38,856 nucleotides of DNA from a virus. The notes beneath the pieces were generated by a model that saw only the letters and a program-made list of their open reading frames with translations, did no database searches and was not told where the DNA came from. A program made the position numbers and the translations under genes. Positions 1-38,856 of the stretch are shown one piece after another. The stretch lies in the IMG/VR virus record IMGVR_UViG_3300042691_021097, positions 1 to 38,856 of that record; one strand, given 5' to 3'. Positions within the stretch are counted from its first letter, which is position 1, and each line of letters begins with the position of its first letter.

Positions 1-178
1 TCACTGCACTTATGGCGCGCACCATATAGTACGCCTCCATCCTCTTTTGCTCATTCTCAGGAGCAGAACCCTTCCAATCCTCAACCAGACGATCCTCAAG
101 ACGCCGGAAAACTTCCGCTACCGCAAGGTCGCCGTTAATCAGCTTCGCTGCGCGCCACAGATCCTCTTTCTCGATCAC
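1..178 (-). CDS. Conserved small phage protein downstream of portal (partial)
   Basis: This is the N-terminal 59 codons of a gene that runs off the left end of the window. It starts with GTG, and that GTG overlaps the portal stop codon as GTGA. An AGGAG ribosome binding site lies about 7 nt upstream, so the start is well supported. The product is charged and apparently helical (starts M-I-E-K-E-D-L-W-R). From memory it resembles a family of small proteins (about 80-110 aa) found right after portal genes in podoviruses, with a pattern of a helical repeat, a Glu-Ala/Asp-Trp segment and a later Tyr-rich helix. No function is known to me. It is expected to be co-transcribed with the portal and the following scaffold gene. 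Confidence 0.8.
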   Translation of the reverse strand, partial: MIEKEDLWRAAKLINGDLAVAEVFRRLEDRLVEDWKGSAPENEQKRMEAYYMVRAISAV

Positions 179-2424
179 TGAATAACTCCTAAGTCAGCAG
201 GCGCGGGCCCCTGAGCGGTCTTGAACATCTGCTGGATCTCAGCTCGCTGGCGATCAACTTCGCCCTTGATGAGCGCCATATCCACCTGCGTCGAGTATTT
301 CGCCTCGATCTCAGCAGCTCGAAGCATCGCATCAACGAACAGCTTGTCGCGCTCGAAGTCAGCCGCAGCCGCAGCCTTCTGGCGTTCCAGTTCCTGCTTC
401 GCCGCGCTAATCAGGATGTCCGCCTTAATCTTCTCAGCCTCAACCTGTGCGAGGAGAGCCGCAGGGTCAGGCTGCTGCTGCTTGCTCTCAGCCTGTTGCT
501 GCATGAACGCCTGCACTTCTTCCGGAGACACTTCCTTGAAGAACTTCGACGGGTCCATGTAGCCCGAAAGCTTCGTGATCTCCGACAAGGTGTCGCGATA
601 TTGCTCAAGAGAAACGAGCGGATTGTACGGCCCGAAGTTGGCGATGATCTCCTTCTGCTGGGCAAGGATGCCCTGCAAGAAGATCATGCGCTGCTCATCG
701 GAACCACGCCCAAGAGCGATGTTCACAATCATATCCATCGAGGCATCCCAGCCACGAGGATCAATAGGCACGAACTTGTTGCGCAGACGGATGATCTTCG
801 GCTTGTCCTGATGGCGGATCACCATCTTCAGAACGCCCTGGAAGCACCGCTTGATCCCGTCCGCGAACAGGCGAGCGATCATCTCAATTCGCTCTTGGGA
901 CGACGAAAGCTGCGCCTGTACAGCGGCCCGCGTCGTGGATTGAAGAGCCTCGGCGTCGAGACCCTGAGAAGCGCGAGAAATCCCGGTCCTTTGGGTTTTG
1001 ATCTCATCCAGATACGACATCACGCCAAGGGCCTGCTGGCCAACGAAAGGCTCTGCAAGAGGCTGCACCATCCCAGGCGCACGAGCTCGGATGATCGCCC
1101 CAGTTTCGACGTTCAGCACATCGTCAATGTTAACCTGCCCCTCAACCACAACGGTGCGGGGGTGGATCGACTGCGCAAGGCTGTCGAGCGTATTTCGCAT
1201 GATCGAGGACTTGATGAGCTGCAAGTCCATCGTCTGATCCGCAATCGACTGACCAAAGATCGTGTGCGGCGTCGGATCTGGCTCAAGCAGCGCAAACGGT
1301 ACGCTATCGACAACCTCGTCATAGAGGATGTACGTACCATTACCTACGGTGCAGACCTTGTGTAGCTCTGCAATCCCGTCGCCGTCCTTGTCGATCTTGA
1401 TGTAGCTTTCGACGTAGAAAACCTTGTCCGTCGTCTCGTCTGTCGTGTTCGTGATGCCGAAGAACGACTGGTCAGCCGGATTACGGGTAATCACTTCCCC
1501 GTTCATCTCAAAGCCGCCAGTTCCAGCGTTCATCTCAATGATGTCGCGCGGATAGCCCATCGCAACAAGCTCTGAAATCGTCGCCAGCTTGCGGCGCGCA
1601 ACGTAGATAGCCTCATCAATTGAGGTCGCTTCGTTGTCGATCAGGAACTGCTCAGGCGGAACCGACTCGATGATGTAGCGAGGCGTGCGACGAATGCGGC
1701 GGATCTTCATTTTGACCAGCGAGACGCCGGTCATCAGATCCGTCTCTTCCTCGTACTCATCGACCTGCACTTCGCTGTCCTGCGAAATGAACATCGCCTC
1801 TTCAGGAGACAGGCCTGAATAGGAGTAATACTCGACCTTCTCCTCATCCAGCTTGTACCACGTCAGTATGCCGGTCTTGAGCAAAAGGCCGTCCTTGATG
1901 GCGTCGTGCAGGATGCGGAACCCAGGGTTTTCCTGGTAGAAGATGTGATTGATGAGGTCCGTCGCCTGTTCCGCAGCAGCCACGTCCTCCTGCGACTTCG
2001 GCACGAACTCAAGGATCTTGTCCCCGCCCGTGAAGATGCGCAGCAGCGACGGAACCATCGCGAGAACGGTGTCGCGAACTTCCGTCAGCACAACCTGGGA
2101 GCGCCCATCCTCTTCGTTCCCGAAAGGCTCGGCCAGATAGTACGCCATCGCCCGCTCACGCTGCGGAGCGAGGTAGCTGTCGATGTACGTCTGGGAGTCC
2201 TCTATCGCCTGCTTGACGGTATAGCGGAACTCCTCGTCGTCCATCGGCTCTAATTCGTTAGGAGACGCGTCATCCTCGTTGTATTCGTTTTCCATCTCAT
2301 TTTCCGCGTCGTCCTTAGAACGAGCGTTTGAGCCCAAGGCAAAGCCCGTCTTGGGATCGTATCCAAGATTTGTCGCTCCCCCAGCGCCCTGCGGGATGAT
2401 GTCGGGATCGTAGCCTTGGGCCAT
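175..2424 (-). CDS. Portal protein
   Basis: The 749-aa product has the length and layout of podovirus portal proteins (P22 and SU10/phiEco32-like): an acidic N-terminus, then a segment rich in V-L-T-E-V-R-D-T-V and L-R-I-F-T-G around residues 110-135, a central wing/stem region, and a charged, Ala/Gln-rich C-terminal helix (about 620-749) like a barrel. Portal dodecamers form the DNA entry and exit channel at one capsid vertex and dock the terminase and the tail. ATG start with AAGGACG upstream. Three nt separate it from the preceding DUF6496 gene, and its stop overlaps the next gene start. Its place between the terminase block and scaffold/capsid fits the role. Confidence 0.9.
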   Translation of the reverse strand: MAQGYDPDIIPQGAGGATNLGYDPKTGFALGSNARSKDDAENEMENEYNEDDASPNELEPMDDEEFRYTVKQAIEDSQTYIDSYLAPQRERAMAYYLAEPFGNEEDGRSQVVLTEVRDTVLAMVPSLLRIFTGGDKILEFVPKSQEDVAAAEQATDLINHIFYQENPGFRILHDAIKDGLLLKTGILTWYKLDEEKVEYYSYSGLSPEEAMFISQDSEVQVDEYEEETDLMTGVSLVKMKIRRIRRTPRYIIESVPPEQFLIDNEATSIDEAIYVARRKLATISELVAMGYPRDIIEMNAGTGGFEMNGEVITRNPADQSFFGITNTTDETTDKVFYVESYIKIDKDGDGIAELHKVCTVGNGTYILYDEVVDSVPFALLEPDPTPHTIFGQSIADQTMDLQLIKSSIMRNTLDSLAQSIHPRTVVVEGQVNIDDVLNVETGAIIRARAPGMVQPLAEPFVGQQALGVMSYLDEIKTQRTGISRASQGLDAEALQSTTRAAVQAQLSSSQERIEMIARLFADGIKRCFQGVLKMVIRHQDKPKIIRLRNKFVPIDPRGWDASMDMIVNIALGRGSDEQRMIFLQGILAQQKEIIANFGPYNPLVSLEQYRDTLSEITKLSGYMDPSKFFKEVSPEEVQAFMQQQAESKQQQPDPAALLAQVEAEKIKADILISAAKQELERQKAAAAADFERDKLFVDAMLRAAEIEAKYSTQVDMALIKGEVDRQRAEIQQMFKTAQGPAPADLGVIQ

Positions 2425-2427
2425 GTT

Positions 2428-2595
2428 TCAACGTCCTTTTTTCTTCTTCGCCATCCCTGCTTCCGAGAGGGCGATCGCAACAGCCTGTTTTTTGGACTTT
2501 ACCACAGGGCCGCCTTTTCCACTATGCAGCTTGCCAGCGCCATACTCGCGCATGACAGAGGCCATTTTCTTCTCACCCTTCATCTTGCCCGGCAT
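2428..2595 (-). CDS. DUF6496-like small basic protein
   Basis: A 55-aa lysine-rich protein with the pattern M-R-E-Y-x-A-G-K-L-x-S-G followed by G-P-V-V-K-S-x-K-Q-A-x-A-I-A-L-S-E-A. I recognise this as the DUF6496 family found in many alphaproteobacterial phages and bacteria; its role is unknown, though the basic character suggests nucleic-acid contact. The start at 2595 is chosen because GGAG lies 7 nt upstream; an in-frame ATG nine codons earlier has no such site. It overlaps the end of the glycosyltransferase gene by 23 nt and is followed 3 nt later by the portal gene. Confidence 0.8.
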   Translation of the reverse strand: MPGKMKGEKKMASVMREYGAGKLHSGKGGPVVKSKKQAVAIALSEAGMAKKKKGR

Positions 2596-3226
2596 CTTCT
2601 TTCTCCACGCACGCAGCCACATGATCGTGGCTGAACTCGAAGGTTCCGATATGGCTGATCTGCTTGCTGGCGTCGTGATCTACATGAACCGTGACGCCGT
2701 GGGACTTCGCCAACTGGCAGAAATAAATATCCTCGCCAATGAACGCCTGAGCAGCCTTGGAATAGACGACCTGAAACCACGGCTGCGGAAGCCTGCGGAA
2801 CACGTCCGTCCTGATGAGCATCGCGCCCATCCCAATCGCGTCCACAGGCTCCAGCCCTGACCGATCATGGGAATAGATGAACTTCTGCATCGAGAAGTCG
2901 GACCAGGCGACGGATTTGGCCGGAAGACGGCGCGTCGAGTAGTTACAAGCCACAACGTCCTTGCCATGCGCAATCAGACGCTGCGCCAGATCGCGGGGAA
3001 ACCGCATATCGCTATCCAGAAACAGCGCGTAATCGGCCCCATGACGCAAAGCCATCTGCGCGAGCTTCTGACGCTGATCCGCGATCAACGTCCCGTTCAC
3101 CATGTGGATATTCATTGCCGACCCCACAGGGCTTTTGGCGTACCAGTACGTCGAAAGCAGGCAGAGATCGTAAGCAAACGCAGAATGCACCGTTTCCCGC
3201 GTCGGGATGCAAATAGACAAGTTCAA
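2573..3226 (-). CDS. Family 2-like glycosyltransferase
   Basis: A 217-aa protein that starts with a GT-A-type first strand (N-L-S-I-C-I-P-T-R) and carries an L-D-S-D-M-R-F motif at residues 70-76, matching the metal- and nucleotide-sugar-binding DxD of family 2 enzymes. A later I-G-E-D-I-Y-F-C segment resembles the region holding the catalytic acidic residue. It is shorter than most stand-alone GT2 enzymes and has no membrane segment. The start is TTG: the codon overlaps the preceding stop as TTGA and has a strong AGGAGG 5 nt upstream. It sits beside a sugar-related propeller protein and upstream of portal, which suggests virion or host-surface glycan modification; the substrate cannot be read from sequence. 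Confidence 0.75.
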   Translation of the reverse strand: MNLSICIPTRETVHSAFAYDLCLLSTYWYAKSPVGSAMNIHMVNGTLIADQRQKLAQMALRHGADYALFLDSDMRFPRDLAQRLIAHGKDVVACNYSTRRLPAKSVAWSDFSMQKFIYSHDRSGLEPVDAIGMGAMLIRTDVFRRLPQPWFQVVYSKAAQAFIGEDIYFCQLAKSHGVTVHVDHDASKQISHIGTFEFSHDHVAACVEKEDAGQDEG

Positions 3227-4110
3227 AATAGCCTCCTCACGCTATCTTTTGGCATTTTCAGGATCACCGCTTTCTGATCCATCAGTCCATAGCTGAAAAG
3301 GACATTTTCCCCGTCAAATGCAAGCCCAGAACAAAATTCGATGCGCTCATCCTCAAAAGAAAACTTGCGCCCCATGCGTACAGGACGCATTTCGCTGTCA
3401 AACTGAATGAGATGATGCCGGTAGAAGTGCAGCCGCTTTTTCTGGTCTATCGTCTTACGATGCACAACCGCCAGGTAGCCGTCCTCATACGGCATGACGC
3501 AGGACGAACCAGACAATCCATCAGGCCAGTTATCGGTCTCGCCCGTCTTCAGCACCCGCACAAGCTCTTCGCCATGCAGGCGGTACAACTCAAACGGCGA
3601 CGTGTGATAAACGAAATACAGCCCGTCATCGCGAACGAGCGGCATCCAGTTCTTTTCAATCGTCGCGTTCTTTGGCGACTTAATGAAGACTGGATCGCGC
3701 AACTTGCGACCATCCACCTTGCACAACACCATCGTGTTTTTGGGCGTCGGCGTGTAGTGCAGCGCAGAAGCTAGTACGTAGTCCTCGCCGTCGTACTCAA
3801 ACAGGCGAAGATCCTCTAGGCCGTCCAAAGCGCGTGGATCTGAACGAATATGCCGGTCCTCCAGGAACCAGTAATCCGTCACCTCAAGATGCTTGTTGAT
3901 GATCGCCAGATAGTTCTGGCTGTCAGGCGTCACTGAAGGCGCGGAACCAATCGTGAAATGATACCCGCGCTTCAGATCGTAATTGCAGCCCCTGACCGTC
4001 GCGTAATAGAACCCGTCTCGCACAACAACGGACGGATTGCAGGGGCGATATTGCGTCAGCGGAGGTATCTCCACCCGCGAAAATGCAATATCAACCTGCG
4101 TCAGGATCAT
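3223..4110 (-). CDS. Five-bladed beta-propeller, glycosidase/phosphorylase-like (GH130-related)
   Basis: A 295-aa protein with the repeat logic of the GH43/GH130 five-bladed propeller fold: N-P-S-V-V-V-R-D-G near the start, G-L-E-D-L-R-L-F-E-Y-D-G in the middle, E-K-N-W-M-P-L, S-G-S-S-C-V-M-P-Y-E-D-G-Y-L, and E-R-I-E-F-C-S-G-L-A-F near the end. Similar proteins are often encoded next to glycosyltransferases. I infer a role on surface sugars, either cleavage, phosphorolysis or only binding. The start at 4110 overlaps the previous stop as ATGA; an upstream in-frame ATG would lie deep in the previous gene. The product overlaps the glycosyltransferase start, so the two are probably translated together. 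Confidence 0.65.
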   Translation of the reverse strand: MILTQVDIAFSRVEIPPLTQYRPCNPSVVVRDGFYYATVRGCNYDLKRGYHFTIGSAPSVTPDSQNYLAIINKHLEVTDYWFLEDRHIRSDPRALDGLEDLRLFEYDGEDYVLASALHYTPTPKNTMVLCKVDGRKLRDPVFIKSPKNATIEKNWMPLVRDDGLYFVYHTSPFELYRLHGEELVRVLKTGETDNWPDGLSGSSCVMPYEDGYLAVVHRKTIDQKKRLHFYRHHLIQFDSEMRPVRMGRKFSFEDERIEFCSGLAFDGENVLFSYGLMDQKAVILKMPKDSVRRLF

Positions 4111-4511
4111 GAGAACTCGCTGCGAACAGGCTGCAATCCCAGCCGCTCCACAGCGACGGGCCAAGGCTGTTCCGTAACGTCCGCGGCTACAAACAGCGCG
4201 TCAACGTCCGCTTGCGTACACTCGACGCCAGCCTCTGTCGCATGAGTGTAGACCGCTACAGGATCGCCGGGCGTAGATGAGACGAGCGTCCAGCTACCGT
4301 CTTCTGACTGTTCCCACGTCTGGCAAGGCACGAGATAGCCATACTCCGGCGGGACATAGCCCGTGGAGATGTAATGCGTCGCAGGCGCGTCGCCGGTGGG
4401 CGAAAGTTCCGAGATCCACATGTTCTCGCCACCGGGGCCGAAGCTGACCGCGATAGCGCGGGCTAATTCGACGTTGGCGTCGGGGACGATCATTGTGCGA
4501 AAGATGTCCAT
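4107..4511 (-). CDS. Hypothetical virion-associated protein
   Basis: A 134-aa acidic protein with no membrane segment. It begins M-D-I-F-R-T-M-I-V-P-D-A and contains a repeated Gly-Pro/Thr-Gly pattern in the first half (F-G-P-G-G-E-N-M-W, S-P-T-G-D-A-P-A-T-H-Y) typical of small proteins encoded beside phage tail fibres. I do not recognise a named family with certainty. The ATG overlaps the preceding stop as TGATG, with AAGG about 8 nt upstream; an alternative start at residue 7 is possible. Its position directly after the tail spike suggests a spike chaperone, cap or accessory protein, but this is inference from position only. Confidence 0.7.
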   Translation of the reverse strand: MDIFRTMIVPDANVELARAIAVSFGPGGENMWISELSPTGDAPATHYISTGYVPPEYGYLVPCQTWEQSEDGSWTLVSSTPGDPVAVYTHATEAGVECTQADVDALFVAADVTEQPWPVAVERLGLQPVRSEFS

Positions 4512-6559
4512 CAGTACGCCTTCGTCTTATCGTTGATCCACGTTTCCGTGCTGGTGATGTCTGCTGCGCTCGTGGCCGCGCCGCGAACGATGAGCGAATA
4601 AAGGCGACCGTTGAGATAAATGGTTGGGGACGTGGAGCGCCGACCAATAGTCAACGCAGCATTATCAAAGTTTCCTGAGACGTTTAAGCCGGTGAATGCC
4701 GTTGCAGTGCGCGCGGCGGTGACGCCATTATTACGGAGCGAAACACCATTCGGGTTTTGAATTGACCTGTCCGCAGACCCAGTTAAGACATTCGTAATTG
4801 GCGCGGCCACGTTATCAAACCGATAAGAATTGAAGTCGTCGTTTGTTATGTTGGCTCCGTTACCGTGCGTGGCCCAAAGATAGTTTGAAGTTGGAGCCGC
4901 TGAACTTGGAGCCTGCAACTCAAATGTGTTTCCAGAGATGTATGTTCCAAGAGAAACGACAGCTCCGCTTACGCTATCACTCAGCTTCCGCACACCCGCG
5001 AACACCGTCATCTTGTTGGTGACGCTGAAATCAATGCTCGCAGTCGCCATTGCATCATCGGACCCATCGAACCGCAGATACATCGGGAAGCCCGTCGTAT
5101 CGTAGCTCGTGGACGTGTCAACGCGCTGATAAACCGGCAGCGCCGTGTCGTTGGCTACGCGGAGGTCCGCGCCCCAGAGGTAAACGTGCTTGGTAATGTC
5201 GCCAGCGTAAGAATTTACGCCGTTTCCTGTAGCCATCCCATAAAATACTGTTGCATCTCCGGCAATGGTTGAGGACTTACCAGAAAGTTGACATATGAAC
5301 CAACCGTTCACGTCAGGCGTTATCGTCGCAGATGCGCCAGTTGCAATGCCTAGATTAGTAACGGTCCCAACAACTCCATTTGTTAGGTCATACCAAGCTT
5401 GACACTGATTTGTGCCGCCTGAGTCTGATATAGAAAGCCATACCCAGTCACGTGTTCCCTTCTTAAATCTTATTTTTGATTGTAATGTTTGAGTTGCCCC
5501 GCCAGTGACTACATATCCAGCAGGTAGTGGTTGAACACGATGCGTTCCTGTTGCAGCAACCTCAATCATCTTATCTGCGGTGTTTCCGCCCAACGGATCA
5601 GTCGTATCCGCTGTGTTAGCAGAGATTGTTACGCGGCTTGCCGTTCCCCAATACGCATCATTAAACTCTTCAGTCTTCGTCAACAAATTCACCCGCGCGG
5701 ACAGCACCGGGCGCGCGGAAGGCGTCGCTTGCGTGGCGTGGTTGCCGGGCATCGTTGCGGACCACGATGCGTCAATGCGCTGGTACGGCGTCGGGACGGT
5801 CGATGCTTCGGAAGCAAGACGGAGGTCTGCGCCCCAGATGTAGATGCCCTTAGTGATATCTCCGGGATAAGCGTCACCTGCTGGTGCGGGCAAAGAGTTT
5901 AACAAATTGATCTGAACATAAACTGTTGTCGCAAGGGTTCCTGCTATGCCGCCAACAGCGCAAAGATACCATCCATTACCAACAGATTGGATTGAAGAAG
6001 ATGGGGTTGACGCGGTACCGACAACCGTTGCTGATCCATAAACAGATCCAGTGCTCAAATCGAAGTCAGAATAGATATATCCCGCCGCACCCGTCTGGAC
6101 TAGGTATGCACGTATTGCTGTTCTACCGTTTGCCTTAACATAAAACTTAAAGGTGTTATTTACGTTTGAAGACCCAACATTCAAAGACGAAATAAAGTGG
6201 GCAGAGTTCGGAACATTTTCAAATATTGCATCTGCCGTTGTTGTTCCATTAGGCGCTATGACAGCGTCGGCCGTTATTGTCGCTGCGCCCTTTGTCCACG
6301 CTGCGTTACTAAAATCCTCAGTCCACGTCAGCAGATTGACCCGCTTCGCGCCGTTGGTCCCGACACCGGACTTCGACTTATCCAGCATCAAACCAACAGG
6401 CTGCTCTACAGCCGTCACAGGCGTCGTGCCAGAGCTATCCTGAAACAGCGTGGTCATGTCGCTCGGGTCGTACCACACGCCCTGCTCGCCAGCCGCGAAG
6501 AGAGACGCAGGGCTAAACGCAACAGAGGACAGAAGTGTGGAACGAAACCCGAGAAGCAT
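4511..6559 (-). CDS. Tail spike/fibre with duplicated carbohydrate-binding-like modules
   Basis: A 682-aa protein. Residues about 26-58 hold a common phage tail-fibre motif (G-V-W-Y-D-P-S-D, then F-Q-D-S-S-G-T-T-P-V-T, then G-L-M-L-D-K-S). Two related modules of roughly 200 residues follow, each opening with R-V-N-L-L-T-x-T-E-x-F and ending with W-G-A-D-L-R-x-A-x-x-x and Y-Q-R-[IV]-D. The last third (about 485-682) looks like a LamG/concanavalin-type beta sandwich (L-R-F-D-G-S-D-D-A-M ... R-L-Y-S-L-I-V-R-G). This fits a receptor-binding spike made of sugar-binding modules. Its start overlaps the spike base gene as TGATG, supporting assembly of the two as one organelle. Confidence 0.8.
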   Translation of the reverse strand: MLLGFRSTLLSSVAFSPASLFAAGEQGVWYDPSDMTTLFQDSSGTTPVTAVEQPVGLMLDKSKSGVGTNGAKRVNLLTWTEDFSNAAWTKGAATITADAVIAPNGTTTADAIFENVPNSAHFISSLNVGSSNVNNTFKFYVKANGRTAIRAYLVQTGAAGYIYSDFDLSTGSVYGSATVVGTASTPSSSIQSVGNGWYLCAVGGIAGTLATTVYVQINLLNSLPAPAGDAYPGDITKGIYIWGADLRLASEASTVPTPYQRIDASWSATMPGNHATQATPSARPVLSARVNLLTKTEEFNDAYWGTASRVTISANTADTTDPLGGNTADKMIEVAATGTHRVQPLPAGYVVTGGATQTLQSKIRFKKGTRDWVWLSISDSGGTNQCQAWYDLTNGVVGTVTNLGIATGASATITPDVNGWFICQLSGKSSTIAGDATVFYGMATGNGVNSYAGDITKHVYLWGADLRVANDTALPVYQRVDTSTSYDTTGFPMYLRFDGSDDAMATASIDFSVTNKMTVFAGVRKLSDSVSGAVVSLGTYISGNTFELQAPSSAAPTSNYLWATHGNGANITNDDFNSYRFDNVAAPITNVLTGSADRSIQNPNGVSLRNNGVTAARTATAFTGLNVSGNFDNAALTIGRRSTSPTIYLNGRLYSLIVRGAATSAADITSTETWINDKTKAY

Positions 6560-6798
6560 CAGCGCAACCCAACCATGTTGGAAGCCGTCGTCGCAGCCAA
6601 AACCTTCTGCGTCCTGACCCAGATGTACTGACCAGCCGGAACGGAATTGAACGTCACTGTCTGACCATCCTCTGTCACAATCGCAACGTTCCCCGTCGTC
6701 CCAACATAAATGTAAGAAAACGCGTTGGAAGCCGTATCCGACTTCGTAATTGCCTCAGCATACGTCGGGATGCTTGCCTGAACCCCAGGACCGGACAT
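6559..6798 (-). CDS. Spike base protein, RCAP_rcc01079-like
   Basis: A 79-aa protein matching, from memory, the small spike base protein of the Rhodobacter gene transfer agent and relatives: I-T-K-S-D-T-A-S-N-A-F then Y-I-Y-V-G-T-T-G-N-V, T-V-T-F-N-S-V-P-A-G-Q-Y-I-W-V-R and a C-terminal A-T-T-A-S-N-M-V-G-L. In the gene transfer agent this protein attaches head spikes. Here it lies immediately upstream of the tail spike gene with a one-base stop/start overlap, so it probably forms the socket for that spike. The family call rests on pattern recognition without an alignment. Confidence 0.65.
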   Translation of the reverse strand: MSGPGVQASIPTYAEAITKSDTASNAFSYIYVGTTGNVAIVTEDGQTVTFNSVPAGQYIWVRTQKVLAATTASNMVGLR

Positions 6799-6859
6799 GG
6801 CGAAACTCCTGCAAAAACCAGAGACAATCTAGCACAGGACGCAAAACTAGCAAAGTAAG

Positions 6860-7012
6860 CTACTTCTTACGAGCCGCCTGAAGGTTATCGACGAGATTCG
6901 GGTATGGCCTACCCGCTTTCTTCGCCGCCGCTTTCGCAGAAACCTTCTGACCAGGCGAAAGCTTCTTGTCCATCTTCGTCGGATCTTTCGTCTTCCAGAC
7001 CGGCTTCTTCAT
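6860..7012 (-). CDS. Small basic hypothetical protein
   Basis: A 50-aa protein, Lys/Ala-rich, with a K-A-G-R-P-Y-P-N-L-V-D-N segment near its C-terminus. This segment is recurrent in small proteins of alphaproteobacterial phages and bacteria, but I cannot assign a function. The start at 7012 overlaps the preceding stop as ATGA, with a GGGGA stretch about 8 nt upstream; a longer in-frame reading to 7087 would run through the preceding gene and is rejected. About 60 nt without a gene follow before the spike base gene. Confidence 0.75.
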   Translation of the reverse strand: MKKPVWKTKDPTKMDKKLSPGQKVSAKAAAKKAGRPYPNLVDNLQAARKK

Positions 7013-7314
7013 GACTGCTTCCCCTTGTTTCGCGCAGAAATAGCCGCAGCCTTCTTCTTCGCATCCGCCTTGCTGGTAGCGCCCCACGCCTGCAACGACA
7101 GCAAAAGCCTCGTCGGCTTCCCATTCTCGTCCCGCTCAGGACCAGGCATCCCGCCCATCCGAGCCAGAAAGCTCGCCCTTCTCGGATTGTCGCCGGACTT
7201 CACAGGAGGCTTCAGCGTGCCGCCCGTCGCAGCCTTGTAGGAAGCGCGACCTTTGGCGTTCAATCCGCCCTTCGCATTCTGTCCTGCCTTTCGCGTCCAA
7301 GCGGGTGTCTTCAT
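7009..7314 (-). CDS. Conserved small basic phage protein
   Basis: A 101-aa basic protein with a strongly patterned sequence: P-A-W-T-R-K-A-G-Q-N, G-G-L-N-A-K-G-R-A-S-Y, G-D-N-P-R-R-A-S-F-L-A-R-M-G-G-M-P-G-P and L-S-L-Q-A-W-G-A-T-S-K-A-D-A-K. From memory the same motif order is common in phages encoding a terminase nearby, always without known function; the G-D-N-P-R-R segment suggests nucleic-acid binding. ATG at 7314 overlaps the terL stop as TGATG and has GGGGAG 7 nt upstream; the GTG one codon earlier is less well spaced. Confidence 0.75.
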   Translation of the reverse strand: MKTPAWTRKAGQNAKGGLNAKGRASYKAATGGTLKPPVKSGDNPRRASFLARMGGMPGPERDENGKPTRLLLSLQAWGATSKADAKKKAAAISARNKGKQS

Positions 7315-8705
7315 CACACAACTCCCCTAATCCCACGGCTCAATGGTTTACCAGGACGCCAATGCGAACCACGCCCACCTACCATAGCAGCATTGCCAGC
7401 GAAGGTTAAGCAAAGCGCATCGGCCAGGTCAGGCGAACGCATACGACGCTTCCGCATCGAGTCCTTCGACTCAACAACAAGAATGCCATCGCTGCGGAAA
7501 GAATATCTCGGCGCAACTAGCTCATGCCGCAGCGTTGGATCTTTCGGCAACTTCACCGCTCTCGTGGTCAGCCATTCCTTTACCGTCACCCACAGCTCGT
7601 CGCGCAAACGATGAACATTCGGGTTCATCGCTGTGCTTTCGGAAACGTTCACGTCCCGAACGTTGAAACCCTGCTCCCTCAAACGATCTGCGACGCCACC
7701 GCCCATGCCAATCGTGTCAACGCAGATCTCTTCAGGGCTATCCATCTTTGCTTCGTTCACAATCATGCCGACCGTCTGCATAATATCCAGACCGCCCCAC
7801 GATTTGATCTCCATCACGACGTTCCCGCGTCTCTTGCACAACGCGGTTCTGTCCGTTCCGAAACGCGCAACGTCAACGCCATACACCATCGGCTCTGTCG
7901 GACTTACCGTGATGTCCCTATTCATCGCGCTATCGACCAAATCCGCAGGAATAAGAGTGTCGTCATCTCCCAGCGCAAACTCGCCAAGAACACGTATCCT
8001 GAAGGCGTTGCTGTCCCTCCCATACGTCGCTTCGATCTGGCGAACGAAGTCTTCCGCAACCAGAGGATTGTCCACGCAGCTCACATGCATCCTATTCCAG
8101 TCAGCAGCCAAATCATGATGCGTCTTGTAAAAAAGCCCGCTATTGCGCGTCGGGTTTGAAATCAGGATCGTCGTCGCTGAGTGTCCCGACATCGAACCAG
8201 CCGCAGCCTCAAACACAGACTCAGGAACCGCGCTCGCCTCGTCCACCACGAGCAAGACATGCTCGCTATGTACGCCCGCCAACGCCTCCGGCCTCTCGCT
8301 GCTGCTCGTTCTCGCGCTGATGAAGCTGCTCTCCGGCGCGGCCTTGAACGTGATCTTGTCGCTGAAGACCTCGAAGCTCTCCTTCAGAACAGGCGGAAGC
8401 TTGTTCAGCCACGACTTAAGCTCGGCAAAAAGGGCGTCGAAAAGCTGGCTCGCAGTCGGTGCAGTGACGATAGATTTCTGTGGATAACGGCAACTCATGT
8501 GCCAAATGAGCGCCCAAGAACAAGCTGTACTCTTCCCGACACCGTGTCCTGCGCGAACCGAGATCCGGCGCTCGCCCCGCGCAATCTTCTTCAGAAACTC
8601 CTCCTGCCACGGCTGCGGCTGCGCTCCCAGAACGTTTCGAACGAAGCCAACAGGGTCGTCGCCGTAGAGTTCGATGAACTCAATAAATGTATTTTTTTGG
8701 GTCAT
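7314..8705 (-). CDS. terL: Terminase large subunit
   Basis: A 463-aa DNA-packaging motor. The ATPase domain shows Walker A G-H-G-V-G-K-S-T at residues 53-60 and Walker B V-L-L-V-V-D-E at 150-156, followed by a coupling-type I-S-N-P-T segment (182-186). The C-terminal RNase H-like nuclease shows the expected acidic residues: D278 in G-V-D-V-A-R-F-G-T-D, D330 in C-V-D-T-I-G-M-G-G-G, and D426/D429 in R-S-P-D-L-A-D-A-L. It translocates DNA through the portal and cuts the concatemer. The ATG has no recognisable ribosome binding site; upstream is a C-rich leader (G-rich on the plus strand). Confidence 0.95.
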   Translation of the reverse strand: MTQKNTFIEFIELYGDDPVGFVRNVLGAQPQPWQEEFLKKIARGERRISVRAGHGVGKSTACSWALIWHMSCRYPQKSIVTAPTASQLFDALFAELKSWLNKLPPVLKESFEVFSDKITFKAAPESSFISARTSSSERPEALAGVHSEHVLLVVDEASAVPESVFEAAAGSMSGHSATTILISNPTRNSGLFYKTHHDLAADWNRMHVSCVDNPLVAEDFVRQIEATYGRDSNAFRIRVLGEFALGDDDTLIPADLVDSAMNRDITVSPTEPMVYGVDVARFGTDRTALCKRRGNVVMEIKSWGGLDIMQTVGMIVNEAKMDSPEEICVDTIGMGGGVADRLREQGFNVRDVNVSESTAMNPNVHRLRDELWVTVKEWLTTRAVKLPKDPTLRHELVAPRYSFRSDGILVVESKDSMRKRRMRSPDLADALCLTFAGNAAMVGGRGSHWRPGKPLSRGIRGVV

Positions 8706-8726
8706 GGGAGCGGCGGCTTTCGTGCC

Positions 8727-8744
8727 GGGGGAGGGGGGTGGGGG
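8727..8744 (+). repeat. G-tract (possible G-quadruplex) between small gene and terL
   Basis: Three runs of guanines, 5, 6 and 5 long, are separated by a single A and a single T on the plus strand. They fill the 41-nt gap between the stop of the preceding gene and the terL start. The transcript carries the complementary C-rich sequence, and the terL start lacks an AGGAG-type site. G-quadruplex formation on the template strand is inferred, not shown. Confidence 0.6.
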
Positions 8745-8746
8745 AG

Positions 8747-8983
8747 TTAGCGATTGATGAATTGATCCATTAAAAATTGAAAACCAGCGTGCAAAACAAG
8801 CGCAGTATCAGTGTGTTCGCTATCCCTTCCGCAACCGAAAACAAACAAGCCATCACCCAAAAGAGAGACGCCAACACATTTAACGTCACCATACTCGCCC
8901 GCGTCTATGCAGTCAGCTAAGTGACGCAAAGATGCGGACGCGTCGCGAAAATTGTGGGAGTACAGGCCGACTACGTTAGTCAC
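8747..8983 (-). CDS. Conserved small phage protein between terminase subunits
   Basis: A 78-aa protein with the pattern S-L-R-H-L-A-D-C-I-D-A-G-E-Y-G-D-V followed by L-L-G-D-G-L-F-V-F-G-C-G and A-L-V-L-H-A-G-F. From memory this arrangement (helix, then a short beta unit, then a helix) is widespread in phages near terminase genes; no function is known. It starts with GTG, overlapping the terS stop as GTGA; GGAC lies upstream at a rather long distance, so translation is probably coupled to terS. Confidence 0.75.
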   Translation of the reverse strand: MTNVVGLYSHNFRDASASLRHLADCIDAGEYGDVKCVGVSLLGDGLFVFGCGRDSEHTDTALVLHAGFQFLMDQFINR

Positions 8984-9516
8984 AATTTTTCGTCCGTAGC
9001 GGGGGTGGTGGGTGCATATGCAGCCGCCCCCGGGGCTTCGGGAGGCCGGGGGGCTTCCGCGGTCGCGCTCATGTCGATTGCGGTCAAGTCCGCGCTATCT
9101 GACTGCAACTCTATAACATTACAGTCATGCGACACTATTCTATCTAGTGTGATATCAGGATTTGCTGATACAGATAACGGCGTAATATCAATGGCTTGCG
9201 CTTCTATGATCTGCCGCTTCTTGCGTTCGGCCAGCTCTTCAAGCGCTTGTAGGTGCAGGACGTGCGTCGATGTTACGTCGACGGTTACATTCTGCTTTGG
9301 TTTGCCCAAGTTCCGGTCCAGTACTTCGCGCACGGCTGATATGGCCACAGCCCCGTTCGGGTCTTCTATCAGCTTCTCCAATCGCGCGATTGCCTTGCCC
9401 GTCAGTCCCTCGAGCTTTTTCAGGGCCATGACCTTTGCCCGTGGCATTCCGCCAAACGGGTTCGCCACAACGCCCTTTTTGAACCTTCCGCCCGCTTCTC
9501 GCTCTACCTTTGTCAT
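8980..9516 (-). CDS. terS: Putative terminase small subunit
   Basis: A 178-aa protein. The N-terminal part has a basic F-K-K-G-V-V-A-N-P-F-G-G motif like those of DUF5681-type phage proteins, followed by helices with K-L-E-G-L-T-G-K-A-I-A-R-L-E-K-L and A-V-R-E-V-L-D-R-N-L-G-K-P-K-Q, typical of small terminase or terminase-associated DNA-binding proteins. The C-terminal 60 residues are Ala/Pro-rich and acidic. It lies two genes upstream of terL, the usual place. The start at 9516 follows AGGT at 6 nt; an upstream in-frame ATG at 9555 would begin inside a palindrome-rich leader and is less likely. The family assignment is moderate. Confidence 0.65.
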   Translation of the reverse strand: MTKVEREAGGRFKKGVVANPFGGMPRAKVMALKKLEGLTGKAIARLEKLIEDPNGAVAISAVREVLDRNLGKPKQNVTVDVTSTHVLHLQALEELAERKKRQIIEAQAIDITPLSVSANPDITLDRIVSHDCNVIELQSDSADLTAIDMSATAEAPRPPEAPGAAAYAPTTPATDEKL

Positions 9517-9533
9517 GCGGTACCTAATTACCG

Positions 9534-9551
9534 TTGCCAAACATTTGGCAA
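9534..9551. promoter_or_regulatory. Perfect 18-bp palindrome in terS leader
   Basis: TTGCCAAACATTTGGCAA has 8-bp perfect arms around a 2-nt centre. It begins 18 nt upstream of the terS start, so it could be a protein operator or, in the leftward transcript, an RNA hairpin close to the ribosome binding site. Confidence 0.55.
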
Positions 9552-9555
9552 ACAT

Positions 9556-9571
9556 TATTCCAAACGGAATA
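9556..9571. promoter_or_regulatory. Inverted repeat downstream of putative leftward promoter
   Basis: TATTCC and GGAATA are 6-bp arms separated by AAAC. The repeat lies between the putative leftward -10 element and terS, in the initially transcribed region, where a bound repressor would block elongation or initiation. Confidence 0.45.
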
Positions 9572-9587
9572 CTTTTACACCCGTTAC

Positions 9588-9597
9588 ATTATAACAC
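9588..9597 (-). promoter_or_regulatory. Putative leftward extended -10 promoter for terS operon
   Basis: On the minus strand the sequence reads TGT-TATAAT, a perfect -10 hexamer with the TGn extension. No good -35 box is seen 17 nt upstream, which is acceptable for extended -10 promoters. It would drive terS, terL and the spike/portal block. Two palindromes lie directly downstream and two upstream. Confidence 0.5.
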
Positions 9598-9629
9598 TCC
9601 CGCCCTTCCGGCCTATTTCCACCTATCAA

Positions 9630-9649
9630 TTCCGACCAATCAATCGGAA
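9630..9649. promoter_or_regulatory. Inverted repeat, operator-like
   Basis: TTCCGA-N8-TCGGAA, 6-bp arms with an 8-nt spacer (20 bp overall), a size and spacing typical of dimeric HTH repressor sites. It lies between the divergent starts of terS and the 68-aa plus-strand gene. Confidence 0.45.
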
Positions 9650-9665
9650 CAAACGATTATGATGA

Positions 9666-9682
9666 TAGGACAATTTGTCCTA
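9666..9682. promoter_or_regulatory. Perfect 17-bp palindrome in rightward promoter spacer
   Basis: TAGGACAATTTGTCCTA has 8-bp perfect arms around one base. It ends 4 nt before TATAAA (9687-9692), a possible rightward -10 box for the 68-aa gene, so a bound protein would cover the -35 to -10 interval. Confidence 0.55.
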
Positions 9683-9734
9683 CAAATATAAACCGTCGCG
9701 CGCGCAATCACGCCAATCGCAGAAAGAAGCCCAG

Positions 9735-9941
9735 ATGGATAAACACATCAAAGCCGCAGCAACACGAATTGCCGAACGCTTGCTTAATGAAAAGAAGCAG
9801 GATGATGCCGACTTCATTAATGTTCGGACTACTTACGATCTAGCCGATGAGTTCCATACGGATACAGGCATCAACGTAAGCATTGATGATCTGGAAGATA
9901 TTTTCCTAGAGATCGTAAAAGACCATTATTTAGGGATGTAA
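9735..9941 (+). CDS. Small acidic hypothetical protein, rightward
   Basis: A 68-aa acidic, helical protein (starts M-D-K-H-I-K-A-A-A-T-R-I-A; ends D-D-L-E-D-I-F-L-E-I-V). I do not recognise a family and see no HTH, membrane segment or metal motif. The ATG is preceded by AGAAAG and the upstream region has a possible TATAAA box over a perfect palindrome, which argues for a regulated gene on its own transcript. A longer reading from a TTG at 9675 would begin inside the palindrome and is rejected. Confidence 0.6.
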   Translation: MDKHIKAAATRIAERLLNEKKQDDADFINVRTTYDLADEFHTDTGINVSIDDLEDIFLEIVKDHYLGM

Positions 9942-9944
9942 ATA

Positions 9945-9991
9945 TAAAAAAGGCGGTTCAAGGATAAGTGGTGAACCACCCTGAACCGCCT
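9945..9991 (-). terminator. Intrinsic terminator for the leftward 188-aa gene
   Basis: AGGCGGTTCA (9951-9960) and TGAACCGCCT (9982-9991) form a 10-bp stem; a smaller GTGGT/ACCAC hairpin sits inside the loop. On the minus strand the stem is followed by TTTTTT, so it ends leftward transcripts. On the plus strand no T-run follows, though it may still slow transcription from the 68-aa gene. Confidence 0.75.
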
Positions 9992-10062
9992 AAGAAGGAA
10001 CAAGCATGTCCAATAATCACAACATCGCGGCAAGCGCAATGCCGCAACACGACAATCCCCAA

Positions 10063-10629
10063 CTAAAACGGAACGCCATCCCCACCGGGCGGCAATGCTG
10101 CCCGGACCACCTCCGCGCCCGGAAACGCTGTTTTCACTCCCTCAATACGCGCCCGCAACGCTTGATAGGCCACCAGCAACTCATTCACAGTGACCACGTT
10201 CTCGGGCGCATCAGAAAGCGCCGCAGCGCGATGAACGTCCGCGCGATCCCACGCAACCACATAGGAACGCCCTTCATGACGTACACCGACCGTTCGCAAC
10301 GGCAAAGCCTCGCAACCGGCGTCACTCGCCGCCTTGTCCAAGGCCTGCCATCCCCGGATCATGACAGCCGCGCGTTTCGCCACGGCGTCCCCGTCATTTT
10401 CGCGAATGGCCTCATTCAGCTTGTCCCGCGCCGACCCGAACCGCGCTGCCATATCCGGCGACACAAGGCGCGGGAGACGCCCAACGCCCCATTTCGCTTC
10501 CATCTCTACGGCTATGCGGTCCAAAGGCTTCAGGGCGTCCGTGACGGCCTGCGATTGATCGACCCACACCGGACCGGCCACGAACCCGTTCCCATGCCTT
10601 CCTGCGCCATCTGAGAGCTTTCTAGCCAT
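10063..10629 (-). CDS. Hypothetical protein of control region
   Basis: A 188-aa protein with an N-terminal Gly-rich stretch, then a largely helical body (A-M-R-R/E-A-K-W-G-V-G-R-L-P-R-L-V, A-V-M-I-R-G-W-Q-A-L-D) and a strand region G-V-R-H-E-G-R-S-Y-V-V-A-W. Similar proteins occur, to my recollection, in alphaproteobacterial phages and plasmids, without known function. GGAGGAG lies about 9 nt upstream of the ATG. It ends 72 nt before the terminator at 9951-9991, which belongs to this transcript. The opposite strand is open through most of the gene, but that reading lacks any family-like features. Confidence 0.7.
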   Translation of the reverse strand: MARKLSDGAGRHGNGFVAGPVWVDQSQAVTDALKPLDRIAVEMEAKWGVGRLPRLVSPDMAARFGSARDKLNEAIRENDGDAVAKRAAVMIRGWQALDKAASDAGCEALPLRTVGVRHEGRSYVVAWDRADVHRAAALSDAPENVVTVNELLVAYQALRARIEGVKTAFPGAEVVRAALPPGGDGVPF

Positions 10630-10673
10630 ATCCTATTCTCCTCCACACAATTCCAACCTGAAAGGGACGAAAA

Positions 10674-10766
10674 ATGTTCACTGTCATTCGCGCTATAACC
10701 GATCTACTCGCCGCCGCCCTTTTCATCGCCTTTTGCATCATCCTCGCTTTCGCCTTTGGAGCGTGA
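10674..10766 (+). CDS. 30-aa single-span membrane peptide
   Basis: A very short gene: M-F-T-V-I-R, then a hydrophobic stretch of about 22 residues (A-I-T-D-L-L-A-A-A-L-F-I-A-F-C-I-I-L-A-F) and G-A at the end. AAGGGA lies about 6 nt before the ATG. It ends 3 nt before the GTG of the HTH gene, and that gene's GGAG lies inside this one, so the two appear to be an operon. A peptide of this form usually sits in the inner membrane; its role here (regulatory, exclusion or small holin-like) is not known. Confidence 0.65.
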   Translation: MFTVIRAITDLLAAALFIAFCIILAFAFGA

Positions 10767-10769
10767 CCA

Positions 10770-11105
10770 GTGCTGAACCTTGACCAATCCCCGCGAACCC
10801 CGTCCGAATTGCGCGCCGCGTTAGAAGCGCGCGGCATGGAGCAGCAGCAACTTGCCGCCCTTGTGGGAGTGAGCGAGCGCACGATCCGCCGCTGGTGCGA
10901 TTGCCGCGCTGGAGATCGCCCGCTGCGTCCAACCTGGCGCGCCCTGATCGCAATGGGCCTGCAATCGTTCGACGCCATGCCGCGCCTCGAACCCGAACCG
11001 GAAACGACCGCGCCAGAGCCTGCAACGCCGCCTGCCGCGCCCCGGAACCGGAAACGCCGCTTCATCCCCGCTGGCCCGATAAAGCCCATTTACAAAACAG
11101 GATGA
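10770..11105 (+). CDS. HTH (XRE/phage regulator-like) protein
   Basis: A 111-aa protein. Residues about 10-55 carry a helix-turn-helix: S-E-L-R-A-A-L-E-A-R-G, Q-Q-Q-L-A-A-L-V-G-V-S-E-R-T-I-R-R-W. The second half is Pro/Glu-rich and ends in a basic tail. It starts with GTG, with GGAG 8 nt upstream. It is one of the few rightward genes in the window and lies between the replication gene block and the divergent region at 9.5-9.7 kb, so it is a candidate regulator of the nearby palindromes. Its 3' end overlaps the leftward gene at 11090 tail to tail by 16 nt. Confidence 0.75.
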   Translation: MLNLDQSPRTPSELRAALEARGMEQQQLAALVGVSERTIRRWCDCRAGDRPLRPTWRALIAMGLQSFDAMPRLEPEPETTAPEPATPPAAPRNRKRRFIPAGPIKPIYKTG

Positions 11106-11482
11106 ACCGGTCGGAACGTTCTATTCCCCACGCACTCGATCATTCCGCGTTCGATCAAGCGAGGGATAGCCCGCGAAATACACTTGCGGGCTGCTTCGGG
11201 ATTCGCCCCTGTCGCGGCGACCAGTTCATCCTTCCAATCACACGGCGTCGCCTCTTTCATTCTGCCTAGCACGCCAAGCGCTGAAAGGCAGCTACGCGGC
11301 AAAGGCGGTGGCCCCTTTGGTTCGGCTGCTTTCGCCTCTCTCTTCACGCCCCTCGCTTTCCGCGCCAGCTCCAAGCGGGCGTGCAATCTTTCCTGCCGCT
11401 CCGCTTCAATCTCCCTAACGACCCCTCTGACAATCTCCCTAATCAATTCCCATTCGTCGGCTGTAATTCTGCGGTCGATCAT
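11090..11482 (-). CDS. Winged-helix-like DNA-binding protein (hypothetical)
   Basis: A 130-aa protein. Residues 1-50 are a charged, probably coiled helix; residues 70-125 have the spacing of a winged helix (L-S-A-L-G-V-L-G-R-M ... W-K-D-E-L-V-A-A-T-G-A ... C-I-S-R-A-I-P-R-L-I-E-R-G-M-I). The start at 11482 has GGAGG 7 nt upstream; a longer in-frame reading to 11578 lacks one. It directly follows the repeat cluster downstream of the primase/helicase and could bind those repeats, but this is inferred only from position. Confidence 0.65.
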   Translation of the reverse strand: MIDRRITADEWELIREIVRGVVREIEAERQERLHARLELARKARGVKREAKAAEPKGPPPLPRSCLSALGVLGRMKEATPCDWKDELVAATGANPEAARKCISRAIPRLIERGMIECVGNRTFRPVHPVL

Positions 11483-11600
11483 GCTGCTGCCTCCATCTGC
11501 TTCTTGCCCCCAGCGGACAGCAGAAACATACAGGACACATCTATTAAGAGCAACAATAAATGTCCAGCTATAAACCACATCTTCAAAACTTGCGACACTT

Positions 11601-11650
11601 TCCGGATGCGGATGCGCACCCTAAAGGGTTGCGCATCATCCGCGTCCGGA
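11601..11650. repeat. Long imperfect hairpin near replication gene
   Basis: Arms beginning and ending in TCCGGA fold around CCCT-AAA-GGG through GCGGA/TCCGC and GCGCA/TGCGC blocks, with one mismatch and small bulges. No T-run follows on either strand, so it does not look like a simple terminator. It adjoins the iteron-like repeats and is a candidate part of the origin. Confidence 0.55.
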
Positions 11651-11754
11651 CAGATAAGATGTCGGGAACTCTTATCCGTCCGCGTCCTTATCCGTCCGCC
11701 TCTTCATAAGACTCTGAAAACCAAGCATAATTGCTAAAAGGCCTTATCCGTCCG
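11646..11754. repeat. Iteron-like repeats CTTATCYGTCCG, possible origin
   Basis: Three direct copies of CTTATCCGTCCG lie at 11671-11682, 11687-11698 and 11743-11754. An inverted copy with one change (CCGGACAGATAAG on the plus strand) lies at 11646-11658. One copy includes the stop codon of the primase/helicase, and another lies in its coding end. Such repeats beside a replication protein gene are typical of initiator-binding origins. Confidence 0.55.
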
Positions 11755-13985
11755 GACGTATAAAGGGCATTTTTGACATCCCGGAACTTCCGTAAGGCGC
11801 TTTCCGGCTTTTTCTGGTCGTCCGGATCGTAAAGCGTCCGGAAAAAGGACAACCAATCGTCCTCATGGGCGACCTTTTTCGCGTCCTTCATCTGCTCGAA
11901 CATGGGCTCATAAGGCTTGTGCTTGAGCGCAAGCCGCAGGGCCGCAATCGCCAAGCCTTCGTTGATCGACTCCCTGTTCCGTGTCTGCCCGGTCCCTTCT
12001 CCGCGTCCTGCCTTACCTTTTTTCGCTGGCCTCACAGCTTGAGCTTCATCTTTAGTCATGGGTTGAACGGCGAGAGATGCAGCATCAGGATCTATGTCGG
12101 ATAGGCTTACGAGCGGAAGCCGGTAAACGAAGGTCTTGTTATCCTCTCCGTCCTTTTGCTTGCTGGTTCGAAGCTGCCCGATCCGGTCCTCGGCTCCGTC
12201 CGCTGAGAGGCGGGTGACTTCCAGTTCCGCATCTATCGCGCCGAACAGGGAGCTGTGGCCACGCATACCGCGAGCTTCATCCTTACCGCTGTGGTGTACG
12301 ACTAGGGCCGCGCAGGCGAGCAGCCGCTGGATCTCGGCCACGATAGCCATGAACGCGCCCATGTCCTCGCTGGCGTTCTCATCGCCGCCTGCGAAGGCTC
12401 TGGCCAGGGTGTCGATCACAACCAGCCCCACGGGCGCGTTAAGCGCCTTGATGGCGTCCACGAGCTTCGTGGCGTCATCCAGCGTCGATCTGAGATTGAT
12501 CTGCCTGCGCAGGAAGAATAGCGGCGCGTCCTCCGGTATCTCGTGCAGCTTGCGTAGCGCCCTCATGCGAGAGCCCATACCGAATCCGCCTTCTCCGGCC
12601 ACGTACACGACTGCCGCTTGTTCCGTCTCGTTACCGAACGCTTCCCGCCCGCAGGCGATGCAGGCGCTTAGGTAGAGCGCCACGAAGCTCTTGAACGTGC
12701 CAGGCTTGCCGAACAGCGCGCAGAAGCCGCCTGACGGGATCAGATCACGTACGAGCCAGCGCACCTTCTGGTCCTGCATTGCCGACCAATGCTCAAGCTG
12801 GAAATCGTTTGCTTTCTGTTCACTTGTTCTCACGCCCGCAGGCTGTACGATAAACGGTTGCTCACTGTTTCCCTTGGCGCTGTCGGTCACGGGCCGCGCC
12901 TCGCCCGCAGCTTGGCGCGCCGCGATTTGCTCCACGATTGAAGGTTCCTCAACACGCGGGATCAGCGCTCTCGCCGCTGCTTTCCTGTCTCCCCCGTATT
13001 GCAGCGTCGTAATCAGATCGAACGGATCGCAGACGCGGCCACTCAGCGGGTCCGCGCTTCCGTGATGCGAGTACGTACACCAATGCCCTTGGCTTCCCTT
13101 GAACACGACGACGCCACATGTGCGGCTTTCGCTCCCTGGCCGCATGTAGCGGTAGCATTGCTGGCGACGGTCGAAATACCCGAACCTATATCCAGCGGCC
13201 TCCAGCGCGTTCCTGACGCCATCCAGCCCTACGCTGTCGTTGAATGACTGGAAAGATGTGGATCCAGTTCCTGCGCCCTCTGGGACGTTCTGGGCGATGC
13301 TGTGCGCCTGCGCCGTCTGCTTGGCTGCATGGATCGCGGCATCCGCCTTCTTCCTCTCCTGCGCCCATTCCAAGGCCGCCACGACATCGAACGGGAGCCC
13401 GTCATATCGCACCGCGCGGAAGTGCGCCTTGTCCTCCTCCGTCCTGACCCGTGGCAGGAACCAGGGCTGCGACCATCGACGCGCCTCCGCCACGTCCGCG
13501 ATATAGACGCCCTCGCCGTGCAACTGCGCGATGATGTAATCCAGGCAGTCGCATAATTCTTCTTGGCTGCGCATCTTCGCCGGGAACACGATACGATATT
13601 TCCAGAAGCCTTGCTCCGGGGCTGCGCTGTGGGACGTGTGCCCCACGAACGTGTAGCCTAGCTGCGAGAGAACGCGCGCCACGTCGTCGATTGGCGGGCC
13701 TCCTGCGCTGATCTCGCCCGTCACCGGATCGAACGTGCTGTCAACGTCCAGGATCAGAAGCTCAGCTTCCAGCAGGTTCTCGTCCGCACGCTTGTTGGCT
13801 TTGAGCTTCCCGCCCCGGATGTAGTAGCTGCCATCCTTGTTTCCGACGCGCGGGCTTGTCAGCCGGTCGCACAATCCCGCCCAGGTGTAGCTCTTGGGGA
13901 TCAGCGTTGTGTCGGTAGCGCCGCCTGTCGCATAGGCCAGCAGCATCGTCGCGTCCTCTGTTTCATGCGTTGCTGAAAGTTGCAT
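11688..13985 (-). CDS. Primase/RepA-like helicase
   Basis: A 765-aa replication protein. The N-terminal half has an L-L-I-L-D-V-D motif (76-82), the acidic pair expected of an archaeo-eukaryotic primase-type or primase-like domain. The C-terminal half is a RecA/RepA-type ATPase: Walker A G-K-P-G-T-F-K-S at 426-433, Walker B L-V-V-I-D at 521-525, and L-V-V-H-H-S-G-K-D-E at 561-570, as in hexameric AAA_25 helicases. It would unwind and prime phage DNA. ATG at 13985 with AAAAGGCG upstream; a TTG 12 codons earlier would lie at the edge of a terminator and is rejected. The 3' end contains iteron-like repeats. Confidence 0.85.
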   Translation of the reverse strand: MQLSATHETEDATMLLAYATGGATDTTLIPKSYTWAGLCDRLTSPRVGNKDGSYYIRGGKLKANKRADENLLEAELLILDVDSTFDPVTGEISAGGPPIDDVARVLSQLGYTFVGHTSHSAAPEQGFWKYRIVFPAKMRSQEELCDCLDYIIAQLHGEGVYIADVAEARRWSQPWFLPRVRTEEDKAHFRAVRYDGLPFDVVAALEWAQERKKADAAIHAAKQTAQAHSIAQNVPEGAGTGSTSFQSFNDSVGLDGVRNALEAAGYRFGYFDRRQQCYRYMRPGSESRTCGVVVFKGSQGHWCTYSHHGSADPLSGRVCDPFDLITTLQYGGDRKAAARALIPRVEEPSIVEQIAARQAAGEARPVTDSAKGNSEQPFIVQPAGVRTSEQKANDFQLEHWSAMQDQKVRWLVRDLIPSGGFCALFGKPGTFKSFVALYLSACIACGREAFGNETEQAAVVYVAGEGGFGMGSRMRALRKLHEIPEDAPLFFLRRQINLRSTLDDATKLVDAIKALNAPVGLVVIDTLARAFAGGDENASEDMGAFMAIVAEIQRLLACAALVVHHSGKDEARGMRGHSSLFGAIDAELEVTRLSADGAEDRIGQLRTSKQKDGEDNKTFVYRLPLVSLSDIDPDAASLAVQPMTKDEAQAVRPAKKGKAGRGEGTGQTRNRESINEGLAIAALRLALKHKPYEPMFEQMKDAKKVAHEDDWLSFFRTLYDPDDQKKPESALRKFRDVKNALYTSGRIRPFSNYAWFSESYEEADG

Positions 13986-14020
13986 TGCCGCGCCTTTTGT
14001 TGGTGTCCCTACCCTTAGCA

Positions 14021-14047
14021 AAAACCCCCGCTTTTTAGGGCGGGGGC
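14021..14047 (-). terminator. Intrinsic terminator after SSB-like gene
   Basis: On the minus strand a CCCCCGC/GCGGGGG stem with an 8-nt loop is followed by TTTTT. It lies between the SSB-like gene (stop at 14062) and the primase/helicase start, so the helicase must either have its own promoter or rely on read-through. Confidence 0.85.
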
Positions 14048-14061
14048 TTAGTTGTTAAGCT

Positions 14062-14682
14062 CTAGAACTCTTCATCGTCCGCTGGCTTTGCCTTCGGCAT
14101 GGCTTTCGGCGCTGGCTTCTCCGGCTCGGGAGAAGCTGCCGCCGTGAACTCCGCAGGCGGCGCAACCCAGCCGGAGATGTGCCACTTGGGGACGCGGAAA
14201 CGCAATTCGCCCTGGTCCTTCGTCTGCATCTTAACTGTCTCGGTGCCCGTGACTTCGATCACCGGCATCTTGCCAGGATTGCTGTCTGCGGCTTGGGCGT
14301 ATTCATCATGCAAAGCATCGAAGGCGCGAAGCACGTTCTTTGATGTGTGCGCGAACTCACGCAAGCCGTGATCCTTTAGGAAGATCCTGCAACGGATGCC
14401 TTGCTTATGATCCGGTGAAGGACGCTCCGGCATACGTTCGCCTACCTTCGACATCGTGAAATTCACCGCTCCGGGCTTAAAGCTTGCCCAGCCAACCTCC
14501 AGATTTTCAAGATCCGCCACGAACTTGAATGCTTTATCCAGCTCTATCTCGTTCTTTTCCCACGTCCCGTCGCTCTGCGGTTCGCGGTTCACGATGATGA
14601 AAAGCCCCGCCTTCGCGTCGAACTTCAGCACGGAAAGAAAGTTGCCGCCCTTCTTCTCTTCCAAATTAATACCAATAGCCAT
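14062..14682 (-). CDS. Putative single-stranded DNA-binding/recombination-associated protein
   Basis: A 206-aa protein with a beta-rich body and, after residue 170, a Pro/Ala/Lys-rich linker ending in P-A-D-D-E-E-F. An acidic tip with a final aromatic residue is the hallmark of SSB proteins, where it recruits partners. The body (N-F-L-S-V-L-K-F-D-A-K-A-G-L-F, H-T-S-K-N-V-L-R-A-F-D-A-L) does not look like a canonical OB fold to me, so the call rests on the tail and the neighbours (resolvase, exonuclease, helicase). AAGGA lies 8 nt upstream of the ATG, and a strong terminator follows. Confidence 0.5.
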   Translation of the reverse strand: MAIGINLEEKKGGNFLSVLKFDAKAGLFIIVNREPQSDGTWEKNEIELDKAFKFVADLENLEVGWASFKPGAVNFTMSKVGERMPERPSPDHKQGIRCRIFLKDHGLREFAHTSKNVLRAFDALHDEYAQAADSNPGKMPVIEVTGTETVKMQTKDQGELRFRVPKWHISGWVAPPAEFTAAASPEPEKPAPKAMPKAKPADDEEF

Positions 14683-14727
14683 TTCACTTTTCCTTTTCGA
14701 TTACCCGGTGAACCCCACCGGAAGGGA

Positions 14728-14955
14728 TTAGTTTATATCTTCCATCAAGAAGCTGACCATCTCATCAAAGCGCTTGGTATATTGCCGCGCATGATCGTAA
14801 ACGGCATCTTCATCTGCTGTGGTCACGCACATTTGCGCCAACGCGCATATGAGGCAATGAGCCACTGCATTTCGATCCTCTTCGCTGTAAATTAGATCGT
14901 CCAGTTTTTTGCGGAACTTGTTCCACTTTTTCTCTTCATCTGTGAGTTTTTTCAT
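14728..14955 (-). CDS. Small charged hypothetical protein
   Basis: A 75-aa Lys/Glu/Asp-rich helical protein beginning M-K-K-L-T-D-E-E-K-K-W. It contains three cysteines in the middle (C-L-I-C-A-L-A-Q-M-C) but no clear metal-binding arrangement. GAGGA lies about 11 nt upstream. I do not recognise a family. It lies between a small helical protein and the SSB-like gene, in the recombination part of the early operon. Confidence 0.7.
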   Translation of the reverse strand: MKKLTDEEKKWNKFRKKLDDLIYSEEDRNAVAHCLICALAQMCVTTADEDAVYDHARQYTKRFDEMVSFLMEDIN

Positions 14956-14974
14956 CTTGCTTCAATCCTCATTA

Positions 14975-15238
14975 TCAATTTGTCGTTTCGTTCCCAGCAA
15001 CTATGTTTGGCCGATTTTGCATTGTAAAATTCAAACAGCGCATCAAAGCTTTACAGAACCATTCTCCATGTAACTTGGCGTCTTCTTTCCTGCCACCTGC
15101 CAACACAGACCAAGGGAGAACAAACGCTTCAATCATTGCAAGGTCGCTAACAAATTGATCTTCTTTCTGAAGAACCTCCAAAATTTCCAATGCGAGTGAA
15201 TGGATTTTTTCAAATTCCTCTTCGGTTGGCTCTCTCAT
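14975..15238 (-). CDS. Small helical hypothetical protein
   Basis: An 87-aa protein, helical and rich in Glu and Leu (M-R-E-P-T-E-E-E-F-E-K-I-H ... E-I-L-E-V-L-Q-K-E), with an aromatic mid-part and a polar tail. No family is recognised. The start at 15238 overlaps the resolvase stop as ATGA and has GGAG 7 nt upstream; a much longer in-frame reading to 15547 runs antiparallel in frame to the resolvase gene and is not credible. Confidence 0.75.
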   Translation of the reverse strand: MREPTEEEFEKIHSLALEILEVLQKEDQFVSDLAMIEAFVLPWSVLAGGRKEDAKLHGEWFCKALMRCLNFTMQNRPNIVAGNETTN

Positions 15239-15699
15239 TTCAACGCTCCGTAATAAGCAATAAGTGCTGCTTCTGCCCTGCCATCCCATTTCTTCAACGC
15301 AAACTGATCCGCGTATTTCGGGAACAGCTCCGCAGCACGTTGCCTGCTGCCGTCCTTGCCTTCGCGAACCTGCATCGCCTTGCGCCATGCTTGCGGCGTG
15401 ACGTAGCTGGTGGGGATGTTCAGTCCGCCCAGCACGCCCTCCACGATGCCGAACGAACGACCAAATGCGAACATGCTCGTGACTCCTTGCCCTGGCATCG
15501 CGTTGACCCGCTCCACAATTGCGCGCCTTACTTCGATCCCGCGACATAGCATCGCCAGCATCGCAGGGCTCACTTCCTTCTTCGTCTTGCCGTTGCGCTC
15601 CACCGTTGCAACCGGCATGTCGAAGATCGTTAGCTCGCCCTTCTCGAAGTCGAAGAACGCGAGCGCGCCGTTCTGGCCGCAGTCGATACCGAGGATCAT
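15235..15699 (-). CDS. RuvC-like Holliday junction resolvase
   Basis: A 154-aa protein with a ribonuclease H-like fold signature: I-L-G-I-D-C-G-Q-N-G-A-L-A-F (D6), an acidic E63 in the second helix, and the C-terminal pair D139 and E143 in K-K-W-D-G-R-A-E-A-A-L. These correspond to the four metal-binding acidic residues of RuvC nucleases. It would cut branched DNA before packaging. The start at 15699 overlaps the methylase stop as ATGA; an upstream ATG four codons earlier has no ribosome binding site. Confidence 0.8.
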   Translation of the reverse strand: MILGIDCGQNGALAFFDFEKGELTIFDMPVATVERNGKTKKEVSPAMLAMLCRGIEVRRAIVERVNAMPGQGVTSMFAFGRSFGIVEGVLGGLNIPTSYVTPQAWRKAMQVREGKDGSRQRAAELFPKYADQFALKKWDGRAEAALIAYYGALK

Positions 15700-16193
15700 T
15701 GGATCATCCAATCTGATTTCGTGAAGATTAAACCAAGTCCATGTTTGCGAGCGTTCACTAACCCACTCTGACCACGCGGCCCGATGGCGAACAGAGCGGT
15801 CCCTGTGCTGGGCGACTTCCCGCAGCTTCCGTCTGGCCTCTCAAATTTAATTTTACCAGCAACGAAAAGAACCATATCCGAATGAGAAGCAAGAAGATGA
15901 AACCAAGGAGCGCTCGTTCGATCAGGAACAAGAATGATACCGTTTCCATGATTGATAAATTTTCTGATCCACGGCACTAGGCCATTTCTTTTACCGAATG
16001 GCGGGTTCAACCAAACAAACCCATTCCATTCCCTTTCCAGGCCTTCGCTCGCATATCGCTCGAAAGATGGAACGTGCGCCCCATTCTCAGCAGCATTGGC
16101 CGGGTCTAAATCGAACCTGCACCGAAGGCTGTCGAAAATATATTTGGGCGTGTACCATTCATCGGACTGACCGACTGTCTCCCAGTGGCTCAC
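15696..16193 (-). CDS. DNA N6-adenine methyltransferase (phage Dam-type)
   Basis: A 165-aa protein with the compact phage MT-A70/Dam-type layout: D-E-W-Y-T-P-K-Y-I-F-D (11-21), F-D-L-D-P-A-N-A (27-34) and motif IV N-P-P-F-G at 63-67. It should methylate adenine in host or phage DNA, for protection from restriction or for regulation. The start is GTG, overlapping the HTH gene stop as GTGA, with GAGG 8 nt upstream. The recognition sequence cannot be read from the protein. Confidence 0.85.
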   Translation of the reverse strand: MSHWETVGQSDEWYTPKYIFDSLRCRFDLDPANAAENGAHVPSFERYASEGLEREWNGFVWLNPPFGKRNGLVPWIRKFINHGNGIILVPDRTSAPWFHLLASHSDMVLFVAGKIKFERPDGSCGKSPSTGTALFAIGPRGQSGLVNARKHGLGLIFTKSDWMIQ

Positions 16194-16396
16194 TTCTCCA
16201 CCCTCACCTTCACGCCCAATTCCTTCGCAAGCCGCAGCATCGTATCCGTTGTCATATTTCCACCGCGCTGACGCAACGCATGAATGGTGTTGGACGACAG
16301 TTGCGCCTTGGCTGCTAACCCGCGCTCGGAGAAACCTTCGCGCTTCATCTCTCTCTCAAACACGTCAAGCAGTTGACGGGACGAACGAACCTGCAT
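16190..16396 (-). CDS. XRE-family HTH regulator
   Basis: A 68-aa protein made mainly of a helix-turn-helix: F-S-E-R-G-L-A-A-K-A-Q-L-S-S-N-T-I-H-A-L-R-Q, then T-D-T-M-L-R-L-A-K-E-L-G-V. This matches Cro/CI-type DNA-binding domains. ATG at 16396 is chosen over the in-frame GTG at 16420 because AAGGAG lies 9 nt upstream. Lying in the early operon with no obvious own promoter, it may act as a Cro-like early regulator. An antitoxin role was considered, but no toxin partner is seen. Confidence 0.8.
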   Translation of the reverse strand: MQVRSSRQLLDVFEREMKREGFSERGLAAKAQLSSNTIHALRQRGGNMTTDTMLRLAKELGVKVRVEK

Positions 16397-16462
16397 GGCC
16401 TTGAACTCCTTCTCGCTCACCCTGCATAATGTTAATCCATCTCGTCAACTATAGTTTGTTAC

Positions 16463-17266
16463 TTATGCCGAGAAAGGTTGCGCAAGAGACCAGTTCGGCA
16501 ATGTCAGCTCAACCAGGTGATCCGCATACATTGCTTTCACCTTCTCCGGCTGCTGCGCTTGCTTGAACGCTTTCGCCGCCTTCGCCATGAACGCGCGCCC
16601 TGATTGCAGCCCAACGCTGTCGATCACATATACGCCAGTCGCATAGGGCGGCTCGCTCTCAACTGCGATGAAGCAGAACCTGTCCAGCGGCTTCCCGTTT
16701 ATCGCTTCATAGCCCGCTGCATAGTGCGCTGCTTGAAGGTGATATTGGAACGCCCCGATCTGTCGTGCGAACCCTTCCGGGCTTGCATCCTGGCACGTCT
16801 TGAGGTCGAAGATGACGTCGCCCACGAGATAGTCCACACGCGCTTTGCAGGGCAGCCCGTACTGCTCCCACAGCATCGTGATCTCTGCATCCCCGCCCTT
16901 CATGTATTCCTGCACGAGCGGGTGAGCGAGCGCGCTGTCGGCAATCGCGCGAGCCTTCTCATACTGGTACTCATCCAGAATGATCTTGCCTTCGTTCGCT
17001 TCCTCGAAGCTGGCGGCGGCTTCCTTGCCGAACTTCGTGCGCTTGTCCACCTTCGGCATGATCGCGAACTCTTTCTCGAACTCCTGCGGCTCGAAGACGA
17101 GCGTATGGCAAAGCGTTCCGAGACGCATAGCCGCTGTCGGTTCACGCGGATTAGCGAGGCTGGCGAGATAGTGCGCTGGCGACTTTAGAAGCTGCTTGGC
17201 GGTCGAGGCGCTGAGAGCCTTGATCGCGTGATACTCACTTGCCGGAAGATTTTTTATCATTTCCAT
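16463..17266 (-). CDS. PD-(D/E)XK exonuclease, RecE/exonuclease VIII-like
   Basis: A 267-aa protein of the DUF3799/exonuclease VIII type: S-A-S-T-A-K-Q-L-L-K-S-P-A-H-Y near the start, G-T-L-C-H-T-L-V-F, and the catalytic centre K-A-R-V-D (D145) followed by V-I-F-D-L-K-T (D154, K156). It should resect DNA 5' to 3' for recombination. A phage single-strand annealing protein usually lies nearby; the SSB-like protein at 14.1-14.7 kb may stand in for it, or its partner is unrecognised. AAGGA lies about 9 nt before the ATG. Its first codons overlap the 57-aa cysteine protein. Confidence 0.85.
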   Translation of the reverse strand: MEMIKNLPASEYHAIKALSASTAKQLLKSPAHYLASLANPREPTAAMRLGTLCHTLVFEPQEFEKEFAIMPKVDKRTKFGKEAAASFEEANEGKIILDEYQYEKARAIADSALAHPLVQEYMKGGDAEITMLWEQYGLPCKARVDYLVGDVIFDLKTCQDASPEGFARQIGAFQYHLQAAHYAAGYEAINGKPLDRFCFIAVESEPPYATGVYVIDSVGLQSGRAFMAKAAKAFKQAQQPEKVKAMYADHLVELTLPNWSLAQPFSA

Positions 17267-17408
17267 TTGTCTTTTCCTTTTTCACATCAGGTCGCCATTC
17301 GCCGCAGACATAATCCCGCGCCACTCGCTGCGCTTTAGGAAAGCGGTGGCACAGCAAAGATCCGCCATCCTTCACAGCCGTGAACTTGCACGTTACGCAT
17401 GTATCCAT
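17235..17408 (-). CDS. 57-aa four-cysteine (zinc ribbon-like) protein
   Basis: A short gene not obvious from length. It begins M-D-T-C-V-T-C-K-F and carries C-x2-C near the start, then L-C-H in the middle and Y-V-C-G-E-W, so there are four cysteines plus a histidine spaced as in phage zinc knuckles. The C-terminus is Lys-rich. AAGGAG lies 6 nt before the ATG, one of the best ribosome binding sites here. It overlaps the exonuclease start by 32 nt. A strong hairpin lies just upstream of its ribosome binding site. Confidence 0.75.
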   Translation of the reverse strand: MDTCVTCKFTAVKDGGSLLCHRFPKAQRVARDYVCGEWRPDVKKEKTNGNDKKSSGK

Positions 17409-17424
17409 GATCGCTCCTTAAAAG

Positions 17425-17457
17425 GCCCCCTGACGGGTTTCCGATACGTCAGGGGGC
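17425..17457 (-). terminator. Strong hairpin, terminator or attenuator
   Basis: An 11-bp perfect stem (GCCCCCTGACG / CGTCAGGGGGC) with an 11-nt loop. In the leftward transcript it is followed by CTTTT and then, within a few bases, the AAGGAG site of the 57-aa gene. It could end transcription from the gene at 17561 or attenuate the exonuclease operon. The 100 nt between 17458 and 17560 contain only short inverted repeats (for example CGCCC-N5-GGGCG at 17541-17555). Confidence 0.65.
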
Positions 17458-17560
17458 AAGTCAGTTCAGAGTAGTCCGAGACCAGCAGAGGAGACAAATC
17501 TCAGCCAGTCCATATCAGACCGGGAACATTCCCGATCCTCCGCCCGACATGGGCGAAGCT

Positions 17561-17878
17561 CTATGATTTTTGTGCGAGGATGGCTTGGATTGATGTTTCG
17601 TCATCGCCTCCCATCGCAGTCTCGTATGCCTTCAACGCATCAAACAACTCTTGTTCGCTCCTAGTCATCATCAAGTACACCTCCGGCGCAAACATCGACA
17701 TAATTACACGGAACGGCTGTTTCGGAACATCAAACATGTGCGATTGCCATTGGTAAGCTAGATGCCAATAAGCCTCTTTCACAACTAAGCGCGCTGCTTT
17801 CAGTTCTCTCTCCTTAATATTAAGAATAATTTTCAATCTGTCATTCTCGTCCATAAGCTCTTCGTAAAAGTCTGCCAT
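17561..17878 (-). CDS. Hypothetical helical protein
   Basis: A 105-aa protein with an N-terminal coiled-coil-like helix (F-Y-E-E-L-M-D-E-N-D-R-L-K) and an aromatic middle part (A-Y-W-H-L-A-Y-Q-W). No family is recognised. ATG at 17878 is favoured over the GTG one codon earlier because AGGAG lies 8 nt before the ATG. It is the last gene before the hairpin at 17425-17457. Confidence 0.7.
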   Translation of the reverse strand: MADFYEELMDENDRLKIILNIKERELKAARLVVKEAYWHLAYQWQSHMFDVPKQPFRVIMSMFAPEVYLMMTRSEQELFDALKAYETAMGGDDETSIQAILAQKS

Positions 17879-17926
17879 CACTTCTTCTCCTCAAGGGCGG
17901 CGCGGGTCGCACTCCCGCGCTGCAAA

Positions 17927-18274
17927 TCAATCAGCCACGCGGCGCGCTTCTTCGAGGAACGGGTTGTACTCGCGCGCAATGCGAAACTCGTAGAAGCCGG
18001 GAGCGAGATCATACCCGCCGTGCGGAACCTGTGCGTCCTGAATGAGTGACGCCGGTTCATCAAGGATGGCGTACAGGATCTGCATCCCTGCCGGAACCTT
18101 ATCAGTCCGCTCCATCACGTCACCGCCAGTCAGGATGTGATGATGTCCGCTTTCGCTGTGCGAAATGATGAAGCCCTTCGCGCTGCGCTCAGCCTTCTTC
18201 GTTTGAGCATCAGGAATAGCGTCGATCTTGATGATGGTGATTTCGCCTTGTGCGCCGATGATCTGCTTAGCCAT
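17927..18274 (-). CDS. Conserved protein accompanying the DUF6745 gene
   Basis: A 115-aa beta-rich protein: M-A-K-Q-I-I-G-A-Q-G-E-I, then G-F-I-I-S-H-S-E-S-G-H-H-H-I-L-T-G-G-D-V-M-E, P-A-G-M-Q-I-L-Y-A, and Y-D-L-A-P-G-F-Y-E-F-R-I-A-R-E-Y-N-P-F. The histidine-rich G-H-H-H and the repeated P-x-G turns suggest a small cupin-like or metal-binding barrel, but I cannot confirm that. From memory such proteins often lie next to DUF6745 proteins, as here, so the pair may act together. AAGGAG lies 7 nt upstream. Confidence 0.75.
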   Translation of the reverse strand: MAKQIIGAQGEITIIKIDAIPDAQTKKAERSAKGFIISHSESGHHHILTGGDVMERTDKVPAGMQILYAILDEPASLIQDAQVPHGGYDLAPGFYEFRIAREYNPFLEEARRVAD

Positions 18275-18288
18275 GTGCTTTCTCCTTT

Positions 18289-19728
18289 TTAAGTACGCTT
18301 TTCGGGGTGGATGTATTCCGACTGCGCGTCGCCAATTCTCCATGCCTGCGCAGCCAGAGCAGTGTTAATCGGCAATCCGTCGATGTCGCTTTCGTATGGA
18401 ACGCCCTCAACGATAATGCCGTTTCTTGGGCAACGAGCCTTCAGAAAGCGGCCAGGATTATTTAGACCCGGCAGCTTCAGTTCAATCAGTTGCCCTATGT
18501 CTTCGTTGCCGCTGTCGTTAATCACTGTGACCTTGAGTACGTCGAGCATCTTTGGCCAGCCAACAATCTCAGCCCCGGCAGCGCGCTGTTCGACGTTCTC
18601 GCACTTGATGACTTCGTTCGGGTCTAAGTTGGCGCGATCCTCAATCCAGTGCGCAGGCACTTTTACGCCGTGCCAATGATATAGCGACCAACCGTCTCTC
18701 CAACGATGGGATGGGCCATTTTCGCAGTGCGGTCGGTTTTGCTCATCAACCAAAATGCGCTCAGGAAAATCGCTGACGATGCAGAAATCTTCGTGCATCA
18801 CGCGAAACCCGCCGTGAATAGTTGCTTGTTCCCAAAAACGGTATTTTGCATGTTCTGGCAGATCAAGACCTAAAATATCTCGGAGTGCTGTCAGATAGCA
18901 ATCGAAAGCTGACCACATGTTTCCGCCTTGATACGATTTAGACCATAATTTCGCACACTCAATGCCCAAATTACCTGCCAACTCAAAACAAGCTTCAGCA
19001 GCGTCGGTCGCATCGCGAGTCGCATCGTAGGTCGCATCATAGGTCGCAGCGACAGTCGCAGCAGCGGTCGCAGCAGCGGTCGCAGCGTAGGTCGCATCGC
19101 GAGTCGCATCGCGGGTCGCAACGCGGGTCGCATCGCGAGTCGCAGCAGCGGTCGCATCGTAGGTCGCATCGCGAGTCGCATCGCGGGTCGCATCGTAGGT
19201 CGCATCGCGAGTCGCAGCAGCGGTCGCATCGTAGGTCGCATCGTAGGTCGCATCGTAGGTCGCAGCGTAGGTCGCATCGTAGGTCGCAGCGTCAGTCGCA
19301 GCAGCGGTCGCATCGTAGGTCGCAGCAGCGGTCGCAGCGTAGGTCGCATCGTAGGTCGCATCATAGGTCGCAGCGTCAGTCGCAGCGTCAGTCGCAGCAG
19401 CGGTCGCAACGCGGGTCGCATCGCGAGTCGCAGCAGCGGTCGCATCGTAGGTCGCAGTGCTTACGTTTTTCAATCTGTATAAGATCGCAGCCGATGCACC
19501 ATATGAGAACGCCATAACATGCGGCGACGGCACGATAACAACACGGGGCTTTTTCAATCCAGCCGCTTCGTAAAGGCCCTCAATAGCAGGGATGATCTTC
19601 TCCGGCTCAATGGGGTCTGTGCGAAATGCGCGCTTGATCCACATCTGCACATGTTCATCCATGCGCGCCTTTTCTTCGGCAGTTATGCCGCCCTTCGCCT
19701 CTCTCTTGGTACGAATGATCTTGCCCAT
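18289..19728 (-). CDS. DUF6745 protein with 38 Ala-Thr-x-x tetrapeptide repeats
   Basis: A 479-aa protein. Residues 1-91 are a conserved start (A-F-R-T-D-P-I-E-P-E-K, Y-E-A-A-G-L-K-K-P). Residues 92-243 are 38 tandem tetrapeptides of form A-T-[YARDV]-[DAV]. Residues 244-479 are the DUF6745 core, including E-D-F-C-I-V-S-D-F-P-E-R and C-E-N-G-P-S-H-R-W-R-D-G-W-S-L-Y. Other family members have, to my recollection, other repetitive inserts here (for example V-R-D-Q-type repeats), so a repeat insert at this point seems to be a tolerated feature. ATG at 19728 has GAGG 6 nt upstream. Function unknown. Confidence 0.8.
   Translation of the reverse strand: MGKIIRTKREAKGGITAEEKARMDEHVQMWIKRAFRTDPIEPEKIIPAIEGLYEAAGLKKPRVVIVPSPHVMAFSYGASAAILYRLKNVSTATYDATAAATRDATRVATAAATDAATDAATYDATYDATYAATAAATYDATAAATDAATYDATYAATYDATYDATYDATAAATRDATYDATRDATRDATYDATAAATRDATRVATRDATRDATYAATAAATAAATVAATYDATYDATRDATDAAEACFELAGNLGIECAKLWSKSYQGGNMWSAFDCYLTALRDILGLDLPEHAKYRFWEQATIHGGFRVMHEDFCIVSDFPERILVDEQNRPHCENGPSHRWRDGWSLYHWHGVKVPAHWIEDRANLDPNEVIKCENVEQRAAGAEIVGWPKMLDVLKVTVINDSGNEDIGQLIELKLPGLNNPGRFLKARCPRNGIIVEGVPYESDIDGLPINTALAAQAWRIGDAQSEYIHPEKRT
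19000..19455 (-). repeat. 38-copy 12-nt tandem repeat within DUF6745 gene
   Basis: 456 nt made of exactly 38 units of 12 nt, all in register. Each unit reads GCGACY-NNN-GNT on the coding strand; the first two codons (Ala-Thr) are nearly fixed and the last two vary among seven pairs (Tyr-Asp, Ala-Ala, Arg-Asp, Arg-Val, Asp-Ala, Tyr-Ala, Val-Ala). No unit carries a stop or frameshift. Confidence 0.95.
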
Positions 19729-19729
19729 A

Positions 19730-20053
19730 TCACGCCTCATCGTTCAGGCGATTAATCATCCCGGCCATCTCCTGCGTCGTCGGGATGTCCCTCTGAGCGC
19801 CAGAAAGCAGCAGCGCAAACGCTCGGTAATTAATTCCGTCGATGTGGCTGTCGTAATGCTCAGGAGCTACAGCACGACGCGCGTCCTTGACGGACTCAAG
19901 GATGATCGCGACTTCGTATGGCGAAATATGTTTGTTTAGCTTCAGGCTGGAGATCTTCGCAGCGCGGTCGAAGTTCTGCTCGATGCCGCCATAGTTGACG
20001 CCACGATCATCGATGAGGTTGATTGCTTCATTGAGAATTAGCTTCGGGCCCAT
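19730..20053 (-). CDS. DUF6378-like protein
   Basis: A 107-aa helical protein matching, from memory, the DUF6378 pattern: D-R-G-V-N-Y-G-G-I-E-Q-N-F-D-R-A-A-K-I, I-S-P-Y-E-V-A-I-I-L-E-S-V-K-D-A-R, and H-Y-D-S-H-I-D-G-I-N-Y-R-A-F-A-L-L-L. This family resembles the MazG-type nucleotide-processing fold in its E/D helices, but activity is unproven. AAGGTG lies 6 nt before the ATG; the start overlaps the upstream gene by 16 nt. Confidence 0.7.
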   Translation of the reverse strand: MGPKLILNEAINLIDDRGVNYGGIEQNFDRAAKISSLKLNKHISPYEVAIILESVKDARRAVAPEHYDSHIDGINYRAFALLLSGAQRDIPTTQEMAGMINRLNDEA

Positions 20054-20427
20054 GAGTTCACCTTTTTCAATCCGTTGAGAATGGTTGTGTGATCGCGATT
20101 AGTCAGAGTGCCTATATGCGCGGTGCTTAATCCTTTGCATCGCAGCATCCACCAAATCGCTCGCCTTGGCATTGTGTATTTAATCTTTCGGCATGGACCG
20201 ATCACCTCGTTCCACGTCACTCCGTAAGCATCAAGAATGTGCGCGATGTTTTCCTGTGTCTCTCGCGCCACTTTGACGCTATGCTCTCTCCTCTTCTTCG
20301 GCGGCTTTGGGGCCACGTATAATTCCGTAGGATCAAGCTCTTTCTTCATCACAAGCGAGGCGCGCTTTGCGTTCATGATCCTGTTGCGAACCGCCTTGTA
20401 ATGCTCGATTTGCTGCTCCAGGTTCAT
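20038..20427 (-). CDS. DnaA domain IV-like DNA-binding protein
   Basis: A 129-aa protein. The C-terminal third contains the helix pair and the signature segment N-R-D-H-T-T-I-L-N-G-L-K-K-V, close to the DnaA domain IV motif that binds DnaA boxes, preceded by an L-S-T-A-H-I-G helix. The N-terminal part is basic. It has no ATPase domain, so it is not an initiator by itself. It may bind DnaA boxes of host or phage, to seize or block replication control. GAGG lies 6 nt before the ATG; a longer in-frame reading to 20532 overlaps the methyltransferase and is rejected. Confidence 0.75.
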   Translation of the reverse strand: MNLEQQIEHYKAVRNRIMNAKRASLVMKKELDPTELYVAPKPPKKRREHSVKVARETQENIAHILDAYGVTWNEVIGPCRKIKYTMPRRAIWWMLRCKGLSTAHIGTLTNRDHTTILNGLKKVNSWARS

Positions 20428-20434
20428 CGAAGCC

Positions 20435-21193
20435 TCACTTCGGACGAAACAAAAAGTCGTAGTAATTGTTGGCGTCAACGATCTGCACAATTTCATCGAC
20501 GCTGACCTTGTTGCCGCCACCAAAGAAGTCAAACGCTTCGTAGCCGATCAGCTTCATGTGATTGGCAAGCGTCGCCACAGAGACGCCAGAGACGCCTTGT
20601 AGGCAATCCTTGTTGATCTCCATGATGATGTCAGGCTTGTGCCTTAGCATCAGCGCCTTCATCCCATGAAGCGCCAAAAGCTCCGCGCCTTCGATGTCCA
20701 TCTTCATCAAGTCGATATGTGAGACATCATCCAGAACGTCATCCAGCTTCACGCATGGAACAACTTTCTTGCTGACGTCCTGTCTCGACACCTTCCTGAT
20801 TGTAGATCCACCAAGGTTGTCGCCAAACTCAGCCAGCATTTCGACCAGACCATTCTCTTCAGAAACCGCGTAAGGCAGAACATCAATGATGTCGTCCAAA
20901 CCGGACTCGACGACTGACGCCATCAGATAGGGCGTGACAAGCGGGTTGGCCTCCACAGCTATGACGCGACCAGATCCAAGAGCGCGCAGCTTATTCGCCA
21001 CTGACAGGGAGAAGTAGCCGACGTTTGCCCCGACATCGAGAAACGTGATGTCACGATAGGTGTAGTCGTGCAGCAGCTTCTCAACGTGCGGCTCCCAACG
21101 TCCTGTGTGCAGGATTGAGCGGGACACGCCCTGATCCTCAAGGCACACCCAGATGTGCGGGCCGAAATGCGTTTTCGTTTTCAGCCATTGCAT
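20435..21193 (-). CDS. FkbM-family methyltransferase
   Basis: A 252-aa S-adenosylmethionine-dependent methyltransferase. Motif I is F-L-D-V-G-A-N-V-G-Y-F at 51-61; then V-I-A-V-E-A-N-P, L-P-Y-A-V-S-E-E-N-G and D-L-M-K-M-D-I-E-G-A-E follow, as in the FkbM family. These enzymes O-methylate sugars or other small groups, often on surface polysaccharide. The start overlaps the GapR-like stop as TGATG, which places it in the early operon instead of with the other sugar genes near portal. It may modify host glycans early in infection. Confidence 0.85.
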   Translation of the reverse strand: MQWLKTKTHFGPHIWVCLEDQGVSRSILHTGRWEPHVEKLLHDYTYRDITFLDVGANVGYFSLSVANKLRALGSGRVIAVEANPLVTPYLMASVVESGLDDIIDVLPYAVSEENGLVEMLAEFGDNLGGSTIRKVSRQDVSKKVVPCVKLDDVLDDVSHIDLMKMDIEGAELLALHGMKALMLRHKPDIIMEINKDCLQGVSGVSVATLANHMKLIGYEAFDFFGGGNKVSVDEIVQIVDANNYYDFLFRPK

Positions 21194-21471
21194 CAGAACT
21201 GCTCCTTGGCGCGAGCCATTGCTGCTTCTCCAAGCGGCGTGTCTGCGAGCATCCCGAGAGCAGCCATGTAGCTCTGAAGCAGATCCTCCTCGCGCTCGCG
21301 CTCTTCAGCGTCCTTCTTCCGCATGGCGATGATCTTCTTGATGATCTTCGGATCGAAGCCGTTGCTTTTCGCTTCGGAGTAAATCTCCTTCACATCCGCA
21401 GCGAGCAGCGCTCGATCATCCTCGATCTTCTCAATGCGTTCTACGATTGAAACAAGCTGATTGTTGGTCAT
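21193..21471 (-). CDS. GapR-like (DUF2312) DNA-binding protein
   Basis: A 92-aa protein with the GapR pattern: R-I-E-K-I-E-D-D-R-A-L-L-A-A-D-V-K-E-I-Y-S-E-A-K, N-G-F-D-P-K-I-I-K-K-I-I-A-M-R-K and E-E-D-L-L-Q-S-Y-M-A-A-L-G-M-L-A. In Caulobacter GapR binds overtwisted DNA ahead of replication and supports gyrase. A phage copy may substitute for, or compete with, the host protein. ATG at 21471 overlaps the preceding stop as ATGA and has AGGA 8 nt upstream. Confidence 0.85.
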   Translation of the reverse strand: MTNNQLVSIVERIEKIEDDRALLAADVKEIYSEAKSNGFDPKIIKKIIAMRKKDAEEREREEDLLQSYMAALGMLADTPLGEAAMARAKEQF

Positions 21472-21740
21472 TTTGCTTTCCTCATCATGCGAGCAACTGA
21501 ACACAAGCCTAAACGATTGCTGATTGTGCCGTTTCCGTATCCGTATCCGTCGCCGTAGCCATCGCCGAAGCCGGAGCCGTAGCCGTCGCCGTAGCCGGAG
21601 CCGGAGTCGTCGCCGTAGCCGTCGCCGTCGCCGTATCCGTAGCCGTCGCCGTATCCGTAGCCGTCGCCGTATCCGTAGCCGTCTCCGAAGCCGGAGCCGT
21701 AGCCGTAGCCGGAGCCTACTGGCTTAACGTCTCCGCTCAT
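21468..21740 (-). CDS. Gly-x dipeptide repeat protein
   Basis: A 90-aa protein. Residues 9-71 are almost entirely Gly-x dipeptides, where x is Tyr, Asp, Ser, Phe or Asn; there is one D-S break in 31 units. The ends are ordinary: M-S-G-D-V-K-P-V and a basic C-terminal T-I-S-N-R-L-G-L-C-S. Glycine/tyrosine repeats of this type often form disordered, phase-separating or adhesive segments. ATG overlaps the previous stop as TGATG, with only a weak GGGGG site. Its downstream partner is the GapR-like gene. Confidence 0.8.
   Translation of the reverse strand: MSGDVKPVGSGYGYGSGFGDGYGYGDGYGYGDGYGYGDGDGYGDDSGSGYGDGYGSGFGDGYGDGYGYGNGTISNRLGLCSVARMMRKAK
21528..21716 (-). repeat. Hexanucleotide-based repeat in Gly-x gene
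   Basis: About 31 six-base units encoding Gly-x. The variable codon changes mainly at its first two bases (TAC, GAC, TCC, TTC, AAC), so nearly every change alters the amino acid while the glycine codon stays. The register is unbroken. Confidence 0.9.
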
Positions 21741-22036
21741 CAGAGCCCCCAGCCATCAGGAATAGGTACGCAAAACACTTCAGCACCTTCTGGAATGTCA
21801 ACGTCAGCGATTTTGCGTAAGTCTGCTTTTGCCTTTTTAGGGTCTGCAATCATTCCGCTAAAGCCTAGCGACTCCCATTTAAAAACGTGCAGCGCATTAG
21901 AAAGATAAATTCGCCCATCGGCGCGCGTCACATCTCCGGCAAAAATCCAGCCGCGATCAACAACGACAACAGCGCGAGATCCCGCTGCTTTCTTAACAGG
22001 CGCGTACTCAACTCCGTTTATAATAACATTATCCAT
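21740..22036 (-). CDS. Conserved phage protein (DUF6948-like)
   Basis: A 98-aa beta-rich protein with the pattern V-V-V-V-D-R-G-W-I-F-A-G-D-V-T, R-I-Y-L-S-N-A-L-H-V-F-K-W-E-S-L-G-F and a C-terminal V-F-C-V-P-I-P-D-G-W-G-L. I recall similar small proteins (DUF6948-type) encoded beside Gly-rich repeat proteins in phages, as here, which suggests that the two are functionally paired. No activity is known. GAGGAG lies 8 nt before the ATG; its end overlaps the repeat gene as TGATG. Confidence 0.75.
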   Translation of the reverse strand: MDNVIINGVEYAPVKKAAGSRAVVVVDRGWIFAGDVTRADGRIYLSNALHVFKWESLGFSGMIADPKKAKADLRKIADVDIPEGAEVFCVPIPDGWGL

Positions 22037-22220
22037 TTCTATAGCTCCTCTTCCTCATCATGCGCCATGCACGACGCATGGCTTCATCAACAAATGTCGC
22101 GACTTCTTCTAAGGAGTAGCCAGCAGCAATCAGCAGATCGATGGCCTGCCAGCGCGTGAAGGCTGGAAGGACGATCTTCGCCATGTGCTGCATCACATCT
22201 TCGTGTGTCATGTAATTCAT
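22029..22220 (-). CDS. Small hypothetical protein
   Basis: A 63-aa protein: T-H-E-D-V-M-Q-H-M-A, R-W-Q-A-I-D-L-L-I-A-A-G-Y-S-L-E-E-V-A, then a basic R-R-A-W-R-M-M-R-K-R tail. The middle looks like a short helix-turn-helix or a helical hairpin. The start overlaps the previous stop as ATGA with AAGGCGG 7 nt upstream. It overlaps the next gene by 8 nt. Confidence 0.75.
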   Translation of the reverse strand: MNYMTHEDVMQHMAKIVLPAFTRWQAIDLLIAAGYSLEEVATFVDEAMRRAWRMMRKRSYRNG

Positions 22221-22414
22221 GATTGCACCGCCTTCTGGTCAGCGATCACTGCATCTCTCGCCTTGCGCAAGCGCGCTGCGATCAAAACCATCTCATGTCG
22301 TGCAGCGTCTGTCAGTGGGACGTTTGGCTGGCCTCCCAGGTAGCCGATGACGAAAGACGCCTCGGCCAGCAGGTCGTGGAGCTTCACTCCATCAACTTCG
22401 TATTTTTCCGTCAT
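22217..22414 (-). CDS. First gene of early operon, hypothetical
   Basis: A 65-aa protein beginning M-T-E-K-Y-E-V-D-G-V, with a helical body (L-H-D-L-L-A-E-A-S-F-V-I-G-Y-L-G-G and A-R-L-R-K-A-R-D-A-V). No family is recognised. AGGAG lies 7 nt upstream of ATG at 22414; an upstream in-frame ATG at 22489 lies in the divergent control region and lacks such a site. Confidence 0.7.
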   Translation of the reverse strand: MTEKYEVDGVKLHDLLAEASFVIGYLGGQPNVPLTDAARHEMVLIAARLRKARDAVIADQKAVQS

Positions 22415-22515
22415 CCTCTCGCTCCTGAATGTGCGGCGCATCAGCCGACTTGACGAGGAGAGAATGATCGTCAATTTTAATTCCGTCAATAGAGAAAAGC
22501 TACGGAGCTAGAAAA
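22415..22515. promoter_or_regulatory. Divergent control region between early operon and integrase
   Basis: A 101-nt gap between leftward and rightward starts. It holds three TTGACG-type elements: one on the plus strand (22450-22455) and two on the minus strand (CGTCAA at 22469-22474 and 22484-22489, 15 nt apart). Each could serve as a -35 box, but the matching -10 boxes are poor (CATTCT leftward, AATTTT rightward, both at 17-nt spacing). The first two also form an inverted repeat. Confidence 0.4.
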
Positions 22516-23424
22516 ATGTTGCATGAGCGATTTGCGGACTGGATCGAGGAACGTCGCGGGCTCGGCCTGATCTCAGAGACAACGGCCAGAAACTACAGGG
22601 ATTTTTGCTGCGGCCTCTTCGCCCTGCATGGGAAGTTGCCCATCTGCGATGTGAAGCCTCAACACATTACGTCTTGGTACATTGCCCGTCTGCGGACGTG
22701 TTCGGCGTCCACGGTTCGCGTCGCTCACCAGATCCTCTGCGGCTTCTTCTCCTGGGCGGTCGAACAGGGCGACATTCCTGCATCGCCCATGCTCAAAGTC
22801 AAACCGCCCCGCAAGGAGAAGACGGATCGGAAGGCGCTGACGGATGACCAGATCCGGGCGCTTCTGGATTACGTTGAGGACAAGCCGCTGGTCGGGCTTG
22901 CCGTCAGGATCGCGATTGCAACCGGTCTGCGCCGGGGAGAGATCGCTGCGCTGACTTGGGGAGATGTGGACTTATCCACAGGTAAACTTTTCGTTACCAA
23001 GGGAATTGTGCGGATCGGCGGGGTTGAGCGTATTTCCAAACCGAAAACAGCGTCGGCTGTGCGTGTCGTGTCGTTGCCTGCTAGTCTTTTGGAGGAGCTT
23101 AGGGCAATATCACGAGGCCCGTCTGAGCCTATTCTCCTCTCGGCACAGGGCGGGCGTCCCTCTCTCGCGCACCTTTCTCGCTCCGTAGGTGCTGCGATGG
23201 CAGCGGTCGGGCTGGGTGACGGGTATTGCTTACACTCAGCCCGACATGCGCACGCGACGACGCTGCTGCGGAAGAAGATGCCGGTGAAAGCAGTCTCGCA
23301 GCGCCTCGGCCATTCCGACGTGACCACGACGCTGCGGACCTATGCCCACGTCTTCGAAGCAGACGACGCGGAGCTGGCGGAAGCGATGGATCTGGTTATC
23401 TGCGACCCAACGCTTCCGGCCTGA
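22516..23424 (+). CDS. int: Tyrosine recombinase integrase
   Basis: A 302-aa phage-type integrase. The N-terminal SAM-like core-binding domain covers about residues 1-95; the catalytic domain carries R139 in T-G-L-R-R-G-E-I, K177 in S-K-P-K-T-A-S, H240 and R243 in H-S-A-R-H-A-H-A, H266 in L-G-H-S-D-V-T-T-T and the nucleophile Y276 in T-Y-A-H-V. All six catalytic residues are present. It makes the phage temperate. GGAG lies 8 nt before the ATG. It points opposite to the early operon and overlaps the last ejection gene tail to tail by 29 nt, leaving no room for attP downstream. Confidence 0.93.
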   Translation: MLHERFADWIEERRGLGLISETTARNYRDFCCGLFALHGKLPICDVKPQHITSWYIARLRTCSASTVRVAHQILCGFFSWAVEQGDIPASPMLKVKPPRKEKTDRKALTDDQIRALLDYVEDKPLVGLAVRIAIATGLRRGEIAALTWGDVDLSTGKLFVTKGIVRIGGVERISKPKTASAVRVVSLPASLLEELRAISRGPSEPILLSAQGGRPSLAHLSRSVGAAMAAVGLGDGYCLHSARHAHATTLLRKKMPVKAVSQRLGHSDVTTTLRTYAHVFEADDAELAEAMDLVICDPTLPA

Positions 23425-26290
23425 ATGCTGATGCACCTCCTGGCGGCCTGTCAGCTTCGACGCCAGGCGAAACAAGCATCACGCGCAGCGCGGCAAGAGC
23501 TTCTCGTGTCATTGGATCAACTACGCGCTGCGATCCAGTAGGAGTGAACTGCGCTGCTTTCTCAAGTATCGCAATCAGCTCATCTGGCGACTGCGATTTG
23601 AGGGCTTGCGCCATCACCGCGTTCACCTTGTCTGCCGGGAGTTGGGTCGCAATACGCTCTGCTGCGTTTGCGCCCATGTTCGCCATTTGCAGGCTCTCCC
23701 CCGCGCCGCCGCCACTGAATAGGGTCGAAATCTTCGCGCCTATGATGCGGGGGATGTAGCGCCGCGTCATGCCCGCCACACCGCCGAACTGCTTAACCTC
23801 GATGCCGGTGTTGTCGGCCAGCTCGCGCTCTACGCCACGCTTAACAAAAGTCTCAATCTGGCTGCGCTGAGCCGCAGTCATGATTTTATTTCGCTCAAGC
23901 GTAGCCAAGATGCTCAAGCCGCGATCCGAAATAGGATCTGTCAGCGTGTCGCTCAACTTTCCGTAAGACAGCCCAGATGTGCGACTGGTCGCATCATCCA
24001 TAGCATAGCGAAGGGTTGCCGCACGAAGACCGCCGACAGCCTCAGGGCCTCCGCGTAGAGCAAGTGAAGAAAGCCGCGTCAGTTCGCGTACTGGGTTGGC
24101 TGATGAGATAGCCGATGCGACTGCGTTTTGAGGGTTCTCGCCAGCTCGTAGCACACGTGAGAATGCCGCGACTCGCTCTGCCTCTCTGCCAGCGTCTCCG
24201 GTGCGTTTCAAGACATCACGCACTGCGCGATCCGCTTGTCTCTGAGCCTCTGTAGCAGCTTCAGTTGCCGCGCGTTCAACGGCAGGAACTGCTGCGCCAG
24301 CGGTTTCAGCAGAGCGCTGCGCCTCGGCAGCTCGCCTGATGCTGTCGCGCACCTGCGGAAACTGTTCAAGGATCGCCGCATTATCACGGATAAACGCGTC
24401 GGCCCGGCGCGGAATAACCGCTCCAGTTGTAGGGTCTATAATCCTTTCCGTCAGCGTGCGCAGGAAGTCCTGCTGGATGGCCTGCATAGCCGGTCCTTGA
24501 TCCGCAACCGCTGTTCTAAGCTCAGACAATTGAGCTGCGACGCGCTCAGGCTGCCCTGAAGTAGCAGCCTCAAGAGTTAGCTCCGGGCGAACACGTTCTG
24601 CACCGGACGGCTTAGTGCCCAGCACATCGCCAGCAAAGCTGCGAGAGAAGCGATCATTCAATGCGCGAGAGAAATCCCGAGCAGTAGCTGCCGCGTTGCC
24701 GCCGATTGTCTCAAGATCATCGAGCGTAGCATCTGCTAATACACGGGCACGACGCGCGTCAGCAAAATTGTTTTGAGCGCGGAAATCGCGAGCCTGATCG
24801 AGCAGCGTGCTGCGAAGAGAAAGAAGCTCGCCAGATGATACTGGCTTTCCTTCATCTATAGTTTCTCTATAGCGACGCATAACATTATCGATAATGCCAG
24901 GCATCCGATCTTCAGGGATCATATTGGCGCGCAGATCGTCGTAGGCTGACATGACGCGCACAGGCTGTATCTCAATATCGCGAGGAACCTGACGCCAAAG
25001 CTGACGCTCTTCTGCGCGAGCCGTAGAAAGAGCATCTTCCAAAATGGTGCGCGCTTGGACATTGAGGCCGCGAGCCTGACCCGGCGACAATGGAGCGATT
25101 GGCGCGGCTGCCTCTGCGGCAGTTCCGGCACGCTCAGTAGCCGCAAGACGAGCAGCCGCGACGCGTTCAGCACCAGTCGCCTGAGTTTGTGCGATTGAAG
25201 CCTGAGCGCGCGTCTCAGCAGACGAAACGAGATCGTCAAGACGCTGCCCAAAAGCGCGCTGCCGCGTAGCAGCAGCCTGCGTGAGCGCCTGCATCTGGCC
25301 AGGCTGGAAGGCTGTCTCAACTCCAGTTCGGATGTTCTGAGCAACTTGCTCGCGCGATGCGGCAAGAGCGTTCGCCAGCTCCGTGTCCTGACCGGCAAGG
25401 TATCGCTGCAATCCGGTGACAGCTCGGCTTTGAGCCAATTCAGCAGGCAGGGCTCCGGGGACTACATCTGGAGTGCGAAGACGCTGAATGATCTGTTCTG
25501 GGGCTTCTCCAGCTTGCTGAAGAAGTGGGGCAAGCTGACGGCCAGCAGTCACGCGAGCAGCCTCTTCTGTGCCAGGCAGAGCCGCCGCAATTTGGCCAGA
25601 GCCAGCACGACCGCCAGCCTGCGTCGCTGCTGCCCCCGCAGCTCCGAGAAGACCTCCACCAAACTGACCGGCCATCTGGGCGAGTTCACTGCCCGGAGCC
25701 ACCACTTCAGCGCCGAACGCGCCGAGAGCTGCGCCAGCCGTAGCTGGAAGTTGCGAGGCTAGAAAATATGGATTGGATGCAGCATCGGCCACCATCTGCC
25801 GCACCGCCTGCCCACCAGCAGCTCCCACTCCAGTCGTTGCTGGAGCTGCCAGCGCGCGCTCAACAGTCTGAGCAATGGGAGCGCCACGGGCGGCCAAACC
25901 AAGACCGGCTATAAACGGAACAGCAGCTCCAGACGCCTCACCAGCGCGCGCAGATGGGCGAAACTCAGGCGGTACCTGCTCAATGTTTTCGTACTGATAA
26001 CTCGTCCCAGGAGGGCTTGCTCCGGCAGCGGCGGCAGCTCGGGATTGCAGAGCGCCGATTCCCTGACGAACAGTCTGGCCGAGAGTGCGATCTTCTCGAC
26101 CTGTAATGAGGTTCACAAGCTGGCCGGGGATGTCTAGCGGAGCAGTCAGGCCGCGCATCGCGCCCTGAAGTCCATAAACAGCAGCTCCCTTTAACCCCCG
26201 CGCTCCGCCTGATGTCTCAGAAAGGTATGCGTCAGGATCAAAGTTAGAGCCGCCCGTTTCTCGCAGATATGCGTCTGGATCAAAAGCCAT
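23396..26290 (-). CDS. Large ejection (internal virion) protein
   Basis: A 964-aa protein, Ala/Gln/Arg-rich and almost wholly helical. It starts M-A-F-D-P-D-A-Y-L and repeats F-D-P-D-A-Y-L-S-E-T soon after. Residues about 40-250 contain Gly/Ala-rich hydrophobic segments that could insert in membranes; the rest is coiled-coil-like with repeated R-A-x-T-E-A-A motifs. Proteins of this type are ejected with the DNA in podoviruses and form a channel through the cell envelope. It is the last gene of the late operon in transcription order. The start at 26290 overlaps the preceding stop as TGATG with GGGAG 7 nt upstream. Confidence 0.75.
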   Translation of the reverse strand: MAFDPDAYLRETGGSNFDPDAYLSETSGGARGLKGAAVYGLQGAMRGLTAPLDIPGQLVNLITGREDRTLGQTVRQGIGALQSRAAAAAGASPPGTSYQYENIEQVPPEFRPSARAGEASGAAVPFIAGLGLAARGAPIAQTVERALAAPATTGVGAAGGQAVRQMVADAASNPYFLASQLPATAGAALGAFGAEVVAPGSELAQMAGQFGGGLLGAAGAAATQAGGRAGSGQIAAALPGTEEAARVTAGRQLAPLLQQAGEAPEQIIQRLRTPDVVPGALPAELAQSRAVTGLQRYLAGQDTELANALAASREQVAQNIRTGVETAFQPGQMQALTQAAATRQRAFGQRLDDLVSSAETRAQASIAQTQATGAERVAAARLAATERAGTAAEAAAPIAPLSPGQARGLNVQARTILEDALSTARAEERQLWRQVPRDIEIQPVRVMSAYDDLRANMIPEDRMPGIIDNVMRRYRETIDEGKPVSSGELLSLRSTLLDQARDFRAQNNFADARRARVLADATLDDLETIGGNAAATARDFSRALNDRFSRSFAGDVLGTKPSGAERVRPELTLEAATSGQPERVAAQLSELRTAVADQGPAMQAIQQDFLRTLTERIIDPTTGAVIPRRADAFIRDNAAILEQFPQVRDSIRRAAEAQRSAETAGAAVPAVERAATEAATEAQRQADRAVRDVLKRTGDAGREAERVAAFSRVLRAGENPQNAVASAISSANPVRELTRLSSLALRGGPEAVGGLRAATLRYAMDDATSRTSGLSYGKLSDTLTDPISDRGLSILATLERNKIMTAAQRSQIETFVKRGVERELADNTGIEVKQFGGVAGMTRRYIPRIIGAKISTLFSGGGAGESLQMANMGANAAERIATQLPADKVNAVMAQALKSQSPDELIAILEKAAQFTPTGSQRVVDPMTREALAALRVMLVSPGVEADRPPGGASAFRPEALGRR

Positions 26291-27603
26291 CACTGCACTC
26301 CCAGACGCTGCTTGATAGCAGCAGCTCGCGGATCGTTCGGGTTGCTGTTCGCCCAATTCAGGGCCTCTGTGTCGCGTGAAGACATAGCGCGCTGACCGCT
26401 TTGGGCAGATGATCCGCGCGTAAGGTTATCTATGACTACGTTGATGTTGTCGCGATTGCGACGAAGATCCCTATATGCCTGAGCAGCCTTTGTCCTATCC
26501 GCTTCTGACGCTCCAGACCGAGCGCTACCAATGAACAGAAGATCATTCATATCAGACTCGATCAACTGCTTAATAGATGAGAATTTATTTACAGCCTCAG
26601 CCGGGCTAGTGAAGACGGCGGCTGGAGTAGGAAGCAGCTCCTGAATGCGCTGCTGCGTTGACTTCAAGTTCTTTCCCGCAACTTCAGCCGAAGTGGCGCT
26701 GATGAGGCTGTTACGCAACGTGTTGACTTCAGATATAGCTTTCCCGGCTTCTTGGGTGTTTCTATCTTCCGTGCCGAAAACGCCGCGAACCTTTCCAGAT
26801 GCCCAATTAAATGCCCCAGAAACGCCAAACGCTCTATTGTAATCAACATCCCTGTTGATCGTAGCAAATCGATTTGTCTCAGGAGCTGCGGCTGCGGTAG
26901 GCGGTACGCCAGGCGGTACGCCAGGCGGTCGCGCAGCATCTGGAGCGGCGACACCAGCGCCGGAAGGCGGCACAGTGGGGGTAGATATATCACCAAAACC
27001 GTAGTCGCGCTCAGGCGTTATTCTAACCAAACCTTGCGGCGTCTTGCGATAAATATCATTGCCAGCTCTGAGGTAGTTTCCTTCTTCAAGCTGCTGTTCG
27101 AGACGCTTGATTTCAAGCTCACGAATACGCTTCTGCTCAGGAGGCATCGCCACATCTGCTAGTGTCTTCTGCTTCAGGATTTGCCGATTGTCAGATGCAG
27201 AAGGAAGTGGCTTGAAACCATATTTACGCTCAAACGCAACGGGGTCCCGCATTTCCCCACGAACAGCCTCCATCTCTTGTTGCTCGCGCAAAGCAGCTCT
27301 CTGTTGAGCGTTCATAAGACGCGCTTGCTGCGCCTTGAATATGTCGGTCTGCATCCCGCCGAGAGCCGGGCCAATTCCGGCAAGCAACTGCGCCCGCTGA
27401 TTGCCCGTCATCGGCTGACCCGCAGCGAGAAGCAACGCAGAGACATTTGCCAGCGTGTTGATGCCAGCCTGACGAACGTCCTGTTCAGGGACACCGAACT
27501 GCGCGTTCATTGCATTAGGATCGGCGTAACGACCTCTGTTCAGAAAGAAGTCGCCAACACCGCCAACTGCGTTGCTGATACCGTCGAGGATGCCGTCAGC
27601 CAT
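26290..27603 (-). CDS. Putative ejection/internal virion protein
   Basis: A 437-aa protein: an N-terminal Gly-rich hydrophobic segment (G-I-S-N-A-V-G-G-V-G-D-F-F-L), a helical Gln-rich middle, a Pro-rich linker with repeated P-P-G-V-P-P-G (about residues 218-237), and a helical C-terminus ending in A-L-N-W-A-N-S-N-P-N-D-P-R-A-A-A-I-K. That C-terminal A-N-x-N-P-x-D-P-R-A motif recurs in podovirus internal proteins. AAGGAG lies 7 nt upstream. Confidence 0.7.
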   Translation of the reverse strand: MADGILDGISNAVGGVGDFFLNRGRYADPNAMNAQFGVPEQDVRQAGINTLANVSALLLAAGQPMTGNQRAQLLAGIGPALGGMQTDIFKAQQARLMNAQQRAALREQQEMEAVRGEMRDPVAFERKYGFKPLPSASDNRQILKQKTLADVAMPPEQKRIRELEIKRLEQQLEEGNYLRAGNDIYRKTPQGLVRITPERDYGFGDISTPTVPPSGAGVAAPDAARPPGVPPGVPPTAAAAPETNRFATINRDVDYNRAFGVSGAFNWASGKVRGVFGTEDRNTQEAGKAISEVNTLRNSLISATSAEVAGKNLKSTQQRIQELLPTPAAVFTSPAEAVNKFSSIKQLIESDMNDLLFIGSARSGASEADRTKAAQAYRDLRRNRDNINVVIDNLTRGSSAQSGQRAMSSRDTEALNWANSNPNDPRAAAIKQRLGVQ

Positions 27604-27614
27604 CTCTTAACTCC

Positions 27615-28187
27615 TTAGCCAAGAAGCCCTGCGATCCGCAGAGCGTCTTCTGGCAGGCCCATGAGGGCGCGATCAGCGCGAACAAAGTCCGCAGGATTAT
27701 CCGGGTTACCGAAATTGATCTGCTGCGGCGTTGTAGCGCCCTGCGGCATAACCGGCATTGAATTGGACTGATAGTTGGGACCACTCAGCAGCCGCTGCAT
27801 GAAGCTCTCGCGAACAGATGGAGCCGCAGAAGCCATCTGCATCGGAGCGCCCGTGTTCGCGGGACGCGGAGAAGGCATAGGAACTCCCATGCCAGGAGCA
27901 GCGCCAACTTCACGCGGCGGCGGCAGAACCGGTACGCCAGAGGGCGGTATCGGCGGCAAATTGTCTGACATAAGAGAAAGCGGCGGAGCCGCCATCATCA
28001 TAGGAGCGCGCTGCATAGGCTGCATCGTCGGAGAGAAGCCGCCCGCAAAAGCGGGAGGCGGCATCATGCCGGGACGTTGCGAATTGGCAGCGATATTCTG
28101 CAACTCCATAGCCTGCTGATTTGCTGCAAAGCGCGGATCAGACTCATCACCTCGCTGAGCCATGATAAAATCCATCAACGTCGCCAT
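27615..28187 (-). CDS. Pro/Met-rich virion-associated protein
   Basis: A 190-aa low-complexity protein: residues about 40-120 are rich in Pro, Met, Gly and Ala, with repeated P-P and P-M-Q-x motifs, flanked by ordinary helical ends (M-D-F-I-M-A-Q-R-G-D; F-V-R-A-D-R-A-L-M-G-L). It lies in the ejection-protein block, so it is probably a small co-ejected or disordered linker protein. Start overlaps the preceding stop as TGATG. Confidence 0.65.
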   Translation of the reverse strand: MATLMDFIMAQRGDESDPRFAANQQAMELQNIAANSQRPGMMPPPAFAGGFSPTMQPMQRAPMMMAAPPLSLMSDNLPPIPPSGVPVLPPPREVGAAPGMGVPMPSPRPANTGAPMQMASAAPSVRESFMQRLLSGPNYQSNSMPVMPQGATTPQQINFGNPDNPADFVRADRALMGLPEDALRIAGLLG

Positions 28188-28990
28188 CAGAGCAATCCTC
28201 TTTGAAACTGTATCGGCACAACACGCCCGCGAACAATCGAAGGCTGAAGCAATGACATCGGCTCATTTTGCCGAGCCTGCTGTGCAGCTCCCAAAGCGGA
28301 GAGAGCCGTGAAAGCTCGCATTGCATCATTAGCGCGTGACAGATCGCTCTGTACTTGACGTTGCTGCGCGATCTGCGCCTGCGCCTGATCCGGCGCGAGA
28401 GGCTGCGGAGCCTCCACCATGCTAGGCGCAAGGAAGTTGCCGAACCTGCGAGCCGCAGTACCGAAGTCATTCGCGTAGGCAGGGGCAGCGGCAGGCGCAG
28501 CTTGCGGCGACACAGGAGAGCCTATCTGTGCAGTGTCCGCAGCAGGCGATCTTTCTTGATATGCGACAGGCTGACCGTTACCATCCAGACCGATCTGGCG
28601 CGCGAAGATGCTGCCCTTTTGCGTAATGGCTTCAGGGCCTCCCTGATCCCTCACAGCGTACCACGCACCAACACCTCGTCGGCGCATAGCATCAAGAGAA
28701 AAATCTACCTGCTTTTGCCAGTTCGATGCAGATGGCGCTTCGCCAAATTTCTGCTGGAACTCGTAAGCCATGCCGCCAGGAGCTATGCGGTTAGGATCAG
28801 GCGATCCTGAGAAAAGCTGAAATGGCCCAAACGAATATCCGCGCGCGTCACGATTGCCGAACGTAGGCGATCCGATAGTGTTGGGGTTCAATCCTTCGTA
28901 ACGCGCAATGCCAAGGGCGAGGTTGGGATTTACGCCAACCTCTTGCGCCCGGCGGTAGATGTACGAAGCGATTGTGTTTACGTCAGCCAC
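28187..28990 (-). CDS. Virion-associated lytic transglycosylase-like protein
   Basis: A 267-aa protein. Residues about 1-120 resemble a lysozyme-like transglycosylase: A-L-G-I-A-R-Y-E-G-L-N (with a Glu in the position of the catalytic acid), then G-Y-S-F-G-P-F-Q-L-F and W-Q-K-Q-V-D-F. The second half is Ala/Pro/Gln-rich and helical. Such proteins open peptidoglycan during DNA entry. The start is GTG with AGGGG 5 nt upstream. Confidence 0.7.
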   Translation of the reverse strand: MADVNTIASYIYRRAQEVGVNPNLALGIARYEGLNPNTIGSPTFGNRDARGYSFGPFQLFSGSPDPNRIAPGGMAYEFQQKFGEAPSASNWQKQVDFSLDAMRRRGVGAWYAVRDQGGPEAITQKGSIFARQIGLDGNGQPVAYQERSPAADTAQIGSPVSPQAAPAAAPAYANDFGTAARRFGNFLAPSMVEAPQPLAPDQAQAQIAQQRQVQSDLSRANDAMRAFTALSALGAAQQARQNEPMSLLQPSIVRGRVVPIQFQRGLL

Positions 28991-28999
28991 ATCGCGCCC

Positions 29000-30154
29000 C
29001 TATCGAATAAGGCCAGACAGGAAGTTTGCGTTAACAGCCTTCTTGCCATCCACGTTCACCACCATATCAGGATACTTCTTTTCAATATCCTGCGCCATCG
29101 GGCCGACAACCTTCGGATAGGTCTTCGGATCGCCCTTGTACCGGTATGAGTATAGATCAAGACCGGTCGCGTCGTCCTTACCAACTTTCTTGATGTCGGT
29201 CTTTTCGTTGCGGTCGGAGAGCGCGAAAAGAGAAGCAAGGCCGGATGCAAGAGATCCAAGACCGCCTATGCCTGAGAGAAGATTGCTTCCATTTTCGCCA
29301 CCTGTCTTGGTCTGCGTCTGCGTCTGCCCATAAGGTGTAGCTCCCACAGCAGCCAAGCGAAGGTTAAGCTGCTGTGTCGGAAAATCGCGCTGCTCGACAA
29401 AGCGGGCATAGGCCTCTTCAAGCTCACGCTGTTGCTGTCTTTGGCGCTGCTGACCAACCGACTCAAGAGCGCCAATATCCGTGAGACCGGCTCGCTGCTG
29501 TTGTTGGGCGAGCGTACCCAGCACATTTGCCCCCTGAAGCCCAAGATTAGCGCCAGAAAGCCCCGCCTGCTGGTTCGCCAAAGCCGCCTGCATCGCGCGA
29601 GCCTGATCGGCCTGCTGAAGAGCCGCCGCCTGCTGGAAGCCCTGCGCGCGAAGCTGTGCGGAAAGATCACCGATCCCACGCGCGCCTTCTGCGGCTGCAA
29701 CGCCTTCCGCGATCCCCTGACGAGAGCCGCCGAAAGCGCGGGACTGGATTGCCTGAGACGATATCTGGTTCATCTGCTGCTGCAAGGCGCGCTCGGCGTT
29801 GCTGGTCGCTCGCTGCTCAACCTCAGAAAGGTACGGGTTCATGTACTGCTGGATGTTGCCTTCGAGAAAGCTCGGAGCCGTCACCATCTGCGGATTGTAG
29901 TAAGCACCGCCAGCCGCAGCGCCCATCGCCGCAGTCAACGCAGGCTGGTAGGAGCCGACGTTCTGCTGCGCCATCTGGAACGCCTGCTGCTGCTCCGGGC
30001 TGAACCCAGCAACCACAGACCCGCCGTAAGGCTGGTACGGGCGCTGAGCCAGCTCATCTGCAATCGCAAGGTTCTTCTGAGCCGCCTCAGTAATGAACGG
30101 AGGAAGCTCCGTCTTGTTGACGACGGTTTGTGCTGAAGGAGCGCTTTTTCCCAT
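29000..30154 (-). CDS. Tail/ejection protein with C-terminal S74-like chaperone
   Basis: A 384-aa protein. The body (to about residue 260) is Gln/Ala-rich and helical, with repeated Q-Q-Q and A-F-G-G-S-R-Q-G-I-A-E-G. The C-terminal segment starts L-S-D-R-N-E-K-T-D-I-K-K-V and ends near V-G-P-M-A-Q-D-I-E-K-K-Y-P-D-M-V-V, matching the opening of the peptidase S74/intramolecular chaperone domain usually found on tail spikes. Here the domain is short and may be retained for trimer assembly without self-cleavage. GGAG lies 7 nt upstream. Confidence 0.7.
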   Translation of the reverse strand: MGKSAPSAQTVVNKTELPPFITEAAQKNLAIADELAQRPYQPYGGSVVAGFSPEQQQAFQMAQQNVGSYQPALTAAMGAAAGGAYYNPQMVTAPSFLEGNIQQYMNPYLSEVEQRATSNAERALQQQMNQISSQAIQSRAFGGSRQGIAEGVAAAEGARGIGDLSAQLRAQGFQQAAALQQADQARAMQAALANQQAGLSGANLGLQGANVLGTLAQQQQRAGLTDIGALESVGQQRQRQQQRELEEAYARFVEQRDFPTQQLNLRLAAVGATPYGQTQTQTKTGGENGSNLLSGIGGLGSLASGLASLFALSDRNEKTDIKKVGKDDATGLDLYSYRYKGDPKTYPKVVGPMAQDIEKKYPDMVVNVDGKKAVNANFLSGLIR

Positions 30155-30155
30155 C

Positions 30156-30488
30156 TCAATTCTCCAGAGGCAGGGCGTATGTCACGCCAACCTGCGACCA
30201 ACCGTGTTCTGGAAGGACTTGCTTCCAACCTGTTCGTCCAGACATTACCATAAACGAGCAGCCATGTTGACGGCCAAAATCCGCCACCTGCTGCTGCATA
30301 GCCATCACCTCGTCCAGATCGCCAAACGCCAGAAACACGTTCAGCTCTTTCTTTCGAGGATGCTGCACAACCTGGGTCACGACGCCAGCATTCTCGGACC
30401 AGAAGCCCTGCATCCGGCCAGCGTTCAGCGCCTCGACCACATCTGCGACCGTGTGCGTTCCACCAGCCAAACGCAAAGCCTTCTCCAT
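30156..30488 (-). CDS. Conserved phage tail-region protein
   Basis: A 110-aa protein with the pattern L-A-G-G-T-H-T-V-A-D-V-V-E, F-W-S-E-N-A-G-V-V-T-Q-V-V, F-L-A-F-G-D-L-D-E-V and F-G-R-Q-H-G-C-S-F-M-V-M-S-G-R-T-G-W. I recall this family from podovirus tail operons; it has a GNAT-like alternation of strands and helices but no clear acetyl-CoA motif. ATG at 30488 lies one base after the preceding stop; a TTG start at 30518 has no ribosome binding site. Confidence 0.7.
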   Translation of the reverse strand: MEKALRLAGGTHTVADVVEALNAGRMQGFWSENAGVVTQVVQHPRKKELNVFLAFGDLDEVMAMQQQVADFGRQHGCSFMVMSGRTGWKQVLPEHGWSQVGVTYALPLEN

Positions 30489-30489
30489 C

Positions 30490-30720
30490 CTAGTAAGGAG
30501 GCGAACCTGATTGTCCAAGAGGCACCGATGTTGTTACGACGTTTCCAGAATTATCGACGCTGACCTTCCACACACCGCCATCCGGCGCTTGCAGCAAGAT
30601 GCCGTCGATAGCCTCAAGCCGCGTTACCGTGAACGCAGCCATCTGCTCAATCGACGCAAAAGCCCGCGTCAGATAGCCAGGATCGTACTGAGCCGGAGGA
30701 GGCGGAATTAAAACCCTCAT
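30490..30720 (-). CDS. Conserved small virion protein
   Basis: A 76-aa protein: M-R-V-L-I-P-P-P-P-A-Q-Y-D, L-T-R-A-F-A-S-I-E-Q and a short beta C-terminus (G-V-W-K-V-S-V-D-N-S-G). The P-P-P-P-x-Q-Y-D start and F-x-x-I-E motif are common in small podovirus proteins encoded after the tail hub. Start overlaps the hub gene stop as ATGA. Confidence 0.7.
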   Translation of the reverse strand: MRVLIPPPPAQYDPGYLTRAFASIEQMAAFTVTRLEAIDGILLQAPDGGVWKVSVDNSGNVVTTSVPLGQSGSPPY

Positions 30721-32672
30721 CGTCCGCCCCTCGCTGTGAAGTCAATCCGCATCTCGCCTATGCTCCACGGCGCGTCCTGCGTTGCAGCGACCTTTATCCG
30801 ATAGTCCCGGCCAGTCACGCGAACATCCGTGTATCCGTCAGAACGCGGATTATAAGGCCCGGATGTCGTCTCCGCACCCTCAGGCGTGAACGATGACAAG
30901 AAAGTCAACTGCGTGCTGTCGTAGCCATAGCCGCTGTCCGTCATCGCCTGGCGCACGAAGGTAATCAGACCGCCATTCTGGAGATTGATCGAACCCGTCT
31001 CCGCATAGCGATCCGTCTCAATCGGTACGCCAGCAGCCGTCCAGCCCGATTCTTGATAGAACAAATCGTTGTTCTCATCCGCCGCGATAGGATAGGGAAG
31101 TACGCCAGCGCCATAAGCTGCCGTGCGCGTCATCTCGCCTACCGACCACCAGCCTTCTGCGTAGTTGTAAACGACATACCGATCAGGAACCGAAGATCCA
31201 ACGGACGGATACCAGAACCACGCTTCAGGGAAGATGTTGTTCTCTGAGCCATGCGTGTAGCGCTTACCATAGTCAGGATCTATGCCTTCAAAGACGAACG
31301 ATCCGACATCGCAAGCGAGCGGCTTCACGACGCCGCCATCATAGACCCAGAAGCTCTCCTCGCCCATCCAAACGCAGCGACCAGCATAAGTCACGAACGC
31401 CTTTGGCGCACGAAGGCCGCAGCCAAATCCAATCCGGTCGATGCCGTAAACATAAGGAAGGCCGATGTAGCGCATCAGCCAGGCTTCATCCTGCGTCCAG
31501 ATCAGCGTTCCTTCGCGAACAGGCGCGCACATGACGAGCTGGCTTGATGTGTCGAGATCCAAATACCCAGCCGTGTTCGTCGTGCTGGCGAAGTTCCAGT
31601 CTGTGTAATCCTCGCGCGATGACCACGCAACACGGCGATTGTTACCGCCAGCTCCGATCAGGACCGCATGACGCTCCGGCGTCACGATCACAGCTCGATT
31701 ATTGACAGGTACAGGAGGATCAATCTCAGCCGTCCCGCCAGTTCCGGTCGTGTCAGTGCCAGAGTCGCTGACTGTGAACGTGTCTGATGTCGGAACTGTC
31801 GCAACCGTGAACGTGTCGTTGAATGTTCCTTGAGTATTCCCTGTGATAATTACCGTGTCGCCTACGCCATATCCATGATGGCCGTCAGTCGTGAATGTAA
31901 TAACATTAGAAACACGAGCGGCGCTGACAATGGAGACGATGCCCGCTTCGTGCGCTGTTGCTTCCCCTTCCTCGTAGTGCAGAAGCCTGCCATCGCTGGA
32001 CGCAACAGCCAGAATGTCGCCACCCCAGTTATCGAACGTCCACGAGAAAGACGGGATGAAGGCAGAAGACGCAGGACGCACATCCGCAGGATTAAGGGAC
32101 GCCGTGCCGCCAGATGACGAGGCGTTAGCCGCCGTCTGCGAATAAGTGAACGTCGTGTTGCCGGTTCGTGTAATTGTGAACGTACCGTTGAACGCAGAGT
32201 CAGTGACGCCAGCGATTACAACCGACGTGCCGGTCTGAAACTGGTGATTGGCTGATGTCGTAATCGTCACGGTGTTGCTGGATCTGACAGCCGTCGAGAT
32301 CGTGTAAACCGGATCGTCAAGGCCATAGTACAGGTCGCCGTAATCGCTGGCCCCGTAAGCGCCAGACAGCCCAGTCGTCTCTCCGACGAAATTAGAAGGC
32401 GTGATGTCGTCGTAAGTCGCGCCTTCCAGAGCGTAGAGACCTCCGCTCAGGCCAATCGCAGCAAGGGGTATGTTGGTTGGCGTCGTCCATGTAAACAGCC
32501 CGCGAACGGTGCTGGAAAGCGGGGTCGATGTAATGCGCTCCCACCCCCCTATCGGCATCAGCTTGCCTGCCTGCCAGCGGATCAGGTTCGCGTCAAACCA
32601 GCGCCCCTTGATCTGGAGAGGCGTAGCAGCCTTGACGACACCGGGAGGGATATTGAGGGGCGCGAGAGGCAT
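30717..32672 (-). CDS. Tail hub / gp10-like beta-propeller protein
   Basis: A 651-aa protein: an N-terminal L-N-I-P-P-G-V segment and repeated blade motifs (G-G-W-E-R-I, G-L-Y-A-L-E-G, I-L-A-V-A-S-S-D-G-R-L-L, R-V-A-W-S-S-R-E-D-Y-T-D-W, G-T-L-I-W-T-Q-D-E-A-W-L-M). These match podovirus tail-hub proteins of the P22 gp10 type, which close the portal channel. Two related beta modules (about residues 130-195 and 235-310) are inserted between blades, each with N-x-[VI]-T-[IF]-T-T and F-N-[GD]-T-F-T. Start at 32672 overlaps the previous stop as TGATG. Confidence 0.8.
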   Translation of the reverse strand: MPLAPLNIPPGVVKAATPLQIKGRWFDANLIRWQAGKLMPIGGWERITSTPLSSTVRGLFTWTTPTNIPLAAIGLSGGLYALEGATYDDITPSNFVGETTGLSGAYGASDYGDLYYGLDDPVYTISTAVRSSNTVTITTSANHQFQTGTSVVIAGVTDSAFNGTFTITRTGNTTFTYSQTAANASSSGGTASLNPADVRPASSAFIPSFSWTFDNWGGDILAVASSDGRLLHYEEGEATAHEAGIVSIVSAARVSNVITFTTDGHHGYGVGDTVIITGNTQGTFNDTFTVATVPTSDTFTVSDSGTDTTGTGGTAEIDPPVPVNNRAVIVTPERHAVLIGAGGNNRRVAWSSREDYTDWNFASTTNTAGYLDLDTSSQLVMCAPVREGTLIWTQDEAWLMRYIGLPYVYGIDRIGFGCGLRAPKAFVTYAGRCVWMGEESFWVYDGGVVKPLACDVGSFVFEGIDPDYGKRYTHGSENNIFPEAWFWYPSVGSSVPDRYVVYNYAEGWWSVGEMTRTAAYGAGVLPYPIAADENNDLFYQESGWTAAGVPIETDRYAETGSINLQNGGLITFVRQAMTDSGYGYDSTQLTFLSSFTPEGAETTSGPYNPRSDGYTDVRVTGRDYRIKVAATQDAPWSIGEMRIDFTARGGR

Positions 32673-32887
32673 CAGGCTTTCCCGAAGAAGTGATTGAGCG
32701 TCCACGTCACGCCGCCGCCCAAGACGGCTGCGATCCCGATCATAACACGAGAGCCGCCCTTCACCGCATTGAAGTCGTCGCGAATTTCCTTCACGTCGGC
32801 CTTCAGCTCTTTCATCTCGCGGTTAAGCGTCTCGACCTGTGCGAGAAGTGAACCAAGCTCACGATGTATATCATTGTTGTCGGCCAT
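32672..32887 (-). CDS. Coiled-coil protein with C-terminal membrane anchor (XhlA/DUF1515-like)
   Basis: A 71-aa protein: a charged coiled-coil (L-A-Q-V-E-T-L-N-R-E-M-K-E-L-K-A-D-V-K-E) followed by a C-terminal membrane segment (V-M-I-G-I-A-A-V-L-G-G-G-V-T-W) and a short tail. This is the layout of haemolysin XhlA-type and DUF1515-like proteins, which accompany holins. It ends the lysis cassette. The GTG two codons earlier is a weaker start. Confidence 0.65.
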   Translation of the reverse strand: MADNNDIHRELGSLLAQVETLNREMKELKADVKEIRDDFNAVKGGSRVMIGIAAVLGGGVTWTLNHFFGKA

Positions 32888-33089
32888 TCCCACACCATGC
32901 AGTTCGTCTAGCGTTGTTAAGTTTCACCTCTTCGATGGTCTGCGGCGTGTCCTTCCCAGACCAGGAAATCGGCCTCCAAACGAGACATTCAGTCCCGTTT
33001 GAAACCGTCGTTTTGGAGCAGCTCGCCACGAGCAATCCGCTCGCGAGAACGAGCGTCAGCTTCGATAGCCAACCGCAGCCTTTCGTCAT
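32871..33089 (-). CDS. Outer-membrane spanin-like lipoprotein (Rz1-like)
   Basis: A 72-aa protein with a signal peptide and lipobox V-A-S-C at residues 21-24, so the mature form would start at Cys24. The rest ends in W-R-P-I-S-W-S-G-K-D-T-P-Q-T-I-E-E and a C-terminal Cys, a pattern I recall from alphaproteobacterial phage lysis lipoproteins. The gene begins inside the i-spanin gene in another frame (101-nt overlap), the classic Rz/Rz1 arrangement. AGGAG lies 13 nt upstream, rather far, so translation is probably coupled. Confidence 0.75.
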   Translation of the reverse strand: MTKGCGWLSKLTLVLASGLLVASCSKTTVSNGTECLVWRPISWSGKDTPQTIEEVKLNNARRTAWCGNGRQQ

Positions 33090-33210
33090 CCTCACGGCGT
33101 TGCTCCTCCAGAAGTTCAGCCTTAGCCTTCCGTTCGGCCAGCCAAACGACGCCGACAAATACGCCAGCAATAGCGGCAAGCGCTGCAATGATGGCGAAGA
33201 ACTCGATCAC
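32989..33210 (-). CDS. Inner-membrane spanin-like protein (Rz-like)
   Basis: A 73-aa protein: an N-terminal membrane segment (F-F-A-I-I-A-A-L-A-A-I-A-G-V-F-V-G-V-V-W) followed by a charged coiled-coil (E-R-K-A-K-A-E-L-L-E-E-Q-R-R-E-D-D-E-R). This is the layout of i-spanins, which link to the o-spanin across the periplasm and fuse the membranes. It starts with GTG, overlapping the holin stop as GTGA. The o-spanin-like gene begins within it. Confidence 0.75.
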   Translation of the reverse strand: MIEFFAIIAALAAIAGVFVGVVWLAERKAKAELLEEQRREDDERLRLAIEADARSRERIARGELLQNDGFKRD

Positions 33211-33377
33211 TTCACAGCCTTCCTTGCTGCATAGATCGTCCAGCCGGTCGTGCCTATGGTCAGCAGAGCGCCGGAAATCGCGGCCCAGTTCTCTTCGCCG
33301 ACATAGCGAGTAGCAACAACCGCGCCCACAACCTGCAACGCGGTGCGGAACAGGCGTTCAAACATGTCCTTGTCCAT
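33207..33377 (-). CDS. Holin, Pam3-gp28-like
   Basis: A 56-aa protein with two predicted hydrophobic stretches (about residues 10-25 and 32-50) and the pattern F-R-T-A-L-Q-V-V-G-A-V-V-A ... G-A-L-L-T-I-G-T-T-G-W, which I recognise as the Pam3-gp28 putative holin family. It should time lysis by opening the inner membrane. AGGAG lies 7 nt before the ATG; an upstream in-frame ATG at 33437 would overlap the lipoprotein gene and is rejected. Confidence 0.8.
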   Translation of the reverse strand: MDKDMFERLFRTALQVVGAVVATRYVGEENWAAISGALLTIGTTGWTIYAARKAVK

Positions 33378-33387
33378 CGTCTTTCTC

Positions 33388-33465
33388 CTACCAGTATTTC
33401 GGAAAATCGCGGATGACGCCGCAGCCTGCGAGAGCAAGCGGAAGCAGCAGAATGAGCAGCCTCAT
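33388..33465 (-). CDS. 25-aa lipoprotein in lysis cassette
   Basis: A very short gene: [16 protein letters not shown], then V-I-R-D-F-P-K-Y-W. The lipobox is L-A-G-C (12-15), so the predicted mature peptide is only 11 residues, starting at a lipidated Cys15. The ATG overlaps the endopeptidase stop as ATGA and GGAGG lies 8 nt upstream, which makes the start very well supported. Such a short mature lipopeptide is unlikely to span the periplasm as an o-spanin. Confidence 0.75.
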   Translation of the reverse strand: MRLLILLLPLALAGCGVIRDFPKYW

Positions 33466-33833
33466 GGATACTTCCTCCGATCCAGCTCGAAATGCGGCCC
33501 ATCCTTGAACGTGCGCCAATCACCGCCCCAAATGATCGGCACCTTGAGATCAGCAGCAGCCTGCTTAATCTCTTTCGCGATGGCGGCATAAAGCGGCCAA
33601 TCCCAGCGAACCTCGTTATTCACCAACGCAGCAACGTCAATCGCATGCCCCGTCAGATGACGGCTGTTCATCGTCTTGGAAGCGCCCGCCTTCACGAGCT
33701 GCGCCTGCCGCGCCTTTGTGCGCAACCCCTCCGTAACGATGAACTTCGACTTCTTGGCAGCAGCGCGCACAACCCGAACGAGGTCGGGATGCACACCAAT
33801 TAGATTGCGTTCGCTACGGGCGTCCATCGTCAC
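33462..33833 (-). CDS. M15-family peptidoglycan endopeptidase (endolysin)
   Basis: A 123-aa enzyme of the VanY/M15 type. The zinc-binding residues are visible: H59 and D66 in [11 protein letters not shown], and H114 in D-G-P-H-F-E-L. It lacks a signal peptide and a separate binding domain, so it needs the holin to reach the wall. It most likely cuts L-Ala-D-Glu or D-Ala-containing peptide bridges. The start is GTG at 33833, overlapping the preceding stop as GTGA; ATG two codons later is possible. Confidence 0.88.
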
Positions 33834-34681
33834 AGCTTCATGATGTAGGCCAGCGCGAAGTACGGCGGCAGGTTGGCGTTCGTGCCGGACGAACCGGCGC
33901 TCGCGACAGTCGTAGCGACAGTAACACCGGTCGTGGCGCTTGCAGTATTCGCAGCCGTACCGCTGTCGCCAGAACCGCCACGAATTGAACCGTTGCCCTG
34001 AGTAACGAATGCAGTACCACCGCCTGCTGCGTGGGTGTGGCCAGGATCAGTGACGGAAGATGTCGCGGTATGGGTGTGCGAGACGACAATCGCGTCAGCA
34101 GAGCCGCCCGTCGCATTGACGGCGTAAGCGGAACCAGCGCCGACAACGAACTTATCGCGAAGATCAGGCGTACCATTCGATCCGTTACACAACGCCCACC
34201 CCGAAGGAATGGACGCGATAGAACCAGACCACATGATGATCCCGCCAGTCGGAACAATAGCTCCTCCCGCGAAAGACGGCGCGCTGGTCGAGGAAAGTGT
34301 CGTAAACGCGCCAGAAGCAGGTGTCGTACCGCCGATAGGTGTGTTGTTGATCGTTCCGCCAGCTACGGTAGCCGTATTAATCGTTGGGCTGGTCAGCGTC
34401 TTGTTCGTCAGCGTCTGCGTGCCGGTGGTCGTCACAACAGTCGCGCCGCCCGCTGTAGCTGCGGCTGGCAGCGTCGCTGTTCCAGAGACGGTCAACGTCC
34501 CTGCAACCGCCAGCGTCTTGCCGGAGCCGACGTTCAGGCCAACGGACGTGCCTGTTCCGCCAGCAGCGAACACGGCGTCAATGTCGTCCAGATCGCCGTT
34601 GAGCTTCGTCCCCCATGTGTCCTTGGACGCGCCAACTTCCGGCTTCGTCAGGTTGAGGTTCGATGTAAATGAGTCAGCCAT
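33830..34681 (-). CDS. Tail fibre/collar protein
   Basis: A 283-aa protein. The first 70 residues ([21 protein letters not shown]) are a common phage fibre attachment motif, followed by Thr/Gly-rich beta repeats ([15 protein letters not shown]). The C-terminus has the tail-collar pattern: [23 protein letters not shown], then H-T-H, and [10 protein letters not shown] at the end. AGAGG lies 7 nt upstream. Confidence 0.8.
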
Positions 34682-35297
34682 AGTACGGCCTCTTGGTTCT
34701 GGCGATCAAAGGCGATCCGCTATGCAGGGACCGCAGTGAATCTTGCGTCAGAGCTTCGACGCGTTGCGAATAAAACTGCCCAAACGTACCGATCCGCTGA
34801 TCGTCCACTAGGAACGGAGCTGCATGAACAAGCGCCCCATAAAGATAAACGTCAGGAGCCTTCGTCAGCAACCAGTTGGTCGTCGCAACATCGCTCAACG
34901 CAGGGATCTTGCCGTAATAGATCAGGTCAATATCCTGGTTCTGCGAAGGAGCCGGGACAAGTCGGATCACGTCCTCAACAATCGTGTAGAAGTTCGGCTG
35001 CGTATAAAACTGCTCGGTCGTAACGATGTCAGCATCGTCCAGCGTGATATAGCGCAGCGGCGTTTTTCCGCCATCGATCTTGAGATTGATCGCCTCAAGC
35101 CAGTCAGCAGGAAGCGCAACATCCGCCAAGGTCGATGTGAGCGTGTCCTGAACGATCATCTCACGGCACCGAAGCCGCGTGTTCAGGTCCGCTTCCACGA
35201 ACTGAATAAACGTCTGGATCTGCGACGTGAGATCGGTGCGGTTCAGGTAATCTGCAACCGCTGCCTGCAACGTCGCGTAATTGGTGATGACGGCCAT
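34674..35297 (-). CDS. Head-tail adaptor protein
   Basis: A 207-aa helical protein: [31 protein letters not shown], then [10 protein letters not shown]. This matches the adaptor (gp4-like/neck) proteins encoded after the capsid in SU10- and P22-type phages. The start at 35297 overlaps the preceding stop as TGATG. Confidence 0.75.
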
Positions 35298-35629
35298 CAG
35301 CTTGCCACCCAGTGCGTTCGGAAGGGCCTTGCTTCGTCGCTCTGGAGCCAACGACGCAGGGCAGCCTTATCGCCCAAAATCCCACGTTTTCTGAGATCAA
35401 GATACACCATCATGGGCAAGGACGCCACTTTGACGCCAACCCCATCCGGCAGCGCCTCCGTGCGCGAAACCTCGTTCCTGATCGCCTGATTGTACTCCCC
35501 AAGACCCTGCACATCGACCGTCTGCTCGAAGACGAGCTTCTGGTCCGTGGTCACGTGCATCTTCTCAATCGTGCCGGTCAGGGCGTCTCGGTCCAGGACA
35601 AACGAGCCCGGAAGGTATTCTTCAGGCAT
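35297..35629 (-). CDS. Conserved virion-region protein
   Basis: A 110-aa protein: F-V-L-D-R-D-A-L-T-G, K-L-V-F-E-Q-T-V-D-V, N-Q-A-I-R-N-E-V-S, then G-I-L-G-D-K-A-A-L-R-R-W-L. I recall this pattern between capsid and adaptor genes of podoviruses; the function is unknown, though a head-completion role is plausible from position. GAGG lies 7-8 nt upstream of ATG at 35629. Confidence 0.7.
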   Translation of the reverse strand: MPEEYLPGSFVLDRDALTGTIEKMHVTTDQKLVFEQTVDVQGLGEYNQAIRNEVSRTEALPDGVGVKVASLPMMVYLDLRKRGILGDKAALRRWLQSDEARPFRTHWVAS

Positions 35630-36095
35630 GCTTCCACCTCTTGCCCGAGCGAATTTCGGAGATGATACCCGGCGTAACGCCAAACCGATCTGCCAAATCT
35701 ATACCCTTCTCCGAAGATGATTTGATGTATGCGGCATCTTCTTCTGTCAATTTAGCATTGTATCGATCTGATCCCTTTTCAGGATTTATCGCCCCATTAG
35801 CCCTAAACCGACCTCTGTCTATGCAGTCCTTCATGTTCTGCAACTGAGTGCCTGGATAGAGATGATCTGGATTTACGCAGAGAGGGTTATCGCACTTGTG
35901 AAGTGCTTGCAGATCACCCAAATCACCATGCACGCTCTCGCAAGATATGCGATGCGCATATACGTTTTTTCGGTTTATTTTAAACTGAGGGTATCGTCCA
36001 TTTGTGAAACCAAGCCAGAGCCAGCACCCGCTGTTAGGCTCAGGAATGCTCAGATTTATAACCCGCTGCATCGGGGGTAGATTGTGCTGTCTCAT
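35622..36095 (-). CDS. Free-standing HNH endonuclease with C-terminal HTH
   Basis: A 157-aa HNH_3-type homing endonuclease: G-C-W-L-W-L-G (23-29), Y-A-H-R-I-S (46-51), and the catalytic unit L-H-K-C-D-N-P-L-C-V-N-P-D-H-L (65-79), followed by a DNA-binding segment with L-T-E-E-D-A-A-Y-I and G-V-T-P-G-I-I-S-E-I-R-S-G. It is unrelated in detail to the intron-encoded HNH upstream. AGGAG lies 5 nt before the ATG, directly after the capsid terminator, as expected for a recently inserted mobile gene. It overlaps the next gene by 8 nt. Confidence 0.85.
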   Translation of the reverse strand: MRQHNLPPMQRVINLSIPEPNSGCWLWLGFTNGRYPQFKINRKNVYAHRISCESVHGDLGDLQALHKCDNPLCVNPDHLYPGTQLQNMKDCIDRGRFRANGAINPEKGSDRYNAKLTEEDAAYIKSSSEKGIDLADRFGVTPGIISEIRSGKRWKHA

Positions 36096-36109
36096 ATTCG
36101 CTCCTAACG

Positions 36110-36135
36110 AAAAGAGGGGAGCCGAAGCTCCCCTC
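36110..36135 (-). terminator. Intrinsic terminator after major capsid gene
   Basis: A 9-bp stem (GAGGGGAGC/GCTCCCCTC) with a TTCG tetraloop, followed on the minus strand by TTTT. It lies 8 nt after the capsid stop codon and just before the HNH gene, so HNH expression needs read-through. Confidence 0.9.
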
Positions 36136-36143
36136 CATATTTA

Positions 36144-37061
36144 TCACGAAGCGATGAGGTTACAAATCACAGCGTGTGCTTTCTCGCTACGGACCCTCAA
36201 GCCATATTCGACCACCATTTCCTTCTTGTCCGAGTCGCCGGTCTTGGCGATGTCGAACGTGCGGAAGGGACGGAGGTACGAAACCGACGCATATTCCGGG
36301 TCCAGCACGAAGGCGAAGTTGCCGGGCTGGAAGCGGTTCGGGACGATGGACACCTCACCGAAGTCGCCAAGGTAGATGTCAGCCGTCGCGATGATCTTCA
36401 TCGGCTGCGCCTTGGTGTAGTTAATGCGCTGCTCAGCAAGACCGGAGAAGGCCGAAGCCACCGTCTTGTTGTACGCATTCACCATGAGGATCTTCGGGTC
36501 GCCGCCCTGTTCCCAGACCTGCTGAATAGCCGTCTTCAGCATCGTCTCGGTGAAAGCAACGTCAGTCGCCGTCGAGAGGTTCGTCCACGCGGTGTCCGGG
36601 TAGCCGTTGCCGCTCGCTCCCGACATCGCAGAAACGGTCGCGCCGTTCGCCTGCGAGTTCGTGATGAGCCACGTCGGGAGACCAGCGGTCTTACGCGCAG
36701 TCGTCGTGCCAGCGCCAGCGTTGCCAGCCTGGTTCGACGTAAGGATGGCCTCCATGTCGCGCTTCAGCTCCTTAGCCTTCTTCGCGGTCTGGTAAGCCAT
36801 GACGGTGCGCATACCGGCGTTGTTCGTCGAGTCGGCGGTGCCCGAGACCGAGATCACCTTCGTGGAGATCTGGGTGTAGTTGGCGACGCGAACCGTCGGA
36901 TCAAAGTCGGCGTTGCCTGCGTCCGCACCTTCAATCGCCGCGTTGGCGGTGTTGGCGTTAGCAAGCGCGTCCGTCTGCCACTCGAAGTACGTGTTGGACG
37001 CGCTGTCGCGGCCAATGTTGGACATGAAGGGCGTGTCAACTGGACTGATATCGTAGATCAC
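36144..37061 (-). CDS. Major capsid protein, exon 2
   Basis: The 305 C-terminal residues of the SU10/DUF5309-type major capsid protein, opening V-I-Y-D-I-S-P-V-D-T-P-F-M-S-N-I-G-R, a segment that in intact relatives directly follows a short N-terminal arm. Later motifs include F-E-W-Q-T-D, A-I-E-G-A-D-A and L-R-P-F-R-T-F-D-I-A-K. The reading frame stays open for another 198 nt upstream (to 37259), but that part is intron and contains group I core elements, not capsid sequence. Joined to exon 1 (38064-38129) it gives 327 aa, the usual length of the family. Confidence 0.9.
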   Translation of the reverse strand: MIYDISPVDTPFMSNIGRDSASNTYFEWQTDALANANTANAAIEGADAGNADFDPTVRVANYTQISTKVISVSGTADSTNNAGMRTVMAYQTAKKAKELKRDMEAILTSNQAGNAGAGTTTARKTAGLPTWLITNSQANGATVSAMSGASGNGYPDTAWTNLSTATDVAFTETMLKTAIQQVWEQGGDPKILMVNAYNKTVASAFSGLAEQRINYTKAQPMKIIATADIYLGDFGEVSIVPNRFQPGNFAFVLDPEYASVSYLRPFRTFDIAKTGDSDKKEMVVEYGLRVRSEKAHAVICNLIAS

Positions 37062-38063
37062 CGTTTTGTTAACGTAACGCATTTTATTCGTTACATCTCG
37101 CCGTTTCCGACGAGTCCAGACTATATCATCCCTTTTAATCGGGCCGGGCGCTCGTGGGCGGATTATTCTTTCGTCACCGCCTAGTCGTTGAACCTTCATC
37201 CACCCTGGGGCTAACGCCTTACGTTGGATGCTTGGCTGCTGATTGCCCAATCCATACATTTTCAGGCCCTCACGTTTGCCGTTACCGGCTGCGTTGTGGC
37301 TGTATGGCTCTCAGGGGGTTCCAGCAATTCACCCGGTTTTCCATGATGTGACTTCCAGTGGCATTGACCACAGAGAGACACGCCGTTTGATACTTCGTAA
37401 CGAAGATCCGGCGCTTCTGAAAAAGGAACAACATGGTGCGCGTGAAGAATCGTCTTAGCGCCGCAGCAATGGCAAATCTTGCCCTGCTCAACGCCGCATT
37501 CAACACATTTAAACCCGTCCCGCTGAAGGACAGATAATTTCCATGTTCTGTTAGCCATGCTCGTGCGCGCAAGCTTATCTTTGGAAGAAATGCCGCCCTT
37601 CCAATTATTAGCGAGCTCACCAGTGCGGAGCGTCAAGGCCTGAGCGATCTTGGCGTTATGCTCTGGTGTACGAACATGCCTCTTGAGACGTTCAGAGCGA
37701 GATGGCCCCTCAATCCCAAGCTGCTTCAATCGAGTAAACACAACAGTTTCGCCTACGCCATATTTTTCAGCGATCTTAGCCATACTCATTTCCGAAACCG
37801 CTTGCTCTAGCTCCTCGCGCGGAGGATTAAAGCTCTTTTTCGGGCCCGGAGGGTGGCTGCCTCGCTGTATGCCGTAAGTCCTCATGCGATAATACACAGC
37901 GCCAGCCGTCACCCCATACATGGAGGCGATTGCCGTTGCTGGATATTGCTGCACGAGCTGTTGCATCTTTTCCCGATCTATCCTTTTCCAGTCTTTCATG
38001 AGTCCCTGCCAGGCCGTTCACATCAAGCGAACTATGACCTAACTGAGAACAGCTAAGTTGTCA
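37062..38063 (-). ncRNA. Group I self-splicing intron in major capsid gene
   Basis: A 1,002-nt intron. P1 is formed by the exon end GCGAAU (38069-38064) and the guide GUUCGC (38032-38027), with the conserved U-G pair at the splice site. P10 pairs the next exon start GUGAUC with GGUCAU (38039-38034). The core shows ATTGGGCAATCAGCAGCC (37252-37235, P/Q), TTCAACGACTA (R) with GACTA (37186-37182) pairing TAGTC (37123-37119) in P7, and GATATAGTC (S). P9 is CUCGUCG-GAAA-CGGCGAG (37114-37097), followed by a GTAACG/CGTTAC stem. The intron ends in G at 37062. The HNH gene occupies 37262-37999. Confidence 0.93.
37262..37999 (-). CDS. Intron-encoded HNH homing endonuclease
   Basis: A 245-aa protein. 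Two helix-turn-helix-like segments come first (A-S-M-Y-G-V-T-A-G-A-V-Y-Y-R and I-A-E-K-Y-G-V-G-E-T-V), then a NUMOD3-like stretch (T-P-E-H-N-A-K-I-A-Q-A-L and N-N-W-K-G-G). The HNH domain spans about 155-220: C-V-E-C and C-H-C-C zinc ligands, H186-A-H188-H189, N205, and C-G-Q-C-H-W-K-S-H-H. It should cut intron-less capsid genes and spread the intron. AGGGA lies 5 nt upstream. It ends just before the P/Q core. Confidence 0.9.
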   Translation of the reverse strand: MKDWKRIDREKMQQLVQQYPATAIASMYGVTAGAVYYRMRTYGIQRGSHPPGPKKSFNPPREELEQAVSEMSMAKIAEKYGVGETVVFTRLKQLGIEGPSRSERLKRHVRTPEHNAKIAQALTLRTGELANNWKGGISSKDKLARTSMANRTWKLSVLQRDGFKCVECGVEQGKICHCCGAKTILHAHHVVPFSEAPDLRYEVSNGVSLCGQCHWKSHHGKPGELLEPPESHTATTQPVTANVRA

Positions 38064-38129
38064 ATTCGCGAGGTCTTCGCGGATGGCGTTGACCGAGTCG
38101 TAGGTCGTAACTTTGGATACAGATGCCAT
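38064..38129 (-). CDS. Major capsid protein, exon 1
   Basis: The first 22 codons of the capsid protein, from M-A-S-V-S-K-V-T-T-Y to A-I-R-E-D-L-A-N, then a TGA at the start of the intron. The sequence R-E-D-L-A-N followed after splicing by V-I-Y-D-I-S-P matches intact SU10-type capsid proteins (R-E-[DN]-L-[SA]-[DN]-x-I-Y-D-I-S-P). GAGG lies 9 nt before the ATG, and the scaffold stop lies 6 nt upstream of the ATG. Unspliced RNA would yield only this 22-aa peptide. Confidence 0.9.
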
Positions 38130-38134
38130 GGTAA

Positions 38135-38856
38135 TTACCTCTTGGAGTCGAGCATCAGGAAAAATGCAGCAGCGTCGTCGACGCTACCAGACGATTTGAG
38201 ACGCTGTTTTACCTTGAGGACTTCAGTCTGTTTACGAGGCGAAGACGCTGGCGTTCCGGGTCGCATAGGCTTCGGCGCAGCCGCCTTTTGGGGCTGAGGT
38301 CGATTGGCCTGTAGCGCATCCCAACGTCGCGCTTTTTCAAGGACAAGGATGGCGCGAGGATCAAGAGCGGCGTTTAGTTCATCCTCCGAATATCCGACCT
38401 TCTGGCCATATTCGCGGAGCCTTCCACGCGCCTCAGTCCACTTTGCCGGGTCCTTCCATTCAGGCATCTTCTCGAAGATGTACTTCGCACCCTCTTCGAC
38501 AATTTGCTGGCGTTGCTGCATTTCCCGTTGAGCGGCTTCCTGCTGAAGACGGGCTTGTTCTTGCTGTACCGCAAGCGCATTGGCCTTATAGTCTCGCCAT
38601 TGCTTCTCAATAATCGGGAAGTTGATGGGGTCGTCCTGATGAAGCTTCTCCCAATCAGGCTCTTGCGGAAGATAACGCTGCATCTCCTGCGCGAGCATAT
38701 TGATAGACGCCTCATACTGTGACCGCATCGCAGCAATCTGCTGCTCTTGCGCCTGTATGGCCTTGCTTCGTTCCGCAACCTCCTGAGTCTTTCGGGTATA
38801 ATCGGACTGCCTCTGATACCCCGCCAGAGCCTCCTGAAGCGTAACTTTCTGTTCCT
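38135..38856 (-). CDS. Scaffold protein (partial)
   Basis: The C-terminal 239 residues of a scaffold-type protein; the frame stays open to the right edge of the window. The sequence is Gln/Glu/Arg-rich and coiled-coil-like (Y-Q-R-Q-S-D-Y-T-R-K-T-Q-E-V-A-E), then W-R-D-Y-K-A-N-A-L-A-V-Q-Q-E, with a Pro/Lys-rich linker and a C-terminal G-S-V-D-D-A-A-A-F-F-L-M-L-D-S-K-R, where scaffolds usually contact the capsid protein. It lies directly upstream of the capsid gene, the standard position. The N-terminus lies outside the window. Confidence 0.8.
   Translation of the reverse strand, partial: EQKVTLQEALAGYQRQSDYTRKTQEVAERSKAIQAQEQQIAAMRSQYEASINMLAQEMQRYLPQEPDWEKLHQDDPINFPIIEKQWRDYKANALAVQQEQARLQQEAAQREMQQRQQIVEEGAKYIFEKMPEWKDPAKWTEARGRLREYGQKVGYSEDELNAALDPRAILVLEKARRWDALQANRPQPQKAAAPKPMRPGTPASSPRKQTEVLKVKQRLKSSGSVDDAAAFFLMLDSKR

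Follow-up and report, generated by a model that had tools for sequence, protein, structure and literature searches.

A probable self-splicing group I intron with a putative homing HNH endonuclease gene in an SU10-type phage capsid gene, at a site also occupied in other capsid lineages

The major capsid gene of the virus described here is interrupted by a 1002-nt insert which is very probably a self-splicing group I intron with a homing HNH protein. The window, by which we mean the whole stretch of DNA analysed, is a linear IMG/VR virus record of 38,856 bases in which profile searches identified an SU10-type portal (PF23899, E 2.1e-197), a terminase, a scaffolding protein and an SU10-type major capsid protein, and the gene for the last lies on the minus strand toward the right end of the window. 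We computed the identity of the intron, its junction and fold, the selection acting on its RNA and protein, its spread at the same site in other capsid genes, and the exchange of its HNH block. The capsid gene and the intron are arranged as follows:

38064–38129, minus strand: exon 1 of the major capsid gene, 22 codons, MASVSKVTTYDSVNAIREDLAN, ending REDLAN
37062–38063, minus strand: group I intron, 1002 nt, with an in-frame TGA after U and G as its last nucleotide
37262–37999, minus strand: intron-encoded HNH protein, 245 aa
36144–37061, minus strand: exon 2 of the major capsid gene, 305 aa, SU10_MCP, starting VIYDISP

A preliminary description had recognised a 22-codon capsid start ending REDLAN and closed by a stop, with the VIYDISP continuation 1,002 nt further on, and this arrangement was found as described. 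Exon 1 (38129–38064) begins with an ATG immediately preceded by the ribosome-binding-like sequence AGAGG, and the in-frame TGA directly after it is the first intron codon, while exon 2 starts at 37061 after a gap of 1002 nt. The intron is in phase 0 after codon 22 and ends ...AAAACG. Excision of 38063–37062 brings the exons into frame to give a 327-aa protein, with GACCTCGCGAAT joined to GTGATCTACGAT at the predicted junction, which matches the Pfam SU10_MCP profile (PF17236) with E 1.8e-96 (residues 9–324 on profile positions 8–291 of 292) and the PHROG major head protein with E 5.2e-102. We listed 80 viral contigs from IMG/VR as close relatives of exon 2, and in 79 of these the junction peptide REDLAN-VIYDISP is uninterrupted (the closest continuous relative among the matches listed, L002, is 94% identical in exon 2). 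This continuity confirms the single junction predicted earlier. Gene-calling programs would give a truncated or wrongly started capsid protein for this phage.

Several other ORFs in the window were noted in passing. A 483-aa ORF at 18289–19740 contains a long run of degenerate ATYDAT/RDAT repeats, and an overlapping frame at 18891–19445 is repetitive too; a 90-aa ORF at 21468–21740 consists of nearly nothing but GYGDGYG-type repeats; and an integrase-like ORF at 22516–23424 (a tyrosine recombinase by eye) lies on the strand opposite to that of most genes, and would point to a temperate life style.

The covariance-model search for a group I core proposed in the preliminary description came out positive: a scan of the whole window with Rfam returned one RNA family, RF00028 (Intron_gpI), at 37385–37097 on the minus strand, with the full model (1–253) matched at 68 bits (gathering score 50, E 2.5e-15). 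The minimum-energy fold was computed without the ORF, with P7 then added as a pseudoknot, and contained P1 with its extension, P3, P4, P5, P6, P7.1, P8, P9 with a GAAA loop, and P9.1. The RNA elements are located as follows:

38027–38069, minus strand: P1 and a 9-bp P1 extension hairpin, exon GCGAAU with internal guide GUUCGC
38034–38041, minus strand: 5' strand of P10 (UAGGUCAU), pairing with exon 2 nt 1–8 (37061–37054, GUGAUCUA)
37097–37336, minus strand: ribozyme core P3–P9, from the Rfam match, fold and covariation
37336–37330/37150–37144, minus strand: P3
37326–37321/37242–37237, minus strand: P4
within the core at 37097–37336, minus strand: P5 and P6
37186–37182/37123–37119, minus strand: P7, GACUA/UAGUC
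37181–37177/37161–37157, minus strand: P7.1
37143–37141/37132–37130, minus strand: P8
37114–37108/37103–37097, minus strand: P9 with a GAAA loop
37072–37096, minus strand: intron element 3' of P9, with compensatory changes

The P7 and GNRA-capped P9 noted earlier could thus be located, as could both helices described at the splice sites: P1 has 6 bp (GCGAAU/GUUCGC) with U.G at the 5' splice site, and P10 has 8 bp (GUGAUCUA/UAGGUCAU) in lineage A, as we refer below to the window and its nearest intron-bearing relatives, with UAGGUCAU lying one nucleotide from the P1 strand. When the first 100 intron nucleotides were shuffled, the P1 and P10 combination was equalled in 2 of 20,000 shuffles.

Introns at the same site were sought by exact matching to a pattern in which the P7 3' strand is joined to the VIYDISP codons, which returned at least 22 viral contigs, at least 20 of them with introns at the site. 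Exon 1 could be resolved for 19, and in each of these the intron directly follows REDL[ATM][ND], is preceded by U and has G as its last nucleotide. L231 and L232 were dropped from this set as the motif in them is coding sequence in an intact capsid gene. Together with the window, the same-site introns represent at least five capsid (MCP) lineages:

Lineage A (the window, L082, L083 and L084): about 1001 nt, HNH
Lineage C: 294–321 nt, no ORF
Lineage D: 948 nt, HNH
Lineage E: 351 nt, no ORF
Lineage F: 952 nt, HNH

Capsid genes in lineages C–F are 44–56% identical to that of the window, and relatives gave RF00028 matches that exceed the gathering score, at 76.6 bits (L082), 69.3 (L083), 92.0 (L225), 79.0 (L228), 78.3 (L229) and 74.1 (L148). 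A simple search found P10 pairings of only 2–3 bp in lineages C–F. The lineage A HNH proteins share 38–41% identity with those of lineages D and F, which are 67% identical to each other. This intron was not found at this site in named phages, in which matches to intron DNA covered no more than 18% of its length and fell in ribozyme-core regions; the named phage MW202462 has a continuous lineage C capsid gene reading MATYQTYTAIGQREDLSDVIYNISPTDTPI, and the alignment skips the intron. Separately, we note that the group I core motif AAGGTKCAACGACTAG occurs in 2–3 copies per contig in L155 (3751–4845), L114 (6195–6571) and L143 (307–2199), where several introns probably lie close together, and that the lineage F contig L228 contains a Betaproteobacteria-1 RNA (RF02932, 95.8 bits) at 3540–3658, which may be a hint of the host.

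An alignment of nine distinct introns from the same capsid site allowed the fold to be assessed by covariation. Standard pairs occupy 99.6% of pair cells, and 27 of the 58 pairs have changed in a compensatory way. In 500 shuffles, neither this level of pairing nor the count of compensated pairs nor the covariation score was ever equalled, and shifting the partners by 1–3 columns reduced pairing to 31–41%. P3, P4, P5, P6, P7.1, P8, P9 and P9.1 are all maintained by compensatory changes or invariant pairs; P7 is invariant across the nine introns and hence has no covariation support of its own. The support for the fold comes from the alignment across lineages, as lineage A alone varies too little (98.6% of pairs are kept and covariation is weak, with two covarying pairs and 50 of 500 shuffles as good). 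Subgroup IA introns are characterised by one or more extra stems (P7.1/P7.2) between P7 and P3; the one covarying stem at this place, P7.1, is reminiscent of these, and the intron may tentatively be considered a candidate for the subgroup.

The same comparisons bear on whether the RNA is spliced at all. In lineage A the frame upstream of exon 2 stays open over 83 codons, and an ATG located 198 nt before exon 2 is conserved in all four introns of this lineage, so that a capsid protein of 371 aa beginning MYGLGNQQ... might be translated from the internal ATG at 37259, with 66 intron-encoded residues and exon 1 left as a dead fragment. We regard this as highly improbable, as the 11 nucleotide differences between the window and L082 in exon 1 change one amino acid, so exon 1 is under purifying selection as protein, and the N-terminus it encodes is present in almost all of the relatives listed. 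Furthermore, in lineages C, D and F no start codon lies in the stretch that separates exon 2 from the nearest in-frame stop (which in lineage F is one codon upstream of exon 2), and in L082 the 35-nt 3' tail has 11 changed positions, which are mostly non-synonymous in effect and leave most of the P9.1 pairs in place.

The group I intron interpretation of the preliminary description is supported by these results, with splicing and homing themselves being what the sequences would predict. We infer catalysis by the intron RNA and DNA cleavage by the HNH protein, and on this basis propose that guanosine would bind in P7, the 5' site would be cut immediately 3' of the U in the U.G pair of P1, and P10 would assist the joining of the exons after the terminal G to give the 327-aa capsid protein. 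In unspliced RNA, the in-frame TGA would halt ribosomes before the ribozyme is read. The HNH protein would cut intronless capsid genes at or near the conserved site, and repair of the cut gene would copy the intron in, which would constitute homing.

The HNH gene that had been reported in the gap was confirmed as an ORF at 37999–37262 with an HNH domain at residues 176–219 (Pfam PF01844, 28.2 bits against a cut-off of 21.4) and a sub-threshold Pfam helix-turn-helix match at its N-terminal start. The protein matches many PHROG HNH families, including PHROG 8446 over nearly its full length (E 6.6e-23), and a PDB sequence search with it found no relative. The ORF is not in a separate loop but spans from after P1 into P3–P5, with its final 25 or so codons running through these three elements. 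The HNH proteins of lineages D and F end ...HH-stop or ...HD-stop just 5' of P3, and at the aligned position lineage A has CAT CAT GGA where lineage D has CAT CAT TGA, so that without the TGA the lineage A ORF continues for about 25 codons into the core. In the part of the ORF which overlaps P3–P5, dS is 0.045–0.09 compared with 1.07–1.13 in the rest, a 12–25 fold lowering of synonymous change for which constraint from the ribozyme is the simplest explanation. The dN/dS of the whole ORF is about 0.12, and the intron HNH protein is under purifying selection. We also note a free-standing HNH endonuclease gene which is not part of the intron (35622–36095, minus strand; PHROG 1872, 1.6e-29) directly downstream of the capsid gene; this region is unmatched in L083, L084 and L087, and in L082 an insertion at the place of this gene includes a stretch which resembles it in part.

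Selection on the HNH protein also bears on whether the intron is mobile, since it might splice but be inherited vertically with an inactive HNH protein. The same-site introns of lineages C and E, which have no ORF, would be in keeping with this, and ORF loss is a usual end stage of homing introns. We nevertheless think immobility of the window's intron rather unlikely given the dN/dS of its HNH ORF and the incongruent histories of the intron and capsid gene, which are apparent from dS values that rank differently for the HNH and capsid sequences: L082 and L083 differ by 0.10 in HNH and 0.57 in capsid dS, and the window and L083 by 0.87 and 0.37, respectively. The exchange of the HNH block in L083 likewise argues against immobility. 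A sliding comparison found L083 to be a mosaic, 92–99% identical to L082 from about 80 to 800 nt from the start of exon 1, and 96–99% identical to the window in exon 1 and from the ribozyme core up to where exon 2 starts, which shows that the endonuclease gene was exchanged on a resident ribozyme. This exchange would fit with homing but is not proof of it.

The L083 mosaic, and the fact that lineages with closely related cores differ in whether they have an ORF, could also mean that the HNH gene is a mobile unit in its own right which has invaded a resident intron or been replaced within one, with ribozyme and endonuclease partly independent of each other. This is possible, though we are somewhat doubtful of it because the endonucleases of lineages A, D and F at this site are homologous and may therefore have mostly travelled with this type of intron; it would refine rather than exclude the interpretation of the insert as a self-splicing group I intron with a homing HNH protein.

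The one exception among the 80 relatives listed is L001, which is 96% identical. Its interruption comes 21 nt further downstream, after VIYDISP, and is a different group I intron of 933 nt (1078–2010); this intron has its own HNH ORF and matches RF00028 with E 2.4e-10 at 48.9 bits, slightly below the gathering score of 50. The same intron is present at the second site in L087 (2960–3892). Its HNH ORF of 275 aa extends over nearly all of the intron and takes in the core, and the capsid reading frame also continues open through the intron as a 596-aa ORF. A DNA pattern for the second site (ATATAGTC followed by DTPFM) matched 16 contigs, with two true introns (L249, which is L001, and L253, which is L087); 13 matches were false, as ATATAGTC encodes TYSQ in the intact capsid gene, and L254 was unrelated. 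When the DNA conservation of 30-nt windows of the capsid gene was ranked, the first site fell at the 96th percentile and the second at the 49th, so conservation alone is insufficient to account for both.

A tentative generalisation, somewhat less likely than not, is that SU10-type capsid genes have a general homing hot spot at their REDLxx-(V/I)IYDISP codons, where one site-specific family of HNH-bearing group I introns, and a different intron 21 nt away, circulate among phages with widely diverged capsid genes, compete by endonuclease swaps on resident ribozymes, and perhaps put co-infecting phages at a disadvantage through cleavage of their capsid gene. Alleles which are occupied, empty, ORF-less or endonuclease-swapped are all found at one site in an essential and presumably highly expressed gene, and this set offers a direct way of testing how introns home and exchange endonucleases in phages.

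The group I introns of phages T4, SPO1 and Twort are mostly in enzyme genes. The intron in the window is of the same ribozyme class and presumably has the same homing life style, but its host gene is structural and its ORF runs from after P1 into P3–P5. Among the mainly open-access papers searched, none described an intron in an SU10-type capsid gene, which is weak evidence of absence. Mycobacteriophage LittleE has an insert in its major capsid gene which was judged to be a group I intron with an endonuclease ORF, and its removal was demonstrated by RT-PCR and N-terminal sequencing (PMC3706429). As in the window, a U ends exon 1 and a G ends the intron, but the LittleE capsid is of the HK97 type and the insert is 819 bp with an opposite-strand ORF likened to LAGLIDADG enzymes (PMC3706429), whereas the window has an SU10-type capsid, a 1002-nt insert, a same-strand HNH ORF, and a site common to several phage lineages. 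Lactococcal phage Tuc2009, as cited in PMC3706429, similarly has a group I intron in a capsid gene, and going by that citation differs in host group. In the Bastillevirinae phages, group I introns are IA-like and mostly carry the gene for a homing nuclease (many of them classed as HNH) in a ribozyme loop, and decoupling of ribozyme and nuclease has been reported for them (PMC11878797); that text makes no mention of the word capsid, whereas here one capsid site has been repeatedly occupied. Group I introns in capsid genes are thus already known, and it is the shared capsid site which goes beyond the known cases.
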